A stretch of 64,000 bases of DNA from NCBI GenBank assembly GCA_012719415.1, contig JAAYAK010000072.1, forward strand, positions 62,001 through 126,000, in the 5' to 3' direction. Origin of the DNA: Syntrophorhabdus sp. (GTDB taxonomy: Bacteria > Desulfobacterota > Syntrophorhabdia > Syntrophorhabdales > Syntrophorhabdaceae). Below, piece by piece: positions 1 through 64,000 of this stretch (position 1 is the first letter of the stretch; each line of letters starts with the position of its first letter). The position numbers and the translations under genes are program-made. The notes beneath the pieces were generated by a model. The model did not search any database. It had not been told where the DNA came from and saw only the letters and a list, made by a program, of their open reading frames with translations.

Positions 1-780
1 GTCATGACCTGTACCGCTTCCATGGGCCTTCTCATGGCGGAGCTCATCGAGGCGAAGGGCCTTCGGGGGAAGATCCCCTTGAGGAAGATGATCTTCGGTT
101 CCGAGAGGGCGAGCGATGCCATGCGCCAGAGGATATCCGAGCTTTCAGGAGTGGCCTTCGACCAGCTCTTCGACATTCCGGGCATGACGGAGCTCTACGG
201 TCCGGGAACGGGTCTCGATTGCCGCTACCACACCGGCATCCACTACTGGGCCGATTATTACATACTGGAGATCCTGAACCCTGAAACGCTTGAACCGGTA
301 CCCGAAGGCGAGGTGGGGGAGATGGTGGTGACGACGCTTCGTAAGGAGGCGGCGCCCCTCATCCGCTACCGCACGAGGGACCTGACAAGGATCATGCCGG
401 GAAAATGCCCCTGTGGCAGTCTCATGCCCCGTCATGACAGGATACTGGGACGAAGCGACGACATGTTCATCTTCAGGGCCGTGAACATCTATCCCAGCCA
501 CATAGACCAGATACTCTCCAGCATCAGGGAGGTCGGCAGCGAATACCAGGTCCGTCTCTACAGAAAGGACAAGGGCGGCAAGGACCACATGACGATCAGG
601 GTGGAGCGGGCGCAGGGGACCGAGAAGTCCCACGACGCCGATAAGCACATCCGCAAGACCATAGAAAAGGAGGTCAAGAGACAGGTGCTCGTGAGCTGTG
701 ACGTGGAGGTGGAGGATTACGGCTCCCTTCCGAGATCGGAACGTAAAACGAAAAGGGTTTTTGACGAAAGGGATTCATAG
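1..780 (+). CDS. Phenylacetate-CoA ligase family protein, C-terminal part (5' end outside window)
   Basis: This is an AMP-forming aryl-CoA ligase of the phenylacetate-CoA ligase (PaaK) type, which activates an aromatic acid with ATP and CoA in the cytosol. The reading frame is open to the first base of the window, so only the last 259 residues are visible. They include the acyl-adenylate segment GMTELYGPGTG, the RYRTRDL hinge region, a small C-rich turn (GKCPCGS) and the C-terminal AMP-binding domain with GRSDDMFIFRAVNIYP. A molybdenum hydroxylase follows 41 bases downstream on the same strand, which suggests a joint role in aromatic acid catabolism. The exact substrate cannot be read from this fragment. 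Confidence 0.9.
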   Translation, partial: VMTCTASMGLLMAELIEAKGLRGKIPLRKMIFGSERASDAMRQRISELSGVAFDQLFDIPGMTELYGPGTGLDCRYHTGIHYWADYYILEILNPETLEPVPEGEVGEMVVTTLRKEAAPLIRYRTRDLTRIMPGKCPCGSLMPRHDRILGRSDDMFIFRAVNIYPSHIDQILSSIREVGSEYQVRLYRKDKGGKDHMTIRVERAQGTEKSHDADKHIRKTIEKEVKRQVLVSCDVEVEDYGSLPRSERKTKRVFDERDS

Positions 781-821
781 ACGGGTTTTACAGGATAGAA
801 AGGATTGCAAAGGGGGTTCAT

Positions 822-1790
822 GTGAAAGCCTGTGATTATCACAAGCCGCATACGGTCAAAGAGGCCATCGACCTCATGGATAGCCTTGAAAACGCGAAGT
901 ATATCGCCGGAGGTACCGACATCATGGTTCTCACGAGGCAAGGGAAGCTCTCTCCGGCTAACCTGGTATCGCTGAGAAACGTCAGCGGTCTCTCCGGCAT
1001 TGACGTGCAGAACGGTGTCAGGATAGGTGCCGGGGTGACCCACACCCGGATCGCCAACGACGAGTTCATCCGGGAGCATTGCAGCGCCCTCGCGGAAGGG
1101 GCCGGTGTGGTGGGTTCCCGGCAGATACGCAACGTTGCGACCATTGGAGGGAATATTTGCAACGCGGCCCCGTCGGCGGACACGGCATGTCCGCTTCTCG
1201 TTCTCGATGCCGTCGCTGTTATCACCGGCACATCGGGGGAGCGCCAGCTCTCCGTTGACGATCTCTTCCTTGGACCAAACAGGGTGGCGCTGGAAAAGGG
1301 CGAGCTCGTGACCGCTTTCGTCATGCCGGCCTTCGGTCCGCGGACGGGTTCTGCCTACATAAAGCACGCGAGACGTATGGCAATGGACCTGCCCATCCTC
1401 GGTATAGCGGCGCGGGTGACGGTGAAGATCGGCGGCAGTGAGGGCGGCTGCAGGGACGCTTTTGGCGGTGACGCGTCGGAGACCGTCAAACGTCTCGAGG
1501 CGGAAGGGCTCAGTCTCGAAGATGTCCGGATCGCGATGAGCGTTGTGGCGCCGCGGCCGATACGCGCGAAGAGGGCCGAAGAGAGCTTGAAGGGCAGGAC
1601 GATCTCGGAGAAGGCCCTGGAAGAGCTCGGCGAGATCGCCGGGTCGGAATCGCAGCCCCGTGACAGCTTTAGAGGGGAAGCATGGTACAGGCGGGACATG
1701 GTACGGGTGCTTACGAAACGCGCGGTTCTCACGTCCATTGAGCGCGCGGTGGGTGCGAGCAGCATGGTGTTTCCGGGCAGGCTCTGGTGA
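822..1790 (+). CDS. Molybdenum hydroxylase FAD-binding subunit (xanthine dehydrogenase / CoxM family)
   Basis: This is the medium, FAD-carrying subunit of a three-part xanthine-dehydrogenase-family enzyme. It passes electrons from the iron-sulfur subunit to an acceptor. The FAD loops are visible: AGGTDIMV near residue 30 and TIGGNICNAAPSAD near residue 107, with the CO-dehydrogenase flavoprotein C-terminal domain after about residue 170. At 322 residues it has normal family length. It lacks the cysteine-rich insert seen in the second FAD subunit of this window, so it is of the plain xanthine dehydrogenase type. Its stop lies just before the ribosome binding site of the 2Fe-2S subunit gene, as expected for an operon. 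Confidence 0.9.
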   Translation: MKACDYHKPHTVKEAIDLMDSLENAKYIAGGTDIMVLTRQGKLSPANLVSLRNVSGLSGIDVQNGVRIGAGVTHTRIANDEFIREHCSALAEGAGVVGSRQIRNVATIGGNICNAAPSADTACPLLVLDAVAVITGTSGERQLSVDDLFLGPNRVALEKGELVTAFVMPAFGPRTGSAYIKHARRMAMDLPILGIAARVTVKIGGSEGGCRDAFGGDASETVKRLEAEGLSLEDVRIAMSVVAPRPIRAKRAEESLKGRTISEKALEELGEIAGSESQPRDSFRGEAWYRRDMVRVLTKRAVLTSIERAVGASSMVFPGRLW

Positions 1791-1801
1791 GGAGGGGGTT
1801 C

Positions 1802-2278
1802 ATGATGAAGAAAGAGGTGGTGTTCACTCTGAATAACGAAGAGGTCATCGTGGAGGTCGACCCGAAATGGACGCTTCTCCACCTGTTGCGGGAAGTCCTC
1901 GAGCTGACGGGTACGAAGGAAGGATGCGGGGTGGGTGAGTGCGGCGCGTGTACCGTGATCGTTGACGGTGAGGCCGTGAACTCGTGCCTGTATCCCGTGA
2001 TGGAGGTCGAGGGAAGGTCGGTGGTCACGATCGAAGGTGTCGCCTCGCCGGACGGCACGCTCCACCCCATTCAACAGGCATTCATAGAGAACAACGGTGT
2101 TCAGTGCGGCTATTGCACGAGTGGCATGATCATGTCCGCCAAGGCCCTCCTCGACAAGAAGAACGATCCGACGGAGGACGAGATCCGGACCAGCATAGCG
2201 GGAAATATCTGCCGGTGTACCGGGTACGTCCAGATCGTTGAATCGATACAGCAGGCGGCAGAGAGAATGAAGAAATAG
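1802..2278 (+). CDS. Molybdenum hydroxylase 2Fe-2S subunit (CoxS/XdhC-type small subunit)
   Basis: This is the small electron-transfer subunit carrying two 2Fe-2S clusters. The plant-type ferredoxin cluster motif GCGVGECGACTVIVDG lies near residue 42, followed by a Cys in NSCLYP. The second, helical-bundle cluster motif is QCGYCTSGM with NICRCTGY. The ATG at 1802 is preferred because GAGGAGGG at about 1789-1797 is well placed before it. A GTG at 1787 is possible but lies upstream of that site and overlaps the previous stop. The protein is 158 residues, normal for the family. Confidence 0.92.
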   Translation: MMKKEVVFTLNNEEVIVEVDPKWTLLHLLREVLELTGTKEGCGVGECGACTVIVDGEAVNSCLYPVMEVEGRSVVTIEGVASPDGTLHPIQQAFIENNGVQCGYCTSGMIMSAKALLDKKNDPTEDEIRTSIAGNICRCTGYVQIVESIQQAAERMKK

Positions 2279-2339
2279 GTGGATCGGTCCACGGACTTCA
2301 ACGATACCGCTGAGCTGTGCTCAGCTCGAGGAGGAGGCA

Positions 2340-4727
2340 ATGGAGAACTTGCTGCATGTTGGAAAGAATGTTCCGAGAACCGCCGAGATCGACAAGGTCA
2401 CCGGTCACGCGGTGTATATAGACGAGTATAAGCGGCCCGGTATGCTGCACGGGAAGATACTGTACAGCCGGTACGCTCACGCGCGGATCAGATCCATCAA
2501 CACGGAGAAGGCGAAGAAGCTGCCCGGGGTGCGCGCCGTGATCACCGGATATGATATCCCTGACGTGAGGGTGGGCTTTCTCGGCGACCAGACGGTCCTC
2601 AAGCGAGATGTCGTCCGCCAGTTCAGGGATGAGGTCGCGGCGGTGGCGGCCGTCACACCCGAGATCGCCGAGGAGGCTCTCGGGCTCATAGAGGTGGAAT
2701 ACGAACCGTTGCCGGCGATATTCGATCCCATGGAGGCCATGAAGCCGGACGCGCCGCTCATCCATGAGACCGACGCGAGGGGCCGTCCGCTGAGAAGCAA
2801 CATCCTTCCCCTGCCGTGGAAGTTCTCTGCCGGGGACGTCGATAAGGCCCGGGAGGAGTCGGCCCATGTCGTGAAGCACGACGTGACAACCCCGTGGATC
2901 AACCAGTGCTGCATGGGAACGAGCGGGTGTGTTGCCGAGTTTGACAGCAACAACAATCTGACCTACTGCGCACAGACGAACGTCATCTTCGGGGCCAAGC
3001 AGAGGATCGCCGCCTACCTCAGGAACATCGGTCTCAAGGGAAAGAAAATACGGATCTTCAACCCTGTTGTCGGGGGAAGCTTCGGCACGAAGCTCGATAC
3101 GGATATCTATGAGTTCGTCTGCATTCAGCTCGCATTGAAGACACGCAGACCGGTAAAGATCAGATTCACCAGGGAAGAGGAGTTCATGGCGCTGCCTCCC
3201 CGGCAGGCCTCCCGGTTCACGATCGAACAGGGGTGCGACAAGGAGGGGAAGCTGACCTTCCGCAAGGTCGACGCCATCCTCGACAACGGCGCCTACACCT
3301 CCTGGGGTGCGACCACGCCGTCCGTCATGATGCTGCCCATATCGTCGATGTACCGCGTGCCCAATGTCTCCTTCCAGGCGACCTGCGTCTATACGAACAA
3401 CATCTACTCCCAGGCCATGAGGGGCTACGGGAACCCGCAGGCGGCGTTCGCGGTGGAGACCTCGATGGATCTCCTGGCGGAGAAGGCCGGCATAGACGCG
3501 GCCGAGTTCCGGATGATCAACCGCAACCATCCCGGAGACGTCACGCCAATGGGCCTCAAGATCACAACCTGTCCCCTGGAGCAATGTATCATCACGGTGA
3601 AGGAGAAGATCAAATGGGACGAGAAGCGGGGCAAGGGCAACGGCCGGGGAGTCGGCATGGCATCACTCATCCACGTCGCCGGGGGGGCCCGGGTCTATCT
3701 CTCGGATGGAACGGGCATACGGATCAAGGTGAATGAGGAGGGTGAGGTGGACGTGCTTTCCGGCAGCACCGATCAGGGCCAGGGATCGCCCACCGTCATC
3801 GCGCAGATAATTGCCGAGGCCACGGGTTTCCGGCCCGAGGACGTCAATATAGTCTTCGGCGACACCGCTCTCGGGCTCTGGGACGCCGGTACCCATGCCA
3901 GCAGGCATACCTTTGTCGCAGGCAACGCTGCCGTCAGGGCCGGTGAGATGGTGAAGCGCCAGATCCTGGAGCTCGCTGTGGAGTACATCCCCAAACTGGT
4001 CAAGAGGACCTTGAAACAGCAGCAAAAGAAGAACCCCGAGTTCGTGCCGCCTGAACTGGATTACACGTTGATCGACAGCCCGGACAAACTTGAGCTGAAG
4101 AACCGCATGATATATCCCAGGGAGGCCCCGGACCATCCCCATTTCAAGACCGAGGTCAGCAAGATCCTGACAGCCGGGCTTCACGTGGGTGTCGGTGAGA
4201 GCAAAGCGGTCGTCGCGGAGGTGTTCTGGGATCCGCCAACGCAGATGCTGAACGCCGAGATGAAGGGCAATTATTCGTGCACCTATGCCTTCGGGACGGC
4301 GGGCGTCGAGGTGGAGGTGGACAGGCAGACCGGCGAGGTGAAGATCGTGAAACTGGTTTCCGCCCATGACGTGGGCCGTGCCATCAATCCCACCCTGGTC
4401 AAGGGGCAGATATACGGTGCGGCATACATAGGGGTCGGTTACGGTCTTACCGAGAGAGTGCAGGTTGTTGATGGAAAAGTGGTGAACGCGAACTTCCGCG
4501 ACTACAAGATCCTGACGGCAAACGACAGGATCCCCGTGGAGGCGGTCATCATCGAAGATCCCGATCCCGCCGGACCTTATGGAGCAAAAGGCATTGGTGA
4601 GCCGGGCCTGGTTCCGACGGCACCGGCCATCGCGAATGCCGTCTATGACGCGGTGGGTGTTTGGATCAAGGACCTGCCCATCACGCCCGAGAAGGTGCTT
4701 GCTGCTCTCAAGGCGCAGGGCCGGTGA
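2340..4727 (+). CDS. Molybdenum hydroxylase large, molybdopterin-binding subunit (xanthine dehydrogenase family)
   Basis: This is the catalytic subunit that binds the molybdopterin cytosine dinucleotide cofactor and hydroxylates or dehydroxylates the substrate. The N-terminal a/b-hammerhead domain covers about residues 15-125 and the Mo-binding domains follow. Conserved pieces are VGGSFGTK near residue 245, AMRGYGNPQ near 360, STDQGQGS near 478, and a C-terminal GAKGIGEPGL near 750 that contains the catalytic Glu of the family. AGGAGG at about 2329-2335 supports the ATG. A TIGR01977-like cysteine desulfurase follows, which is typical of clusters whose enzyme needs a sulfurated or selenium-modified cofactor. 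The substrate is unknown. Confidence 0.92.
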   Translation: MENLLHVGKNVPRTAEIDKVTGHAVYIDEYKRPGMLHGKILYSRYAHARIRSINTEKAKKLPGVRAVITGYDIPDVRVGFLGDQTVLKRDVVRQFRDEVAAVAAVTPEIAEEALGLIEVEYEPLPAIFDPMEAMKPDAPLIHETDARGRPLRSNILPLPWKFSAGDVDKAREESAHVVKHDVTTPWINQCCMGTSGCVAEFDSNNNLTYCAQTNVIFGAKQRIAAYLRNIGLKGKKIRIFNPVVGGSFGTKLDTDIYEFVCIQLALKTRRPVKIRFTREEEFMALPPRQASRFTIEQGCDKEGKLTFRKVDAILDNGAYTSWGATTPSVMMLPISSMYRVPNVSFQATCVYTNNIYSQAMRGYGNPQAAFAVETSMDLLAEKAGIDAAEFRMINRNHPGDVTPMGLKITTCPLEQCIITVKEKIKWDEKRGKGNGRGVGMASLIHVAGGARVYLSDGTGIRIKVNEEGEVDVLSGSTDQGQGSPTVIAQIIAEATGFRPEDVNIVFGDTALGLWDAGTHASRHTFVAGNAAVRAGEMVKRQILELAVEYIPKLVKRTLKQQQKKNPEFVPPELDYTLIDSPDKLELKNRMIYPREAPDHPHFKTEVSKILTAGLHVGVGESKAVVAEVFWDPPTQMLNAEMKGNYSCTYAFGTAGVEVEVDRQTGEVKIVKLVSAHDVGRAINPTLVKGQIYGAAYIGVGYGLTERVQVVDGKVVNANFRDYKILTANDRIPVEAVIIEDPDPAGPYGAKGIGEPGLVPTAPAIANAVYDAVGVWIKDLPITPEKVLAALKAQGR

Positions 4728-4813
4728 GGAGGTACTTCGGTCTGAGGCCGGGGATCGGCAGGCGATACCGGCCGTACCCGGGAAGAGGGATTTTCGGCAG
4801 CAGGGATGCGTGA

Positions 4814-6031
4814 ATGGAGAAGAAAAGGCTCATTTACATGGACAATGCCGCGACTTCCTTTCCGAAACCGCCGCAGGCGATACGGGCCATGGTCCGTTTC
4901 ATGGAGGATGTGGGTGCGAACCCCGGCCGTTCCGGTCACCCGCTGGCCCGCGAGGCGGGGGAGGTCGTGGATGGGACGCGCAGGAGCCTGGCCCGTCTTT
5001 TCAATGCCGACGATCCCTGCAGGTTCTGCTTCACGCTGAATGTTACCCAGGCGCTCAACACCGTATTCCTGGGATACCTGAACCCCGGGGACCACGTGGT
5101 CACAACCTCCATGGAGCACAATTCCGTGATGCGTCCCCTGGTGTATCTGCAGGAGACCGGGCATATATCCCTCGATATCGCGCCCTGTGACCGAAAAGGC
5201 TTCCTGGACGTGAGTGCCCTTGCGGGATTGCTCCGCAAAGATACCCGGCTGGTGGTTGTGAACCACGCATCGAATGTCTGTGGCACCCTGCAGGATGTGG
5301 CGGCGGTAAGGGCCGTTATCGGTGATATCCCCCTTCTCCTCGATACCGCGCAGACAGCGGGTTGTTATCCTATTGATGTGAAGGCCCTGGGTATAGACAT
5401 CCTTGCCTTCACCGGCCACAAGGGGCTCATGGGTCCCCAGGGGACGGGAGGATTCTACGTGAGGGAGGGGATCGATTTGCGACCCCTCATGCGGGGCGGG
5501 ACGGGCAGCAGGTCCGAAGACCTTCACCAGCCCGATCTCATGCCCGACCTGATGGAGAGCGGTACACAGAACAACGTGGGGATCGCCGGTCTCGGTGCCG
5601 CCGTGGAGTTCATTCTCGGGGAAGGTGTGGAGAAGATCCGCCGTCACGAGGAGGAACTGACGCAAAGACTCTATGACGGCATCTACGACCTGCAGAATGT
5701 CGCGATCTACGGTCCCCTCGACCCGGCCAAGCAGACTGCGACGGTGTCCGTGACCTTTGAGAGCACGCTGCCCGAGGGCTCGGAAGGCTCCCTGGGATGC
5801 GGTGCCATCAACCTCGAATGGTTCGCGGACGGTGTTGGTGTCGGGGAAGCGGAGGACGTTCTGGGGAGTCAGTACAATATTGTGGTGCGCGTCGGCTTGC
5901 ATTGCGCGCCGATGGCCCACAGGACGATCGGCACATTCCCGGATGGCACCGTTCGTCTCAGCATGGGGTACTTCAACACCCCTGAAGACATCGATGCCGC
6001 GGTGCGGGCGATACGGCGGATCGCGGTTTGA
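4814..6031 (+). CDS. Cysteine desulfurase-like class V aminotransferase (EF2568/TIGR01977 type)
   Basis: This PLP enzyme of the SufS/IscS fold takes sulfur or selenium from cysteine or selenocysteine. The start MDNAATSFPKPP and the phrase GANPGRSGHPLA are typical of the EF2568 subfamily. The PLP lysine lies in FTGHKGLMGPQGTGG near residue 200, and the reactive cysteine lies in VRVGLHCAPMAH near residue 362. Members of this subfamily are known to occur beside selenium-dependent molybdenum hydroxylases. Its place directly after the hydroxylase genes suggests that it matures that enzyme. Whether selenium is involved here is inference. Confidence 0.85.
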   Translation: MEKKRLIYMDNAATSFPKPPQAIRAMVRFMEDVGANPGRSGHPLAREAGEVVDGTRRSLARLFNADDPCRFCFTLNVTQALNTVFLGYLNPGDHVVTTSMEHNSVMRPLVYLQETGHISLDIAPCDRKGFLDVSALAGLLRKDTRLVVVNHASNVCGTLQDVAAVRAVIGDIPLLLDTAQTAGCYPIDVKALGIDILAFTGHKGLMGPQGTGGFYVREGIDLRPLMRGGTGSRSEDLHQPDLMPDLMESGTQNNVGIAGLGAAVEFILGEGVEKIRRHEEELTQRLYDGIYDLQNVAIYGPLDPAKQTATVSVTFESTLPEGSEGSLGCGAINLEWFADGVGVGEAEDVLGSQYNIVVRVGLHCAPMAHRTIGTFPDGTVRLSMGYFNTPEDIDAAVRAIRRIAV

Positions 6032-6171
6032 ACCCATGACTGCCTTTGCGGGCGAGGTAACATGTTCATGATGGGGACTGACAGAGTGCGGAGATCAGGC
6101 TGCGTCGGTCGGAGAAAAAGGCCAATGACGACCGTTGGAATGAAGAGGATAAACAACCGGTAGGAGGGGGC

Positions 6172-6591
6172 ATGAAGATCGAAAGGATCGACCACATATG
6201 CTTCGCGGTGAGTGACCTGGAGGAGACGAAGCGGGTGTACCGGGAGGATTTCGGGCTTGTCCCGTCCTGCGAGTATATCGCGGAATCGGAAAAGATCAAG
6301 GTGTCGCGCTACTACATCGGGGAGGTCGCCGTCGAATTCATGGAATCGACGGCACCCGACGGTGAGGTGGCGAAGTTCATCGAGAAACGGGGAGAGGGTG
6401 TCTTTCTCATATCCTACAAAGTGGACGACCTCACGAAGGCGATGGACGAGCTGAAGGAGAAGAACGTGGACCTCATCGACAAGAAGCCCCGGGAACTCTT
6501 CGGCACGCGGTATGCCTTCGTGCATCACCCGAGTAGGCTTCACGGGGTGCTCACGGAACTCCTGGAAGGCGATTTCGATATCAATAAGTGA
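6172..6591 (+). CDS. VOC-family protein, methylmalonyl-CoA epimerase-like
   Basis: This 139-residue protein has the glyoxalase / vicinal-oxygen-chelate fold and closely resembles methylmalonyl-CoA epimerase. The metal ligands are visible: His in IDHICFAV near residue 8, Glu in VAVEFMES near residue 56 and Glu in GVLTELLE near the C-terminus. AGGAGGGGGC stands just before the ATG. It could epimerise a branched CoA ester or act in another VOC reaction on a cluster intermediate. No methylmalonyl-CoA mutase gene is present nearby, so the epimerase role is not supported by context. Confidence 0.75.
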   Translation: MKIERIDHICFAVSDLEETKRVYREDFGLVPSCEYIAESEKIKVSRYYIGEVAVEFMESTAPDGEVAKFIEKRGEGVFLISYKVDDLTKAMDELKEKNVDLIDKKPRELFGTRYAFVHHPSRLHGVLTELLEGDFDINK

Positions 6592-6640
6592 TGGTACGAG
6601 AGTATTCAGGACAAAGGGTCAAGGGTCACAAGGAGGGTGA

Positions 6641-7783
6641 ATGAAGGTACTGGTGCTGGGAGGAACGGGAGGCATGGGCCAGGGGGTCGCGCGAGACCTC
6701 ATCAAGCAGGACCGAATAGAGAAGGTGGTGCTCGGAGATATCAATGTCGATCCCGCCAGGGTGCAGGAAAAATTGCGGGCCAGCCCGAAGGTGTCCCTCG
6801 TGAGGATAGACGTCAATGACCACGCCGGGATGGTTGGAGAGATCAAGGGGGCGGATGTCGTCGTCAACTGTGCGGGACCATTCTATAAGACCGCCGTGGC
6901 CGTGGCGAGGGCAGCGGTCGAGGCGAAGGTCAACTACATCGACATATGCGACGATTACGAGGCGGCGCAGATCCTCTTCGCCTCCGATATCGACGCGGCG
7001 GCGAAGGAGGCGGGTATAACCGTCCTCACGGGTATGGGATCGGACCCGGGAACGAACAACGTTCTCGTGAAGTGGTACGCGAACAGGCTCGACCGTGTCG
7101 ATGAGATATATCTCTACTGGGTCGTGAGCATCGCGGAGCTTGCAGGCGCTGCCTGGGACCACAGCCTCCACATGGTCCTCGGCAAGATCCCGCAGTATAT
7201 CGACGGCCGACTGGTCGAGGTGGACGGAGGCGGCGGTGAGGAGGTGGAGCATTTCCTCGAACCCCTCGGGGAATGCCTGATAAGCTATGTCGGTCATCCC
7301 CAGCCCATCACCATACCGCGCTACATCACCGGGGTGAAAACGGTGGTCATAAAGGGGGCCCTCATACCGTTGTGGGTGGACAAGCTTATCAAGGAGCAGA
7401 AGGCGATGGGCCTTCTCGGCAGCGAACCCGTCGAGGTCAGGGGGGGGAAGGTGGTGCCCTACGACCTTGCCTTGAGGCTCTGGGACACCATCCCCAAAGA
7501 CAGGGACAACGGTCCTCAGGCGTCGGGTCTTAAGGTCATAGTGAAAGGTGAGAGACAGGGGAAGCAGGTGACCTATACCGCCGATATCGTCGGCAGGATG
7601 GCCCCCGGCACGGGTCTTCCCGCGTCCATAGCGGCCCTCATGATGGACGGGGGTGAGGTCACCGTAAAGGGTGTCGTCGCCCCCGAAGGCTGCATCGACC
7701 CCGACCGGTTCCTCGCCGAACTGTTGAAAAGAGGCGCGCGGATACACCAGACGGAGACGATCCGGTCCATGTTCGAGCTTTAA
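6641..7783 (+). CDS. Saccharopine dehydrogenase-like NAD(P)-dependent oxidoreductase
   Basis: This is a Rossmann-fold oxidoreductase of the saccharopine dehydrogenase / lysine 6-dehydrogenase superfamily. The nucleotide site GGTGGMGQGVA lies at residues 7-17, the ADVVVNCAGPF strand at about 74-84, and GMGSDPGTNNV starts the substrate domain near residue 130. At 380 residues it matches single-domain members. Such enzymes act on secondary amines or imines of amino acids. The next gene is a class III aminotransferase, so the two may handle an amino-acid-like intermediate. The substrate is not identifiable from sequence. Confidence 0.8.
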   Translation: MKVLVLGGTGGMGQGVARDLIKQDRIEKVVLGDINVDPARVQEKLRASPKVSLVRIDVNDHAGMVGEIKGADVVVNCAGPFYKTAVAVARAAVEAKVNYIDICDDYEAAQILFASDIDAAAKEAGITVLTGMGSDPGTNNVLVKWYANRLDRVDEIYLYWVVSIAELAGAAWDHSLHMVLGKIPQYIDGRLVEVDGGGGEEVEHFLEPLGECLISYVGHPQPITIPRYITGVKTVVIKGALIPLWVDKLIKEQKAMGLLGSEPVEVRGGKVVPYDLALRLWDTIPKDRDNGPQASGLKVIVKGERQGKQVTYTADIVGRMAPGTGLPASIAALMMDGGEVTVKGVVAPEGCIDPDRFLAELLKRGARIHQTETIRSMFEL

Positions 7784-7814
7784 TGGCGAAAGGTTTTCCA
7801 TGAAGGAGGTTCAC

Positions 7815-9074
7815 ATGAAAGAAGCCCCGAAGTTGAACATAAAGAGAAGCGTCGAACTCTTCGAGGAGGCAAAGACCCTCGTCCCGGGCGGGGTCCTGGG
7901 AGCCAGGAAACCGGGTGATTTCATCATGGGCGAGTATCCCATCTTTCTCGAGTACGGGAAGGGTTCCCGGCTCATCGACGTCGACGGGAACGAGTTCATC
8001 GATTTCCTCTGCGGCTACGGCCCCATCATTCTCGGTTACCGCGAGGATGAGGTCGATGACGCCGTCATACGTCAGTTAAAGGACAAGGGGTTCTGCTTCA
8101 GTCTCACCCAACCCTATCAGAATGAGCTGGCAAAGAAGCTCAACACCCTCATCCCGTCGGCGGAACTGAGCATCTTCCTCAAGACCGGATCCGACGCCAC
8201 GACGGCAAGCATCCGTATCGCGAGGGCCTACACCGGACGCACCAAGGTCATGCGCTCCGGGTACCATGGCTGGCATGACTGGTGCGTCGAGATGAAGGGG
8301 GGCATTCCCGAGAAGTTCTACGAGGACGTCTATGAATTCCATTACAATGACCTCGAAGCGCTTGAGGACCTCATGAAGAAGCACGGGGACCAGACGGCGG
8401 CGATCATCATGACACCCTTCGGCCATCCTCTTCACCAGAAGATGCAGACGCCGAAGCCGGGTTTCCTCGAAGGCGTGCGCAAGCTGGCCGACACCTACGG
8501 CGCGGTCCTTGTCTACGACGAGGTGCGCACCTGTTTCCGCCTCAGGATGGGCGGGGCGCAGGAGCTTTACGGGGTCAAACCGGACCTCACCGTGCTCGGC
8601 AAGGGTATGGCCAACGGGTATGCCATCAGCGTGGTCTGCGGGAAAAGGGATGTCATGATGGCCGCGGCGTCGAAGCTTTTCATCTCCTCCACGTTCTTCC
8701 CCAACAGCGACGGATACATCGCGGCCCTCAAGGTCATCGAGATCATGGAGCGCGAGAAGGTGCTCGATCAGATATGGGCGAAGGGCGAAGGGCTTCTTAA
8801 AAGGATCCAGGGCATCATCGACAAGTATCCGAATACCGGGGCGGAGCTCACGGGTGTTGCCCCCATGTTCCACGTGACCTTCACGAAGGGGAACCCCGAC
8901 ACGCAAAGGGACCGCAGGACCGACTTCTACACCCAGATGATCCGAAAAGGCTTCTTCTTCACGCCCCATCACCACGCCTACCTCAGCTACAGGCACACGG
9001 AAGAGGACCTTGACCTCACGGTTCAGGCTATGGACGAATCCATGGCCTATGTGAGTGAGAAGTACAAAGGGTAG
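7815..9074 (+). CDS. Class III aminotransferase, glutamate-1-semialdehyde aminomutase-like
   Basis: This is a PLP-dependent class III aminotransferase related to glutamate-1-semialdehyde 2,1-aminomutase. The substrate-gate start LVPGGVLGARK, the YHGWHDW loop near residue 152, the DEVRTCFR strand and the PLP lysine in VLGKGMANG near residue 258 are visible. AAGGAGGT at 7803-7810 fits the ATG at 7815 better than the ATG at 7800. HemL itself is usually encoded with heme genes. Here the neighbours are catabolic, so an aminotransferase or aminomutase on a pathway intermediate is more likely than a heme role. Confidence 0.82.
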   Translation: MKEAPKLNIKRSVELFEEAKTLVPGGVLGARKPGDFIMGEYPIFLEYGKGSRLIDVDGNEFIDFLCGYGPIILGYREDEVDDAVIRQLKDKGFCFSLTQPYQNELAKKLNTLIPSAELSIFLKTGSDATTASIRIARAYTGRTKVMRSGYHGWHDWCVEMKGGIPEKFYEDVYEFHYNDLEALEDLMKKHGDQTAAIIMTPFGHPLHQKMQTPKPGFLEGVRKLADTYGAVLVYDEVRTCFRLRMGGAQELYGVKPDLTVLGKGMANGYAISVVCGKRDVMMAAASKLFISSTFFPNSDGYIAALKVIEIMEREKVLDQIWAKGEGLLKRIQGIIDKYPNTGAELTGVAPMFHVTFTKGNPDTQRDRRTDFYTQMIRKGFFFTPHHHAYLSYRHTEEDLDLTVQAMDESMAYVSEKYKG

Positions 9075-9085
9075 GGGGTACGGTA

Positions 9086-11362
9086 ATGAAGGACGATCTC
9101 AATATCGTAGGCAAAAGGGTTGTGCGAAGCGATTCACTCGCGAAGGTGACAGGCGAGGCACGCTATACGGCCGATCTCACGTTCCCGGGCATGCTCGTGG
9201 CAAAGGTCTTGAGGAGCCCCTATCCCCACGCGAAGATCGCGGGCATCGACGTCTCGAAGGCCCTCAAGGTGCCCGGCGTCAGGGCCGCCATCAGCGGTTT
9301 CGATTCCTATGGTGTAAAATGGGGTGTTTTCCGGTATACTCAGGACCATGCCATGCTCCACACCGACAAGGTGCGGTACATCGGCGAGGATGTCGCGGCA
9401 GTGGCTGCCGTCGACGAGGAGACAGCGATGGAGGCCCTCTCCCGCATCAAGGTGGATTACGAGCCCCTTCCTGCCGTTTACGACCCCATGGAATCCATGA
9501 AGGACGGCGCGCCGCAGATCCATGAGGAGTACAAGAACAACATCAATATCCATATACATATCGATGTCGGCGAGGTTGACAGGGCCATGGAAAAGGCATA
9601 CCTCGTCCGGGAGGACACCTTCAGGGCGGCCGGCGAGGCCTATGCCATGATGGAACCCTACGCCGTCGTCGCCTCTTTCAAGAGCGGATATCTCGATCTT
9701 TACATGCCGAACGCGGGACCGCATGTCCGGGCCAAGGCGCTGTCGAACATGCTCAAGCTGCCCCTCAACAGGGTACGCATCCGCCATATCAACTCCGGCG
9801 GGGCCTTCGGAGGGCGTTCCGAGGTGGCACCCGGTGACCTTGTGGCGTCGCTTCTCGCCATCAAGTCCGGCAGACCCGTGAAGCTCGTCCTCTCCCGCGA
9901 GGAGAATGCCACGAGTTCGCGTCAGGTCCACGACATCATCGCCACCGTGAAGACGGGCATGAAGAAGGACGGCACCATCCTTGCCAAGGACTACAAGGTG
10001 ATATACGACGGCGGCGCCTACAGTTCCACGGGGCCCATCGCCACGTCCATACCTTTCTATGTCTATGAAGAATGCTACCGTTTCCCGAACGTCCGGTACA
10101 ACGGCTACAGGGTGTTCACGAACAAGGGTATCCGCGGGATGTACGGCTGCCATGGCCGGGCCTTTCTTGCGGGCAATGAGGCTCAGATGGACGTGATGGC
10201 GAAGGAGCTTGGCCTCGACCCTGTGGGTGTGCGCCTTAAGAATGGCCTCAAGCCCGGCGAGATGACGGCGACGAAGTCGAAGATCACGAGCTGCGGCCTC
10301 AAGGAGACCATAACGACCGCCTCGGAGAAGACCAATTTCAGGAAGAGATGGGCGAAACCCTCGCGGCTCAAAGGTGTGGGCATGGGATGCGTCGCCATCA
10401 TGTGCGGTTTTCCCATGGGGTTCCGGTCGGGCTCGTCCTGCTACGTCAAGATCAACGATGACGGACAGGCGACGCTCGTGACGGGGCTCGTCGATAACGG
10501 GCAGGGAAATGAATCGATGGTGATCCAGGTGGCCTCCGAGGTCCTCGGGATACCCATGAAAGACATCAACCTCGTGAACGCGGACACGGAAGTGACGAAC
10601 CTCGACCCAGGCGCCTATTCACAGGCCGCCGCCTTCGTGGGGGCCAACGCCGTGCGGGTTGCCTGCGAGAACGCCCGCGGGAAGATCGTCGCCATCGCGG
10701 CGGAAAAACTGAAAGTGAAGGTGAAAGACATCGGCCTCAAGGACGGTGCCGCCTATTCGCTGAAGAACCCCGACAAGAAGATGCCCATATCCTGGGTGGT
10801 GCGCGAGGCTTTCTTCAGAGGAGAACCAATCACGGGAACAGGCTCGTTCTTTCCAAACATCGATTTCGAGAGGGAGTGGGTGACGAGGCCCTGGGGCCAG
10901 ATGGCGGGGACCTTCTCCTTCGGGACCTCCGTCGCGGAGGTGAGTATTGACGGTGAGACGGGCAAGATCACAATGCCCCGCTTCACCTCGGCCCATGATT
11001 GCGGGCGGCCCATAAACCCGATGGCCGTCGAGGGCCAGATGGAAGGCTCCATACAACAGGCGGGGGTGGCGGCCATTACCGAAGGGAACCTGTGGGACGG
11101 GGGGCATCTGCTTAACCCCAACCTCCTCGAGTACAAGGTCCCCCTGGCGTGCGACATGCCTGATATGGACACGATCATAGTGAGCTCACGGGACCCCGCC
11201 GGACCTTTCGGCGCCAAGGAAGGGGGCCTCACGGTGCGCATGAACGCTTACAGCGCAGTGGCGTGCGCCGTCGCGAACGCCACGGGCGAGCTGTTCAGCG
11301 AACTGCCTCTGACGCCGGACAGGGTGATGAGCATGCTGGAACGAAAGAAGGGGGTGAAGTGA
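9086..11362 (+). CDS. 4-hydroxybenzoyl-CoA reductase-like molybdopterin-binding subunit (HcrA-like)
   Basis: This is the large catalytic subunit of the second molybdenum hydroxylase. It shows the hammerhead domain, GGAFGGRSEVAP near residue 237, GMYGCHGRAFLA near 352 and VDNGQGNES near 471. Its FAD partner carries the cysteine insert of 4-hydroxybenzoyl-CoA reductases, which remove the phenolic hydroxyl of 4-hydroxybenzoyl-CoA reductively. At the C-terminus the usual GAKExxEG or GAKGxGE segment reads GAKEGGLT, so the conserved catalytic Glu appears to be missing. It may act on another substrate or have altered chemistry. It overlaps the next gene by one base in TGATG. Confidence 0.85.
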   Translation: MKDDLNIVGKRVVRSDSLAKVTGEARYTADLTFPGMLVAKVLRSPYPHAKIAGIDVSKALKVPGVRAAISGFDSYGVKWGVFRYTQDHAMLHTDKVRYIGEDVAAVAAVDEETAMEALSRIKVDYEPLPAVYDPMESMKDGAPQIHEEYKNNINIHIHIDVGEVDRAMEKAYLVREDTFRAAGEAYAMMEPYAVVASFKSGYLDLYMPNAGPHVRAKALSNMLKLPLNRVRIRHINSGGAFGGRSEVAPGDLVASLLAIKSGRPVKLVLSREENATSSRQVHDIIATVKTGMKKDGTILAKDYKVIYDGGAYSSTGPIATSIPFYVYEECYRFPNVRYNGYRVFTNKGIRGMYGCHGRAFLAGNEAQMDVMAKELGLDPVGVRLKNGLKPGEMTATKSKITSCGLKETITTASEKTNFRKRWAKPSRLKGVGMGCVAIMCGFPMGFRSGSSCYVKINDDGQATLVTGLVDNGQGNESMVIQVASEVLGIPMKDINLVNADTEVTNLDPGAYSQAAAFVGANAVRVACENARGKIVAIAAEKLKVKVKDIGLKDGAAYSLKNPDKKMPISWVVREAFFRGEPITGTGSFFPNIDFEREWVTRPWGQMAGTFSFGTSVAEVSIDGETGKITMPRFTSAHDCGRPINPMAVEGQMEGSIQQAGVAAITEGNLWDGGHLLNPNLLEYKVPLACDMPDMDTIIVSSRDPAGPFGAKEGGLTVRMNAYSAVACAVANATGELFSELPLTPDRVMSMLERKKGVK

Positions 11363-12312
11363 TGATCCTGCCACAGTTTGAATACAAGAGAGCACGGAGC
11401 GTGGCCGACGCGGTTACCCTCTACAAGAAAGAGAAAGGAAAAGCGATCTATCTCGCGGGGGGAACGGACCTCATCCCCCTCGTGAAGCTGAGGCTGCAGG
11501 CGCCGAAGGCGGTCATCGACCTGAAAGGAATAGAGGACTTGAGGATCATGGCCTCCCGCGGTGGGTCCCTTGTGGTGGGCGCCAACGTTACCCTCTTCGA
11601 CCTCAAGAAGGACCCCGTGATAGCAGCGCACTTTCCCGCTCTCGTCGAGTCCCTCGATGCCACGGCCTGTGAGACACTCCAGATGCGCGGAACTCTGGGC
11701 GGCAATATTCTCCAGGGTACGCGCTGCCTTGAGTACAACCAGTCCCTTGAATGGCGGCAAGCGCGGGGCTTCTGTTTCAAGATGGGTGGAAAGCAATGCA
11801 ACGTCGTCAAAGGCGCGAAGGCGTGTTTCGCGAATTACTGCAGTGATAATGCCCCGGCGCTCATCAGCCTCGGGGCGCAGGTGAGGCTCACGGGCCCCGG
11901 CGGGGAGCGCACCGTGAAGCTGGAAAGCCTTTTTACCGGGGATGCCAGGGCACCTTTTGCCATGGAGGGGGGCGAGGTGCTGACGCACATACTTATCCCT
12001 CTCAAGAAGACAAAGGGGGCCTACGAGAAACTGCGTGTCCGCGAGTCCATGGACTACCCGCTTGTCGGCGCCGCCGTGTCCGTCATCGACGGGAAGGCAA
12101 GGATCTGTGTGGGCGGCGTGGGTGGAGCCCCCCGCCTTTATGTCCTCGGGGATATCAGGGATGCCGCCTCCGTCAGGGAGTTGGCCGAAAAGGCGTCCGC
12201 TGACGCGAAGCCGGTGGCGAACGCGACAGTCTCGCCTTCCTATCGGAAGAAGATGGTGGGTACCCTGATCAGGCGGGCCGTCAAAAGAACTCTTGCGGAG
12301 GGTAAGCGATGA
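11362..12312 (+). CDS. 4-hydroxybenzoyl-CoA reductase-like FAD subunit with 4Fe-4S insert (HcrB-like)
   Basis: This is the FAD subunit of the second hydroxylase. The FAD loops AGGTDLIPL and TLGGNILQ are present. After the second loop there is an insert with cysteines in TRCLEYNQS, GFCFKMGG, KQCNVV and KACFANYC. This pattern matches the extra 4Fe-4S cluster site of the 4-hydroxybenzoyl-CoA reductase beta subunit, which lets electrons flow inward from ferredoxin. The start ATG shares a base with the previous TGA, so translation is probably coupled. The 2Fe-2S subunit gene overlaps its end. Confidence 0.88.
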   Translation: MILPQFEYKRARSVADAVTLYKKEKGKAIYLAGGTDLIPLVKLRLQAPKAVIDLKGIEDLRIMASRGGSLVVGANVTLFDLKKDPVIAAHFPALVESLDATACETLQMRGTLGGNILQGTRCLEYNQSLEWRQARGFCFKMGGKQCNVVKGAKACFANYCSDNAPALISLGAQVRLTGPGGERTVKLESLFTGDARAPFAMEGGEVLTHILIPLKKTKGAYEKLRVRESMDYPLVGAAVSVIDGKARICVGGVGGAPRLYVLGDIRDAASVRELAEKASADAKPVANATVSPSYRKKMVGTLIRRAVKRTLAEGKR

Positions 12313-12779
12313 AGACGATGAAGGTCAGTTTCAATGTGAACAACGAGGATGTCACCCTTGACGTGAAACCCTACGAAACCCTTCTCGAAACGCTTCGCGA
12401 GCGACTGTTCCTGACCGGCGCGAAGGATGCCTGTGGTCTGGGCTCATGCGGCGCCTGCACGGTGATCGTGAACGGGATACCGCTGAGGTCGTGCCTTGTC
12501 CTGACGCCTGAGGTGGAGGGAGCCACGATCACGACAGTGGAAGGCCTAAGAGAGGAGGGGAGACTCCACCCGCTGCAGGAGACGTTCATGGAGAAGGGGG
12601 CCATCCAATGCGGCTTTTGCACCTCGGGTATGATAATGACTGCAAAGGCCCTCCTCGACAGGAACAAGAAGCCTTCGAAGAAGGAGATCGTCACGACAAT
12701 ATCCTCCAATATCTGCCGCTGCACGGGCTACAAGAAGATAGTCGAAGCAGTGGAAGAGGCGGCCAAGAGGATGGCCTAA
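12309..12779 (+). CDS. 4-hydroxybenzoyl-CoA reductase-like 2Fe-2S subunit (HcrC-like)
   Basis: This 156-residue electron-transfer subunit carries two 2Fe-2S clusters: GLGSCGACTVIVNG near residue 44 with RSCLVL, and QCGFCTSGM with NICRCTGYKK. The ATG overlaps the stop of the FAD subunit gene by four bases (ATGA), so the three subunits form one operon in the order large, FAD, 2Fe-2S. The first hydroxylase in this window has the order FAD, 2Fe-2S, large. Length and motifs are normal. A palindrome and a terminator-like hairpin follow the stop codon. Confidence 0.92.
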   Translation: MKTMKVSFNVNNEDVTLDVKPYETLLETLRERLFLTGAKDACGLGSCGACTVIVNGIPLRSCLVLTPEVEGATITTVEGLREEGRLHPLQETFMEKGAIQCGFCTSGMIMTAKALLDRNKKPSKKEIVTTISSNICRCTGYKKIVEAVEEAAKRMA

Positions 12780-12812
12780 AGCGGTTTAAACCGCTTGAAC
12801 CGCTTGAGCGTT
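12780..12812. repeat. Palindrome and short period-9 repeat abutting the hcrC-like stop codon
   Basis: Immediately after the TAA at 12777-12779 lies the perfect 16-base palindrome AGCGGTTTAAACCGCT at 12780-12795. It is followed by further partial copies of a nine-base unit of the form CGCTTGAAC. The array type resembles the longer 9-base arrays at 34.5 kb and 48.7 kb. Confidence 0.6.
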
Positions 12813-12823
12813 AAAAGACATCG

Positions 12824-12867
12824 CAGGTCCTGTGGGTCGGATGTGTCCTATGGGACCTGTGCTTTTT
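12824..12867 (+). terminator. Probable intrinsic terminator after the HBCR-like operon
   Basis: CAGGTCC at 12824-12830 can pair with GGACCTG at 12853-12859, and a run of five T follows at 12863-12867. It lies between the 2Fe-2S subunit gene and the MoaD-like gene, so the MoaD-like gene may have its own promoter in the AT-rich stretch at 12868-12905. Confidence 0.5.
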
Positions 12868-12918
12868 CCTCGTAATGTTGTATATTATTAACTGTATTGG
12901 CTGTATGGAGGTGCGACG

Positions 12919-13212
12919 ATGAAGATCAGGGTGAAAGTTGATTCGAACCTTCGGATCAAGAACGTTTTTGAGCCCCCGCTCGAACTGGAGATGAGTCAGG
13001 ACGAGAACACCCTGAAGGATGTTCTCGGCAAACTTTCCGAGCGGTATCCCTACCTGAGGTTCCTGGAGAAAGGGGAGATGGGCGATGACCTTCACCACCT
13101 GTATCTCAATGGAGAAAGCCATTTTTCATTCCCCGAGGGCCTGAACAGAAAGATCACCGAAGGCGACACGGTCCGCGTGGACGCCTACATGGACCCCCTG
13201 GCAGGGGGATAA
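12919..13212 (+). CDS. MoaD/ThiS-family sulfur carrier protein
   Basis: This 97-residue protein has the beta-grasp ubiquitin-like form of MoaD and ThiS, and it ends in DPLAGG. The terminal Gly-Gly is the site that is adenylated and thiocarboxylated by a MoeB/ThiF-type enzyme. GGAGG at 12907-12911 precedes the ATG. MoaD donates sulfur for molybdopterin synthesis, which fits a position behind two molybdenum hydroxylase sets. A ThiF/MoeB-type protein that could activate it is encoded at 21680. It could instead serve another sulfur transfer, so the MoaD role is probable but not certain. Confidence 0.8.
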   Translation: MKIRVKVDSNLRIKNVFEPPLELEMSQDENTLKDVLGKLSERYPYLRFLEKGEMGDDLHHLYLNGESHFSFPEGLNRKITEGDTVRVDAYMDPLAGG

Positions 13213-13216
13213 AAAC

Positions 13217-13322
13217 GGTTCAAGAGTTCAAGGGTTCAAAGGTTCAAGGGATTAGAGACGGTTCCGGGTTCGGGAGTTCGGGCTCTTTCTCTTGAACTTT
13301 TGAACCCTTGAACTCTTGAACT
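13217..13322. repeat. Inverted pair of period-8 arrays (GTTCAARR type) between convergent genes
   Basis: The left arm is four 8-base units at 13217-13248 (GGTTCAAG, AGTTCAAG, GGTTCAAA, GGTTCAAG). The right arm is four units at 13289-13320 (CTCTTGAA, CTTTTGAA, CCCTTGAA, CTCTTGAA). The arms are reverse complements with only C/T differences, which still allow G-U pairing. The middle at 13261-13283 also repeats with period 8 (GTTCGGGA type). The right arm runs into the stop codon of the minus-strand methyltransferase gene. The array may serve as a bidirectional terminator. Confidence 0.85.
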
Positions 13323-13914
13323 ATTTTCTCAGTAGTATCCACAACCCCCCTTCGGTAACAACATCGACTCCTTCGGTTATGCCTGCCGATTCGAGGTCTT
13401 TGCGTATCTCGTCGACGGTGGTCTCTTTCTTCCCTATGAGGTAATTGAGTTCCCGTGAGCAGTTCGCGAGGGGGCGGATGATCTCCGGGGGTGTGTACTT
13501 GCCGAAGCCCCCGCCCACGAAGGCCGTCCCGCCGGGTCTGAGGACGCGGAGGATGGCCCGGTGGTCGACCTTGAACAGTGACGGGAAGAACAAGGCCCCT
13601 CTAAAGACGAGAAGGTCGATGGTGTCGTCCTCGATACCGCAGAGGTCCGGCGACGTCCCGATAATGTCGACCGCGTCCCCCATGCTTCGTTTTTCTATCT
13701 CTCTCGTGTAAAAGGTGTAGAGACCGCGAGGGAAGGAAGCTATGCGAAAGGAACTCCCGATCCCCTGCCTGACAAGATCGTATATAACGCCGCAAAAGGG
13801 GCCGACCTCGAGTACGGACCCGTCCGCACGGCCATAGACGTCCCCGATATGACGTGCCAGATGTGGATAGACTGTCTCCCAGAGGATGTTGATCTCGCAG
13901 ATGAGGGACAACAT
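13321..13914 (-). CDS. Class I SAM-dependent methyltransferase-like protein
   Basis: This 197-residue protein looks like a small Rossmann-fold methyltransferase. A glycine-containing SAM motif is seen as VLEVGPFCGVIYDL near residues 35-48, an acidic turn GIEDDTIDLLVFRGALFF near 95, and the post-motif LRVLRPGGTAFVGGGFG near 123. The substrate is unknown. The ATG at 13914 has no clear ribosome binding site. The next in-frame stop upstream is at about 13963-13965, and only CTG is available between. The 3' end abuts the repeat array, which it shares with the convergent MoaD-like gene. Confidence 0.65.
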   Translation of the reverse strand: MLSLICEINILWETVYPHLARHIGDVYGRADGSVLEVGPFCGVIYDLVRQGIGSSFRIASFPRGLYTFYTREIEKRSMGDAVDIIGTSPDLCGIEDDTIDLLVFRGALFFPSLFKVDHRAILRVLRPGGTAFVGGGFGKYTPPEIIRPLANCSRELNYLIGKKETTVDEIRKDLESAGITEGVDVVTEGGLWILLRK

Positions 13915-14029
13915 GTCGTGAAGTATACCAGACAGATGCGGGAGAGGTCCATCTTTTGAAAATCAGGACAAATGATGCTCGCTGTGATATTCTATCATCC
14001 TCTCTGATCACACGGAGGAAAACGGCGCC

Positions 14030-16699
14030 ATGGGCGATATAAGAAAAATGCTGAACCCTGCCACCGTTGCGCTGATAGGAGCGACGGAAAGGGAGGGGTC
14101 TATCGGGAGGCGTATTCTCGAGAACCTGCTGACCTCAGGGGACCGGAAGGTGCTGCCTGTCAACCCCGGCCGAAGGACTGCGCTGGGAATGGAATGTGTT
14201 GCCAGCGTGTCGGACGTCGACGGGGAGATAGATCTCGCCGTTGTCGCCGTGCCGGCCGCGGGTGTGCCCCAGGTCGTGGACGAGTGTGGCAGGAGAGGCG
14301 TGCAGGGAGCCATCGTCGTGTCTTCCGGTTTCCGGGAGGCGGGAGAAGACGGCAAGATGCTGGAGAGGGAGCTTTTCAAGGCAAAAGAGAGATATGGGAT
14401 CAGGATCGTGGGCCCCAATTGCCTGGGTATCATGATACCTGCCGCCAATCTGAACGCCACATTTCTGAAGATCCGTCCCGAAACGGGGAACATCGCCTTT
14501 CTGTCGCAGAGCGGGGCACTGGGTGATGCCATCATGGACTGGGGGACGAGCAACCATGTGGGGTTCAGCATGTTTGCGTCCCTCGGTTCAATGGTCGATG
14601 TCGACTTTGCCGATCTCATCGATTATCTCTCGGACGATTACGCGACGCGGAGCATCATGCTTTACATGGAACGCGTGGGGACAGCCAAAAAGTTCATGAG
14701 CGCGGCACGCATATTCGCACGGACGAAACCGATCGTCGTGCTGAAGCCCGGACGTTTTGGAGGGAGCGCGCGGGCGGTTGAATCACACACCGGTGAGGTG
14801 ATCGGCGACGACAGGGTGTACTGCGCGGCGTTCAAGCGCGCCGGGATTGTTCGGGTAAAAGAGATCGCCGATCTTTTTGATACTTCCCGGGTGCTGGTAT
14901 CGCGAACAATGCCCAGGGGCGCACGCCTCGCCATTGTTACCAACGCGGGTGGTGTCGGCATCATTGCCACCGACACGCTCATGGAACTCGAGGGACAGAT
15001 AGCGGAATTGTCCGAGCAGAGCATCGGCAGGCTTGATGGCATTCTGCCCGGGGATTGGAGCAAGGGAAACCCCGTCGATATCGTGGGCGACGCCGACCTT
15101 TCGCGATATACCGGGGCCATTGAGATCTGCATGTCCGATGAGGGTGTCGATGGAATCCTCGTGGTGTACACTCCCCGCGCGGAAGTGGAGCCCCTGAACC
15201 TTGCGGAAGCGTTGCTCGACCTGTCCCGCCGGTCCAACAAGCCGTTGATCGTGGTATGGATGGCGGGTACTCTGGCCGAAAGAGGCAGGGATGTGCTCAT
15301 CGAGAACAACGTACCCGTTTACCGGACACCGGAAGAGGCGGTCAAGGCCTATATGTACATGCATCAATACCGGAAGAACATAGAAATGCTTTACGAGATA
15401 CCCGAGGACATCTCGCCCGGTCAGTCACGATTGAACAATTATCAAAAGGCCATAATCAAGAACTGTCTCAGGGAAGGGACCACGACCCTTACCATGGAGC
15501 AGTCCGTCTCCCTTCTCAAGAATTATGGAATTCCCTTTCCGCCGACATCATTTCCCAGGAGTGTCGATGAAGCTGTTCGCGTGGCGGAGGGGATGGGGTT
15601 TCCCGTATTGGTCAAGGTCAGAGCCGGGGGAAGGCCCGGTGCGGGCAAATCGTTTCCCGGTATTGCCTCCCGTCAGGCCCTCCTTGAGGCCCTCCGCGGG
15701 ATTCAGGGAGAAGGCGGCCAGGGATCGCGTTCGACGGACATCCCGGAAGTGATGCTCCAGAAAACGGTTCGTGGGAAGACGGGGGAATGGTTTTTGAGCA
15801 CCAGGAGGGACAGTGAGTTTGGTTCCACCATCTTTCTCTTCCCCACCTTCAGCGACGATGTGCCCGGCGCCAGGTCCGTCGCGGCCTTGCCTCCCCTGAA
15901 CCAGACGCTTGCAAAGATATTCCTGGAAGACGCAGGCGTGCAGGAGGCCCTTCGGAAACAGGAGCATGTGGAGGTTCAGTCGCTCGTGAGGCAGTTCGAG
16001 GTGCTCTGTGTCAATTTCGCGTGCCTGGTCGTTGATTTCCCCGAGATCCTTACGATCGGGGCCGGTCCTATCGTGATCGATGACGGCGGTGTTTGCATGA
16101 CCGACGCGGTGATCGGTCTCGACGGCGGGTTTTCCGCGCAACCTGCACGCTATTACTCCCATCTCGTGATAACCCCCTATCCCACCCAGTACGTCACGCC
16201 CTGGACGTTGAGGGACGGTACGGATGTCGTCATACGTCCCATACGCCCCGAGGACGAGCCGTTGACTCGCGAAATGCTTGCCCGGACCTCCGAGGAAGCC
16301 TTGAGGGTGCGGTTCTTTTCTTCCGTCAAGGTGCAGGAAATACCGCACAGCACGCTGATGAGGTTCTGCAACGTCGACTACGACCGGGAGGTTGCCCTGG
16401 TGGCGGAAACCAGGGAAGGAGAGGGCAAAAGCATCGTGGGAGGAGGGCGGCTCATCATCGAGCCCGATCTCAAGCGGGCGCAATTCGCGGTCCTCGTGCA
16501 TGACAGTCTCCACGGCAAAGGTCTGGGCGAGAAATTTCTCGATATGCTCATAGGGATCGCCCAGGAGAGGGGCCTCGAGGCCATTTACGGGATAGTTCTC
16601 ACCGAGAACGAGAAGATGCTGCGGCTTTGCAAGAAAATGGGTTTCGTATCAATGCGGCTGCCCGATGGGATCACCCGGGTGGAGATGGCATTGAATTGA
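14030..16699 (+). CDS. Pat-like protein: NDP-forming acyl-CoA synthetase domains fused to a GNAT acetyltransferase
   Basis: The order is CoA-binding domain (about residues 5-130, GATEREGSIGRR), succinyl-CoA ligase-like domains (to about 460), an ATP-grasp-like region (about 485-700), and a C-terminal GNAT domain (about 720-889). The alpha-type phosphohistidine is present in ESHTGEVIG near residue 250. The ATP-grasp part lacks the usual HKTDxGG histidine motif and reads VRAGGRPGAGKSF there. The GNAT acetyl-CoA loop HGKGLG is intact. This resembles the protein lysine acetyltransferase Pat, whose synthetase part is inactive, more than an energy-conserving synthetase. A likely target is acetyl-CoA synthetase at 46493. 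Confidence 0.8.
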   Translation: MGDIRKMLNPATVALIGATEREGSIGRRILENLLTSGDRKVLPVNPGRRTALGMECVASVSDVDGEIDLAVVAVPAAGVPQVVDECGRRGVQGAIVVSSGFREAGEDGKMLERELFKAKERYGIRIVGPNCLGIMIPAANLNATFLKIRPETGNIAFLSQSGALGDAIMDWGTSNHVGFSMFASLGSMVDVDFADLIDYLSDDYATRSIMLYMERVGTAKKFMSAARIFARTKPIVVLKPGRFGGSARAVESHTGEVIGDDRVYCAAFKRAGIVRVKEIADLFDTSRVLVSRTMPRGARLAIVTNAGGVGIIATDTLMELEGQIAELSEQSIGRLDGILPGDWSKGNPVDIVGDADLSRYTGAIEICMSDEGVDGILVVYTPRAEVEPLNLAEALLDLSRRSNKPLIVVWMAGTLAERGRDVLIENNVPVYRTPEEAVKAYMYMHQYRKNIEMLYEIPEDISPGQSRLNNYQKAIIKNCLREGTTTLTMEQSVSLLKNYGIPFPPTSFPRSVDEAVRVAEGMGFPVLVKVRAGGRPGAGKSFPGIASRQALLEALRGIQGEGGQGSRSTDIPEVMLQKTVRGKTGEWFLSTRRDSEFGSTIFLFPTFSDDVPGARSVAALPPLNQTLAKIFLEDAGVQEALRKQEHVEVQSLVRQFEVLCVNFACLVVDFPEILTIGAGPIVIDDGGVCMTDAVIGLDGGFSAQPARYYSHLVITPYPTQYVTPWTLRDGTDVVIRPIRPEDEPLTREMLARTSEEALRVRFFSSVKVQEIPHSTLMRFCNVDYDREVALVAETREGEGKSIVGGGRLIIEPDLKRAQFAVLVHDSLHGKGLGEKFLDMLIGIAQERGLEAIYGIVLTENEKMLRLCKKMGFVSMRLPDGITRVEMALN

Positions 16700-16702
16700 T
16701 CC

Positions 16703-18688
16703 TTACCGCCCTGGTGTCGGATCGGCCATCCTGTTCTCGGCCCGCCTTTCAACGTCATCGATCTTGTCCGCAAGACGATCGAGTCTTCTGAGGTCATCCG
16801 CCGTGAATCGCACGTCCCCGTAATAGATCCTTTCGAATTCCCGGGCAAATTCCAGGCAGATCGTCCTCAGATCGTCATCGCCGACGCGCCGGAGGAACTC
16901 CTCGAGACCCTCCGATGGGTGTTTCTCGTATCCCCGGGCCTCGAGGCGCTTGAGGAAACGGTCAAGCACCGCCATTTCCCTCCGTTTCATCGATGTGCTG
17001 AAGAACCACGCCAGAAGGACAAGGCCGATGACTGCCGCAGAGAGGGCCAGGTATTGCGCCGTCTTCTTCATAAGAGGGGAAAAGGAGAAGGACGACGGCC
17101 TCTTGAGGCCCGATACGATGGTCCTCGTTATGGATATCTGTCTTTCGAGGTTGTAGGTGAGGACTATTCCGTACCAGTAATAGTTTATGGTATCGAGGAA
17201 CATCTGGAGCTTCAGGAGCCCCCCCCTTCCCGAGACGGCTGAAAGCGCAGCCCCGGCGGGCGTCGGATCGAAGCGGACCCACCCCCTTCCCGGAATGTGG
17301 ACCTCCACCCACACGTGGGCATTCTTCTGGGGGACAAGGTAGTAACCTCCCATTTCGTTGTAGTATCCACCGTGGTACCCTCCGACAAGACGGGAGGGAA
17401 TGTCGTTCACGCGCAGGAGAACAGCCATTGCAGAAGCGAAGTATTCGCAATTGCCCCTGGGGGAATCGAAGAGAAAGGTCTCGAGAGGGCTCTTCGATAC
17501 GGGAAGGTCCTTGAGGGAATAGCCGTACCTGTCGGAGGCGAGGTGGTCAAGGACCCGTTTTACCGTGGCGTTCCTGTCACCCCGAACGGCAAGGCCTTTC
17601 GCCAGGGAGATGACGCGCGGCGAGAGGTCGGGAGGAAGCTGGAGGTGGGTCTTCAGGGCGATGTTCTCCTCGGGTATGACGTTCGAGAGCGCCGACAGGG
17701 CGGTATAGCGGACCCGTCTTTCTATGAAGCCCGGCATGGTGAAGGTGAGGTCGTCGTTCTTCCTTGCCCTTCTGAGTTCCACGTGGAGCGGTTTGTCGAG
17801 GGCAAAGAGGGAGGAATTGTCGTAAGGTTCGAGATATATCGTCTGGCTTATCATCTTGCCGACGGGCACCCGGGTCCTGGCCGGCGCGTAGACGCCACGC
17901 CTGGTGCCTCTCCAGGATACCCCGTCGAAGTGGTTGAGGGTGATACCCCTCCAGTAGAGGCTGGTTTCATCTATCCTGTCCATGGTGGCCCTGAAAATGA
18001 TCCTTTCGTCCTCCTGGATATCGGATACCTGGCCCAGCCTGACGTTGTCCGTGAAGCCAGCCCTCGCTTTGTCGGGCCTGTTGAGAAAGGTGAGGATGGG
18101 ATAGCTGGTGCGGGGAAGGATGACGAACATCGCGGCGGAAAGGGGAATGGCAAGCAGCGGTATCCACAGGCACCTCGCGATGATTGTCCGCACCGTGCTG
18201 TTCGTGAGTTCCATCTCCGGGTCCTGCGAATAGAAGGTGAGGAAGATGAGCGACAGCGACAGGAGGAAAAAGAAGACGAGCAGGTACGCCACAAAGGCCA
18301 TTCCCAGGGTCATGAGGCCAAGCCCCGCAAGGACGAAGAGGGCGAGGGCGTATATCTGCATGAAATCACGGACCTCTCTGCGTTCCAGGAACTTTATCGC
18401 CAAAAGGACGAAAAGGGCCTCCATTATCTGCCCTATCAGATCCTGCACGTCGATACCTATGAGAAAGTACAGGATGACGGCCACCGAAACGGCGGTGAGG
18501 ACCCACCGGGGAATGGAGACTTTTTTCAGGTCAAGGTAGACCGAGAGGCCCATGCCAGCGAAAAGGACGAGGGGATAGATGAAGGGAATATGGCCGGACA
18601 CGGCAACAACGCAAAGCACCCCGGTGATGTAAGTGAGAGCCTCGACGACGGTACGTACCTTCAATTGTGTGAAACGGATCGTCATCAT
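16703..18688 (-). CDS. TgpA-like membrane transglutaminase-domain protein (DUF3488)
   Basis: This 661-residue membrane protein has about six hydrophobic segments in the first 200 residues, then a large extracytoplasmic transglutaminase-like domain, one more membrane segment near residue 560 and a short cytoplasmic tail. The catalytic triad is visible as Cys in RGNCEYFASA near residue 413, His in NAHVWVEV near 452 and Asp in RFDPTPAG near 468. It is the last gene of the moxR-DUF58-tgpA operon, a widespread set of unclear function linked to envelope processing. A period-7 repeat separates it from the DUF58 gene. Confidence 0.88.
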   Translation of the reverse strand: MMTIRFTQLKVRTVVEALTYITGVLCVVAVSGHIPFIYPLVLFAGMGLSVYLDLKKVSIPRWVLTAVSVAVILYFLIGIDVQDLIGQIMEALFVLLAIKFLERREVRDFMQIYALALFVLAGLGLMTLGMAFVAYLLVFFFLLSLSLIFLTFYSQDPEMELTNSTVRTIIARCLWIPLLAIPLSAAMFVILPRTSYPILTFLNRPDKARAGFTDNVRLGQVSDIQEDERIIFRATMDRIDETSLYWRGITLNHFDGVSWRGTRRGVYAPARTRVPVGKMISQTIYLEPYDNSSLFALDKPLHVELRRARKNDDLTFTMPGFIERRVRYTALSALSNVIPEENIALKTHLQLPPDLSPRVISLAKGLAVRGDRNATVKRVLDHLASDRYGYSLKDLPVSKSPLETFLFDSPRGNCEYFASAMAVLLRVNDIPSRLVGGYHGGYYNEMGGYYLVPQKNAHVWVEVHIPGRGWVRFDPTPAGAALSAVSGRGGLLKLQMFLDTINYYWYGIVLTYNLERQISITRTIVSGLKRPSSFSFSPLMKKTAQYLALSAAVIGLVLLAWFFSTSMKRREMAVLDRFLKRLEARGYEKHPSEGLEEFLRRVGDDDLRTICLEFAREFERIYYGDVRFTADDLRRLDRLADKIDDVERRAENRMADPTPGR

Positions 18689-18714
18689 ACGCCTTCAGCG
18701 AACCTTAATCTGCG

Positions 18715-18749
18715 CCCATCACCTATAACCTGTAACCCATTACCCATCC
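18715..18749. repeat. Period-7 array (CCYATNA type) overlapping the DUF58 stop codon
   Basis: Five 7-base units follow each other: CCCATCA, CCTATAA, CCTGTAA, CCCATTA and CCCATCC. The last two units overlap the final codons and stop of the minus-strand DUF58 gene at 18740. The same unit family reappears at 60.3 kb. The array lies inside an operon between co-directional genes. Confidence 0.75.
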
Positions 18750-19612
18750 TTATCATACACCGCCAGTTCCTTCAGCATGTTCAGCCTGTGGACTGCCGTC
18801 ACGTCCGGGGGGTAGAGGCGTCCGTCAATCCTCAGTCCCACGGGCACGTTGTTCCTGAGAAGCTGAACGATCGTGTAAGCGACGCAGGAGATGCGCTCCT
18901 CGATGTCTTTGACGAGGACCCTGTCGAATTCGATGATGACGGGCTGATAGGACAGCGACGACTGCTCCTTCGTCTTGAGCCTGCCCGTCCTGGCCGTTGC
19001 CTTCCAGTGGATGTACTTGATGGGGTCTCCCCGGACATATTCCCTGATGGAGACGATGTCAGAATCGTAGCCTATCTTATCGGATGTCCTCTCCCCTCTC
19101 GATCTGTGCTCCTTGCGGTACAGGCTTGCCAGGTCGCATGCCTTCAGTCTCGGAAGGACCGTTATCGTGTAGGCCCGGCGGAGCCTCTTGAAGCGGGTGA
19201 AGAAGTTGAAGGGGAACACGGAGTACACGCTGGGGTCCTCTATGGTGTGAAGGCCCCGTTCATGAAAGGTCACGCTGGTGTAGACCGAAGAGGTCCCTTT
19301 GCGCGGGGTGAAGGGCAAGAGGGCCGAGATCCGGTCGGCGCTCAAGCCGATGAGAAAGGCGGGAAGGAACCTGCGGCGGTTCCGCATCGTTATCTTCACG
19401 GGGACCCGGCTTCCCGCGTACACCTCCTGGGGGAACTCTATCATGAGGTCCAGCTTCGAGAGATTTGTCTTCCCGAAGACCCCCGATATGCTCATGAAGC
19501 TCAGGAGCGCCGAAACAACGAGAAAGATGAGGTTGTTGTTGGTGTTCGCCGCCGCGATGCCAAGAAAGATGGTGAGCGCTATGTAGATGAAGCCTGCCTT
19601 GGATATCTTTAT
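18740..19612 (-). CDS. DUF58 domain protein of the moxR operon (start codon appears to be ATA)
   Basis: The protein has two hydrophobic N-terminal segments (around GFIYIALTIFLGIAA and LIFLVVSALLSF) and the DUF58 core with GERTSDKIGYDSD and REYVRGDPIKYIHWKATAR near residues 165-200. The hydrophobic start is typical of the family, but its frame has no ATG, GTG or TTG. The best candidate is an ATA at 19612-19610 that overlaps the moxR stop as TAATA, where TAATG would be expected. The first ATG is at 19495 and would remove both segments. This is either a rare start, a mutation or a base error. Function is envelope related in known operons. Confidence 0.8.
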   Translation of the reverse strand: MKISKAGFIYIALTIFLGIAAANTNNNLIFLVVSALLSFMSISGVFGKTNLSKLDLMIEFPQEVYAGSRVPVKITMRNRRRFLPAFLIGLSADRISALLPFTPRKGTSSVYTSVTFHERGLHTIEDPSVYSVFPFNFFTRFKRLRRAYTITVLPRLKACDLASLYRKEHRSRGERTSDKIGYDSDIVSIREYVRGDPIKYIHWKATARTGRLKTKEQSSLSYQPVIIEFDRVLVKDIEERISCVAYTIVQLLRNNVPVGLRIDGRLYPPDVTAVHRLNMLKELAVYDKDG

Positions 19613-20574
19613 TACAGGGGTGTGGGAACGGTGTCTACGATCGATCTTACAATCTCCCTTTTGTTGAGGTTCTCGTACTCTTCCTTGAAGATCACGCGGT
19701 GAGGGATGGTGTACTCGACGAGGTCCCGTATGTCCTCGGGAATGACATAGTTCCTGTCATGGAAGAACGCGTGGGCCCTCGCGGTATTGACGATCGTCAG
19801 CGCGCCCCGGGTCGAGAGCCCTGCCGTGAGATACTCGCTCGTTCTCGTCTCCTGTATGATCGATAGCGTGTATTCAAGGATCTTGTCTGAAACGTGGATG
19901 TCGTGAGAGATCTCGTCCTGGATGCGGGAGACCTCGTCCTGAGTGACGACGGGATCGATGTCGTATATGTCCTCTCTCTTGCTGCCGATCTTGAGGATCT
20001 CCTTTTCAGCCTGCCTCGACGGATAGCCGATGCTGATCTTCATCATGAAACGATCGAGCTGCGACTCGGGCAGGGGGAAGGTTCCGAACTGCTCCGTCGG
20101 GTTCTGCGTGGCTATGACGCAGAAGAGCCGGGGGAGCTTGTAGGTCTTGCCCTCGATGGTGACCTGTTTTTCCTCCATGGCTTCGAGGAGCGCGCTCTGC
20201 GTTTTGGGAGTGGCGCGGTTGATCTCGTCACAAAGGACGATATTGTTGAAGATGGGGCCGGGATGGAATTCGAACTCTCCCGACGTCTTGTTGTATATGG
20301 ACAGCCCGGTGATGTCCGTCGGGAGGAGGTCGCTCGTGCACTGGATACGGCCGAAGGAGAGACCCAGGGACTTTGCGATCCCGATGGCGAGAGTGGTCTT
20401 TCCCAGGCCCGGAAGGTCCTCTATGAGAAGATGCCCCCGTGAGAAGAAGGAAACAAGGGACAGGGCGAGGGGTTTTTCCTTGCCCTGCAGGTACGTCGAA
20501 AGGGAGTCGGTGATGTGCCGGATCTTGTTAGCGTCGAGCCCGATGGCGAGGTCTTTGCCGTCCATGCTCGTCAT
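19612..20574 (-). CDS. MoxR family AAA+ ATPase
   Basis: This 320-residue ATPase is a MoxR-type chaperone. The Walker A motif reads EDLPGLGKTTLA near residue 48, Walker B reads IVLCDEINRA near 110, and sensor 1 lies in FCVIATQNPTEQ near 150. A second start three codons downstream (20565) is possible. The start at 20574 is chosen because MTSMDGKDLAIG precedes the first conserved helix. Longer open frame upstream is low complexity and antisense to the DUF2156 gene. The gene heads an operon with DUF58 and transglutaminase genes, where MoxR proteins are thought to help insert cofactors or to activate a membrane complex. Confidence 0.9.
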   Translation of the reverse strand: MTSMDGKDLAIGLDANKIRHITDSLSTYLQGKEKPLALSLVSFFSRGHLLIEDLPGLGKTTLAIGIAKSLGLSFGRIQCTSDLLPTDITGLSIYNKTSGEFEFHPGPIFNNIVLCDEINRATPKTQSALLEAMEEKQVTIEGKTYKLPRLFCVIATQNPTEQFGTFPLPESQLDRFMMKISIGYPSRQAEKEILKIGSKREDIYDIDPVVTQDEVSRIQDEISHDIHVSDKILEYTLSIIQETRTSEYLTAGLSTRGALTIVNTARAHAFFHDRNYVIPEDIRDLVEYTIPHRVIFKEEYENLNKREIVRSIVDTVPTPL

Positions 20575-20626
20575 TCTAACACAAAACGAGGGGAAAGGGG
20601 AAAAGGTGCAGAGTGGGAAGGGGAGC

Positions 20627-20648
20627 GGATAGGACCTATATCCTATCC
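20627..20648. repeat. Hairpin GGATAGGA / TCCTATCC in the moxR-DUF2156 divergent region
   Basis: GGATAGGA at 20627-20634 and TCCTATCC at 20641-20648 form an eight-base perfect inverted repeat with a six-base loop. A further CGTCCTATC copy follows. It lies between two divergent genes, so a terminator role is not expected. Confidence 0.55.
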
Positions 20649-20719
20649 GTCCTATCTCTTCGTGAGGGTTCCTTCTTCCGCCGCCTTTTTCCCCTACCCT
20701 CTGCCGCTTTCTCCTCTCC

Positions 20720-20748
20720 TTGACAAACCCCCGCAATTCCGCTTGAAT
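20720..20748 (+). promoter_or_regulatory. Sigma-70-type promoter, possibly giving a leaderless DUF2156 mRNA
   Basis: TTGACA at 20720-20725 and TTGAAT at 20743-20748 are separated by 17 bases. A start seven bases after the -10 box would fall at the ATG at 20755, so the transcript may have almost no leader. No ribosome binding site is seen before the ATG. Confidence 0.5.
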
Positions 20749-20754
20749 AGAGAC

Positions 20755-21669
20755 ATGCCGTCTCTTCCTCAGTTCCCTTTTTTCAAGCCTGTCGAACTTT
20801 CGGACAAGCCGGTCATTGACGGCATTCTCCGTGGATATCGGCCTTTCATATCGGAACTCACCTTTACGAACCTTTTCATATGGAGGAAGCATTTCGACCT
20901 TCAATGGTCGGTTCACAAAGACTGGTTGTGCATCATCGGCAAGGAAGACCTGTGTCCGAGATTTGCCATGGGGCCCATCGGTCCGCCGGGACGGACGGAG
21001 ATCACGAGGCTGCTTCTGGAATGGCTCACGGAGCATACCGGGGACCCCGGTCCCTGCATTGAGCGTGCCGACGAAAAGCTTGCCTCTGAGTTGTCGGGCC
21101 TGCCGGGCTTTATGGTGGTGGAGGCGCGGGAGCATTTCGACTATGTTTACCTGACACAGGACCTCATAAACCTGGCCGGCGGCAGATACAGAACGAAACG
21201 GAACCGTATCAACCAGTTTCATCGTACTTACGGATCGTACACGTATGAGGAGCTCGATGAAAGACACGTTGAGGCATGCCTTGCGCTCCAGGAGAGGTGG
21301 TGTCTCCTCAAGCGGTGCGAAGAGGACCTCAACCTGGATGGTGAATGGGACGCGACAAGGGAGATCCTCATGAACTACCGCGCCCTGGAGACAGTGGGTG
21401 CTGTCATAGTGGTCGCTTCCGAGGTCAGGGCCTTTACACTCGGTGAACCCCTGGGAGACGACATGGGGGTGATCCACGTGGAGAAGGCCGATCCCGGGAT
21501 ACCCGGTTTGTATCAGCTCGTCAATCAGCAGTTCTGCGCGAGGCGCTGGAGCAACATGAGGTTCGTTAACCGGGAGCAGGACCTTGGTATCCCGGGGCTC
21601 CGGGATGCCAAGCTTTCCTATGGCCCCGACCATTTTATCAAGAAGTACAGGATAACGTTGAAAGGATGA
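20755..21669 (+). CDS. DUF2156 protein (lysyl-phosphatidylglycerol synthase C-terminal-like)
   Basis: This 304-residue soluble protein belongs to the DUF2156 family, which shares a double GNAT-like fold with the transferase domain of phosphatidylglycerol lysyltransferases. Typical pieces are FTNLFIWR near residue 40, YVYLTQDLINLAGGRY near 130, followed by a basic NRINQFHR segment, and SYGPDHFIKKYR at the C-terminus. It has no membrane segment, unlike MprF. The acyl or aminoacyl group moved is unknown. A ThiF/MoeB gene follows after ten bases and is probably co-transcribed. Confidence 0.8.
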   Translation: MPSLPQFPFFKPVELSDKPVIDGILRGYRPFISELTFTNLFIWRKHFDLQWSVHKDWLCIIGKEDLCPRFAMGPIGPPGRTEITRLLLEWLTEHTGDPGPCIERADEKLASELSGLPGFMVVEAREHFDYVYLTQDLINLAGGRYRTKRNRINQFHRTYGSYTYEELDERHVEACLALQERWCLLKRCEEDLNLDGEWDATREILMNYRALETVGAVIVVASEVRAFTLGEPLGDDMGVIHVEKADPGIPGLYQLVNQQFCARRWSNMRFVNREQDLGIPGLRDAKLSYGPDHFIKKYRITLKG

Positions 21670-21679
21670 CGGGTAGAGG

Positions 21680-22462
21680 ATGAAGAACGGAAGAGGAGAG
21701 GAAGACGGGGGAGTTCCTTTCTCCGCCGAGGAGATGGAGCGGTATTCCCGGCAGATGATGATCCCCTCGGTAGGACGGGAGGGTCAGGAACGTCTCAGGG
21801 CGGCGAAGGTCTGCATAGCCGGCGCCGGAGGGTTGGGGTCGGTTTCGGCCTATTATCTGGCGGCTGCCGGAGTGGGACGGATCCGGATCGTTGACCGGGA
21901 CAGGGTGGAGCTGTCGAACCTGAACAGGCAGATCCTCCACTTTACGGGCGACCTCGGTGAGCCGAAGGTCCTCTCCGCCCTCGACAAGCTTGAGAGGCTG
22001 AACCCGTACTGCCGGGTGGAGGCCGTTGAAACGGACATAAATGAGGGCAATGTCTTCGAATTGATCGGCGGCTGCCAGGTCGTTATTGACGCCCTCGACA
22101 ATATCAGGACGCGAAGGGCCCTCAACCTTGCGTCCGTGAGGAGCCGGATACCTCTCATATACGGGGGCGTGGAGGCCTTCTCGGGGATGGCATCCACCTT
22201 TGTCTCCGGTGAAACGCCCTGTTTTGAATGCCTTTTCTCCCACATCTCCGAGGAGGAAAGGACACGAGGCGTGGTGGGGCCCCTCCCTGCCATTATAGGA
22301 TCCATACAGGCCCTGGAGGCCATGAAGATCCTCCTGGGAGAGCGCCCGTCGCTTGCCGGCACACTGCTGTACTTCTCGGGAACGAACATGACCTTTCAGA
22401 ACATCACCGTGGAGAGGAACACCCTGTGCCCTGTCTGCGGCCGGACCCCCGGCGGGGCGTGA
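21680..22462 (+). CDS. ThiF/MoeB/HesA-family adenylyltransferase (E1-like)
   Basis: This 260-residue E1-like enzyme adenylates the C-terminal glycine of a ubiquitin-like sulfur carrier. The ATP site GAGGLGSVSAYYLAAAG lies near residue 38 and RDRVELSNLNRQ near 73. Zinc ligands appear as CFECLF near residue 181 and CPVCG near the end. The MoeB/ThiF signature RYSRQM is at the start. Its natural partner in this window would be the MoaD-like protein at 12919, which suggests molybdopterin synthesis, but thiamine or cysteine-type sulfur transfer cannot be excluded. Confidence 0.85.
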   Translation: MKNGRGEEDGGVPFSAEEMERYSRQMMIPSVGREGQERLRAAKVCIAGAGGLGSVSAYYLAAAGVGRIRIVDRDRVELSNLNRQILHFTGDLGEPKVLSALDKLERLNPYCRVEAVETDINEGNVFELIGGCQVVIDALDNIRTRRALNLASVRSRIPLIYGGVEAFSGMASTFVSGETPCFECLFSHISEEERTRGVVGPLPAIIGSIQALEAMKILLGERPSLAGTLLYFSGTNMTFQNITVERNTLCPVCGRTPGGA

Positions 22463-22508
22463 GACGGGACGCGCTGCCTCCTTAAGGCCCTCGCGAAACG
22501 GCGGATGA

Positions 22509-24104
22509 CTATCCGTTCCATGGCGGGAACGGAACGTTACCGGTGAACTCGACGAGGATGGGCTCGTCCCAGTGCACATCCCGCAGAAAGATGTCCTTGA
22601 GGCCGCGCAGGGTGCCGGTCCTTTTTGCCGTGATGCCGAAGGCGCGGGCCAGCTTCACGAAATCGGGATTGACGAGTTCCATGGAGCCGTGGATGTTGTG
22701 GCGGCTTCGCATCGCGTCCTCGAGGATGGAAAAGCTGTTGTTGTTATGCACGAGGATGGTGACGGGTATGCCGTACCTGATGATGGTTGCCAGTTCGGCC
22801 ATTTGGGGGAGTCCTCCGCCATCGCCGCAGAGGGCGAGGCAGGGAAGGTCGGGCCTTGCGGTCTTCGCGCCAAGGGCTGCCGCAAGGGAATAGAATATGG
22901 GCGATATGCCGCGGGGCATCAGGAAACTCCGCTGAGCATACACGGGCAGATAGTACTCGGCCCAGTATGAAGGCATGTTGAGATCGCAGACGATGATGGT
23001 GTTCTCGGGTACAGTCCCGCGCAGGAGGTCGATGACGGCATAGCCCGCCTCCTTCCTCAGGCGGCCCATCTCCAGGTCCTGTTGTCCTTTCAACCGCGCG
23101 ATATCCCAGTCAAACGTTCTTTTCTGCACGATCCGGGCGATACCTTCGAGGACCTCTTCGACATCTCCCGCACAATGAAGAGCGGTGCGGTAGTTCTTTC
23201 CTATCCACCTGTCATCGACATCGATATGCACGAGGTTCCCGATCCTGACTCCCCGGCGCTTCGCGTCCACGTCGCGCAGCCGTGTGCCCGCCGCGATGAC
23301 AACATCGGCAGAGGCCAGGATATCCCGGACGGTCCCCTTCGCCGTGACGTTCCCGAAGGAGAACGCGTTCCGGTCGCTCGTTACACCCTTTCCTCCTGTT
23401 GTTGTCAGGAAAGGAAGGCCGCAACCGCAGATCCTGTCCACGAGAACCCTTGGACGGGCATCCATCAACGCCTTCCCTCCCAGGAGAACGGGCCTGCGCT
23501 TGTCCGCGAGGAAGTGTTCCAGATCGTTGAGAAAGGAGCGCACTCTGTCGGGGCCCGATGGCCCTGTCGGGGGATGCTGCCCCTCTCGGGTCTGCCCGGA
23601 GATCTCCCTGTCCAAAAGGCCGAAAGGAATGGAAACAAGGACCGGCCCCTTTCGAGGCGTATTGCAGGTTCTCAGGGCATCACGCAGGTGCGATGCCAGG
23701 GTCCCGGGTTCGTCGACCCTGAAAGAGGCCTTGACGAAGTGTCTGAACATGTCCTCGGGGGCTTCGAGCTCATGGAGGATGCCTTTCCCCATGTCTTTCC
23801 TGTCCGTGTCGATATGGATGATGAGAATAGGTACGTCGTCGGAGTAGGCCTCCATGCATCCCGATACGATATTGCCGAGACCGGGCCCGGGCGTGACGAC
23901 GATGACCGCCGGCCTGCCCGAGGTTCTCGCGTATCCGTCGGCCATGAAGGCCAGATTGCCCTCATGACGGGCGGTGATCGTTTTGATGTTTTCGTGGGAA
24001 AAAAGCTCCGCGTTCAGGCTAAGTGTATGTAAACCGGGTAATTGGAAGATATGGGAAACGGCCGCTTCCTGAAAAAACGCTCTAATTACTTGTTTTCCTT
24101 GCAT
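22509..24104 (-). CDS. Thiamine diphosphate-dependent enzyme, acetolactate synthase-like
   Basis: This 531-residue enzyme has the three-domain build of the acetolactate synthase / benzoylformate decarboxylase family. The catalytic Glu lies in ARHEGNLAFMADGYAR near residue 45. The ThDP-binding motif begins with CGDGGGLPQMAEL near residue 435 and ends with HNNNSF. True acetolactate synthase normally sits with ilvN and ilvC, which are absent here. The gene is divergent from an XRE-cupin regulator with two palindromic operator candidates between them, so it is probably controlled by that regulator. The oxo-acid substrate is unknown. Confidence 0.85.
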   Translation of the reverse strand: MQGKQVIRAFFQEAAVSHIFQLPGLHTLSLNAELFSHENIKTITARHEGNLAFMADGYARTSGRPAVIVVTPGPGLGNIVSGCMEAYSDDVPILIIHIDTDRKDMGKGILHELEAPEDMFRHFVKASFRVDEPGTLASHLRDALRTCNTPRKGPVLVSIPFGLLDREISGQTREGQHPPTGPSGPDRVRSFLNDLEHFLADKRRPVLLGGKALMDARPRVLVDRICGCGLPFLTTTGGKGVTSDRNAFSFGNVTAKGTVRDILASADVVIAAGTRLRDVDAKRRGVRIGNLVHIDVDDRWIGKNYRTALHCAGDVEEVLEGIARIVQKRTFDWDIARLKGQQDLEMGRLRKEAGYAVIDLLRGTVPENTIIVCDLNMPSYWAEYYLPVYAQRSFLMPRGISPIFYSLAAALGAKTARPDLPCLALCGDGGGLPQMAELATIIRYGIPVTILVHNNNSFSILEDAMRSRHNIHGSMELVNPDFVKLARAFGITAKRTGTLRGLKDIFLRDVHWDEPILVEFTGNVPFPPWNG

Positions 24105-24123
24105 AATGTGCCCAGATTGGATA

Positions 24124-24139
24124 GTTTAGCATACTAAAC
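24124..24139. promoter_or_regulatory. Operator candidate 1: GTTTAG-CATA-CTAAAC
   Basis: This is a perfect inverted repeat with six-base arms and a four-base spacer in the divergent region between the ThDP enzyme and the XRE-cupin regulator. It lies 20 bases upstream of the ThDP enzyme start. A related palindrome of equal length lies 62 bases away. Confidence 0.65.
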
Positions 24140-24162
24140 CTGAAAGTTAAATAAAAATTGCC

Positions 24163-24201
24163 TTGACAAAAAAAATACGAATTTAGTTTAATAATGTAAA
24201 C
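24163..24201 (+). promoter_or_regulatory. Promoter of the XRE-cupin gene with overlapping operator candidate 2
   Basis: TTGACA at 24163-24168 and TTTAAT at 24187-24192 have an 18-base spacer. The palindrome GTTTA-ATAATG-TAAAC at 24186-24201 covers the -10 box. Its outer bases match operator candidate 1, so the regulator probably represses its own gene. Confidence 0.65.
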
Positions 24202-24222
24202 TTTTTGTACGTGTATACTGTT

Positions 24223-24777
24223 ATGGCGAGATCGGGAGAAATGAGCATAGGGGAAAGGATCAAGGTGTTGAGGCAGGCGAAGAACCTCACCCAGGAGGAA
24301 CTGGCGACGAGGGCGGGGCTGACGAAGGGTTTCATCTCCCAGGTGGAGAGAAATCTGACATCTCTGTCCGTTGAAAGCCTCATCGGGATACTCGACGCTC
24401 TTGACGAGAAGCCTTCGAACTTTTTCAATGGGGCCTTCGAGGAGAAGATCGTTTTCAAGCTCAAGGACAGGGTCGATCTCGAGATGGAGGGCGTGAAGGG
24501 TTTTGAGATACTCGTGCCTGCGGCGCAGAACCGCCTGCTGGACCCGGCCCTCCTCGAGCTCAGGTCCGGCGAAAGGACCCCGGAGGGGGAACCCCACGAG
24601 GGAGAAGAGTTTGGTTTTGTCCTTTCCGGAAGCGTGGAACTGGTATTGGGCGGAAAACCCCAGAAAGTGAAGAAAGGCGAGTGTTTTTACTATAAGGCAA
24701 CGCGGAAGCATTACATCATAAACAAGCGAAAGGCGACGGCAGTCCTGTTGTGGGTATCTTCTCCTCCGAATTTCTAG
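24223..24777 (+). CDS. XRE-family transcriptional regulator with C-terminal cupin domain
   Basis: The N-terminal helix-turn-helix runs from IGERIKVLRQAKNLTQEELA to SLESLIG-like helices (about residues 8-62). A cupin-2 fold covers about residues 110-180, with EGEPHEGEEFGFVLSG as the metal-type motif. Regulators of this build sense a small molecule through the cupin and often control polyamine, amino acid or osmolyte genes. The start is uncertain: ATG codons at 24223 and 24241 are both in frame, and GGGAG lies very close to the second. The divergent ThDP enzyme and perhaps the polyamine operon downstream are candidate targets. Confidence 0.85.
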   Translation: MARSGEMSIGERIKVLRQAKNLTQEELATRAGLTKGFISQVERNLTSLSVESLIGILDALDEKPSNFFNGAFEEKIVFKLKDRVDLEMEGVKGFEILVPAAQNRLLDPALLELRSGERTPEGEPHEGEEFGFVLSGSVELVLGGKPQKVKKGECFYYKATRKHYIINKRKATAVLLWVSSPPNF

Positions 24778-24945
24778 GTGTTCCCGGCAAGGAACGGTAC
24801 GCATGAGGCAGGGGAAGTCATGGCGAGCAAGCAAAGACCGGGGCGGGGTTTATTCTCGCCTGTTGTATTGAGGGGCGGCTGAACTCTGCCGGCAAATGAG
24901 ATGCCTTGGAACTGCGAGGCCTGATCCATTTGGGAGGTGGTCACA
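24778..24945. other. Leader region before the polyamine operon
   Basis: These 168 bases contain a GC-rich stretch with partial dyads but no recognised riboswitch consensus, no clear promoter and no open frame. GGGAGG at 24932-24937 is the ribosome binding site of the arginine decarboxylase gene. Confidence 0.4.
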
Positions 24946-25419
24946 TTGATTGTCAAAACACCTGCAAAGTTTTTTCTTGTCAGCGGTTCGTCCGATGGTT
25001 TTTCGTTGCTCAACGCTTTTGACGGAGCCCTTCTGGCTTCGGGTGTGGGCGATACGAACCTGGTCAGGATGAGCAGTATCCTGCCTCCCGGCTGCCAGGA
25101 GATGAGGCCCCGCCCGGCGGCGCTCCCGCAGGGGGCGCTCGTGCCCGTCGCGTATGCCTCACTGACGAGCGATGTTCCGGGAGAAGTGATATCGGCTGCC
25201 GTTGCGATAGGGATACCTCAGGACCCGTCCCTTGCCGGCCTTATCATGGAGTATTCAGCGAGGGCGGAAGAGAGGGTCGTCCTCGAGCAGGTCAGAAAGA
25301 TGGCCGAGAAGGGGATGGAACTCCGAAAACGGCCCATCAGGGAAATAATGGCCATATCTGCCACGTTCAAGGTCGCTGCCATCGGCGCCGTCTTCGCCGG
25401 TGTCGTGCTGTGGGACTGA
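24946..25419 (+). CDS. Pyruvoyl-dependent arginine decarboxylase
   Basis: This enzyme converts arginine to agmatine and makes its pyruvoyl group by self-cleavage at a Ser-Ser bond. The cleavage site is visible in VRMSSILPPG near residue 42-51. Other family pieces are FFLVSGSSDG, LNAFDGALLASGVGD, PGEVISAAVAIGIP and MEYSARAEE. The start is taken as TTG at 24946 because GGGAGG lies eight bases upstream. A GTG at 24937 overlaps that site. The 157-residue length is normal. Agmatinase is encoded next, so the product feeds putrescine synthesis. Confidence 0.93.
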   Translation: MIVKTPAKFFLVSGSSDGFSLLNAFDGALLASGVGDTNLVRMSSILPPGCQEMRPRPAALPQGALVPVAYASLTSDVPGEVISAAVAIGIPQDPSLAGLIMEYSARAEERVVLEQVRKMAEKGMELRKRPIREIMAISATFKVAAIGAVFAGVVLWD

Positions 25420-25490
25420 CGGCGGCCCTTTGATCGGGAGGTTCGGTCCGCCAGTCTTCGTATAACCGGAAATTCCCAGAGGCTATTGTG

Positions 25491-26327
25491 ATGGAAGGTG
25501 TTTTTCACAACAGGTATATATCTTCCCGACCCGACGAAGGGGGGGCGGGTATCGTGATCCTGGGCTGCCCGCTCGATGTCACGTCGTCCTTTCGGGGCGG
25601 GTCGAAATTCGGCCCCGAGAGCTTGAGGAGGGCATCGTGGACCCTGGAGACGTACAGTCCCGACCTCGAGCTCGACCTCGACGAGATGGATCTCTTCGAT
25701 GCGGGTGACCTCGAGCTTCCCCAGGGTAATCTCCCCGGCTCCCTCGATCGCATCGAGAGATCGGCGGCGAAGATCATCGCGCCCGGCCGCAAACCCCTTT
25801 TCCTGGGGGGAGAGCACCTCGTGACATACCCTCTTGTGAAGTCCATGATGATGTCTTTCCCGCGGCTCCAGCTTGTCCATTTTGACGCCCATTGTGACCT
25901 GAGGGACGAATATGATGGCGAGAAGCTCTCTCACGCCACGGTGATGAAGCGCGTCAGGGAACTCGGCGTGTCGCGGATGTACCAGATAGGCATACGGTCG
26001 GGCACAAGGCAGGAGTTCGCGGAGCTGTCCCCTGTTCACTCGCCCGCGGCGCTTGCCGCAGGCCTCGACAGGGATGTTCCCGTCTATATCAGCTTCGACA
26101 TCGACGTCTTCGATCCCTCTCTCGTGTCCGGTGTGACGACCCCGGAGCCGGGAGGGCTCACGTTCAGGGAGGTCATGGACCACCTCAGCGTCCTTAGGGG
26201 AATGGACATCGTTGGCGCCGACCTCGTGGAACTGGCCCCGGACTACGATACCACCTTCGTTTCCTCCGTATGCGCCGCCAAGGTAGCGAGGGAGATCATC
26301 ATGCTCCTGCATTCCGGCATCAAGTAG
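25491..26327 (+). CDS. speB: Agmatinase
   Basis: This is a ureohydrolase that converts agmatine to putrescine and urea with two manganese ions. Metal-binding motifs are visible: GGEHLVTYPLV near residue 105, HFDAHCDLRDEY near 127 and SFDIDVFDPS near 202. The residue pattern with LVELAPDYD after the last motif is typical of agmatinases rather than arginases. The ATG at 25491 is favoured over the GTG at 25488 because of AGAGG at 25478-25482. It follows the arginine decarboxylase gene and precedes the carboxyspermidine genes. Confidence 0.92.
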   Translation: MEGVFHNRYISSRPDEGGAGIVILGCPLDVTSSFRGGSKFGPESLRRASWTLETYSPDLELDLDEMDLFDAGDLELPQGNLPGSLDRIERSAAKIIAPGRKPLFLGGEHLVTYPLVKSMMMSFPRLQLVHFDAHCDLRDEYDGEKLSHATVMKRVRELGVSRMYQIGIRSGTRQEFAELSPVHSPAALAAGLDRDVPVYISFDIDVFDPSLVSGVTTPEPGGLTFREVMDHLSVLRGMDIVGADLVELAPDYDTTFVSSVCAAKVAREIIMLLHSGIK

Positions 26328-26362
26328 ACCACGATCGATTCGCTCTTCAGGAGATAAGGACT

Positions 26363-27598
26363 ATGAACAACAAGGACCATGGAAGGATAATGATAATCGG
26401 GGCGGGAGGGGTTGCCACGGTAGCCGCCCACAAATGCGCGCAGGTGCCCGGGGTCTTCAAGGATATCCTCATCGCCAGCCGGACCCTGGCGAAGTGCGAC
26501 GCCATCAGGGATGACATCAGGCTGAGATACGGCAGGGACGTCAGAACGGCTGAGGTGGATGCCGACAACGTACCGGCCCTCGTTTCTCTCATAGGGTCCT
26601 TCAGACCCGACGCGGTCCTCAACCTGGCCCTGCCCTACCAGGACCTGCATATCATGGACGCCTGCCTCGAGACGGGTGTGCATTACATAGACACCGCCAA
26701 CTATGAGCCCCTCGACGAGGCCCATTTTGAGTACAGCTGGCAATGGGCGTATCAGGACCGGTTCCGCGAGAAAGGGATCATGGCCCTTCTCGGGTCCGGC
26801 TTCGACCCCGGGGTGACGAACGTCTTTGCGGCTTACGCGCAAAAGCACCTTTTCGACGAGATACACTACCTTGACATCCTCGACTGCAACGCGGGGACAC
26901 ACGGTCACGTCTTCGCGACCAACTTCAACCCCGAGATCAACATCCGGGAGGTCACGCAGGTGGTGCGTCACTGGAGACAGGGGGAGTGGATCGAGACGCC
27001 CGCGATCATCGAAGAGGGCAGTGTTCATTTCACCTTCGATTACCCCGTTGCCGGGAGAAAAGAGAGTTATCTCCTGTACCACGAGGAACTGGAATCTCTT
27101 GCCAGGAACATAAAGGGGTTGAAGAAGGCCAGGTTCTGGATGACCTTTTCCGAGAACTACCTGACCCACCTCAAGGTCCTTCGGAACGTTGGCATGACGA
27201 GGATAGACGAGGTCGAATACGAGGGGCACAGGGTGGTCCCGATAAAGTTCCTCAAGGCCCTCCTTCCCGAGCCGGCCTCGCTGGGCACGAAGTACACGGG
27301 GAAGACCGTCATCGGCAACATCATGACGGGAGTGAAGGGCGCCGGCACCATCACCCGCTACATTTACAACGTCTGCGATCACGAGGAGGCGTTCGGGGAG
27401 ACAGGTACGCAGGCGATCGCCTACACGACGGGCGTGCCCGCCATGATCGGCGCGATGATGGTGCTCACGGGCGTCTGGCAGGGCACGGGGGTGTTCAACA
27501 TGGAAGACCTCGACCCCGACCCCTTTATGGAAGCCTTGGGGAAATACGGCCTTCCCTGGCAGGTCATGGAGCACACGCCTTTGCCGCAGGAGCCGTGA
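26363..27598 (+). CDS. Carboxynorspermidine/carboxyspermidine dehydrogenase
   Basis: This saccharopine-dehydrogenase-family enzyme condenses putrescine (or diaminopropane) with aspartate semialdehyde and reduces the imine with NADPH. The nucleotide site IIGAGGVATVAAHKCAQ lies at residues 10-26. GSGFDPGVTNVFAAYAQKH near residue 150 and the CNAGTHGH segment are typical of the carboxynorspermidine synthase branch. It has 411 residues, normal for the family. The next gene encodes the matching decarboxylase with only a short gap. As putrescine is made by the two genes before it, spermidine rather than norspermidine is the likely product. Confidence 0.92.
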   Translation: MNNKDHGRIMIIGAGGVATVAAHKCAQVPGVFKDILIASRTLAKCDAIRDDIRLRYGRDVRTAEVDADNVPALVSLIGSFRPDAVLNLALPYQDLHIMDACLETGVHYIDTANYEPLDEAHFEYSWQWAYQDRFREKGIMALLGSGFDPGVTNVFAAYAQKHLFDEIHYLDILDCNAGTHGHVFATNFNPEINIREVTQVVRHWRQGEWIETPAIIEEGSVHFTFDYPVAGRKESYLLYHEELESLARNIKGLKKARFWMTFSENYLTHLKVLRNVGMTRIDEVEYEGHRVVPIKFLKALLPEPASLGTKYTGKTVIGNIMTGVKGAGTITRYIYNVCDHEEAFGETGTQAIAYTTGVPAMIGAMMVLTGVWQGTGVFNMEDLDPDPFMEALGKYGLPWQVMEHTPLPQEP

Positions 27599-27605
27599 CG
27601 AACAC

Positions 27606-28946
27606 GTGGATGCCGTACTCACCATCGAAGAGACCCTGCAGTGTATCCGCACGAAGGATGCGCGCGCAGCAGCGATGTACCATATCCTTGATGACCGGGA
27701 CAGGCGCAAGGTCCTTGGGAGCCTCGATGGAAAGGGGCTGAAGACACTGACGCGTCTCGTCATGGAGGCGCGCTCGAAGGTCTTCCGGGAGGCAAAGGAG
27801 AACGCTCCCGGGATCGCTGAAGGCATTGCGCACACTCCCGCCTACCTCATAGACGAGAACCTCATCGAGGAGAACATGCGTGTCCTGCGATATGTCAAGG
27901 ACAGGACGGGGTGCAGGATACTCCATGCGCTGAAGGCCTATGCGTCCTTTGCCACCTTCGGGGTGATGACACCTTACCTCGACGGGGTATGTGCCAGCGG
28001 CGCCAACGAGGCAAGGCTGGGACGGGAGGAATTCGGAAAAGAGGTCCACACCTTCGGAGCGGCCTATGGCGAGAAGGACATGCGGGCAGTCCTCAAATAT
28101 TCGGATTGTGTCATCTTCAACTCCTTCCATCAGCTCGGCAGGTACGGAAAAGCGGCGAGGCGTCTCGGGCGTGATGTGGGTCTTCGGGTGAACCCGGGGT
28201 ATGCCGAGGTTGAGACGCCGATGTACAACCCCTGTGCTCCCCGTTCGAGACTGGGGGTGGTGCACGACGAGTTCGAGCGGAGCTTTCCCGCCTTTGCCGG
28301 GGAGGTCACGGGCCTGCATTTTCACGCGATGTGCGAGCAGAACTCCGATGTCCTGCAAAGGGTCCTCACGTCCTTCGAGCGGCTTTACGGGCGCTACCTG
28401 CAGGGCCTCACATGGGTGAACTTCGGTGGAGGCCACCACGTGACCAGGGACGACTACGACCTGGAACGCCTTATCAGGCTCATCAATGACTTCAAGAAGA
28501 AATACGGTGTTAAGGTGTACCTGGAGCCCGGTGAAGCCAGCGTCTATCATGCCGGGTTGCTCGTCTCCACCGTTCTGGATATCGTAAAGAACGAAATGGA
28601 TATCGCCATCATGGATGCCTCCGCGGAAACCCACATGCCCGACGTGCTCCTCATGCCTTACAGGCCTCACGTGATCGATTCCGCCGAACCCGGGGTGAAG
28701 GAGCACACATACCGCCTGGCCGGCCCAAGCTGCCTGGCGGGTGATGTCGTCGGGGACTATTCTTTCGACGAGCCCCTGAGGCGGGGCACGAGGCTTCTTT
28801 TTACCGACATGGCCCTCTACAGCATCGTCAAGAGCACGACATTCAACGGCATCGGGCTTCCCGATATAGCGGTGCTGAGAAAAGGCGGCGTGGTTGAGAT
28901 CGTCAGGCGGTTCGGCTACAGGGATTACCGGAACAGGCAATCCTGA
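27606..28946 (+). CDS. nspC: Carboxynorspermidine/carboxyspermidine decarboxylase with N-terminal extension
   Basis: This PLP enzyme of the alanine racemase fold decarboxylates carboxyspermidine to spermidine. The catalytic core begins at HTPAYLIDENLIEENM near residue 78, with the PLP lysine in LHALKAYASFATFG near 105. The HFHAMCEQNSD, FGGGHHVTR and LEPGEAS motifs follow. The GTG at 27606 gives 446 residues, and about 75 residues precede the usual start of the family. An ATG at 27762 gives a protein closer to the usual length. The extension is charged and predicted helical. Its last residues and stop run into a period-7 repeat. Confidence 0.9.
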   Translation: MDAVLTIEETLQCIRTKDARAAAMYHILDDRDRRKVLGSLDGKGLKTLTRLVMEARSKVFREAKENAPGIAEGIAHTPAYLIDENLIEENMRVLRYVKDRTGCRILHALKAYASFATFGVMTPYLDGVCASGANEARLGREEFGKEVHTFGAAYGEKDMRAVLKYSDCVIFNSFHQLGRYGKAARRLGRDVGLRVNPGYAEVETPMYNPCAPRSRLGVVHDEFERSFPAFAGEVTGLHFHAMCEQNSDVLQRVLTSFERLYGRYLQGLTWVNFGGGHHVTRDDYDLERLIRLINDFKKKYGVKVYLEPGEASVYHAGLLVSTVLDIVKNEMDIAIMDASAETHMPDVLLMPYRPHVIDSAEPGVKEHTYRLAGPSCLAGDVVGDYSFDEPLRRGTRLLFTDMALYSIVKSTTFNGIGLPDIAVLRKGGVVEIVRRFGYRDYRNRQS

Positions 28947-28987
28947 GAGACAGTCTCAAGTCTCAGGTCCCATGTCTCAGGTTGCGA
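28944..28987. repeat. Period-7 array (GTCTCAG type) starting at the nspC stop codon
   Basis: Five units follow at 28953-28987: GTCTCAA, GTCTCAG, GTCCCAT, GTCTCAG and GTTGCGA. The TGA stop is part of an inverted repeat TGAGA-GACAG-TCTCA at 28944-28958. No T-run follows. Confidence 0.7.
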
Positions 28988-29072
28988 GGCCCGACCGCGA
29001 AGGAACCAGTTTCGGGATGCCGGAGCGTTGGGGCGGGAAGAGGGGCCTGCTCTTTCAACTGCAAGATTCCTT

Positions 29073-29101
29073 TTGATTTACTCCTGTCGTTTTGCGATAA
29101 T
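29073..29101 (+). promoter_or_regulatory. Promoter candidate for the REC-PAS-LuxR gene
   Basis: TTGATT at 29073-29078 and GATAAT at 29096-29101 are spaced by 17 bases. The gene start lies 40 bases further on. Confidence 0.45.
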
Positions 29102-29141
29102 GGGATTGATCTCCTGACATTGTATGTTCGCCGGAGGCTGG

Positions 29142-30842
29142 ATGAGTCACAGCAGGACCGTTCTTCTCGTGGAGAACGAGGCGAAAACCGCCGAGGCGCG
29201 CCGACGGACCCTCGAGGGATGCGGCTGCACCGTGGTCATCGCCGCATCGGGTGAAGAGGCAGTGGAGAAGGTCCGCTCGGGTGGCGATATCGATCTCGTC
29301 GTTGCCAACGTCGACCTGGGCGCCGGTATGAGCGGGCCGGAGACGGCTCAAGCCATTATCGCCGAAAGAAGCATACCCGTTCTTCTGTGTTTCCATACCC
29401 GTTCTTTTCGACAGGGCAACGCGGACAGTAGCCGGGATGCGGTCTGGTACGGATGTACCATGGCTGTGTCCGATGATGCCCGGCTCGAGACTTCCGTCCG
29501 GACGGTGTTGGAGGCGCACGGAGCGCGCGGAGGGACGACGGACCGGTACGCCGCGGAAGGCGACAGGGGTGGTCGGGAGAGATACCGGGCGCTCATGGAC
29601 CAGGCGAGCGATGCCATCATCATCGCTGATGTGAAGGGGAATTTCCTGGAGGTCAACCGCCGAGCCGCGGAACTTCTCGGTTACACAAAGAGGGAACTGG
29701 TGGGTATGACCCCTCTCGACATCCACCCGAAGGAGGAGCGGGAGAGGGTCGCGCACCACTTCGCGGGGATAGCGGCGGGACAGATAGAGGGCCTGTACGA
29801 TACCAGCGTGCTGACGAAGAATGGGGACATCATTCCCGTCGACATAACGGGTTCCCCGGTGAAGTACGCAGGCAGGACACTGGTCCAGGGGATCTTCAGG
29901 GACATCACGGACCACAAGAGGATGGAGGACGAGCTGAAGATGCACCGCGACCATCTTGGCAAGCTGGTCGCGGATCGCACCGCCCGGATCCGGGAGGAGG
30001 TTGCCAGGAGGAAGAAAAAGGAAGAGCAATACCTGGCCCTTGTGGAATCGGTGAGAGAGTGGATATGGGAGACGGATGGGGATTTTGTGCACACCTATGT
30101 GAGTTCGAGGGTGTATGACGTGCTCGGGTACAGTCCAGAGGAAGTGATAGGGAAAAGCCCCTTCGATTTCATCCCCCCGGAGGAAAGGACCCGGGCGCTG
30201 ACTGTCCTCAAGGACCTCCTTTCCCGGAAGCAGCACTTTGCCACCTTTCAGACCATGGCCCGCCACAAAGAGGGACATTCCATATATATTCAGGCGAGCG
30301 GTATCCCCTATTTTGATGAGGCGGGAAACCTTCTCGGCTATCGCGGCAGCTGCCAGGACATCACGGACCAGAAGAACATGATGAATGCCCTGAAGGAAAG
30401 GGAAAGGGAGCTTGTCGCGAAGTCGCAGACGCTGGAAGAGGTCAACGCGGCCCTCAAGGTTCTCCTGAATCAGCGGGAAGAGGACAGAAAAGAGCTGGAG
30501 GGGAAGTTCGTTTCCAACATCAAGGAGATGATCCTTCCCTATATTCTGAAGATGCAGAAGGGCCAGCGCGACCCCAGGGCAAAGGCCTACCTCGATATCG
30601 TCACGACCAATCTCAACGAGATCATATCACCCTTTCTCAACACCATACGGCAACTGAACCTGACTCCCCGGGAGATCGAGGTGGCCTCCTTTATCAGGGA
30701 AGGCAGGACGACGAAGGAGATAGCCCAGATCCTCGGCGTGGCGACGAGCGCCGTGGATTCCCACCGGAACAACATGAGGATCAAACTTGGGCTCAACAAG
30801 AAAAAGATCAACCTGCGCTCCTACCTTCTGTCGCTCAAATAG
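29142..30842 (+). CDS. Multidomain regulator: receiver-like, two PAS domains and a LuxR-type DNA-binding domain
   Basis: The order is an N-terminal receiver-like domain (about residues 1-120, TVLLVENEAK start), a PAS domain (about 150-270, with SDAIIIADVKGNFLEVNR), a linker coiled coil, a second PAS domain (about 295-415), another coiled coil and a C-terminal LuxR helix-turn-helix (LTPREIEVASFIREGRTTKE). The receiver lacks a clear phosphoacceptor: the usual LLDLxMPG strand reads VVANVDLGAGMSG. It has no kinase domain. GGAGG before the ATG at 29142 supports this start. Its last 140 residues are clearly homologous to the single-domain protein at 32030. Confidence 0.85.
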   Translation: MSHSRTVLLVENEAKTAEARRRTLEGCGCTVVIAASGEEAVEKVRSGGDIDLVVANVDLGAGMSGPETAQAIIAERSIPVLLCFHTRSFRQGNADSSRDAVWYGCTMAVSDDARLETSVRTVLEAHGARGGTTDRYAAEGDRGGRERYRALMDQASDAIIIADVKGNFLEVNRRAAELLGYTKRELVGMTPLDIHPKEERERVAHHFAGIAAGQIEGLYDTSVLTKNGDIIPVDITGSPVKYAGRTLVQGIFRDITDHKRMEDELKMHRDHLGKLVADRTARIREEVARRKKKEEQYLALVESVREWIWETDGDFVHTYVSSRVYDVLGYSPEEVIGKSPFDFIPPEERTRALTVLKDLLSRKQHFATFQTMARHKEGHSIYIQASGIPYFDEAGNLLGYRGSCQDITDQKNMMNALKERERELVAKSQTLEEVNAALKVLLNQREEDRKELEGKFVSNIKEMILPYILKMQKGQRDPRAKAYLDIVTTNLNEIISPFLNTIRQLNLTPREIEVASFIREGRTTKEIAQILGVATSAVDSHRNNMRIKLGLNKKKINLRSYLLSLK

Positions 30843-30921
30843 GACACGTCCTGTTGTGTCGACACCGTGGGCGGGACAGGATGATGGGGGAAACTTGCCG
30901 GGTGACGCGGGCGGACGGTCC

Positions 30922-31680
30922 TCAGGAGAACAGGACCGTAACGGGGATCCCCTTTTCCGTCAGTATATCATGGAGTTCCCGGGCAGCGGCCCTCACGCGG
31001 GGCATGGCCATGAGGGGAGCGAGCCCCGAGGAGCGAAGGAGGCTCGCAACCTTGCCGGCATAGTTCAGCCTGTCTATGAGGACTTCGTCGGCGGCGCCCT
31101 CGATCATCGACGCAAGGACAGCGGGATCCATGGGAAGCAGGGGCCCCACGAACACGTAGGTCCTCAATCCCGCATCGTGCAGGGCCTTCAGGGCTTCGAC
31201 GCGGGAGGCGATGGAAGGGGCCCGCGGTTCGAAGACCCGCTTCACGTCTTCCCTGTTCGTTGTTATCGACAGGCCGACCTCCACGCGGGAGAGCTCCTTG
31301 AGAACGTCCGTGTCCCTGACGACGAGCGGGGAGCGGGTCAGGACATGGACCTCGAGAGACGACGGAACCAGGGCGGTCAGGCAGTCCCGCGTCAGGCAGT
31401 ATCTCTTTTCCAGCGGTTGGTAGGGGTCCGTCACGGTCCCTATGAGAAGGGTGCCTCCCCTGATTCGTCTGAGCTGCCGCCGCAGGACATCGGCCACATT
31501 GGCCTTGACGTCGACGAAGTCGCCCCACGGTTCGGAGTGCCCCGTGAACCGCTTCATGAAGGCGGCGTAGCAGTACCTGCATCCGTGACCGCAGCCCACG
31601 TACGGGTTCAGACAGTAATCATAACCCCCGATACCTGTTTTGGTAAGCGCGCTCCTTGCGGTTATCTCACGTATGTTCAT
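30922..31680 (-). CDS. Radical SAM protein of the SPL/Rv2578c-like type
   Basis: This 252-residue radical SAM protein carries the cluster motif VGCGHGCRYCYA, a CX3CX2C pattern, near residues 27-38. The following GTVTDPYQPLEK and a TRSPLVVRD strand are typical of the small Rv2578c-like family related to spore photoproduct lyase. The reaction is not known for this family. The ATG at 31680 is chosen because MNIREITARSALTKTGI begins the conserved region and GAAGG-like bases precede it. The longer frame upstream is GC-rich non-conserved sequence that lies in a structured intergenic block. Confidence 0.8.
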   Translation of the reverse strand: MNIREITARSALTKTGIGGYDYCLNPYVGCGHGCRYCYAAFMKRFTGHSEPWGDFVDVKANVADVLRRQLRRIRGGTLLIGTVTDPYQPLEKRYCLTRDCLTALVPSSLEVHVLTRSPLVVRDTDVLKELSRVEVGLSITTNREDVKRVFEPRAPSIASRVEALKALHDAGLRTYVFVGPLLPMDPAVLASMIEGAADEVLIDRLNYAGKVASLLRSSGLAPLMAMPRVRAAARELHDILTEKGIPVTVLFS

Positions 31681-32029
31681 GACGGATATACCCTTGAAGG
31701 GACCAATTATTTTATCACAAAAACCTTCGGGAGTCTGCGCGTGCGGGAGGCGCGCAGACGGGTCTGCCCTTCGCCGGCGACCCATCCTCCCGTGTGCCCC
31801 TTTGCCCGCAGGGCAGACCCGTAGGCGCAAGGCGCCGACCCGTGTGCGTGAGTGTGGGGCACGGGGCCACGCTCAAATGGCCATGACAGGCCCGATTCAC
31901 CCGATTGTCGGTTTTTTAATAAGATTTTCTTGACAAAGTAGCGTACCTTATATTTATATAAGGACTTTGAGAACAGCCGTAGCGAACCTCGGCTTTCATC
32001 CAGTTAATGCATCATGAGAGGTGACCATC
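31681..32029. other. Divergent intergenic region with a GC-rich structured block and a promoter
   Basis: No gene is seen in these 349 bases. ACGGGTCTGCCC at 31758-31769 can pair with GGGCAGACCCGT at 31811-31822, a perfect 12-base stem. GTGCCCC at 31794-31800 lies in the loop of that stem and can pair with GGGGCAC at 31856-31862, so the two helices are interleaved. An AT-rich promoter region follows at 31921-31965. Confidence 0.55.
31930..31963 (+). promoter_or_regulatory. Promoter with palindrome CCTTATA-TTTA-TATAAGG
   Basis: TTGACA at 31930-31935 is followed by an AT-rich -10 region around 31953-31959. A perfect inverted repeat at 31946-31963 covers the -10 region and may be an operator for the LuxR-type regulator gene downstream. 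Confidence 0.5.
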
Positions 32030-32530
32030 ATGAGATCTGCAGCACCGAGCGACTCCCCGAGAACAGCAGCCGTGAGAAAGTCCGACAAGGACACGGCGAT
32101 GAGAATACAGGGATTAGAGGAAACGAACGAAGCCCTGAAGATCCTCCTCGCCCGCGGAGAGGACGATAAGAAGCTTGTTGAGGACAGGATCAAGTCGAAC
32201 GTGAAGGAGCTTGTCCTTCCCTACGTGGAAAAGCTGAAACTGACGGGACTCACCGTCGAACAGCAGACCTATCTCGAGATCATAGAGACGACCATCAAGA
32301 ATGTGTTCTCATCGTTCCTGCAGAAGATAACGTCAAAGCAGTATCATTTCACGCCCAAAGAGATCCAGGTGGCCACACTGATCCGCGAGGGGAAGACGAC
32401 GAAGCAGATCGCCGATATCATGAAGGTCACGCGCAGCGCCATCGGGCTGCATCGCCATCATATCAGGAACAAGCTGGGCCTCGGCAAGGCCAAGGTGAAC
32501 TTAAGGTCCTACCTCTTGTCCCTGCAGTAG
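32030..32530 (+). CDS. Stand-alone LuxR-type helix-turn-helix regulator
   Basis: This 166-residue protein has a predicted coiled coil (about residues 20-60), a helical segment (about 60-105) and a LuxR-type helix-turn-helix (FTPKEIQVATLIREGKTTKQ onward). It has no receiver or sensor domain. The whole region from LEETNEALKILL to the end LRSYLLSLQ aligns with the last part of the protein at 29142, which ends LRSYLLSLK. The ATG at 32030 is preferred to the GTG at 32021 because GAGAGGTG lies eight bases before it. It may compete with or dimerise with its larger relative. Confidence 0.8.
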   Translation: MRSAAPSDSPRTAAVRKSDKDTAMRIQGLEETNEALKILLARGEDDKKLVEDRIKSNVKELVLPYVEKLKLTGLTVEQQTYLEIIETTIKNVFSSFLQKITSKQYHFTPKEIQVATLIREGKTTKQIADIMKVTRSAIGLHRHHIRNKLGLGKAKVNLRSYLLSLQ

Positions 32531-32583
32531 GAACGGACTCATTTCGCGACGGCGAAGACCTGATCATTGGCTATAATTTGGTA

Positions 32584-32611
32584 TTGCCATCCTGTGGTTC
32601 TATGCTATAAT
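32584..32611 (+). promoter_or_regulatory. Promoter of the CoA-transferase operon
   Basis: TTGCCA at 32584-32589 and TATAAT at 32606-32611 are separated by 16 bases. A leader of about 95 bases precedes the gene at 32715, which has AAAGGAGAG as its ribosome binding site. Confidence 0.6.
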
Positions 32612-32714
32612 CAGCGTGCGAGCTTTCCACTGTGTCATATTCGAACTAAAACTGAATACTGATCCACCGAATCAAGGATGATCTTGAGCCGAATATTCGT
32701 AAAGGAGAGAGCGA

Positions 32715-33692
32715 ATGAACAGGTATCCAGAGATCGCTGACAGGTTGATGGGTCTCGATGAGGCCGTCTCACGGTTCGTAAAGGATGGTTGCCAGCTAGC
32801 CATAGGGGGGTTCACCATTACCCGCAATCCGATGGCGGTCGCGTACGAGATCGTGCGCCAGAGGGTGAAGGACATCCACCTCGTCTGCCATTCCCACGGG
32901 CAGGCGCTCGATGTCCTTATAGGCGCGGGGTGTGTCAGGAGACTGGAGATAGCTTACGGGGGCAACGGGCGCTACGCGCCGACGTGCGTGAGGTTCAAGA
33001 AGGCCGTACAGCGAGCGGAGATAGAGTTCGAGGACTACTCGAACTACCAGATGTCGTTGAGATTCCTCGCGGGAGCGTTGAGCATCCCCTTCATCCCGAC
33101 CAAGTCCGGGCTCGGGTCCGACCTCATGAACTATGAAGGTTTCCCGGCCGATATCAGGCTGGAGGAGAAGGTGGCGAGCAAAAAGTACGCGAAGATGCAG
33201 AACCCCTTTCGTGACGAAAAGGACGAAGTGGTCCTCCTGCCGGCTCTGACGCCTGATGTCACCATACTGCATGCGCAGTTCGTCGGTGACGACGGCACGG
33301 TGCGGATGAAGGGTCTGACCTTTGCGGATCTGGAGCAGGCCAAGGCGGCTGATGTGGTGATCGTTACCTGCGAGGATATAGTACCGAGGTCGTTCATTCG
33401 GACGGATCCCGATCAGAATTCATTGCCTCCCTTTTTTGTGGACGCCATTGTCAAGGTTCCCTATGGTGCGCATCCTACGGCATGCTACGGCTTCTACGAT
33501 TACGATCCGAGACACCTCAATCTTTACCGCAAGATGGCCGAGGATGACGCCCTCTTCAAGGAGTATCTCGAGGAATGGGTCTACGGGGTCGGTTCCTGGG
33601 AAGACTATCTCACAAAGGTGGGAATGGAGATGATACTCAAGATCAAGGCCAATCCCGTGATCGGATACGCGCCGGGACTCGACAGGAAATAA
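32715..33692 (+). CDS. CoA-transferase subunit A (glutaconate CoA-transferase-like)
   Basis: This is the alpha subunit of a family I CoA-transferase, which moves CoA between carboxylic acids. The start MGLDEAVSRFVKDGCQLAIGG and the phrases CHSHGQALDVL, GYGGNG-like and FIPTKSGLGSD resemble glutaconate CoA-transferase subunit A. It has 325 residues, normal for the family. The beta subunit gene follows after 12 bases. In a syntroph or aromatic degrader this could activate glutaconate, a fatty acid or an aromatic acid. The acid partner cannot be read from sequence. Confidence 0.85.
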   Translation: MNRYPEIADRLMGLDEAVSRFVKDGCQLAIGGFTITRNPMAVAYEIVRQRVKDIHLVCHSHGQALDVLIGAGCVRRLEIAYGGNGRYAPTCVRFKKAVQRAEIEFEDYSNYQMSLRFLAGALSIPFIPTKSGLGSDLMNYEGFPADIRLEEKVASKKYAKMQNPFRDEKDEVVLLPALTPDVTILHAQFVGDDGTVRMKGLTFADLEQAKAADVVIVTCEDIVPRSFIRTDPDQNSLPPFFVDAIVKVPYGAHPTACYGFYDYDPRHLNLYRKMAEDDALFKEYLEEWVYGVGSWEDYLTKVGMEMILKIKANPVIGYAPGLDRK

Positions 33693-33704
33693 GGAGGCTA
33701 TCTC

Positions 33705-34490
33705 ATGATCCAGTACAGCGACAATGAAATGATGGCTCTGGCGGCAGGGCGGTTCATAAAGGATGGCGACATAGTGTTCGCGGGAACAGGCGTGTCCATA
33801 CTGGCGGCCACCGCTGCGAAGAGGATCTTCGCTCCGAAGGCGGTCATATTCTTCGAGACGGGAGGTATCGACCCGTCTCTCGACGAGATACCGATGGCTG
33901 TTGCTGACCTGAGGGCGATGGCTGGCACGTCGCTCAATTCCGGGCTCATAGAGGCTTTCTCGATAGTCGGCCATCGCAAGCTGCATACCGTCGCCTTCCT
34001 GGGGGCGGCCCAGATAGACCGGTACGGAAACCTCAACACCACCTGCATCGGCGACTACTTCAAGCCCAAGACCCGTTTCTCCGGCAGCGGGGGCGCCTGT
34101 GACGTGGCGACCTACGCGTCGGGGGTGATAACCTTCATGCAGCACGAGAAACGCAGGTTTGTCGAGAAGTTGGATTACCTCACCAGTGTCGGCTGGTACA
34201 AGGGCGGCAACTCGCGAAAAGAGCTCGGCCTGAGGCGCGGGGGCGCCCTGGCGGTTGTTACCAATCTCGGCGTGCTCAAGTTTCACGAAGAGACGAAGGA
34301 AATGTACCTCACGGAGTATTTCCCGGGTGTTACAGTGGAGAGGATAGTGGAGAGCACCGGTTTCCCCATAGACACGTCCATGGCCGTGGAAGCGGAACTC
34401 CCCACCCCCGGTGAGCTCCAGATACTGCGCGAAGAGGTGGACCCCCAGCGCCTCATCTGCCAGGTCATCCTGGAGGCGCCGCAGCGGTAA
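33705..34490 (+). CDS. CoA-transferase subunit B (glutaconate CoA-transferase-like)
   Basis: This is the beta subunit partner of the preceding gene. It contains the DGDIVFAGTGVSILAA start, the catalytic Glu region VIFFETGGIDPS near residue 47, the AQIDRYGNLNTT segment near 105 and GSGGACDVATYA near 128. The last pieces match family I beta subunits. The 261-residue length is normal. The stop codon is followed directly by a long period-9 repeat array that separates this unit from the trigger factor operon. Confidence 0.86.
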   Translation: MIQYSDNEMMALAAGRFIKDGDIVFAGTGVSILAATAAKRIFAPKAVIFFETGGIDPSLDEIPMAVADLRAMAGTSLNSGLIEAFSIVGHRKLHTVAFLGAAQIDRYGNLNTTCIGDYFKPKTRFSGSGGACDVATYASGVITFMQHEKRRFVEKLDYLTSVGWYKGGNSRKELGLRRGGALAVVTNLGVLKFHEETKEMYLTEYFPGVTVERIVESTGFPIDTSMAVEAELPTPGELQILREEVDPQRLICQVILEAPQR

Positions 34491-34493
34491 AGA

Positions 34494-34683
34494 CCGTTAG
34501 AACCGTTAGAACCGTTGGAACCGTTAGAACCGTTGGAACCGTTAGAACCGTTAAAGCCGTTAAAGGTTATGGCAGATTTGGTTCCTATATCCCTGATGGT
34601 CTTCCGTCTACATCAGGGATCGTCCTTCTTTCGATCAAACGGCTCAAACCGTTCTAACGGTTCTAACGGCTTTAACGGCTCCT
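34494..34683. repeat. Inverted pair of period-9 arrays (GTTRGAACC type) with internal hairpin
   Basis: The left arm has eight 9-base units at 34496-34567, mostly GTTAGAACC and GTTGGAACC, and starts three bases after the CoA-transferase stop codon. The right arm at 34639-34682 has about five units of ACGGTTCTA or ACGGCTTTA form. Between them ATCCCTGAT at 34589-34597 and ATCAGGGAT at 34612-34620 form a perfect nine-base stem. The whole block can fold as nested hairpins. It separates two co-directional units. Confidence 0.85.
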
Positions 34684-34688
34684 TTCTA

Positions 34689-34718
34689 TTGCTAATTTCG
34701 CAGAATTAGGTTTATAAT
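34689..34718 (+). promoter_or_regulatory. Promoter of the tig-clpP-clpX operon
   Basis: TTGCTA at 34689-34694 and TATAAT at 34713-34718 have an 18-base spacer. Transcription should start near 34725, just before a strong stem-loop. Confidence 0.6.
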
Positions 34719-34730
34719 AAGGCAGTTTTC

Positions 34731-34755
34731 AAGGGACTTTAAAGTCCCTTTTTCA
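34731..34755 (+). promoter_or_regulatory. Terminator-like stem-loop in the trigger factor leader
   Basis: AAGGGACT at 34731-34738 and AGTCCCTT at 34743-34750 form a perfect eight-base stem with a TTAA loop, followed by a short T-run. It lies between the promoter and the ribosome binding site GGAGG at 34760-34764. It may act as an attenuator or as a protective 5' hairpin. Confidence 0.6.
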
Positions 34756-34768
34756 TGTCGGAGGTATT

Positions 34769-36055
34769 ATGAAGGTTCAGGTTGAAGCGCTCGACAGCGT
34801 GAGAAAGAAAGTTGAAGTTCTTCTTCCCCGGGAGACCGTTTCCGGGATAAGGGAATCCATTTATGATGAGATAAGAAGAAGTGCGAAGATCAAAGGGTTC
34901 AGGCAGGGAAAGGTCCCGAGAGCCATCATCACCCAGTACTACAAGGAATATATCGAGGAAGAGACACGGAAGAGGATGCTTCAGAATACCATGTTCGACG
35001 CGCTGAAAGAGGCGAATGTGGAGCCTGTCACGGAGCCAGTGGCCGATTTTCTGGAAGGCGACGAGCCGGGCTACACACTTGAATGCGAGGTTCTTCCCGA
35101 GATCGAACTGCCCGAATACAAGGGCGTTAAGATCGAGGCGGAGCCCATCAGCATATCCGATGAGGACGTGGAGCATCGCATCGAGAGCATGCGTCAGTTC
35201 CATGCCAGCTTCGAGGCGAAGGAAGGCGAAGCGACGGCGCAGAAGGGCGACTTCGTTATCATCAAGTACCAGGGATACCGTGACGGAGAGGCGTTGAAGC
35301 AGATCGCGGCTGACGGTTATCCCCTTGAGCTCGGGAACGCGATGCTCATGCCCGAGTTCGAAGATGCCGTCATCGGTATGAAGGAGAACGAGGAGAGGGA
35401 CGTGGAGGTGACCTTTCCTGACGATTATCCCGACAAGGACATCGCGTCGAAGAAGATCCTTTTCAAGGTCACCATGAAGGAGATCAAGCAGAAGGTGCTC
35501 CCTGAGGTCAACGACGAGTTCGCCAAAGACATGAGCTTTGAGAACCTCGAGGTGATGCGCAAGGGCGTGAGGGAAGAGCTGGTGAAGGAGAAGGAAGGCT
35601 TCCGCAAGAGCGAGCTAACCCGGAAGGCGCTGGACACGCTTCTCAAGGACAGGGAGATCCCCGTTCCGAAAAGGTTCCTGGAGAAACGCGTGCACGGAAT
35701 GATAGAGGAAGCCCAATCACGCTACCAGACAGACAAATTGTCTGCCGAGGAACTGCAGTCCATGTCCGAAAGGATGCATGCCGATTTCGGAAAACGGGCC
35801 GAGGAACGGATCAAGGCCGAGATCGTCCTCGCCCGGATCGCGGAGAAGGAAGGCATCAAGGCGGACGACAGGGATGTGGAAGAACGTCTGAAAACGATTG
35901 CAGAAGATGCCAACAAGACATACAATGAGGTCAAGGGCATTTATGAGCAGTACGGTCTCGTGGCAGGGCTCAGGGACAACATCGTTGAAGAGAAAGCCAT
36001 AGACTTCGTGCTTGCCAATGCAGTGGTAAAGGATGTGCCGAAGGAGAAAGAATGA
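34769..36055 (+). CDS. tig: Trigger factor
   Basis: Trigger factor is the ribosome-bound chaperone and peptidyl-prolyl isomerase that meets nascent chains. The ribosome-binding domain signature is visible as [15 protein letters not shown] near residue 42. The FKBP-like domain covers about residues 155-245 ([16 protein letters not shown]), and the helical C-terminal domain completes 428 residues, normal for the family. The gene is followed by clpP with a four-base overlap and by clpX, the classic tig-clpP-clpX order. Confidence 0.96.
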
Positions 36056-36636
36056 GTCTTGTACCGATAGTCATCGAGAAGGACGGAAGGGGCGAGCGGG
36101 CGTATGACATATACTCGCGGCTTCTCAAGGAGCGCATTGTCTTCCTGGGCACAGGGATCGACGATATGGTGGCGAACATCATCATCGCCCAGCTCCTGTT
36201 CCTCGAATCCGAAGACCCGTCAAAGGACATATATCTTTACATCAACAGCCCGGGGGGCATCATCACCAGCGGGCTTGCCATCTATGACACGATGCAGTAT
36301 ATAAAGGCGCCTGTCGTGACCACCTGCATCGGGCAGGCCGCAAGCATGGGAGCGGTGCTCCTTGCCGGGGGAGAGAAAGGCAAGCGTTTCGCGCTGCCTC
36401 ACTCGCGGATCCTCATCCATCAGCCGCTTGGCGGAGCGCAGGGGCAGGCGAGCGATATCGACATCCAGGCAAAAGAGATACTGAGAATGCGGGAATCGAT
36501 CAACACCATACTCGTGAGACATACCGGTCAGCCTCTAGAGAAGGTCGCGAAGGACACGGAACGCGATTATTTCATGGACGCACAGCAAGCCATAGAGTAT
36601 GGTATAGTAGATCAGATCCTTGAGAAGAGGTTGTAG
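36052..36636 (+). CDS. clpP: ATP-dependent Clp protease proteolytic subunit
   Basis: ClpP is the serine peptidase that forms two stacked heptamer rings and degrades proteins delivered by ClpX. The catalytic Ser lies in [11 protein letters not shown] near residue 97, the His in [12 protein letters not shown] near residue 122 and the Asp in [11 protein letters not shown] near residue 171. It is 194 residues long. The ATG overlaps the trigger factor stop by four bases and clpX begins three bases after its stop, so the three genes are one operon. Confidence 0.97.
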
Positions 36637-36639
36637 AAC

Positions 36640-37893
36640 ATGATCAAAAAGACAAACGGCAGGACCATCAAGCTCAACTGCTCTTTCTGCGGAAAGAGCC
36701 AGGACGAGGTCAAGAAGCTGATAGCCGGACCGATGGTTTACATTTGCGACGAATGTATCGAACTGTGCAACGAGATAATACAGGAAGAGGCCAAGAAGGA
36801 ACGTTTCGACTATATTAAGACGGCGATCCCGAAGCCCCACGAGATAAACAAGCTCCTCGATGATTTCGTCATCGGGCAGGACCACGCGAAGAAGGTGCTT
36901 TCCGTCGCGGTCTACAACCACTACAAGAGGATAGAATCAAAGACGCAGTTCGACGATGTGGAGATCCAGAAGAGCAATATCCTGCTCATCGGTCCCACGG
37001 GCTCGGGGAAGACGCTCCTCGCGCAGACGCTGGCCAAGATACTCCATGTGCCCTTCACCATCGCGGATGCGACCACGCTCACCGAGGCGGGGTACGTCGG
37101 CGAGGACGTGGAGAACATCATCCTGTACCTGCTTCAGTCGGCCGACTACAACGTTGAACGGGCGGAGCGGGGCATAGTGTACATCGACGAGATCGACAAG
37201 ATCTCACGCAAGACGGACAGTCCATCGATAACCCGTGACGTTTCCGGGGAAGGGGTCCAGCAGGCCCTCCTCAAGATAATCGAGGGCACCGTCGCGAACG
37301 TGCCGCCCAAAGGCGGCAGGAAGCATCCCCAGCAGGACTACATAAAGGTCGATACATCGAACATACTTTTCATCTGCGGGGGCGCGTTCCACAGCATCGA
37401 GGGCCTCATAGCAAGCAGGATAGGGAAGAAGAGCATCGGATTCGGTGTCGACGTGGAAGGCGGAAGGGACAAGATGTATTCCGAGCTCATCCGGGACATC
37501 CAGCCCGAAGACCTTCTCAAATACGGGCTCATACCCGAGTTCATCGGCCGTCTGCCCATCACGGCAACCCTCGAGGAACTCTCCGAGGAGAACCTGGTGG
37601 AGATCCTGAAGAGGCCGAGGAACGCCATTGTTAAGCAGTACAAGAAGCTTTTCGACCTCGAGAACGTCAAGCTTACCTTCACTGAAGGGTCGCTCCGCGG
37701 CATCGCCAGGGAGGCCATGAAGAAGAAGACCGGGGCCCGTGGTTTGCGGTCGATCATGGAGAAGGTGATGCTCGACGTCATGTACGAGATACCCTCGCTG
37801 TCCAATGTCAAAGAGTGTGTCATCAGCGAAGAGGTGATCGTCAACCACGAAAGGCCCATCCTCATCTACGAAGAAGAGGCCGAGAGTGCGTGA
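36640..37893 (+). CDS. clpX: ATP-dependent Clp protease ATP-binding subunit ClpX
   Basis: ClpX is the AAA+ unfoldase that feeds substrates into ClpP. The N-terminal zinc-binding domain has CSFCGK and CDECIELC within the first 50 residues. Walker A reads GPTGSGKT near residue 115, the pore loop GYVGEDV near 150, Walker [10 protein letters not shown] near 182, and the ClpP-binding IGF-type loop is seen in KSIGFG. The length of 417 residues is normal. A tRNA promoter follows within 10 bases of the stop codon. Confidence 0.97.
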
Positions 37894-37897
37894 GAGG

Positions 37898-37926
37898 TTG
37901 ACATTTCACGGTGAACCTGTTATATT
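37898..37926 (+). promoter_or_regulatory. Consensus promoter for the tRNA-Val/tRNA-Asp unit
   Basis: TTGACA at 37898-37903 and TATATT at 37921-37926 are spaced by exactly 17 bases. The first tRNA begins 11 bases after the -10 box. Confidence 0.75.
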
Positions 37927-37936
37927 CACCCCTGTT

Positions 37937-38011
37937 GGGCGGATAGCTCAGCGGGAGAGCATCGGCCTTACAAGCCGAGGGTCGCAGGTTCAAAACCTGT
38001 TCCGCCTACCA
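37937..38011 (+). tRNA. tRNA-Val (anticodon TAC)
   Basis: The acceptor strands GGGCGGA and TCCGCCT pair with one G-U at the end. The D arm contains TAGCTCAGCGGGAGAGC. The anticodon stem TCGGC / GCCGA holds the loop CTTACAA with anticodon TAC. The T arm has GGTTCAAAACC, and CCA is encoded at 38009-38011. Confidence 0.93.
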
Positions 38012-38018
38012 TTTACGC

Positions 38019-38096
<78 letters not shown>

Positions 38097-38122
38097 TTTT
38101 TGATACATAGACTGGTATCTGT

Positions 38123-40192
38123 ATGGCTATGAACCTCATCATCTGCATACACAATCATCAACCAGTCGGCAATATGGACCACATTCTGGAAGAGGCCTAT
38201 ACGCGTTCGTATATGCCTTTTTTTTCTGTCCTGAAGGACTTCCCGGAGATCAAGGTCAACATCCATTTCACGGGCTTCCTTTTTGAATGGCTGAAAGAGA
38301 ACAAGCCCGGATACATAACTCTCCTTAAGTCCCTCTGCGACAGGGGCCAGCTCGAGGTCCTTTCGGGGGGAATGTACGAGCCCATCCTCGCGCTTCTTCC
38401 CGAGGACGACGCCCGCGCGCAGATACGGCTCCACCTCGACCTGATGGAAGAGACCTTCGGTGTGCGCCCCCGCGGCATGTGGCTGGCGGAGCGGGTCTAC
38501 GAGCCGCAGCTGCCGAAGGTCATGGCGCGGGCCGGGATCGAATACACCGTCATTGACGACAATCATTTCAAATCCGTTGGTCTGAGGGATGAGGAACTCC
38601 ACGGTTACTTCATCACCGAGGCTGGCGGCGAGAAGCTTTCCATCTTCCCCGGTTCCGAGCTGCTGAGGTACGTCATTCCTTTCAAGAGCATCGAGACAGT
38701 GAATGAGAGTTTCCGGGACATGGCGGCTGCCGGCGCCGACGTTGCCGTGTTCGCCGACGATGGGGAAAAGTTCGGGCTCTGGCCGGGCACGTTCGACTAC
38801 GTCTATGACAGGGAGCACTGGCTCGAATCGTTCTTCCGGTACCTCAGCGATAACGCCGACTGGCTGCAGACGGTGACGTTCAGTGACTATATGGCCGCGG
38901 TGCCGCCCAGGGGCCGGATATACCTTCCCTGCGAATCTTACAGGGAGATGGAGGAGTGGTGCCTTCCCGCTCCGCGGGCGAGGGAATACTCCGAGCTCCT
39001 CCACGCGGAGGACCTTGAATACCGTGATTTTCTGAGAGGCGGCTATTACAGGCATTTTCTCGTGAAGTACAGCGAGAGCAACGACATGCACAAGAGGATG
39101 ATGCGCCTTTCAAAAGCGGCGAAGATGAACCCCGAGGCGAAAAGGCACGTCTACATGGCACAGGCCAACGACAGCTACTGGCACGGGGTCTTCGGCGGCC
39201 TGTACCTGCCGCACCTGAGGGGGTCGGTCTGGCGTCATCTCATCGAGGCGGCGAAGCTGCTCGATCCAAAGAAACCCTTCGTCAAAGGATATATCGAGGA
39301 CATCAATCTCGACGGTCACGACGAGGCCGTGATCAGGAACAACGAGATGGAGGCATCCTTTCGCCTGAGAGAAGGAGGGGTGCTGTACGGTCTCGACTAC
39401 AAGCCTTCGTCCGTCAATATCATGGCCACGCTCAAGAGGCGGTACGAAGGGTACCATGAAAAGATCAGGGAGGCTGTCAGCCAGTCCTCCGCTGACGGAA
39501 CAAAGACGATCCACGACATGGTGATGGCAAAAGAGGAGGGGCTTGAGCGCTTTCTCCACTACGATTGGCACCGCAGGGCCTCCCTCGTGGACCACGTTCT
39601 GGGAACGGACGCCACGCTGGAGGCGTTTTACCGGTGTGAATGCGTCGAGCCCGGCGATTTCGTTATGGAGCCCTACACCGCGGCAATGGAGAAGGGGAAG
39701 AGAACAGTGGAGCTCCTGCTGCGGCGGGACGGGAATTTCCGGGTGGCCGATGGTGTCCTGCCCCTTTCCATCGGGAAGAGGGTCTCCGTCGGGGAAGGGA
39801 CCGCGGAATTCACCGTTGACTATGATCTTGCGGGGGATGTGAATGTCCCCTTCCTCTTCGGGGTGGAGTTCAACTTCGCCTTTCTGGGAAGCGGAGGGGA
39901 CCGTTACCTGGAGACAGAGAGGGGCAGATATCCGCTGACGCTCCAGGATATCCTCGGGCCGGCCGCGAACCTGAGGTTCCATGACCCCTACCAGGACATC
40001 GAGGTCTTCCTGGAACTTGGGGAGGCCGCGGAACTCTGGACCTTTCCCGTTGAGGTCGTCTCCCTTTCGGAAAACGGTTTCGAGCGCAATTATCAGAGCA
40101 CCATGGTCATGCCTGTCTGGCGCGTCGACCTTGCCAGTGGCCCGAGGCACATCTCTCTCAAGGTCCGGATGGATAAGGCCCGTCAGGCCTGA
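38123..40192 (+). CDS. Glycoside hydrolase family 57 alpha-amylase / 4-alpha-glucanotransferase
   Basis: This 689-residue enzyme is a GH57 member with the C-terminal DUF1925 and DUF1926 domains typical of 4-alpha-glucanotransferases. The first conserved region IHNHQPVGN lies at the start. The catalytic nucleophile Glu lies in GMWLAERVYEPQL near residue 122 and the acid/base Asp in VFADDGEKFGLWPGT near residue 213. It has no signal peptide, so it acts on cytosolic alpha-glucans such as glycogen. A glycosyltransferase gene follows, which may or may not be related. Confidence 0.9.
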   Translation: MAMNLIICIHNHQPVGNMDHILEEAYTRSYMPFFSVLKDFPEIKVNIHFTGFLFEWLKENKPGYITLLKSLCDRGQLEVLSGGMYEPILALLPEDDARAQIRLHLDLMEETFGVRPRGMWLAERVYEPQLPKVMARAGIEYTVIDDNHFKSVGLRDEELHGYFITEAGGEKLSIFPGSELLRYVIPFKSIETVNESFRDMAAAGADVAVFADDGEKFGLWPGTFDYVYDREHWLESFFRYLSDNADWLQTVTFSDYMAAVPPRGRIYLPCESYREMEEWCLPAPRAREYSELLHAEDLEYRDFLRGGYYRHFLVKYSESNDMHKRMMRLSKAAKMNPEAKRHVYMAQANDSYWHGVFGGLYLPHLRGSVWRHLIEAAKLLDPKKPFVKGYIEDINLDGHDEAVIRNNEMEASFRLREGGVLYGLDYKPSSVNIMATLKRRYEGYHEKIREAVSQSSADGTKTIHDMVMAKEEGLERFLHYDWHRRASLVDHVLGTDATLEAFYRCECVEPGDFVMEPYTAAMEKGKRTVELLLRRDGNFRVADGVLPLSIGKRVSVGEGTAEFTVDYDLAGDVNVPFLFGVEFNFAFLGSGGDRYLETERGRYPLTLQDILGPAANLRFHDPYQDIEVFLELGEAAELWTFPVEVVSLSENGFERNYQSTMVMPVWRVDLASGPRHISLKVRMDKARQA

Positions 40193-40244
40193 CCTCACGT
40201 GCGGTCTCAGCCAATAATGGAACGCTGAACGGACGAGGAGGCCA

Positions 40245-41096
40245 ATGCCCAGGGTTTCCGTCATCATCACAACCTTCAACCGCCGTCACTTCCTTAAAGA
40301 AGCCCTCGCATCGGTCCTGGCCCAGGATTACCGGGACAAGGAGATCATCGTGGTCGACGACGGATCCACGGACGGGTCACGGGACGAGGTCGCCGGACTC
40401 CCGGTGAGGTACGCCTGGAAAGAGAACGGCGGGATCTCGAGCGCCAGGAACGCGGGGCTCGCAATTGCCCGCGGCGACTACATTGCCTTTCTCGATGTCG
40501 ACGATCTCTGGAAGAAGAAGAAGCTTTCCATCCAGATGGACGAAATGGAGCAAACGGGCACGCCGCTCACCTACACGGACGAGATATGGATACGCAACGG
40601 GGAAAGGCTCAACCAGAGACTGCGGCACCGCAAGTTCTCGGGGGAGATCTTCGAACACTGCCTGCCCCTGTGCATCATCAGCGCGTCGTCGGCGGTCATC
40701 CACCGGGGTGTTTTCGATGCCGTGGGTGCTTTCGATGAGTCCCTGCCCGTTTGCGAGGACTACGACATGTGGCTCCGTATCACCGCACGGTTCCCTGTGA
40801 CCTTCATCGAAAGGCAGCTCATCATCAAGCGGGGAGGCCATCCCGATCAGCTTTCACGGGCCTATGACGGTATGGACCGATTCAGGATAGCGAGCATCGT
40901 GAAGGTCCTCGATAGCGGCGCCCTGTCTCACGGACAGACCCGGAAGGCGATCGAGGAGCTCCGAGCAAAATGCCGCATTTACGGGGTCGGTGCCATGAAA
41001 AGAGGCAAGAAGGAAGAAGGGGAGCGCTATCTCAAACTGGCATCGGTCTATGAAGAAAGAGCGACCCCGGGGAAACAGATCAGTTCAGGTTCTTGA
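40245..41096 (+). CDS. Glycosyltransferase family 2 protein
   Basis: This 283-residue GT-A fold enzyme transfers a sugar from a nucleotide sugar. [20 protein letters not shown] opens the protein, [10 protein letters not shown] gives the nucleotide pocket near residue 38, and [15 protein letters not shown] holds the metal-binding acidic motif near residue 85. [11 protein letters not shown] segment near 170 is the usual acceptor-side motif. There is no membrane segment. The acceptor is unknown. Its 3' end overlaps the convergent ferritin-like gene by 17 bases. Confidence 0.88.
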
Positions 41097-41562
41097 TCTC
41101 CGCGTCTATCCTGGCCTTGTGTGTAACGGTATCGGAGATTATCTCCTTCATGAGACCGAGATATTCGGTGTCACCGGTCTTGACGATCTCGCCATAACGT
41201 TGTTCCATGATCGATTGTTCCAGGTCCCGGGCCAGAAAGAGGGCGTTTCTCCTCTGGAGGGCGCCCGTCCTTACCTTCTCCGTATTGCCTCTGATACCCT
41301 TGACGAAGGTTTGGACGGCCACAATGTTGAAGGGGCGGCCCCTCTCGAAGCGCTCCGGTTTTTGGGTGATGATGTCCTTCATTCTCTCGATATTGCGCGC
41401 GTGTCTATTCTCTTCCTCCTCAATGCCGGACCAGAAAGCTCGCGTATCCTGCCAGGCCTCACCGCAGACATGATAAAGCTCCGCGAGCGCCGATTCCGCC
41501 TCCGCCATAAAGGACAGGACGTTCAAGATACCGCTCAATTCTCCCGATGTCGTCAGATCCAT
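41080..41562 (-). CDS. Ferritin-like / rubrerythrin-type domain protein
   Basis: This 160-residue helical protein looks like a four-helix ferritin-like protein. Putative di-iron ligands are Glu in [13 protein letters not shown] near residue 22 and [14 protein letters not shown] near residue 50, and Glu/His in the later helices ([28 protein letters not shown]). It lacks the rubredoxin tail of rubrerythrin. The ATG at 41562 is favoured by GAGGTGG just upstream; a GTG at 41568 is also possible. Its role may be oxygen or peroxide handling, but this is inference. Confidence 0.7.
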
Positions 41563-41681
41563 AGCCACCTCGTTGCTTCGCCGGGCATCTCTTCCGGTGC
41601 CTGCCCCGGCGGTATCGTTGAAAAACTACCAGAAGCGGCGAACATATTCAACGCTAAAGATGGGGCATCGAGCCACCGGAC

Positions 41682-41710
41682 TTGAGAAATGGGACAGAAA
41701 CCTGTATATT
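41682..41710 (+). promoter_or_regulatory. Promoter of the formate-tetrahydrofolate ligase gene
   Basis: TTGAGA at 41682-41687 and TATATT at 41705-41710 have a 17-base spacer. The start codon follows 54 bases downstream with AAGGAG as ribosome binding site. Confidence 0.65.
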
Positions 41711-41764
41711 TATCAATGCTTTCAGGTGAAGTTCAAACCTTTCTCACGAAAAAGGAGCCCACGT

Positions 41765-43525
41765 ATGCCCTATGACGCGACAAAGATGGCGGACTGGCAG
41801 ATATCCGAGGCCGCCGAGGAGAGGATGAAGAGTATCCAGCAACTCAGCGATGAGATGGGTCTCGGTGATGGCGAGGTCATACCGTACGGCAAGGTGGGAC
41901 GACTGAATTATGCCGCGATCATGCAGCGCATGGGGGAGAGGGCGAACGGAAAGTACATAGACGTCACGGCCATAACCCCCACTCCCCTCGGTGAAGGCAA
42001 GACGACAACAACGGTCGGTCTTCTCGAGGGGCTGGGAAAGAGGGGCCGAAATGTGGGAGGGGCCATTCGACAGCCCTCGACAGGTCCGACGATGAACGTC
42101 AAGGGGAGCGCGGGAGGCGGAGGAAACGCTCAGGTCGTGCCGCTGACGGAGTTCTCCCTGGGTCTGACCGGTGACATAGACCGCATCATGAACGCCCATA
42201 ACATCGCCATGGTCGCCCTCACCGCGCGGATGCAGCACGAACGCAACTACGGTGACAGCGAGCTGGCGAAGAGAGGTCTTAAGCGTCTCGACGTGGACCC
42301 CACCAATATCCAGATGGGATGGGTCATAGACTTCTGCGCCCAGGCGCTCCGCAACATTGTCGTCGGGATGGGTGGAAGGATGGATGGCTTCACGATGCAA
42401 TCCCATTTCGATATCGGGGTCAGCTCCGAACTCATGGCCATCCTGTCTATCGTGCGGGACCTCAAGGACCTGCGCAAACGTATCGGCGAGATCACCGTCG
42501 CCTACCGCAAGAATGGTGAGCCTGTCACCACCGAGGACCTCGAGGTGGCAGGGGCGATGTGCGCCATCATGAAGGACACCATCAACCCCACCCTCCTGCA
42601 GACCGTGGAAGGCCAACCCATCATGGTACATGCCGGACCCTTCGGGAACATAGCCATCGGGCAATCGTCGATCATCGCCGACCTTTTGGGTCTTAAGCTT
42701 TTCGACTACCACGTCACCGAGAGTGGTTTTGGCGCGGACATCGGTTTTGAGAAGTTCTGGAACGTGAAGTGCAGACTGAGCGGTCTCAAACCCAGTGTCT
42801 CGGTGATCACCGCGACCATACGGGCCCTCAAGATGCATGGCGGAGGGCCGCGTGTGGCGCCGGGCATCCCGCTGCCGCAGGAATACACCCGGGAAGACCT
42901 GGGGCTGCTGGAGAAAGGTATCCCGAACCTCCTTCACCATGTGCGGATAGTCAAGATGTCCGGGATCAAGCCCGTGGTGTGTATAAACAGGTTTACGACG
43001 GACACGGATGACGAGATCGCGCTGGTGAGAAGGCACGCGGAGGCCGAGGGCGCTCGCGTTGCCGTATCGGAGCAGTGGCTGAAGGGCGGAGAGGGGGCTC
43101 TGGAGCTTGCCGACGCCGTTATCGACGCCTGCGATGAAAAGGTCGAGTTCGGATATCTTTATCCCCTTGAGATGCCTCTTATGCAAAGGGTCGACGTGAT
43201 AGCGAAGAACATCTACGGTGCCGACGGCGTTCTGTGGATCCCCGAGGCGGAGGAGAAGGCGCGGCGCCTGGAGACGGATCCGGGGAAGAGCGACTATTAC
43301 ACCGTGATGGTCAAGAGCCACCTCAGCCTCTCCCACAAACCGGAGCTCAAGGGTGTCCCGAAAGGCTGGAGGCTTCCCGTCCGGGATATCCTTGTCTTCA
43401 CCGGGGCGCGGTTCCTCTGCCCCGTCACCGGGGCCATAAGCCTCATGCCCGGCACCAGCTCCGACCCGGCCTTCCGCAGGATCGACGTCGACGTGGAGAC
43501 GGGAAAAGTAAAGGGTCTTTTCTAG
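41765..43525 (+). CDS. fhs: Formate-tetrahydrofolate ligase
   Basis: This enzyme joins formate to tetrahydrofolate with ATP and is part of the methyl branch of the Wood-Ljungdahl pathway. The P-loop reads [15 protein letters not shown] near residue 70. Conserved pieces [30 protein letters not shown] and [13 protein letters not shown]-like segments are present, and the 586-residue length is normal. The ATG at 41765 is chosen because AAGGAG precedes it and [13 protein letters not shown] is typical. FolD, CODH and acetyl-CoA synthase parts lie 18-22 kb away in the same window. Confidence 0.95.
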
Positions 43526-43712
43526 CGAAAAGCCCGAAAAGACCGTTCAAGAGTTCAAAAGTTCAAGGGTTCAAAGGTAAGACCCTTGAGACAGGGAACC
43601 TGCACCGTGTCACGTGCAGGCTCCCTGTCTCAAGACAATTCGCACAACGGTCGAAGGCATCCGGTGTTTTTTTCTTTTTACTCTTGAACTCTTGAACCCT
43701 TGAACCTTCTTT
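43514..43712. repeat. Nested hairpins with period-8 inverted arrays between fhs and a convergent gene
   Basis: GGTCTTTTC at 43514-43522 pairs with GAAAAGACC at 43536-43544 around the fhs stop codon. Four GTTCAARR units follow at 43545-43576, and complementary CTCTTGAA/CCCTTGAA units lie at 43681-43704. Inside, 21 bases at 43585-43605 pair with 43614-43634 with one mismatch. The right arm ends seven bases before the stop of the minus-strand gene at 43711. Confidence 0.85.
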
Positions 43713-44256
43713 ACTGTATTTCCCCCGTCTTCACGGAGAAGAGATAGGCCTGGTCGTCGTGGGTCTTGATGAGTATCGTGCCCTCTTTGTCGTTGTACTT
43801 CAATTCCTTCTGCCAGAAGAAATGGCTCACGGTGTGCTTTAGCTTCAACTGGTTCTTGATAAGGTCCCTGATGAGGTAGCTTTTCAGCTCCTTTCCGTTC
43901 TCGTAGAAGGCGAGCGCCAACTGCTCGACAGATGATGCCCAGGGCCCCATGCGGACGATGTGGCGGCCGTCCGAACTGGGGTAGACGGAGAAGGAATACC
44001 AGTGGACGGTCCACAGGGGGGTAGCGGAACCATCGTTCCTGTAAAGCCCCGATGTCGTGTAAGTTTTTCTCAGCTCCGGGTCTTTGCTCACCCATCTCTC
44101 CGGTGGAGCGAGCATCACGAAGATGTACTGTCCGTCCTCTGTCTCCTTCGCGTAATCGCGGGGAGGGGCGGGCGTATCGGCAAAGGCTGGAAGGCACAGC
44201 GCCAGGGACAGGACGATCAGCTGAAGGGCAAAGATGGATCTAACGGCGGCACTCAT
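43711..44256 (-). CDS. Secreted protein of unknown function
   Basis: I do not recognise this 181-residue protein. It begins with a clear signal peptide (about residues 1-27, ending ALCLPAFADTPA) and continues as a soluble domain rich in aromatic residues, with PPERWVSKDPELRK near residue 50 and a C-terminal TILIKTHDDQAYLFSVKTGE strand pair. The ATG at 44256 is preferred because GGAGG lies eight bases upstream. No membrane segment, lipobox or cysteine cluster is present. It is probably periplasmic. Confidence 0.65.
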   Translation of the reverse strand: MSAAVRSIFALQLIVLSLALCLPAFADTPAPPRDYAKETEDGQYIFVMLAPPERWVSKDPELRKTYTTSGLYRNDGSATPLWTVHWYSFSVYPSSDGRHIVRMGPWASSVEQLALAFYENGKELKSYLIRDLIKNQLKLKHTVSHFFWQKELKYNDKEGTILIKTHDDQAYLFSVKTGEIQ

Positions 44257-44335
44257 GGTCATTTCCTCCCGGATAATGTAGGAACCGGCCTATAGAGTAC
44301 TACGATCGGCGGGACCAACACAAGGCCGGCGACCG

Positions 44336-44458
44336 TCATTCCACGGCTCCGATGTAGCGCAGGGACCCGGCTCTCCCGGAGAGGCACGACCAATCTGCCA
44401 TTTTCCGTACCTGCCGGGAGAGGATCTCTTCCAGCCTTTCCTTTTGCTTATCGGCCAT
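44336..44458 (-). CDS. Possible 40-residue ORF coupled to the isochorismatase-like gene
   Basis: The frame begins with ATG at 44458 inside the last codons of the isochorismatase-like gene, after a GGGGGCGGAG stretch that could bind the ribosome. It encodes a short charged helix (MADKQKERLEEILSRQ) followed by SCLSGRAGSLRYIGAVE. I do not recognise it. The coding case rests only on position and spacing. Confidence 0.3.
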   Translation of the reverse strand: MADKQKERLEEILSRQVRKMADWSCLSGRAGSLRYIGAVE

Positions 44459-45236
44459 CTCCGCCCCCGTTCCTCTTGAGCTCCTCCACGACCTCATCCG
44501 TCGAGCGGACGTCTCCGAAGAAGAGTGTGATATTCTTCAGCGCGTTCCTGAGGAGGGCTGTGTCGGGTGAGGCTGTGGCGTCGGCGACGACCGTCACTTC
44601 GTAGTCAAGCTGCATGGCGTCCCTCGCGGTGGACTCGACGCAGACATTTGCCGCGACGCCTGTTATGATGAGCTGGGTCCTGTGCAGACTGTCCAGTTTC
44701 TGCCTGAGCTCCGGCGGGTTGGACAGGAATGCGCTGTAACGGTTCTTGAACACGATGTGGTCCCTGACGGGATCGACGTGCATGTCCCGAAATATCTCCG
44801 TGCCCTTTCCCTTGTTGCATATGGCCTTCACGTGGTCTTTGTTGTGGAATGCCCCATAGAGGCCTCCGGTGTCGCCTTCCGGCCCGCAGGTGATGTTCTG
44901 CCGCACCCATATCACGGGAACCCCCAGGGACCGGCAGTGATCCGCGAGGTTGTTGGTACGCGCTACGGTGGAGGCGATGCCGGACATGGGTGCTTCCCCG
45001 GAGGGCGCGCAGGAGAAGTTCTGCATGTCGATGATGACAAGGGCGGCTCTTGAAGGATCGAGATGGAAGATCTGCGCAGACCGTCCCGTCTGCTTGAGGG
45101 CAGGGGCAGTTTCCCGGCGGAGTTCCTCGAGCACTCCCTCTTTCGCGTCGCCGCCGGCCCCAAGGGTGACGACAGCGAAGCTCATCAGGCATCCCAGAAC
45201 CTGGAGGGCAAGAATCGTTCCGGATACGGTCTTCAT
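44448..45236 (-). CDS. Isochorismatase-family cysteine hydrolase with N-terminal export signal
   Basis: This 262-residue protein has the isochorismatase-like alpha/beta fold. The catalytic Asp lies in ALVIIDMQNFSC near residue 70, the Lys in IVFKNRYSAFL near residue 165 and the Cys in VAANVCVESTARDA near residue 200. The first 26 residues are hydrophobic and include VLGC, which could be a lipobox, so the protein is probably exported or membrane-anchored. That is unusual, since most relatives are cytosolic. GGAGGAG precedes the ATG. The substrate is unknown. Confidence 0.78.
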   Translation of the reverse strand: MKTVSGTILALQVLGCLMSFAVVTLGAGGDAKEGVLEELRRETAPALKQTGRSAQIFHLDPSRAALVIIDMQNFSCAPSGEAPMSGIASTVARTNNLADHCRSLGVPVIWVRQNITCGPEGDTGGLYGAFHNKDHVKAICNKGKGTEIFRDMHVDPVRDHIVFKNRYSAFLSNPPELRQKLDSLHRTQLIITGVAANVCVESTARDAMQLDYEVTVVADATASPDTALLRNALKNITLFFGDVRSTDEVVEELKRNGGGDGR

Positions 45237-45452
45237 GGAGACTCCTCCTTTATTGGTGTGCCGTCGATACGCTTAAGGCGCGTATCAGGCTCTCGTCCGG
45301 TTGTCGTGAACTCCTAATTCTCTCCGTATTTCCACAGGCATGCAAGAAAAAATACACGTAACGGCCGGGGATGACAGGTTTGGCCCGGGGGTATTCCCCT
45401 GCGGGTTATCTTCCTTTATAATAGTCTGCAGGGCAGGGTGGTGCAGGCACGG

Positions 45453-46259
45453 ATGAAGGGAACAAGGAAGACAGCGGCGCTGGCAGTGATGCTTCTCATG
45501 GCAATGGCGGTTGCGGGGTGTGATGTGCTGCAGGACCATTTCCTGTACTTTCCCGATCACGTCCGGCCCTCCGCCGGATCCCTGACGCAGCGGGGCCTGG
45601 CGTTCTGGATGGTGTCGGAGAATGATTACCGGGGACTTGTCAGCGCACCGGAAACGGACACCCCGGCAGGCACGGTCATCGTCTTCCACGGCAACGCGGG
45701 CAAGGCTGCCGACCGAGGGTTCTACGCGAAGACGCTCGTTCCTCTCAACTATCGCGTCATCCTCGCCGAGTATCCGGGTTACGGGGGGCGGCCAGGGAGC
45801 CGGGGAGAGGATCAATTCGTGAAGGATGCCCGCCGGACCGTCGAGGCTGCCTTCGCGGAGTACGGCGCGCCCATCTATCTGCTGGGAGAATCACTCGGCT
45901 GCGGTGTTGTGGCCGCGGTGGCCGGCAGGTCGCCGGTACCCGTGGAAGGGATCGTTCTTTTCACGCCCTGGGACAGCCTCCTGTCCGTGGCGGCTTCGCA
46001 CGCGCCCGCTTTCATTGCCCGGCTTGTTCTGAAGGACCGTTACGACAGCGTGGCGAACCTGGCGACCTTTGGCGGTAAGACGGCGATCATCGGTGCCGAG
46101 CGCGATGACATCATCCCCGTGGGGCACGCTGAGGCCCTCTATGCTTCGATTCCCGGAAGGAAGCGGATGTGGACCATAAAGGGTGCCGGGCACAATGATT
46201 GGCCCATGTTCGCGAGCGATGCGATGTTGAGAGAGATAATGGATTTTGTAGTGAAATAG
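45453..46259 (+). CDS. Lipoprotein alpha/beta hydrolase
   Basis: This 268-residue serine hydrolase has an N-terminal lipoprotein signal MKGTRKTAALAVMLLMAMAVAGC, cut here for reading at the lipobox VAGC. The oxyanion strand VIVFHGNAGKAADRG lies near residue 75, the nucleophile Ser in LLGESLGCGV near residue 145, an Asp in AERDDIIPV near 215 and the His in KGAGHNDWP near 245. It resembles the BEM46/YfhR-like hydrolases. A GTG at 45438 is an alternative start. It is likely anchored at the membrane facing the periplasm. Confidence 0.82.
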   Translation: MKGTRKTAALAVMLLMAMAVAGCDVLQDHFLYFPDHVRPSAGSLTQRGLAFWMVSENDYRGLVSAPETDTPAGTVIVFHGNAGKAADRGFYAKTLVPLNYRVILAEYPGYGGRPGSRGEDQFVKDARRTVEAAFAEYGAPIYLLGESLGCGVVAAVAGRSPVPVEGIVLFTPWDSLLSVAASHAPAFIARLVLKDRYDSVANLATFGGKTAIIGAERDDIIPVGHAEALYASIPGRKRMWTIKGAGHNDWPMFASDAMLREIMDFVVK

Positions 46260-46441
46260 CGCCGGGGAACCTTCATCTTCCTCTTTGGCCGTGCCGCTGC
46301 CGGTCCAGCCTCAGCCGGGACGTCAGTCATGCTATTATGGCTTGTAGGCGTTTCACCCACATCTAATTCATCCCCATCCCGATACCAAAGACTCAGGATT
46401 TATTCTAACCTGATACTGTGGGATTGGTAACTGATGAGAGA

Positions 46442-46462
46442 ATGCGGCTGTGAGTGCCGCAT
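46442..46462 (+). promoter_or_regulatory. Stem-loop in the acs leader
   Basis: ATGCGGC at 46442-46448 and GCCGCAT at 46456-46462 form a perfect seven-base stem with a seven-base loop, 30 bases before the acs start codon. No T-run follows it. Confidence 0.45.
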
Positions 46463-46492
46463 CGGTAAATCTGAAGGACAAGGAGAAGAAGA

Positions 46493-48466
46493 ATGGCAAA
46501 CGCTAACGAAACCGATTTCTACGACAAAGTATTTCCTGTTCCTGACAGGGTAAGGGAAAAATCGTACATCAAGAGCAGGGAAGAGTACGAAAAGCTCTAC
46601 AAGGAGTCCATCGAAAACCCTGACGCCTTCTGGGCGAAAGAGGCCGAAAAACGGCTTACCTGGTTCAAACCCTTTGACAAGAAAAAGATCTCCGACTGGT
46701 CTTTCGGCGACGACCTGCACGTGAAATGGTTTGAGGGCGGCAAGCTGAACGCCAGCTACAACTGCCTCGACCGGCACCTGGAGACGAAGAAGAACAAAGC
46801 GGCCATCATCTTTGAAGGCAACGACCCCAATGACTGGAAGGTCTTCACCTACTGGGACCTGTACCGGGAAGTGAACAGGTTCGCCAACGTCCTGAAGGGC
46901 CTCGGCCTCAAAAAGGGTGATGTCGCTTCGATCTATCTCCCCATGATCCCCGAACTCGTCATCTCCATGCTTGCCTGCGCCAGGATAGGCGTGGTGCACG
47001 CCATCGTCTTCGGCGGTTTCTCGGCGGAGGCCTTGAGAGACAGGATCAACGACTGCAAATCCACAGTGCTCATCACCTGCGACGGTACCTACCGCGGTGC
47101 CAAGGCGGTCCCGCAGAAGGACAACGCGGACAAGGCAGCCGAGCAGTGCCCGTCCATCAAGACGGAGATCGTCGTGAAGCGTACCGGCACGCCCGTCACC
47201 ATGAAAGAGGGCAGGGATGTCTGGTGGGATGACCTGATGGCAAAAGCTGACCGCTACTGCAAACCCGAGGAAATGGATGCCGAGGACCCGCTGTTCATCC
47301 TCTACACGTCAGGGTCCACGGGAACGCCCAAGGGTGTCCAGCACTCGACCGCGGGTTACCTCCTGTACGCGTCGATGACGCAGCAGCTTGCCTTCGACGT
47401 TCGCGAGGAAGATGTCTACTGGTGCACGGCCGATATCGGCTGGGTGACGGGGCACAGCTACGTCGCCTACGGGCCGCTTACCAACGGGCACACAAGCATC
47501 CTCTTCGAAGGCGTCCCCAGCTATCCCGGTTTCGACCGGTTCTGGCAGGTGGTCGAAAAATACAACGTCAACAACTTCTATACCGCCCCGACGGCCATCC
47601 GCGCCGTTGCCAAGGAAGGCGACGAGTGGGTCGAGAAACATGACCTCTCCTCCCTGCGCGTTCTCGGTTCCGTGGGAGAGCCCCTGAACCCTGAAGCCTG
47701 GTGGTGGTTCTACAACAAGGTCGGCGGCTCACGGTGCACGATCGTCGATACCTGGTGGCAGACGGAGAACGGCGGACACATGATCCTTCCTCTCCCCGGC
47801 GCGGTCGATATCAAGCCGGCAAAGTGCATGAGGCCTTTCTTCGGTGTTATCCCGGCCATCATGGACGAGGACGGCAAAGAGGTCGTGGGCCCGGGCAAGG
47901 GCGCGCTCTGCATGAAGACCGCATGGCCCGGCATGATGAGGGGTGTGTGGGGCAATCCCAAACTCTTTAAGGAGAATTACTTCTCCCAGTTCCCCGGCCT
48001 CTACTTCTCCGGCGACGGCGCGGAGAGGGATGCCGACGGCGACTACAAGATCACCGGAAGGATCGACGATGTTATCAACGTGTCCGGCCACAGGCTGGGT
48101 ACCGCAGAGATTGAGGCGGCGCTGACGTCCCACCCGAAGGTCGCGGAATCAGCGGTCGTGGGCTTCCCGCATGACATCAAAGGTCAGGGTATCTACGCGT
48201 ACGTGACCCTGAACACGGGCGTCGAGAAAGACGAGGCCCTGAAGAAGGATCTTGTCGCGCTGGTGCGCAAAGAGATCGGCCCCATCGCCACGCCTGACCT
48301 CATCCAGTGGGCGGACGGGCTTCCCAAGACACGGTCCGGCAAGATCATGCGTCGCGTGCTCAGGCAGGTCGCGGCCGAGAAGTTCGAGGACTTCGGCGAC
48401 ACCTCAACGCTGGCCGAGCCTCATGTGGTCGATGACCTGGTAGCGGAAAGAAAGAAGATAAAGTAA
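46493..48466 (+). CDS. acs: Acetate-CoA ligase (AMP-forming)
   Basis: This 657-residue enzyme makes acetyl-CoA from acetate, ATP and CoA by way of acetyl-AMP. The P-loop YTSGSTGTPKGVQHS lies near residue 270, the DTWWQTENGG core motif near 420, and the catalytic Lys lies in PKTRSGKIMRRVLR near residue 620. That lysine is the one that Pat-type acetyltransferases acetylate in other bacteria. A Pat-like fusion gene lies convergent just downstream. A GC-rich terminator and a repeat array follow the stop codon. Confidence 0.96.
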   Translation: MANANETDFYDKVFPVPDRVREKSYIKSREEYEKLYKESIENPDAFWAKEAEKRLTWFKPFDKKKISDWSFGDDLHVKWFEGGKLNASYNCLDRHLETKKNKAAIIFEGNDPNDWKVFTYWDLYREVNRFANVLKGLGLKKGDVASIYLPMIPELVISMLACARIGVVHAIVFGGFSAEALRDRINDCKSTVLITCDGTYRGAKAVPQKDNADKAAEQCPSIKTEIVVKRTGTPVTMKEGRDVWWDDLMAKADRYCKPEEMDAEDPLFILYTSGSTGTPKGVQHSTAGYLLYASMTQQLAFDVREEDVYWCTADIGWVTGHSYVAYGPLTNGHTSILFEGVPSYPGFDRFWQVVEKYNVNNFYTAPTAIRAVAKEGDEWVEKHDLSSLRVLGSVGEPLNPEAWWWFYNKVGGSRCTIVDTWWQTENGGHMILPLPGAVDIKPAKCMRPFFGVIPAIMDEDGKEVVGPGKGALCMKTAWPGMMRGVWGNPKLFKENYFSQFPGLYFSGDGAERDADGDYKITGRIDDVINVSGHRLGTAEIEAALTSHPKVAESAVVGFPHDIKGQGIYAYVTLNTGVEKDEALKKDLVALVRKEIGPIATPDLIQWADGLPKTRSGKIMRRVLRQVAAEKFEDFGDTSTLAEPHVVDDLVAERKKIK

Positions 48467-48476
48467 GGCAATAAAG

Positions 48477-48515
48477 AAGGACCCGGCCGGACGTCACGTC
48501 ATCGGCCGGGTCCTT
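48477..48515 (+). terminator. GC-rich terminator hairpin after acs
   Basis: AAGGACCCGGCCG at 48477-48489 pairs perfectly over 13 bases with CGGCCGGGTCCTT at 48503-48515. The T content downstream is low. It starts 10 bases after the acs stop codon. Confidence 0.7.
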
Positions 48516-48843
48516 CTCCTGAAAATCTCAGGTGTTTTTCAAAGGAACTTCTGTCGATCGTACCCGTATTGCGATCGGCGTCTGCCAGAGTTGAGGGGGA
48601 TAAATCTCTCCAACCCACATCTCCCTCAACTCACTATTCTATACTAAAACTCGGAAGAAAAGTAAAGAAAGAAGACGGTTAGAACCGTTAGAACCGTTGG
48701 AACCGTTGGAAGGATGGGAAGCACGAGGGTGTGCGGCGTAGTCCTGAGTAATCCGCCAAAGAGACTCTCTTCAACGTCCCGACGATTCAGATCGTTCTAA
48801 CGGCTCTAACGGTGCCAACAGTTCTAACGGTTCTAACGGTCCT
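48516..48843. repeat. Gene-free region with a hairpin and an inverted pair of period-9 arrays
   Basis: GAGTTGAGGG at 48588-48597 pairs with CCCTCAACTC at 48623-48632, a perfect 10-base stem. The left repeat arm has four 9-base units at 48678-48713 (GTTAGAACC, GTTAGAACC, GTTGGAACC, GTTGGAAGG). The right arm has five units at 48794-48838 (mostly GTTCTAACG), and runs to the stop of the minus-strand gene at 48844. No open frame is seen. The arms are complementary, as at 34.5 kb. Confidence 0.85.
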
Positions 48844-51477
48844 TTATTCCAGGCTTCTCGACATGAGGAGCATGTTGCGTTCCTTGGCGTGCATTGTGAA
48901 GTTGCAGTGGTTGAGGACCTTGTTCATGGGGAAGTTTTCCTGCACTATCTCGGCGTTGACGACGCGGACGCCGAGGTATCTTGAAAGGTCGAGGCAGGCC
49001 TCGAGGAGCAGACGGCCCAGCGTTTTCTTTTGCCATGAATCGGTGACGATGACGGCGTATTCGGCCTGGCCGGTCGTGCCGCACTTGATAAGGCGGGCTA
49101 TGGCCACGAGTTTCCGGCTGTCCCCCTCGACGGTTTCGGCAACCACGGCGACCTCCTCCTCGGGGTCGAGGACGCAGTAACGGCGGGCGGCCTCGGGTGT
49201 AGGAGCAAAAGGTGAGAGGAAGCGCATCCACAGAGACCGGGGAGAGCAGCTTTTGACGAAGTCGGTCCAGAGGTCGATATCGTCCTGTGTGAGTAGCCTG
49301 AGGTGAACCTTCCGGCCGGCTATCTCGAAGGAACGGGCCGCCAGGAAGCCGTTGAGGTCGGCAAGGCGCGCCGCGGCGCGCCTGCGGCCGTGACGGTACA
49401 TCTCCGCCAGGACCTCGACGGCCATCTCGGGAGTGGAGTATACGGGAATGCCTTTCTGTTCCATTTCAATGACATGGTCCATCATGAACTCCTTGCACGC
49501 CACGCAGCACAGGACCGGTTTTCCCCTGTAGTCGATGGAAGCCAGGGCTTCCACATAGGATCCCAGTATTTCGCCCTGAACGATGACGATCACCGCATGA
49601 ACGTCCGGGCTTTCGACCCCGATCCTGATGAGCTCGCGCGCTTGTGAGGCATCCATGCTGAAGGAGCAGTCCAGGGGGTTCTGGACGTTGAGGTAATCGT
49701 CGAGATAGGGTGCCAGTCTGTCCTTCGATCGGGTATCCAGGTCCGCAAGCTTGAGGCCCCGGGTGTAGAGCATATCCGTGGCCGCGACACCAAGGGACCC
49801 CGTGTATGTCACGACGAAGACGCCGGGCCCCTTCGGCAAAGGTTGTTTGGAGAAGGCCCGCATGAGAGAGAAGAGGTGTTCGTTGTCCCGGGCCCGTATG
49901 ATGCCGCTTTGCCGGAATGCCGCGGAGTTTATCTCATCGTTGCCGGCCATGGAGGCGGTGTGTGACGAGACGGCCTTCTTTCCCGCCTCCGTACGCCCTG
50001 TTTTGAGGGCGATGACGGGTTTCTTCGGGGAGACCCGTCCCGCCACCTCGGTAAGGCGCCGGCCGCTCGTCACGTCCTCCATGTACATCCCCACCACACG
50101 TATGTTTGGGTCCTCCCCCATGAATTCAAGGATATCGGCCTCGCTGATATCCATCTTGTTCCCGATGGTGGCGATCATCCCGAAGTCCATTATATTGTGC
50201 AGTCCCGTGAGCATCCCCGCCGCGTACACTCCTGCCTGGGCGATGAGCCCCACATTCCCCCTTTTGAGCTCACCGACGAGCCCTATCGATTGGACCATGT
50301 TGTGATGGGTGTTGATGATGCCTGAGCAGTTGGGGCCGAGCAACCGGCATCCTTTTTTCACGACAAGTTCCTTGATGCGGGCCTGTGTCTTTCTGCCGGC
50401 TTCACCCGTTTCCGCGAAGCCTGCCGTTTCCACCACGAGATGCCTGACGCCCTTCGCACAGCAGTCTTCGATGGCTTGCGGGGCCGCACCGGCCGGGACG
50501 ATGATGATCACCGTATCCACCGGGTCCTTAACGTCGAGGATGGACGGATAGGCCCTGATCCCCAGCACCGATGCCTTGCGGGGATTTATGGGGTAGAGCT
50601 TTCCCGCGAACTGGTGGGAAAGGAGGTTGCGCATCACGTTGTACCCCAGTTTGCCCCCGGAATCGGTAGCTCCCAGTACGGCAATGCTTTCGGGATAGAA
50701 GAGCCCGTGAAGGTCGTCCTTTGCCCCGGGAGGCGCCTCGGGAGAGATCCGGGGGGAATGATCGATGAATATACGGGCGTCCGCCGCGACGCAACCGGTG
50801 GGATAGAGAAGAACGGGGTTCATATCGAGCTCCTTGAGCTCGGGGTACTTCATGGCAAGTTCGGAGACACCGAGGAGCATTTCCTCGAGGGCCGCAAGGT
50901 CGACGGAGACGCCACGGTATCCTTTCAGGATGGAGAAGCCCTTTATCTCCTTCATCATCTCCCGGGCGGAGTCCGCGGTTATCGGCAGGACCCTGAATGT
51001 CACATCTTTCAGGACCTCGGCAAAGACACCGCCCAGTCCGAACATGAGGACCGGCCCGAAACTGTCGTCGCGTGTGAATCCGACGATCGCCTCCACTCCC
51101 GGCGGAGCCATCCTTTGCACCGACACCCCCGTGATGCTCTTGCCGCTGAATGACGAGAGGATATCGCGGTGCGCTTGCCTGACGTCATCATCATTCCCGA
51201 GGTTCAGCTTCACGCCTCCCGCGTCGGTCTTGTGGACCACCTCGGGAGAGACGATCTTGAGGACGACGGGATAGGTGAGGTTCCGCGCCGCCTCGACGGC
51301 CTCTTCCCCGGAGGCGACGACGGTCGCGCCCGTTGTCCTTATACCGGCGCTCTCGAGGATCGCCTTGCTTTCGTGTTCCATAAGGAGATCGCGGCCCTCC
51401 GATCGTGAAAGATCCAGTATTCGCGAGATGGTACTGCGCCCGTTGCGGCCGCTCTTGATGGTTCTCTTTTCGTTCAT
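48844..51477 (-). CDS. ADP-forming acyl-CoA synthetase with permuted domains and a C-terminal GNAT-like domain
   Basis: Here the ATP-grasp (beta) part comes first (about residues 20-235), then the CoA-binding and ligase (alpha) domains (about 245-690), then a GNAT-like domain (about 715-877). Both phosphohistidine motifs are present: VVHKTDAGGV near residue 97 and SSHTASMAGN near 500. The GNAT acetyl-CoA loop reads QKKTLG, losing a conserved glycine. The protein is therefore likely an active ADP-forming acetyl- or acyl-CoA synthetase whose acetyltransferase part is doubtful. The ATG at 51477 has AGGTGG upstream. Its 3' end faces acs across a repeat array. Confidence 0.83.
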   Translation of the reverse strand: MNEKRTIKSGRNGRSTISRILDLSRSEGRDLLMEHESKAILESAGIRTTGATVVASGEEAVEAARNLTYPVVLKIVSPEVVHKTDAGGVKLNLGNDDDVRQAHRDILSSFSGKSITGVSVQRMAPPGVEAIVGFTRDDSFGPVLMFGLGGVFAEVLKDVTFRVLPITADSAREMMKEIKGFSILKGYRGVSVDLAALEEMLLGVSELAMKYPELKELDMNPVLLYPTGCVAADARIFIDHSPRISPEAPPGAKDDLHGLFYPESIAVLGATDSGGKLGYNVMRNLLSHQFAGKLYPINPRKASVLGIRAYPSILDVKDPVDTVIIIVPAGAAPQAIEDCCAKGVRHLVVETAGFAETGEAGRKTQARIKELVVKKGCRLLGPNCSGIINTHHNMVQSIGLVGELKRGNVGLIAQAGVYAAGMLTGLHNIMDFGMIATIGNKMDISEADILEFMGEDPNIRVVGMYMEDVTSGRRLTEVAGRVSPKKPVIALKTGRTEAGKKAVSSHTASMAGNDEINSAAFRQSGIIRARDNEHLFSLMRAFSKQPLPKGPGVFVVTYTGSLGVAATDMLYTRGLKLADLDTRSKDRLAPYLDDYLNVQNPLDCSFSMDASQARELIRIGVESPDVHAVIVIVQGEILGSYVEALASIDYRGKPVLCCVACKEFMMDHVIEMEQKGIPVYSTPEMAVEVLAEMYRHGRRRAAARLADLNGFLAARSFEIAGRKVHLRLLTQDDIDLWTDFVKSCSPRSLWMRFLSPFAPTPEAARRYCVLDPEEEVAVVAETVEGDSRKLVAIARLIKCGTTGQAEYAVIVTDSWQKKTLGRLLLEACLDLSRYLGVRVVNAEIVQENFPMNKVLNHCNFTMHAKERNMLLMSRSLE

Positions 51478-51702
51478 CTTCGTCCACCTGTCCCGTCGCG
51501 TGAGCCTTTCCACGAATGGCGGTAGTCTATTATTGCATGGCCGGTGGGCGGGGGGGTATCGGTCGCGGTCTGTTTTTTGTGTCGGTCAGCTGAAGGAATG
51601 CCGTGACGGTGTCAGGCTTACAGGGTCGGGTTATGCGGTGGGTAGTCGCATAGGACGAAGCCCGACGAAGGGGTTGGCCGTGATGGTGCCTGGACGGCGC
51701 CG

Positions 51703-52335
51703 CTAGATGATAAGATTGTTCTTTACCGCGTAGAGGGTCAGTTCCGCGTTCTTCTTCATGTCCATCTTGTCGAGTATCCTTGTCCGGTAGGTGCTGATGG
51801 TCTTCGCGCTGAGGCACAGCTCTTCGGCCACCTCGCTTACGGACAGTCCGGAGGCAAGCATGAGCATGACCTGGTATTCACGGTTGGAGAGCCTTTCGTG
51901 GCGGGGTTTTTCCGCGCCCGCGTCGAGTTCGAAGGCGAGCTTTTCAGCAAGGGAAACGGTGACGTACTTGCCGCCGCGGGAGACCTTGCGGATCGCGCTT
52001 ATCAACTCCTGGGGGGCGCTTGCCTTCGTCAGATAACCGGAGGCACCGGCGCGGAGCATCCGGACGGCGTACTGCTCCTCAGGATGCATGCTCAGGATGA
52101 GGACAGGCACCCTGGGTTTCATGACCTTGATCTCTTCAAGGACCTCGAGTCCGCTTTTCCCCGGCATGGAGATATCGAGGAGGACGAGGTCGAAGTCTTT
52201 TGCCGTCATCTTGAGCAGCACCTCCTGCCCGCTTTCCGCCTCATCCTCGACGGTCATGTCATCGAGGCCGGCGAGTATCTGTTTGATGCCTTCCCGGACC
52301 ACCGAGTGATCGTCAGCAACAAGGATCCGTATCAT
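51703..52335 (-). CDS. NarL/FixJ-family response regulator
   Basis: This 210-residue regulator has a receiver domain (residues 1-120) with the acidic pair in VADDHSVV, the phosphoacceptor Asp in LVLLDISMPGKSG near residue 54 and the Lys in GYLTKASAPQ near residue 105. A LuxR-type helix-turn-helix (LSNREYQVMLMLASGLSVSE) covers the C-terminus. The kinase gene ends with AGGAGGAGATGA just before this ATG, so the kinase 3' end carries the ribosome binding site and the two genes are translationally coupled. Target genes are not known. Confidence 0.93.
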   Translation of the reverse strand: MIRILVADDHSVVREGIKQILAGLDDMTVEDEAESGQEVLLKMTAKDFDLVLLDISMPGKSGLEVLEEIKVMKPRVPVLILSMHPEEQYAVRMLRAGASGYLTKASAPQELISAIRKVSRGGKYVTVSLAEKLAFELDAGAEKPRHERLSNREYQVMLMLASGLSVSEVAEELCLSAKTISTYRTRILDKMDMKKNAELTLYAVKNNLII

Positions 52336-52336
52336 G

Positions 52337-53827
52337 TCATCTCCTCCTGTTGCGCATGGGTATCCGGACCTTTATCGTCGTTCCCCTGCGCTGCCTGCCG
52401 CTGATAGTCACGCTGCCTCCCCACAGGTTGACCCGTTCCCGGATGCCGATGATCCCGAACGATTTTGGATTCTCTATTTCCGCCCGGGTGATGCCCCTTC
52501 CGTTGTCGGTCACTTCGAGGCAAAGGCTGCCGCCTTTTTGGAACAGGCGGACACGAACATGTGTCGCTCCGGAATGACGGGCGACGTTCGTCAGCGTCGC
52601 CTGGAATATGCGAAAGAGGGCGGTGGCCTGGTCTTTGTCGACGGAACCGTCCTCACAGTCGAAACGGGCGTCGCACTGGACGCCTGTCCTTCCCTGAAAT
52701 TCCCCGACCTGCCACTCCATTGCGGCGGCAAGACCGAGGTCATCGAGGAGTATGGGTCGAAGCTCCGTGGAGATGCGGTGGACACTGTCTATTGTCCTGT
52801 CGACGAGATTGCGCATCCGCTGCACCTTGCCGGCGAGCGCCAGGTCTCCCGGCGGGATCGAAGAACTGAGCCATGCAAGGTCCATCTGGAGGGCCGTGAG
52901 CGATTGTCCCAGTTCGTCGTGTATCTCCCTGGCTATGCGCGTGCTTTCCTTCTCTCGCACGGATTGAAGGTAGATCGACAGCTCCCGGAGCTGTTCCCGG
53001 GAATTTGCCAGTTCCTGCTCGGCCAGCCTCTGCTCCGTGATGTCTTCGTAGGTGATGACTATCCTGCGCTGTTTCAGCGCGTCCCCGATCCGGGCGGACC
53101 TCATGCGGCAGAGGATGTCCCTGCCGTCCTTGCGCCGGCAATTGAACTCGGCGACGAAGGTGCGCTGATGTTCCAGGGTGCTGTAGAAGTCGCGGCCGAT
53201 CTCCTCCGCCTCTTTCTCGTTCCGGTAGAAGAGAGTCACGCTCTTGCCGATGAGTTCCTCCGGTCGCCAGCCGAAGACCTCTTCGACTGCCGTGTTGGCG
53301 AAGTTGATCCGCCTGTCCTCGAGGCCGACAACGGCCTGCGGGATGGCATCGAGGATGGACGACTTGAGGGCGTCCAGTTCCTGGAGGCTTTCCTTTGCCA
53401 CCTTGTGTTCCGTGATGTCCATCGAATTGCCCAGAACGGCTTTCTGGCCTTTGAAAATGATGGGTGTAACCGTTTCCATGACCCATCTTACCTGTCCCTG
53501 CTTTGTCATGAGCCGGTATTCAAAGGGAGTAAGGCGGCGGCCTTTCAGCATGTCGACGGCTTCCTTGACGGCTGCCACCCTGTCATCGGGATGGACAACG
53601 CTGAGGGGGTCCATTTCCAGGAGTTCCGCCTCGGTGTAGCCGGTGTACTCCTGGATATGGAGATTGACGAACTGGAACCTTTTGTTGACGGCAATATAGA
53701 CACCTACCTGCAGGTTGTTGGCGAGTGTCTTGTAGAGTTCCGTCTCGGCGGAGGCCGACATGTTCAGCCGTTCGCGCTCGAGGCCTCTTCCTGATTTCAG
53801 CACCGTCTGTGCCAGTTTCCTCTTCAT
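52337..53827 (-). CDS. PAS-domain sensor histidine kinase, NarX/DegS-like (HisKA_3)
   Basis: This 496-residue kinase is soluble, with two PAS domains (about residues 30-150 and 155-275) and a coiled-coil linker. The HisKA_3 phosphoacceptor region ARIAREIHDELGQSL holds the His near residue 313. The C-terminal ATPase domain has ATLTNVARHSGA as N box and VTDNGRGI as G1 box near residue 455. No membrane segment is present, so it senses an internal signal. It is the partner of the following response regulator gene. A period-7 repeat lies upstream of its start. Confidence 0.92.
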   Translation of the reverse strand: MKRKLAQTVLKSGRGLERERLNMSASAETELYKTLANNLQVGVYIAVNKRFQFVNLHIQEYTGYTEAELLEMDPLSVVHPDDRVAAVKEAVDMLKGRRLTPFEYRLMTKQGQVRWVMETVTPIIFKGQKAVLGNSMDITEHKVAKESLQELDALKSSILDAIPQAVVGLEDRRINFANTAVEEVFGWRPEELIGKSVTLFYRNEKEAEEIGRDFYSTLEHQRTFVAEFNCRRKDGRDILCRMRSARIGDALKQRRIVITYEDITEQRLAEQELANSREQLRELSIYLQSVREKESTRIAREIHDELGQSLTALQMDLAWLSSSIPPGDLALAGKVQRMRNLVDRTIDSVHRISTELRPILLDDLGLAAAMEWQVGEFQGRTGVQCDARFDCEDGSVDKDQATALFRIFQATLTNVARHSGATHVRVRLFQKGGSLCLEVTDNGRGITRAEIENPKSFGIIGIRERVNLWGGSVTISGRQRRGTTIKVRIPMRNRRR

Positions 53828-54170
53828 AGCCGCACCTTGCCGCGTCAGTGTTCCAGGGTCAGAGTTCCAGGTCCCAGGCTCCGCATTCCGGGATCAGCAA
53901 CGTCTGGCGTCGAACAATGAACGTGGAACTGTCCTGCCGTTGAGCCACCTTTGTTGTGGGATTGATAAAGGTGAGGGTCTGTCTCAACACAAGCCGATGA
54001 GAGATCCAATTTGGCCGGACGTTCATGTTCGCTCCGGCATCATGTTCAATATTACAATTCCCCGCCGCCGATGTCAATCTTTTGCCGTGATGTTAGGATG
54101 TTATTGACAGAAAACTGACTGACTGATACCATCAGGGGTAACAGAATATACGCAGCAAAAGGGGGATGAC
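53828..54170. other. Divergent intergenic region between the kinase and nitroreductase genes
   Basis: A period-7 array (GTTCCAG, GGTCAGA, GTTCCAG, GTCCCAG, GCTCCGC, ATTCCGG) occupies 53850-53891 close to the kinase start. The rest has no convincing open frame. A promoter for the nitroreductase gene lies at 54104-54132. Confidence 0.6.
54104..54132 (+). promoter_or_regulatory. Promoter of the nitroreductase gene
   Basis: TTGACA at 54104-54109 and TACCAT at 54127-54132 are 17 bases apart. GGGGG at 54161-54165 precedes the ATG at 54171. An ACTGACTGACTG run fills the spacer. Confidence 0.5.
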
Positions 54171-54743
54171 ATGGATCTGTTCGCGGCTATGCGCGGAAGG
54201 AGAAGCTGCAGGGATTACCTGCCGGACCCGGTAGGAGACGATGTGGTCGAAAAGGTCCTGGAGGCCGCAACGTGGGCGCCATCACCGCTCAACATGCAGC
54301 CCTGGGAATTCTTCGTCGTCACCGATGCGGCGGTGAGAGAGAGGATCTTTGACGAGGCGCAGAGATGCCGGCTGTGGGCGCTGGAGAGGAGCGGCTGGAA
54401 GTGGCTCGATTCATACAGCGTGGATTTCCTGAAGCAGGCGCCCGTCATTGTAGCGGTGGTGGGTGACCCCGGGAAGACGGGCGTGGATATGTTCATGGAA
54501 GAGGGTAGTATGGGATACCAGGCGGCATGCGCCGCCGCGGTCCAGAACATGCACCTTGCCGCGTACTCTCTCGGATTGGGCTCGCTCTGGTTCACCCTGT
54601 TCGACAAGAAGGCCTTACGAGAGATACTGGGGATCGACGGGGCGAAGGTGCCTCTTGCCCTCGTGTGCCTGGGCAAAAGGGCGTCGGATATCCGAGAGGT
54701 CCCGAGAAAGGCCGTGAAGGACAGGACGACGTACCTGCGCTGA
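54171..54743 (+). CDS. Nitroreductase-family FMN-dependent protein
   Basis: This 190-residue protein has the nitroreductase fold with the FMN phosphate-binding start RGRRSCRDYLPDPV at residues 8-21 and the APSPLNMQPWEFFVV loop near residue 37. A later GLGSLWFTLFDKKALREILGI region is typical of the family. Such proteins act as dimers and reduce quinones, nitro compounds or enoyl groups with NAD(P)H. The physiological substrate is unknown. It stands alone and convergent to the DUF6125-like gene. Confidence 0.87.
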   Translation: MDLFAAMRGRRSCRDYLPDPVGDDVVEKVLEAATWAPSPLNMQPWEFFVVTDAAVRERIFDEAQRCRLWALERSGWKWLDSYSVDFLKQAPVIVAVVGDPGKTGVDMFMEEGSMGYQAACAAAVQNMHLAAYSLGLGSLWFTLFDKKALREILGIDGAKVPLALVCLGKRASDIREVPRKAVKDRTTYLR

Positions 54744-54812
54744 GGCGTCCGGTTCACCGGGGTCGGGAGAAGACGCTGTCTGCGGGCCACGACGGGAGCG
54801 GACCTCCCGCTG

Positions 54813-55355
54813 TCATCCTGCCATTTCCGGTCCCGTGAACTCCCACTGGCACCAGCTGCCCGGGGGGTGAGGACCTGGAGGACAGTATCTGCAGGATACC
54901 TTTACTCTGGGGTCGATTATCGCGATGACATTCGCGAACCCATGGTCAAAGGTGGGCCGGCAGGCGAAGACCTCCTTGCCCGACCGCAGCCTCGCCTCCT
55001 GGGGAGGGCAGGAAAGAACCGTCAGGAGAGCTCTATCACCGTCCCGTTCGATCCCGTAGGAACACTTCGCCGCCCAGCTCATGAGGTTTATGGTGCTGAG
55101 GACGGCATCGAGTCCTCCGTTCTCCGGGAGGGCAAGGACCTCCTTTATCCGCCGCGCTTCCACCTTCGAGGAGACATCCCACATATGGATATCGATCTCA
55201 AGGGCCTTCTCGGTCCCGTAACGGTCCTCCACCCCGGAGAACCAGAGCCCGTCGCAGGTGTGCCAGTTCCATGAGTACATCTTGATGAGCTCTATCAGCT
55301 TTTGCTTCGGAAATCGTTCCAATTGAGCGTGAACGGGGTTCCGCACATCTTCCAT
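54813..55355 (-). CDS. DUF6125-like protein
   Basis: This 180-residue cytosolic protein resembles the DUF6125 family, known from anaerobes, with the start PKQKLIELIKMYSWNWHTCDGLWF near residues 16-39 (shown here in shortened form by its key residues KMYSWNW and DGLWF) and YGTEKALEIDIHMWD near 45. C-terminal cysteines occur in SCPPQEAR, FACRPT, SCRYCPPG and SWCQWEF, which could bind a metal. The ATG at 55355 is chosen because GGAGG and GAAGG precede it. Function is unknown. Confidence 0.7.
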   Translation of the reverse strand: MEDVRNPVHAQLERFPKQKLIELIKMYSWNWHTCDGLWFSGVEDRYGTEKALEIDIHMWDVSSKVEARRIKEVLALPENGGLDAVLSTINLMSWAAKCSYGIERDGDRALLTVLSCPPQEARLRSGKEVFACRPTFDHGFANVIAIIDPRVKVSCRYCPPGPHPPGSWCQWEFTGPEMAG

Positions 55356-55504
55356 GATGCCTTCGCCTCCTGTATGTATGATGGCTACAGGAACAGTATG
55401 GCACGATGGGGGCGAGAAACAAAACAATTCCCAAAAGAAGCACTGAAAAGTAATATACATATGACATGCTTTCGGGCGATGAATGTCAGCGGGGGGCTTG
55501 AACA

Positions 55505-57175
55505 ATGAAAAACAGGTATCCGATAGCGACACTGCCGTTACTGGCCGTATGTCTCGCGGCGCTGGCCATTCTTCTTTCCGTCAGCGGCATTGCGGTCTCC
55601 GGGGAAAGGGTCTTCAGGAACGTCATCGTACTTGTGGGGGACGGAATGGGTTCTACCCATACAACCCTGGCGAGATGGTACAAGGGCGCCCCTCTCTCGC
55701 TCGACGCGATGTATGTGGGAGGGATGCGGACCTACAGTGCCGACTCCCTGATAACCGGCTCCGCGCCTGCGGCGACGGCCCTGGCGTGCGGTTTCAAGTC
55801 CATGGGGAGATCCGTGGGCATAATGCCATGCGGCGCCGCCATCGTGCCGGGGGTTTTCGATCCCGGAGAGTCCCGGTGCAAGCCGATAGCGTCCGTGCTG
55901 GAGGGGGCGAAATTGAGCGGCAGGTCCGTGGGTCTCGTGGCCACCTCCAACATCCAGCACGCGACTCCCGCCGCCTTCTCCTCGCACTGGCCCGACAGGG
56001 CGGATTACGACGAGATCGCAAAACAACAGGTTCATCAGGACATCGACGTCGTCCTGGGAGGCGGGAGGCGATACCTGCTTCCCGCGGGCAAGGGAGGTAC
56101 GCGAAAGGGTGACGAGGACCTCATCGGCGTCCTCCGGTCAAAGGGCTACCGTCTCGTAGCGAACAGGGAGGAGATGCTGGGAGCCGTATCACCGAAGCTC
56201 TGGGGCCTGTTTGCCGATGACGCGCTGGCGTACGATCTTGACAGAAAGAGCCTGTCGCCGGGCGAACCAGGCCTGTCGGAGATGACGGCCAAGGCGATCG
56301 AGGTCCTGTCGAAGAACCCGAAGGGCTTTTTTCTCTTCGTGGAGGGAAGCAAGATCGACTGGGCCTCGCACGCGAACGACCCTGTTGGGGTGATAAGCGA
56401 TGTCCTTGCCTTCGATGAGGCCGTTGGGATCGCCCTCGATCTTGCGCGCAAGGATGGCGGTACCATGGTGATCGCGTTTTCGGACCATGGAAATGGCGGC
56501 ATGTCGATAGGGAACCGGGTGACGGACAAAACGTACTCCCGGCTCCGGCATGAACAGGTTGTCGGCCCTCTCAGGAAGGCGTCTCTCACCGGTGAAGGTA
56601 TCGAGAAGGTGTTGAAGGGTGACAGGTCGGAGGACAACGTGAAGAGGGTGATATCGGAATATCTCGGGATAGACGACCTGACACCGGAGGAGATGGCGGT
56701 CGTCCGGTCCGCGAAGCCCGGAAGGATGAATGGAGCAACAGGCCCTGTCGTGAGCGCGCGAAGCGGTGTGGGCTGGACGACCCAGGGGCATACGGGCGAA
56801 GACCTCTTCTTCTATTATTATGGTATCGACAGACCTCTGCGGATGACAGAGAACTCTGACATAGCCCATATCACCGCAAAGGCGATGGGATTCGCCCTCG
56901 CCGATGTGGACAGACGCCTTTTCATCCCCGCCGACGAGGCTTTCAATGGAGTCGGAACATCGGTGACCCTGGACCGCAGGGACTCCCGCAACATGGTCCT
57001 CATCGTCGAATCGGCGGGCAAGAGGGCGGAGCTGCCCCTGAGCAAGAACATCATGAAGATAAAGGGAAAGACGGAAACCACCCGCACACTGGAAGGCATC
57101 ACCGTCCTCGCCCCCCAAACGGGCAAAGTCTACATCCCCCGGCAGGCGGTGGACATCTTTAAGAATGTTCAATAG
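55505..57175 (+). CDS. Alkaline phosphatase (PhoA superfamily), exported
   Basis: This 556-residue enzyme hydrolyses phosphate esters outside the cytosol. A signal peptide covers about residues 1-33. Metal motifs are visible: VLVGDGMG near residue 44, FVEGSKIDWASHANDP near 280, AFSDHGNGG near 322 and GVGWTTQGHTGED near 420. The nucleophile region reads ITGSAPAATALACG, so the Asp that usually precedes the Ser is Gly. The last codons GTT CAA TAG form the first unit of a period-8 array, so the repeat encodes the C-terminus. Confidence 0.87.
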   Translation: MKNRYPIATLPLLAVCLAALAILLSVSGIAVSGERVFRNVIVLVGDGMGSTHTTLARWYKGAPLSLDAMYVGGMRTYSADSLITGSAPAATALACGFKSMGRSVGIMPCGAAIVPGVFDPGESRCKPIASVLEGAKLSGRSVGLVATSNIQHATPAAFSSHWPDRADYDEIAKQQVHQDIDVVLGGGRRYLLPAGKGGTRKGDEDLIGVLRSKGYRLVANREEMLGAVSPKLWGLFADDALAYDLDRKSLSPGEPGLSEMTAKAIEVLSKNPKGFFLFVEGSKIDWASHANDPVGVISDVLAFDEAVGIALDLARKDGGTMVIAFSDHGNGGMSIGNRVTDKTYSRLRHEQVVGPLRKASLTGEGIEKVLKGDRSEDNVKRVISEYLGIDDLTPEEMAVVRSAKPGRMNGATGPVVSARSGVGWTTQGHTGEDLFFYYYGIDRPLRMTENSDIAHITAKAMGFALADVDRRLFIPADEAFNGVGTSVTLDRRDSRNMVLIVESAGKRAELPLSKNIMKIKGKTETTRTLEGITVLAPQTGKVYIPRQAVDIFKNVQ

Positions 57176-57319
57176 TTCAAGAGTTCAAAAGTTCAAGAGT
57201 AAAAGACAAAAAGGGCACCGGCGCCTTCGGCAGGTGTACGAATTCCCTTGGCAGCCGACCCCCTTCGCGGTCTTTCCCTTGAACCCTTGAACCCTTGAAC
57301 CCTTGAACCCTTGAACTGT
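57167..57319. repeat. Inverted pair of period-8 arrays between phoA-like and iclR genes
   Basis: The left arm has four units at 57167-57198 (GTTCAATA, GTTCAAGA, GTTCAAAA, GTTCAAGA) and starts within the coding sequence of the phosphatase. The right arm has five identical CCCTTGAA units at 57276-57315, ending six bases before the iclR stop at 57322. The middle is unrelated GC-rich sequence. The arms are complementary. Confidence 0.85.
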
Positions 57320-57321
57320 TT

Positions 57322-58071
57322 TTACTGTGAGAGTCTTTCGGATATCTTACGGGCGGTGCCGACGAGGCGCTGTGCCATTTCCGGCAGTTTGTCGGTGGGC
57401 ATGGAACCGGTGAAACCGAGGATGCAGATGGCCCCAACGGGGTAATCGTTGGCGTAGACGAGGGTGGCTATCGCCCTGACGCCCATGAGATACTCTTCGA
57501 GATCGAGGCTGTAATGACGTTTCCGTGTCACCCGTATCTCATCGATGAAGCGGTCGAGGTCGGTGATGCTGTTCGGAGTATACCTGGGCAGGCCCTTTTC
57601 CTTGAGAAAATCGCGGATATCCGCATCTTCCATGGGGGCGAGAAAGGCCTTGCAGAAGACGGATGCCGTGATGGGGAGCCGTGTTCCGACGGGGGACGAT
57701 ATCTTGAGCTTCTTCCGTGTCTCTATCGTATCGATGACCTTGACGACGCTATCCTCCCGGACACAAAGGAAGACCGTCTCGTCGACGTCCTCGACAAGCT
57801 TTTCGAGGAAGGGACGCGCGACGGAGCTGAGCTCCCCGCCCTGAAGCACCCTCTTCGCGATCTTGAAGAGTTCCTCGCCTATCGTGTAGCGCTTCGTGGA
57901 CTTGCTCTTCACGATGAGGTTCTCTTCCTGCAGGGCTTTGAGTATGCCAAAGACCGTGCTTTTGCTCAATGCAAGAGTTCGTGCGATCTCCGTTACACCC
58001 AGGGGCCGCTTGCTGTCTACGATGAGTGAAAGGACCTCAAAGGTTTTCTTTATGACGGGCGCGCTGTACAT
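57322..58071 (-). CDS. IclR-family transcriptional regulator
   Basis: This 249-residue regulator has an N-terminal winged helix-turn-helix (LGVTEIARTLALSKSTVFGILKA, here cited by its key residues VTEIARTLALSKSTV, at about residues 20-45) and a C-terminal IclR effector-binding domain with GTRLPITASVFCKAFLA near 128 and AICILGFTGSMP near 220. It is divergent from the RACo-CODH operon. A TTGACA/TATAGT promoter for this gene and a TTCAC-GTGAA palindrome over its likely start point suggest autoregulation. A role in controlling the acetyl-CoA pathway is inference from position. Confidence 0.9.
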   Translation of the reverse strand: MYSAPVIKKTFEVLSLIVDSKRPLGVTEIARTLALSKSTVFGILKALQEENLIVKSKSTKRYTIGEELFKIAKRVLQGGELSSVARPFLEKLVEDVDETVFLCVREDSVVKVIDTIETRKKLKISSPVGTRLPITASVFCKAFLAPMEDADIRDFLKEKGLPRYTPNSITDLDRFIDEIRVTRKRHYSLDLEEYLMGVRAIATLVYANDYPVGAICILGFTGSMPTDKLPEMAQRLVGTARKISERLSQ

Positions 58072-58073
58072 AA

Positions 58074-58117
58074 TTCACGATGGTGAACACTATATAGTAT
58101 CAGAGTTCTTTTGTCAA
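58074..58117 (-). promoter_or_regulatory. iclR promoter with palindromic operator candidate
   Basis: On the minus strand TTGACA lies at 58117-58112 and TATAGT at 58094-58089 with a 17-base spacer. The inverted repeat TTCAC-GATG-GTGAA at 58074-58087 covers the expected transcription start. A further GTGAAC half-site lies near 58185, on the side of the divergent operon. Confidence 0.6.
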
Positions 58118-58269
58118 CGTTAATCTGTTGATAATACAGCTTTAAAAAGGGTGACACCAGATAGCCACGTCTACATTTATGATAGTGAACGCGCTACTCC
58201 GGTAGGCGGCACCAGGAACGGCGGCACCGGAAATTTAGGGTATGTTCAAAGGTGGGAGAATTTGGTACA

Positions 58270-60240
58270 ATGATGTGTCTGAAAACTATGCCGCCAGAAT
58301 ACAGAATAAGATTTCTGCCGATGGAGCGCACCATCCCGGCAGAAGAAGGAGAGGACTTACTCGAGATCGCCATGAAGGCGGGGGTGCATATCAATGCGTC
58401 CTGCGGAGGAAGGGGAGTCTGCGGAAAGTGCAGGGTACGGATGACAGAGGGCACCCTCAACTCATCCACCCATCCTTCCATCAGTGAGGAGGACTACGCC
58501 GCGGGGATGCGTCTTGCCTGCGTTTCCACCGTCAGCAGCGATGCCGTGATCGAGATCCCGCTGGAATCGCAGGTGGACAGAAGCGTCCTGAGAAGATCGA
58601 CCGTGATGAGCGACGTGGACGCGGGAGGGATCGACGAGGTGCTCCTCGGCGAATACGGCCGGGAGCCGCTGGTGGAAAGGTTCAATCTCGATATCCATCG
58701 TCCCGACGCGCAGGACAATGTTTCAGACGCGGCGAGGATAGCACGGGCATTGGCGTCAGAGCCGGGATGCGGGGAATCCGTCATGCTGCCCTTGAGGGTG
58801 ATGCGGGGCCTCGGTGCAAGGCTCAGGGACGCGGGCTGGAGTGTCACCGTCGATGTGGTCATGAGCGGCCGGAAAGAGATCACATCCATCACGAAGGTTG
58901 ATGCCGGGGCGTCCCATTGCGCCATTGCCGTCGACATCGGGACGACCACCGTTGCCGCCCAGCTCCTCTCCTGTGACCGGGAGGACGGGGAGGGCATCAT
59001 CCTCGCGTCCTCTTCGGACTACAACAGGCAGATCAGTTTCGGAGAGGACGTCATCAGCAGGATCATGTACGCGGGAAAACTGAGCGGGCTCAAGAAGCTT
59101 CAGGAGGTCGTCGTTTCCACGGTGAACCTCCTCATCGGTGAGCTCCTGGAAGAGACGGGTGTTGACAGGGCGGACATAAGCCACGTCGTCGTGGCCGGGA
59201 ACACGACGATGATGCACCTTTTTTACGGGATAGAGCCGAAATACATCATGCTTGCCCCCTACACCCCGCTTGCGACGGCCTTCCCACCGATCGACTGCGG
59301 GGAGGCCGGTCTCGAGACCGCGCCCCATACGCGTCTGTTTGCCATTCCGGGTGTTTCATCCTACGTGGGGGGAGACATCGTGTCCGGGGTGGCGCTTTCG
59401 GGCATGACGGAAAGGGACGGCGTATCACTTTTCATGGATATCGGGACCAATGGCGAGCTAGTGCTCGGGAACGGGCAATGGCTCCTGTGCGCGTCCTGTT
59501 CCGCCGGTCCTGCTTTTGAGGGCGGAGGCATCGAGTTCGGCACGCGGGCGGCCCCGGGTGCCATCGAAAAGGTGCGCATCAACCCTGCCACCCTGGAGCC
59601 GATGATCCTCACCATAGGCAGGAAAAAGCCGCTCGGCATCTGCGGTTCCGGGCTCATCGACATCGTGGCGGAGCTTCTTCTCGCGGGTGTCATCGACCGC
59701 AACGGGAAGTTTTCGGGCGGGCTAAAGACGAAAAGGGTACGGGACGGCTCGAACGGCCGGGAGTATGTCCTGTGTTTCGCCTCGGAAACGAATATCGAGC
59801 GGGACATCGTCATTACCGAGATAGACCTCGACAACATCATGCGGACGAAGGCGGCGGTGTACGCGGGTTGCTCGGTGCTCCTCGAGAATGGAGGCCTTGC
59901 ATTTGGCGATCTCGATATGGTTATTATTGCGGGAGGCTTCGGTCACTCCATAGACGTCGAAAAGGCGATCGTCATGGGTCTTTTACCCGAACTGCCGGCA
60001 GAGCGTTTCCGGTTCATGGGGAACGCGTCGCTGGGAGGCGCCAGGATAGCGGCGGTCTCCCGAAGGTTTTTCGATAAGGCGGGTGAGGTGGCGCGGTCGA
60101 TGACAAACATCGAGTTGTCGAATAGTACGCAATTCATGGACGAATTCATGGCGGCGATGTTCCTCCCCCACACGGACGGCAGGGCCTTTCCGGAGACGAT
60201 GAAGGCCCTGGAGAAAGAACAGGTCATAGGTCATAGGTAA
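58270..60240 (+). CDS. RACo-type reductive activator of corrinoid protein (ferredoxin-ASKHA, DUF4445)
   Basis: This protein reactivates the corrinoid iron-sulfur protein by ATP-driven reduction of cob(II)amide. An N-terminal 2Fe-2S domain has NASCGGRGVCGKC near residue 40 and LACVSTV near 80. The C-terminal actin-like ATPase region carries AVDIGTTTVAAQLL near 220, AGNTTMMHLFYG near 310, DIGTNGELVLGNG near 390 and IAGGFGHSIDVEKA near 555. Three nearby ATG codons could start it; 58270 is used. It opens the operon with cooC, folD, acsD and CODH. Its last five codons are encoded by a period-7 repeat. Confidence 0.88.
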   Translation: MMCLKTMPPEYRIRFLPMERTIPAEEGEDLLEIAMKAGVHINASCGGRGVCGKCRVRMTEGTLNSSTHPSISEEDYAAGMRLACVSTVSSDAVIEIPLESQVDRSVLRRSTVMSDVDAGGIDEVLLGEYGREPLVERFNLDIHRPDAQDNVSDAARIARALASEPGCGESVMLPLRVMRGLGARLRDAGWSVTVDVVMSGRKEITSITKVDAGASHCAIAVDIGTTTVAAQLLSCDREDGEGIILASSSDYNRQISFGEDVISRIMYAGKLSGLKKLQEVVVSTVNLLIGELLEETGVDRADISHVVVAGNTTMMHLFYGIEPKYIMLAPYTPLATAFPPIDCGEAGLETAPHTRLFAIPGVSSYVGGDIVSGVALSGMTERDGVSLFMDIGTNGELVLGNGQWLLCASCSAGPAFEGGGIEFGTRAAPGAIEKVRINPATLEPMILTIGRKKPLGICGSGLIDIVAELLLAGVIDRNGKFSGGLKTKRVRDGSNGREYVLCFASETNIERDIVITEIDLDNIMRTKAAVYAGCSVLLENGGLAFGDLDMVIIAGGFGHSIDVEKAIVMGLLPELPAERFRFMGNASLGGARIAAVSRRFFDKAGEVARSMTNIELSNSTQFMDEFMAAMFLPHTDGRAFPETMKALEKEQVIGHR

Positions 60241-60354
60241 TAGGTAATAGGTTATGAGAAGAGAGACGAAAATGGATCGTGGATCATGGGTCGCATGTTA
60301 TGGAATAGATGAAAAAAGGTCTTTCCCATTACCCATCACCCATCACCCATCACC
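60222..60354. repeat. Period-7 repeat tract inside the operon, overlapping the RACo stop codon
   Basis: Five units at 60222-60256 (GGTCATA, GGTCATA, GGTAATA, GGTAATA, GGTTATG) contain the RACo stop codon. A middle set at 60273-60307 repeats as TGGATCG, TGGATCA, TGGGTCG, CATGTTA, TGGAATA. A final set at 60325-60354 is CCCATTA followed by three CCCATCA and CC. The first and last sets are partly complementary. The tract ends ten bases before the cooC ribosome binding site. Confidence 0.8.
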
Positions 60355-60374
60355 TGCCTCCGCAGGAGGCCCCT

Positions 60375-61145
60375 GTGCCTAAAGTGATCGCGCTTGCGGG
60401 TAAAGGCGGTGTTGGCAAGACTACCATAGGAGGAATGCTCGTCAGGTATCTCGTCGAAAAGGCGGGGAAGGGACCGGTGCTTGCCGTGGATGCCGATCCC
60501 AACTCGAATCTCAACGAGGTGCTGGGTCTCAGCGTCCACGCCACGATCGGAGAGGCACGGGAGAAGCTTAAGGAGGATGTCCCCACGGGGATGAGCAAGG
60601 ACAACTGGCTGGAGTACAAGGTCCAGGAGGCGGTCATCGAGGCGAAGGGTTTCGATCTTCTCGTCATGGGAAGGCCCGAGGGCCCCGGGTGTTACTGCGC
60701 GGCAAACAGCATGGCGAAGAAGTATATCGACGCACTGAAGGGCAACTACGCCTTCGTGGTGGTCGACAACGAAGCGGGCATGGAGCACATGAGCCGGCTC
60801 GTGACGCAGGACGTAGATATCCTTTACGTGGTATCCGACCCGACGCCGCGGGGGATCCTTACAGTGTCGCGGATCCTGTCGATCATAGGCGAACTCGGTC
60901 TTCATATAAGAAAGACCGTTGTCATAGTCAACCGCGTGAGCGGGAAGGACGGAGGTATGCTGGAGAAGGTCGCCCGGGAAAGAGGTGTCGCGATAGGCGG
61001 CATCGTCAGGGACGATGAGGACCTCGTTCGCGCCGACGCGGAAGGAAAGAGCGTTTTCGAGCTCCCATCCGCGTCGGGCTCGCTTGTGGATGCCTGGGCC
61101 ATCTTCGAGAGGACGATGGGATCTGACGGGGCGGCAAGTCTGTGA
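60375..61145 (+). CDS. cooC: CooC/AcsF-type CODH maturation ATPase
   Basis: This MinD-like ATPase helps to insert nickel into CO dehydrogenase or acetyl-CoA synthase. The deviant Walker A motif is LAGKGGVGKTTIGGML at residues 7-22, with AVDADPNSNLNEVLG near residue 38 as switch region and GCYCAAN near 107 as the Cys-x-Cys nickel-site candidate. GTG at 60375 is chosen because AGGAGG at 60364-60369 precedes it. An upstream ATG at 60309 would add 22 residues encoded by the repeat tract. It lies in the operon between RACo and FolD. Confidence 0.9.
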   Translation: MPKVIALAGKGGVGKTTIGGMLVRYLVEKAGKGPVLAVDADPNSNLNEVLGLSVHATIGEAREKLKEDVPTGMSKDNWLEYKVQEAVIEAKGFDLLVMGRPEGPGCYCAANSMAKKYIDALKGNYAFVVVDNEAGMEHMSRLVTQDVDILYVVSDPTPRGILTVSRILSIIGELGLHIRKTVVIVNRVSGKDGGMLEKVARERGVAIGGIVRDDEDLVRADAEGKSVFELPSASGSLVDAWAIFERTMGSDGAASL

Positions 61146-61158
61146 TTAAGGGGGGTGT

Positions 61159-62046
61159 ATGACGGCAAGGATCCTGAGCGGAACAGACGCGGCGAAACAG
61201 GTCCGGGAGCGAATAGCCCGGGACGTGGTGGCGCTTCGCGAGAGAACAGGTGTCACGCCGGGTCTCGTGACCATTCTCGTTGGCGACAACCCCGCCTCGG
61301 TGAGCTATGTCACCGGAAAGCAGAGGACGGCCAGGGAGCTTGGCTTCTACTCAGTTCAGGACGACCAGCCGGAAGGCGTATCGGAGGAGGAGCTTCTCGA
61401 CCTCATCCAGAAGTACAACAGCGACCCCTCCATACACGGCATCCTCGTGCAGCTGCCGTTGCCCAAGCATATCAACGAGACGAGGGTTCTCTATGCGATA
61501 GACCCCGACAAGGACGTGGACGGTCTGCACCCCATGAACCTGGGCAGGCTCATGATAGGCGAGGCGCGTTTCTATCCCTGCACGCCCTTCGGCATCAGGG
61601 AGCTTCTCGGGATGGCGGGCGTGGAGACGAAGGGCGCGGAGGTCGTCGTCGTCGGGAGAAGCAACCTTGTCGGCAAGCCGATCTCCATGATGCTTGTCCA
61701 GAAAGAGGTGAACGCCAACGCCACGGTGACCATGTGCCACACCTCGACAAGGGACCTCGGGTGGCACACCCGGAGGGCGGACATCCTCATAGTCGCGGCG
61801 GGCAAGGCAAAGGCGATAACCGCCGACATGGTCAAGGACGGTGCCGTCGTGATAGATGTCGGCGTCAACAGGATAGGCATGACCGCGGAGGGCAAGGCGA
61901 AACTCTGCGGTGACGTCGATTTCGAGACGGTGAAGGAGAAGGCCTCTGTCATCACACCCGTTCCGGGTGGTGTGGGGCCCATGACGATCACCATGCTCAT
62001 GCAGAACACGCTCAAGGCGGCTGAAATGGCCGCGGAAGGGAAGTGA
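61159..62046 (+). CDS. folD: Bifunctional methylene-tetrahydrofolate dehydrogenase / methenyl-tetrahydrofolate cyclohydrolase
   Basis: FolD interconverts 5,10-methylene-, methenyl- and 10-formyl-tetrahydrofolate in the methyl branch of the Wood-Ljungdahl pathway. The substrate pocket holds VGDNPASVSYVTGKQR, with the catalytic Lys near residue 55, and GILVQLPLPKHI near 93. The nucleotide motif VVVGRSNLVGKPISMML lies near residue 160 and TPVPGGVGPMTITMLM near 270. It has 295 residues. The gene lies 13 bases after cooC in the same operon, and supplies the step between Fhs and the methyl-transfer enzymes. Confidence 0.95.
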   Translation: MTARILSGTDAAKQVRERIARDVVALRERTGVTPGLVTILVGDNPASVSYVTGKQRTARELGFYSVQDDQPEGVSEEELLDLIQKYNSDPSIHGILVQLPLPKHINETRVLYAIDPDKDVDGLHPMNLGRLMIGEARFYPCTPFGIRELLGMAGVETKGAEVVVVGRSNLVGKPISMMLVQKEVNANATVTMCHTSTRDLGWHTRRADILIVAAGKAKAITADMVKDGAVVIDVGVNRIGMTAEGKAKLCGDVDFETVKEKASVITPVPGGVGPMTITMLMQNTLKAAEMAAEGK

Positions 62047-62049
62047 GAC

Positions 62050-62265
62050 ATGGAAGATTACAGGTACGAGGAGAAGGAAGACCACGCGGGCAGGAAGGTG
62101 AAGGTCCTCGGGGCCACCTTCGAGGAAGGCAAGCCCGAGGAGCGCGGAGACTGGCGGGAGAAGCTTTCCAGCCGCGATGAAAGACTCGGGTTCATACGCT
62201 CTGCCATGCGTTACTGGTACAGCGCCGACTGGTACGGGAGCGAGAAGAGAAAACAGGAAGCCTGA
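62050..62265 (+). CDS. Small charged protein of unknown function in the CODH operon
   Basis: I do not recognise this 71-residue protein. It is rich in Glu, Lys and Arg, has no cysteine, and ends with an aromatic segment SAMRYWYSADWYGSEK. It starts three bases after the folD stop codon with GGGAAGTGAGAC before the ATG, and lies 40 bases before acsD, so it is very likely translated as part of the operon. It could be a structural or assembly partner of the acetyl-CoA pathway enzymes, but nothing in the sequence proves this. Confidence 0.6.
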   Translation: MEDYRYEEKEDHAGRKVKVLGATFEEGKPEERGDWREKLSSRDERLGFIRSAMRYWYSADWYGSEKRKQEA

Positions 62266-62305
62266 GGGTGACGTTCATATATAGTTCAGCACTGGGGAGG
62301 AAGAG

Positions 62306-63250
62306 ATGGCCTTTGAGATTCCTAAGATAAAGTATACCGGGAAGATCCGGGAGGTTCAGTTGGGCACGGGGCCGAAGGCGGTACGCATAGGCGGCGCGAG
62401 CTGTTACCCCTTCCACCGTTTCGAGGGCGATATGCCCAATGTTCCACGGGTCGCCTTCGAGGTCTGGGACGGACCTCCCGAAGAATGGCAGGAGTGGGCC
62501 ATCGAGCCTTACCGGGATGTGCTCTCCGATCCCGTTGCCTGGGCAAGGAAATGCGTCGATGCCTATGGGGCCGAGATGATCGTCCTCCAGCTTAGAAGCG
62601 CCGACCCGAACGGTGAGAACAAAGGGACCGAAGACGTCGTCGAGGTCGTGAAGAAAGTGGCTGACGCCATCGAAGTGCCCCTTCTCGTCTGGGGAACGGC
62701 GAACGACGAGAAGGACGGCGAGCTCTTAAGAAGGGTCGCCGAGGCCTGCGAGGGCAGGAATGTGGCCGTCGGTCCCGTTTCGGACAAGAACTACAAGCAG
62801 ATAGGAGCCATGGCCATCGGTTACGGCCAGGTCGTCATGGCGTCCTCTCCCATAGACGTCAACCTGGCGAAACAGCTCAACATCCTGCTTGGCAACCTTG
62901 GGGTCAACGAGGAGAAGATCGTCATCGATCCCACGACGGGAGGCCTCGGCTATGGCCTCGAATACACCTATTCGGTGATGGAGCGCGACAGGATGGCGGC
63001 ACTCACGCAGGAGGACGCCAAGCTCCAGTTCCCCATCATCTGCAACCTTGCCCCGGAGGTATGGAAGACCCGGGAGACGAGGCTGACGAAGGACGAGGAC
63101 CCGAAGCTGGGCGAGGAGAGGAGGCGCTCCATCCTCATGGAGGCGGTCACCGCGATAACGCTTCTTGTCGCCGGGGCGGACATCGTCGTAATGCGCCATC
63201 CCGACAGCGTGTCCCTCGTCAGGGGCATGATCGGCGAGCTCTGCGCGTAA
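62306..63250 (+). CDS. acsD: Acetyl-CoA decarbonylase/synthase delta subunit (corrinoid iron-sulfur protein small subunit)
   Basis: This TIM-barrel subunit pairs with the corrinoid- and 4Fe-4S-carrying subunit to take a methyl group from methyl-tetrahydrofolate and hand it to acetyl-CoA synthase. Family phrases are VRIGGASCYPFHRFEG near residue 27, LQLRSADPN near 95, VDPTTGGLGYGLEYTYSVMER near 213 (cited by its key residues DPTTGGLGYG) and LLVAGADIVVMRHP near 288. The length of 314 residues is normal. It lies directly before the CODH catalytic subunit gene. The large corrinoid subunit and acetyl-CoA synthase are presumably beyond the window. Confidence 0.93.
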   Translation: MAFEIPKIKYTGKIREVQLGTGPKAVRIGGASCYPFHRFEGDMPNVPRVAFEVWDGPPEEWQEWAIEPYRDVLSDPVAWARKCVDAYGAEMIVLQLRSADPNGENKGTEDVVEVVKKVADAIEVPLLVWGTANDEKDGELLRRVAEACEGRNVAVGPVSDKNYKQIGAMAIGYGQVVMASSPIDVNLAKQLNILLGNLGVNEEKIVIDPTTGGLGYGLEYTYSVMERDRMAALTQEDAKLQFPIICNLAPEVWKTRETRLTKDEDPKLGEERRRSILMEAVTAITLLVAGADIVVMRHPDSVSLVRGMIGELCA

Positions 63251-63268
63251 GGCGCAAAAGGAGAGACA

Positions 63269-64000
63269 ATGGCCGACGGCAAGGAAAAGAGCATCGACAA
63301 GGCAACATTGGAACTCATCGACAAGGCCGAACGCGAGGGTATCTCAACGGTTTTCTCCCGCGCCGACGTGATGAGACCCTGTCCGATCGGGGTGGAAGAG
63401 AGCTGTTGCAAGATCTGCTCCATGGGGCCTTGCAGGATGCCGCGCTCAAAGAAAGGCGAAAGCTCGCAACGTATGGGTGTTTGTGGCGCGACTGTCGATA
63501 CCGTGGTGGCCAGAAATTTTGCCAGGAAAGTCGCGGCCGGTTCGGCAGCCCACTCGGACCACGCCCGCGAGGTCGTTATGACCTTTCTGAAAACTGCCCG
63601 GGGCGAGTCGCAGGGTTTTTCCATCAAGGACGAGATAAAGCTTTTAGAGGTTGCTCTGGACTTCGGCATCGACATAGAGAAGCGTGACGTGAAAGACATA
63701 GCCATAGAGCTTGGGGAAAAGGCACTGAACGAGTTCGGCAAGCAGAGCGGCGAGCTCATCTACGCGGGAAAGGCGCCTCTGCGCAGACAGGAGATCTGGA
63801 GAAAACTGGGGGTCCTGCCGCGCGGCATAGACCGCGAGATAGTGGAGGTGATGCACAGGACCCACATGGGGGTGGATCAGGATTACCGGCACATCCTTCA
63901 GCAAGCCGCGCGCGCGGCGATCGCTGATGGCTGGGGCGGTTCGATGATATCCACGGAGCTTCAGGATATCATGTTCGGCACACCTGTTCCGGTGCTCGGC
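63269..64000 (+). CDS. Anaerobic carbon monoxide dehydrogenase catalytic subunit, N-terminal part (3' end outside window)
   Basis: This nickel-iron-sulfur enzyme oxidises CO or reduces CO2 in the acetyl-CoA pathway. The frame is open from ATG at 63269 to the last base, giving 244 residues. The N-terminal cysteines for the D and B clusters are visible as CPIGVEESCCKICSMGPC at residues 38-55 and GVCGA at 70-74. HSDHAREV near residue 92 carries the histidines of the proton path. GGAGAG lies just before the ATG. The C cluster region is not reached. It could be the cooS or acsA/cdhA-like type, so no symbol is given. Confidence 0.9.
   Translation, partial: MADGKEKSIDKATLELIDKAEREGISTVFSRADVMRPCPIGVEESCCKICSMGPCRMPRSKKGESSQRMGVCGATVDTVVARNFARKVAAGSAAHSDHAREVVMTFLKTARGESQGFSIKDEIKLLEVALDFGIDIEKRDVKDIAIELGEKALNEFGKQSGELIYAGKAPLRRQEIWRKLGVLPRGIDREIVEVMHRTHMGVDQDYRHILQQAARAAIADGWGGSMISTELQDIMFGTPVPVLG

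Follow-up and report, generated by a model that had tools for sequence, protein, structure and literature searches.

Two converging genes in a stretch of Syntrophorhabdus DNA (the window, 64 kb in full) are separated by a long inverted repeat, each arm of which consists of tandem copies of a short word. What is such a structure doing between two stop codons, and is it kept there for the sake of an RNA fold? A sequence-only reading counted four 8-base units in each arm and suggested a maintained fold, possibly a bidirectional terminator. The following features are concerned (positions in the window):

12919–13212, plus strand: MoaD/ThiS-like small protein gene (97-aa ORF ending in LAGG; TAA at 13210–13212)
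13211–13216, unstranded: outer A-tract flank (aaaaac), pairing with the opposite T-tract
13217–13250, plus strand: left arm, four 8-nt units GTTCAARR
13251–13288, unstranded: loop in which GTTC recurs loosely, with a small inner hairpin (13263–13285)
13289–13322, minus strand: right arm, four opposite-strand units of the same 8-mer as in the left arm
13323–13329, unstranded: outer T-tract flank (attttct), within the 3' end of the opposite gene
13321–13914, minus strand: methyltransferase-like gene (197-aa ORF; TAG at 13323–13321)

The gene to the left of the hairpin is putatively assigned to the MoaD/ThiS-like family from its C-terminal motif and the adjacent molybdenum hydroxylase-like genes, and it is kept in relatives. 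Beside it, positions 9086–12779 of the window hold what looks, by sequence appearance, like a molybdenum-hydroxylase set (large, FAD and 2Fe-2S subunits). For the gene on the opposite strand, a glycine-rich motif near the N-terminus suggests a methyltransferase-like function; matches to this gene were found in 35 of 60 relatives.

On recount, the arm coordinates and the four units per arm hold: the left arm reads GTTCAAGA GTTCAAGG GTTCAAAG GTTCAAGG at 13218–13249, and the right arm (13289–13322, as reverse complement) GTTCAAGA GTTCAAGG GTTCAAAA GTTCAAGA. The arms differ at 3 of 34 positions (13217, 13241 and 13249), and all three differences are of the C/T kind, as had been claimed, with G in the left and T in the right arm each time; they give G·U pairs in plus-strand RNA and A·C mismatches in minus-strand RNA. 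The placement between convergent genes is equally correct, the stops TAA and TAG facing each other across a spacer of 108 bp that is filled by the arms. Because the spacer sits between these two stops, the right arm overlaps the opposite one by two bases. The hairpin thus lies directly 3' of the stop codons of both genes; furthermore, the last codon of the opposite gene is encoded by the T-run flanking the hairpin, and four to five T are present within a few bases of the stem on either strand. The middle segment, for which a period of 8 had also been proposed, does contain repeats, but their period is not clean: GTTC occurs at 13261, 13268 and 13276, i.e., with spacings of 7 and 8.

Plus-strand RNA of this site is predicted to fold with -82.9 kcal/mol (z = -7.2, equalled by 0 of 200 shuffles), and minus-strand RNA with -72.4 kcal/mol (z = -6.45). 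Arms of 34 nt with no more than 3 mismatches and a loop of 20–60 nt begin at seven positions in the window, whereas 20 simulated first-order Markov windows yielded no match by the same criteria. The hairpin matched no known Rfam RNA family: the search of the window returned two tRNAs only, and the microRNA-like matches at the hairpin were weak, none of them reaching the gathering score. A simple terminator scan at the site detected only small inner hairpins and gave the outer stem no score.

The focal hairpin has company. Using Tandem Repeats Finder, six inverted tandem-array hairpins with units of 7, 8 and 9 nt were found in the window, i.e., the focal one and five more:

34493–34680, unstranded: second element, 9-nt unit CCGTTAGAA, between co-directional genes
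43545–43706, unstranded: third element, 8-nt unit GTTCAARR, between convergent genes, with a long inner hairpin in the loop
48675–48843, unstranded: fourth element, 9-nt unit CCGTTAGAA, between convergent genes
57167–57316, unstranded: fifth element, 8-nt unit GTTCAARR, between convergent genes, with a loop of a dispersed family
60221–60354, unstranded: sixth element, 7-nt unit RGGTNAT

In the genome, a pattern of three GTTCAARR units has 195 matches (with at most 2 mismatches) versus 0 for the reversed pattern. A census was made of 511 kb of the source genome (G000) and 511 kb of a relative (G005), with genes called by a simple model and repeats by a tandem-array finder; at a stricter setting, the finder reported 0–2 arrays per Markov-simulated contig compared with 30 in the real contig. 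Several census contigs were picked for 8-mer hits, so that the densities are biased and those of the 8-mer family are upper-side estimates. Complementary array pairs were found in 59 spacers, with periods of 9 nt (n = 21), 7 nt (n = 19) and 8 nt (n = 19); both arms always share one period, which is partly imposed by the pairing criterion. The stems measure 34–40 bp and the loops 12–327 nt, and the arms contain on average 4.07 and 4.09 units, i.e., the four units of the focal hairpin are the norm. Neighbouring 8-mer arrays were arranged plus-minus in 17 cases and minus-plus in none, and where a spacer contained two strong arrays, these were complementary in 45 of 49 cases and not complementary in the other 4. 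The unit words include GTTCAARR, CCGTTAGAA, GCTTGAACC/GCTTGAATC, RGGTNAT and GTTTTAAG, and further GTYTCAG, GTTCCGG, ACCTATAGG, GCTTGAAYN and GTTTTAR. As similar inverted array pairs (e.g., GTGGTTAA/TTAACCAC octamers) are present in other Desulfobacterota contigs (L138 and L134/L135), the class is not confined to Syntrophorhabdus. Some contigs of the source genome end within pure arrays, either (CCCTTGAA)n or (TTCAAGGG)n, in which 10 to 14 units are seen (G000:C117:1–116, C122:1–108, C172:1–86, C173:1–86); the assembly seems to break at such arrays, whose true length is probably greater and variable.

The number of units per array ranges freely, from 2 to 14 or more. This freedom, together with the freshly expanded look of the pure (CCCTTGAA)n arrays, could be explained if the repeats were a functionless by-product of replication slippage at existing terminator hairpins, where tandem duplications of 7–9 nt would lengthen each arm. 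Such periods would also fit the heptanucleotide excess discussed in the accessible text of PMC4679880. However, slippage can give neither one word at dozens of unlinked loci nor one word in both arms in opposite orientation, and it does not give homologous loops (see below). We attach very little credence to this explanation, and slippage alone was rejected since word and loop recur at unlinked loci.

The position of the elements is more telling. Outer edges lie at a median of 5 bp from a facing stop codon, with 62 of 75 such edges within -12 to +14 bp, and at about 90 bp from a facing start codon. Convergent spacers are enriched (24 of 59 elements vs 83 of 532 spacers, OR 4.8, p = 6e-7); divergent spacers are neither enriched nor significantly depleted (8 of 59 elements, OR 0.63, p = 0.29). 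In 29 of 59 elements (49%, compared with 16% of intergenic 12-mers), the 12 nt next to the left arm include an A-run of at least 3, and a T-run of at least 3 stands beside the right arm in 33 of 59 (56%, background 15–16%), a threefold excess of flanking A and T runs over other intergenic sequence. In co-directional elements, a bias of the T-tract towards the sense strand was absent (11 sense vs 16 antisense of 27).

On balance, we favour the view that the focal hairpin is one copy of a genome-wide set of gene-end hairpin cassettes, which are replaced as a whole and probably act as bidirectional terminators. Each cassette consists of an A-tract, about four units of a 7-, 8- or 9-nt word, a loop, about four opposite-strand units of that word and a T-tract, and is usually set directly after a stop codon. 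RNA of either strand could then form a long stem with a U-tract behind it, which would end or protect the transcripts of both converging genes through bidirectional intrinsic termination, possibly with additional RNase III processing. Of the earlier suggestion of a bidirectional terminator, the structural part is supported by the convergent enrichment, the abutment to stop codons, the A and T tracts and the joint change of the arms described below; termination itself is suggested by position, flanks and the reoccupation of the same sites. The chief doubts concern the stem and loop lengths, which are outside the textbook range, the lacking sense-strand bias and the occurrence between divergent genes, where no coding transcript needs a terminator.

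One divergent-gene element (L091:866–989, corresponding to G000:C72:40866–40989) keeps its place in four species (orthologues in G005, G008 and G011), its words being ACCTATAGG in two of them and a 7-mer in the other two. As it lies between presumed promoters, it may not terminate a coding gene.

Is the fold maintained base by base? The sequence-only reading took the G·U-compatible differences between the focal arms as strong evidence that it is. If base-by-base pairing in RNA were selected, the differences in co-directional elements should be G·U on the transcribed strand. No such bias was present among the transition differences of these elements (16 G·U vs 30 A·C on the sense strand), and those of convergent elements split 19:31. 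Furthermore, arms of the 8-mer family had no advantage in complementarity with their own partner (0.751) over arms from other loci (0.778; p = 0.91), and in two small families the own-arm advantage was weak (p = 0.02–0.03, uncorrected). The argument is therefore not supported, and compensatory changes were dropped as proof of a maintained fold: G·U-compatible differences between complementary arms are, alone, no proof of selection at the RNA level. What a pair preserves is the word and not the single base, which is what one would expect of arms that arrive together.

In relatives, the spacer orthologous to the focal one has 9-mer arms in G005 (CGCTTGAAT), G002 (CGCTTGARC) and G008 (CCGTTTGAA) and 7-mer arms in G011 (GGTAATG), and in G003 it is a 3-bp spacer without arrays. 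Among 95 orthologous spacers of G000 and G005, 17 are occupied in both genomes and 7 in only one of them, and the other 71 are empty in both (p = 2e-12). The unit is kept at 5 of the 17 shared sites and changed at the other 12, three of which differ by two bases of nine. Where a swap has occurred, the loop changes along with the arms, and the flanks, e.g., taaagaaagaag, are retained. The mix of words differs from species to species: CCGTTRGAA has 79 matches in G000, 9 in G005 and 0 in seven of twelve genomes, GCTTGARYN has 303 in G005, 297 in G002 and 113 in G000, GTTCAARR has 168 in G000, 116 in G005 and 0 in seven members of the genus, and RGGTNAT is present in all twelve genomes. The sequence-only reading had proposed orthologues as the place to look for compensatory changes; the arms do usually change together, but probably as whole words and not by base-by-base compensation. 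Changes of one arm next to intact genes, which were expected to speak against a maintained fold, occur in part: G005 has only the left array at one orthologous site, L116 combines unrelated words, and the 4 two-array spacers without complementarity belong here as well.

In L116, which is from a farther relative, the spacer 3' of the MoaD-like gene has TAGCTCA units in its left array, and its right array is built of the unrelated word ACGAWWT. In two spacers of the source genome, L219:931–1059 (G000:C245) and L220:190–391 (G000:C290), an 8-nt array faces a related array of 7-nt units (GTTCAAGR versus GTTCCAG or GTTCAAG), which makes continuous pairing impossible; these mixed-period spacers are possible intermediates of word exchange.

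We infer that cassettes spread and replace each other as a whole, either by copying between loci or by recombination through shared arrays; the arms would then stay complementary because they arrive together, not through base-by-base compensation. A distinctly less likely scenario is concerted evolution of terminator arms, in which a copying process (an enzyme or recombination) would write about four copies of a genome-specific 7–9 nt word into both arms, sometimes rewriting many loci, while the site and the shape are kept.

The loops also bear on the spread of the elements. Those of 8-mer elements are dispersed homologues across loci; one 75-nt loop, counted in either orientation, has 15 matches in G000, 18 in G005, 4 in G001 and 2 in G010. 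Other loops contain second hairpins or other repeats. For example, the loop of a 9-mer element at G005:C60:89468 (L187) holds an extra palindrome of the CTGGATTCCGGCCTTCGCCGGAATGACG type and a CAGGCTGTTGACA/TCAACAGCCTG pair, giving shell-like nested hairpins. At G000:C32:11787–12028 (L173) and in its orthologue in G005:C60, the left side has three successive modules of an A-tract plus GTTTTAAG before the loop, which look as if cassettes had been inserted inside one another.

Homologous loops at many loci, internal sequence included, are also what one would expect of selfish REP- or MITE-like non-autonomous repeats that are mobilised by an enzyme and tolerated at gene 3' ends, where they do the least harm. 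The enzyme would then bind to the tandem units at either end of an element, and any effect on termination would be incidental. The fixed polarity of the arms, the wholesale replacement of orthologous sites and the absence of fine-scale selection on the fold agree with this explanation, as do insertion sequences at a fixed distance from similar paired sites in Geobacter metallireducens, according to the accessible text of PMC2700814. On the other hand, the same sites are strongly reoccupied, with cassettes of unrelated sequence, and the elements have A and T tracts and lie close against stop codons, all of which suggests a need for a hairpin at these positions. The several unrelated words, in three periods, would moreover require either one enzyme each or a single, very tolerant enzyme. 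Empty and occupied orthologous sites both exist, with boundaries blurred by divergence, and no target-site duplication is apparent at the elements by eye; Y1_Tnp, the only transposase family searched, has two gene copies in the genome. As neither a target-site duplication nor a dedicated transposase was identified, the case for mobility rests on the homology of the loops. A composite transposon, with a gene between two arrays, was also considered and rejected: the intervening genes look ordinary, and each element abuts the stop of its own gene. The selfish origin is the main rival to the terminator cassettes and, as a replacement for them, somewhat unlikely; the two may, however, hold together.

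REP/BIME and MITE elements are dispersed, palindromic, intergenic and non-coding. They differ from the Syntrophorhabdus elements in having a single conserved palindrome instead of arms of tandem short words, and in Syntrophorhabdus the word changes at a conserved site. Neither a link to RAYT nor, by eye, a target-site duplication was found for the Syntrophorhabdus elements. Bidirectional intrinsic terminators, in turn, resemble the focal element in being hairpins between convergent stops, flanked by an A-tract and, at the opposite end, by a T-tract. The class differs from textbook intrinsic terminators by its repeat-built stem of 34–40 bp and its long loop, often with a second hairpin, and a simple terminator model leaves it unscored.

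Similar paired repeats are described for two other bacterial groups. In Geobacter metallireducens, the accessible text of Aklujkar et al. (2009, PMC2700814) describes Gmet_I classes 1–3 as paired opposite-strand sites whose distance from each other varies; a site holds four tandem octanucleotides in class 1, three repeats in class 2 and five tandem heptanucleotides in class 3. Their words (GTTGCTYN, TCTCCGTS and MTYCTGA) were read there as sites of an IHF/HU-type regulator; they are present in tens of copies per genome and were not found in G. sulfurreducens. The likeness to Syntrophorhabdus lies in the opposite-strand array pairs and the many copies, both organisms being deltaproteobacteria in the older classification. 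The words, however, are others, and that text neither reads them as gene-end hairpins nor describes word exchange at orthologous sites.

By analogy, the Syntrophorhabdus arrays could be paired binding sites of an architectural or regulatory protein of the IHF/HU type, with inward arrays forming a loop or boundary at gene ends. Inward pairs at variable distance with about four units each, words common across the genome and the matching description for G. metallireducens (PMC2700814, accessible text) suit this idea; elements also occur between divergent genes, and complementarity to the own partner arm would not be required. But a sequence-specific protein would not tolerate the replacement of its word, within the genus, by an unrelated one of another period. 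Complementarity would be unnecessary as well, and yet most double arrays are complementary (45/49), although this result would equally follow if both arms simply used the same word. As the A and T flanks are left unexplained in addition, we judge this explanation very unlikely.

The second case is the GGGAATC heptamer of Xanthomonas (Rehm et al. 2015, PMC4692102), for which the accessible text reports that four units are clearly preferred, that each genome has 70–75 convergent inverted pairs, and that the repeats are strongly biased towards stop codons and under-represented between divergent genes. RNA-seq indicated there that transcripts start or stop at quadruplex-forming copies more often than at controls. 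Each Xanthomonas genome has one G-rich word, read as a G-quadruplex, and 83% of the repeats keep their gene context between two species, going by the same text. In contrast, Syntrophorhabdus has many words of period 7, 8 and 9, most shared sites change their word, and its 8- and 9-mers are as a rule devoid of runs of three G. According to the accessible parts of PMC4679880 and PMC4692102, the TAACTGA repeats of Beggiatoaceae are arranged directly, except for one inverted case, and mostly precede start codons, and among the cyanobacterial heptamers those of Nostoc form only a few inverted pairs; these, too, are tandem, intergenic, genome-wide words like those of Syntrophorhabdus.

With 59 pairs in about 1 Mb, about 4.1 units per arm and a polarity of 17:0, the Syntrophorhabdus elements are of the same kind as the paired repeats of Geobacter and Xanthomonas. 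Their unit words differ from all published Geobacter and Xanthomonas words compared, and six unit strings searched literally in the open literature gave no match. New in Syntrophorhabdus are the many words and three periods per genome and their exchange at conserved sites, for which the literature searched (mostly open-access papers, seen in part) contained no description.

Inverted pairs of about four repeats of 7–8 nt have thus received separate accounts, as regulator sites in Geobacter and as G-quadruplexes in Xanthomonas. A Syntrophorhabdus genome, by contrast, contains many words, in three periods, and most are exchanged between species at conserved sites. These two findings make explanations based on a single word unlikely and favour those based on the hairpin shape and on cassette turnover. 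Orthologous sites with different words between the same flanking genes offer the test case.
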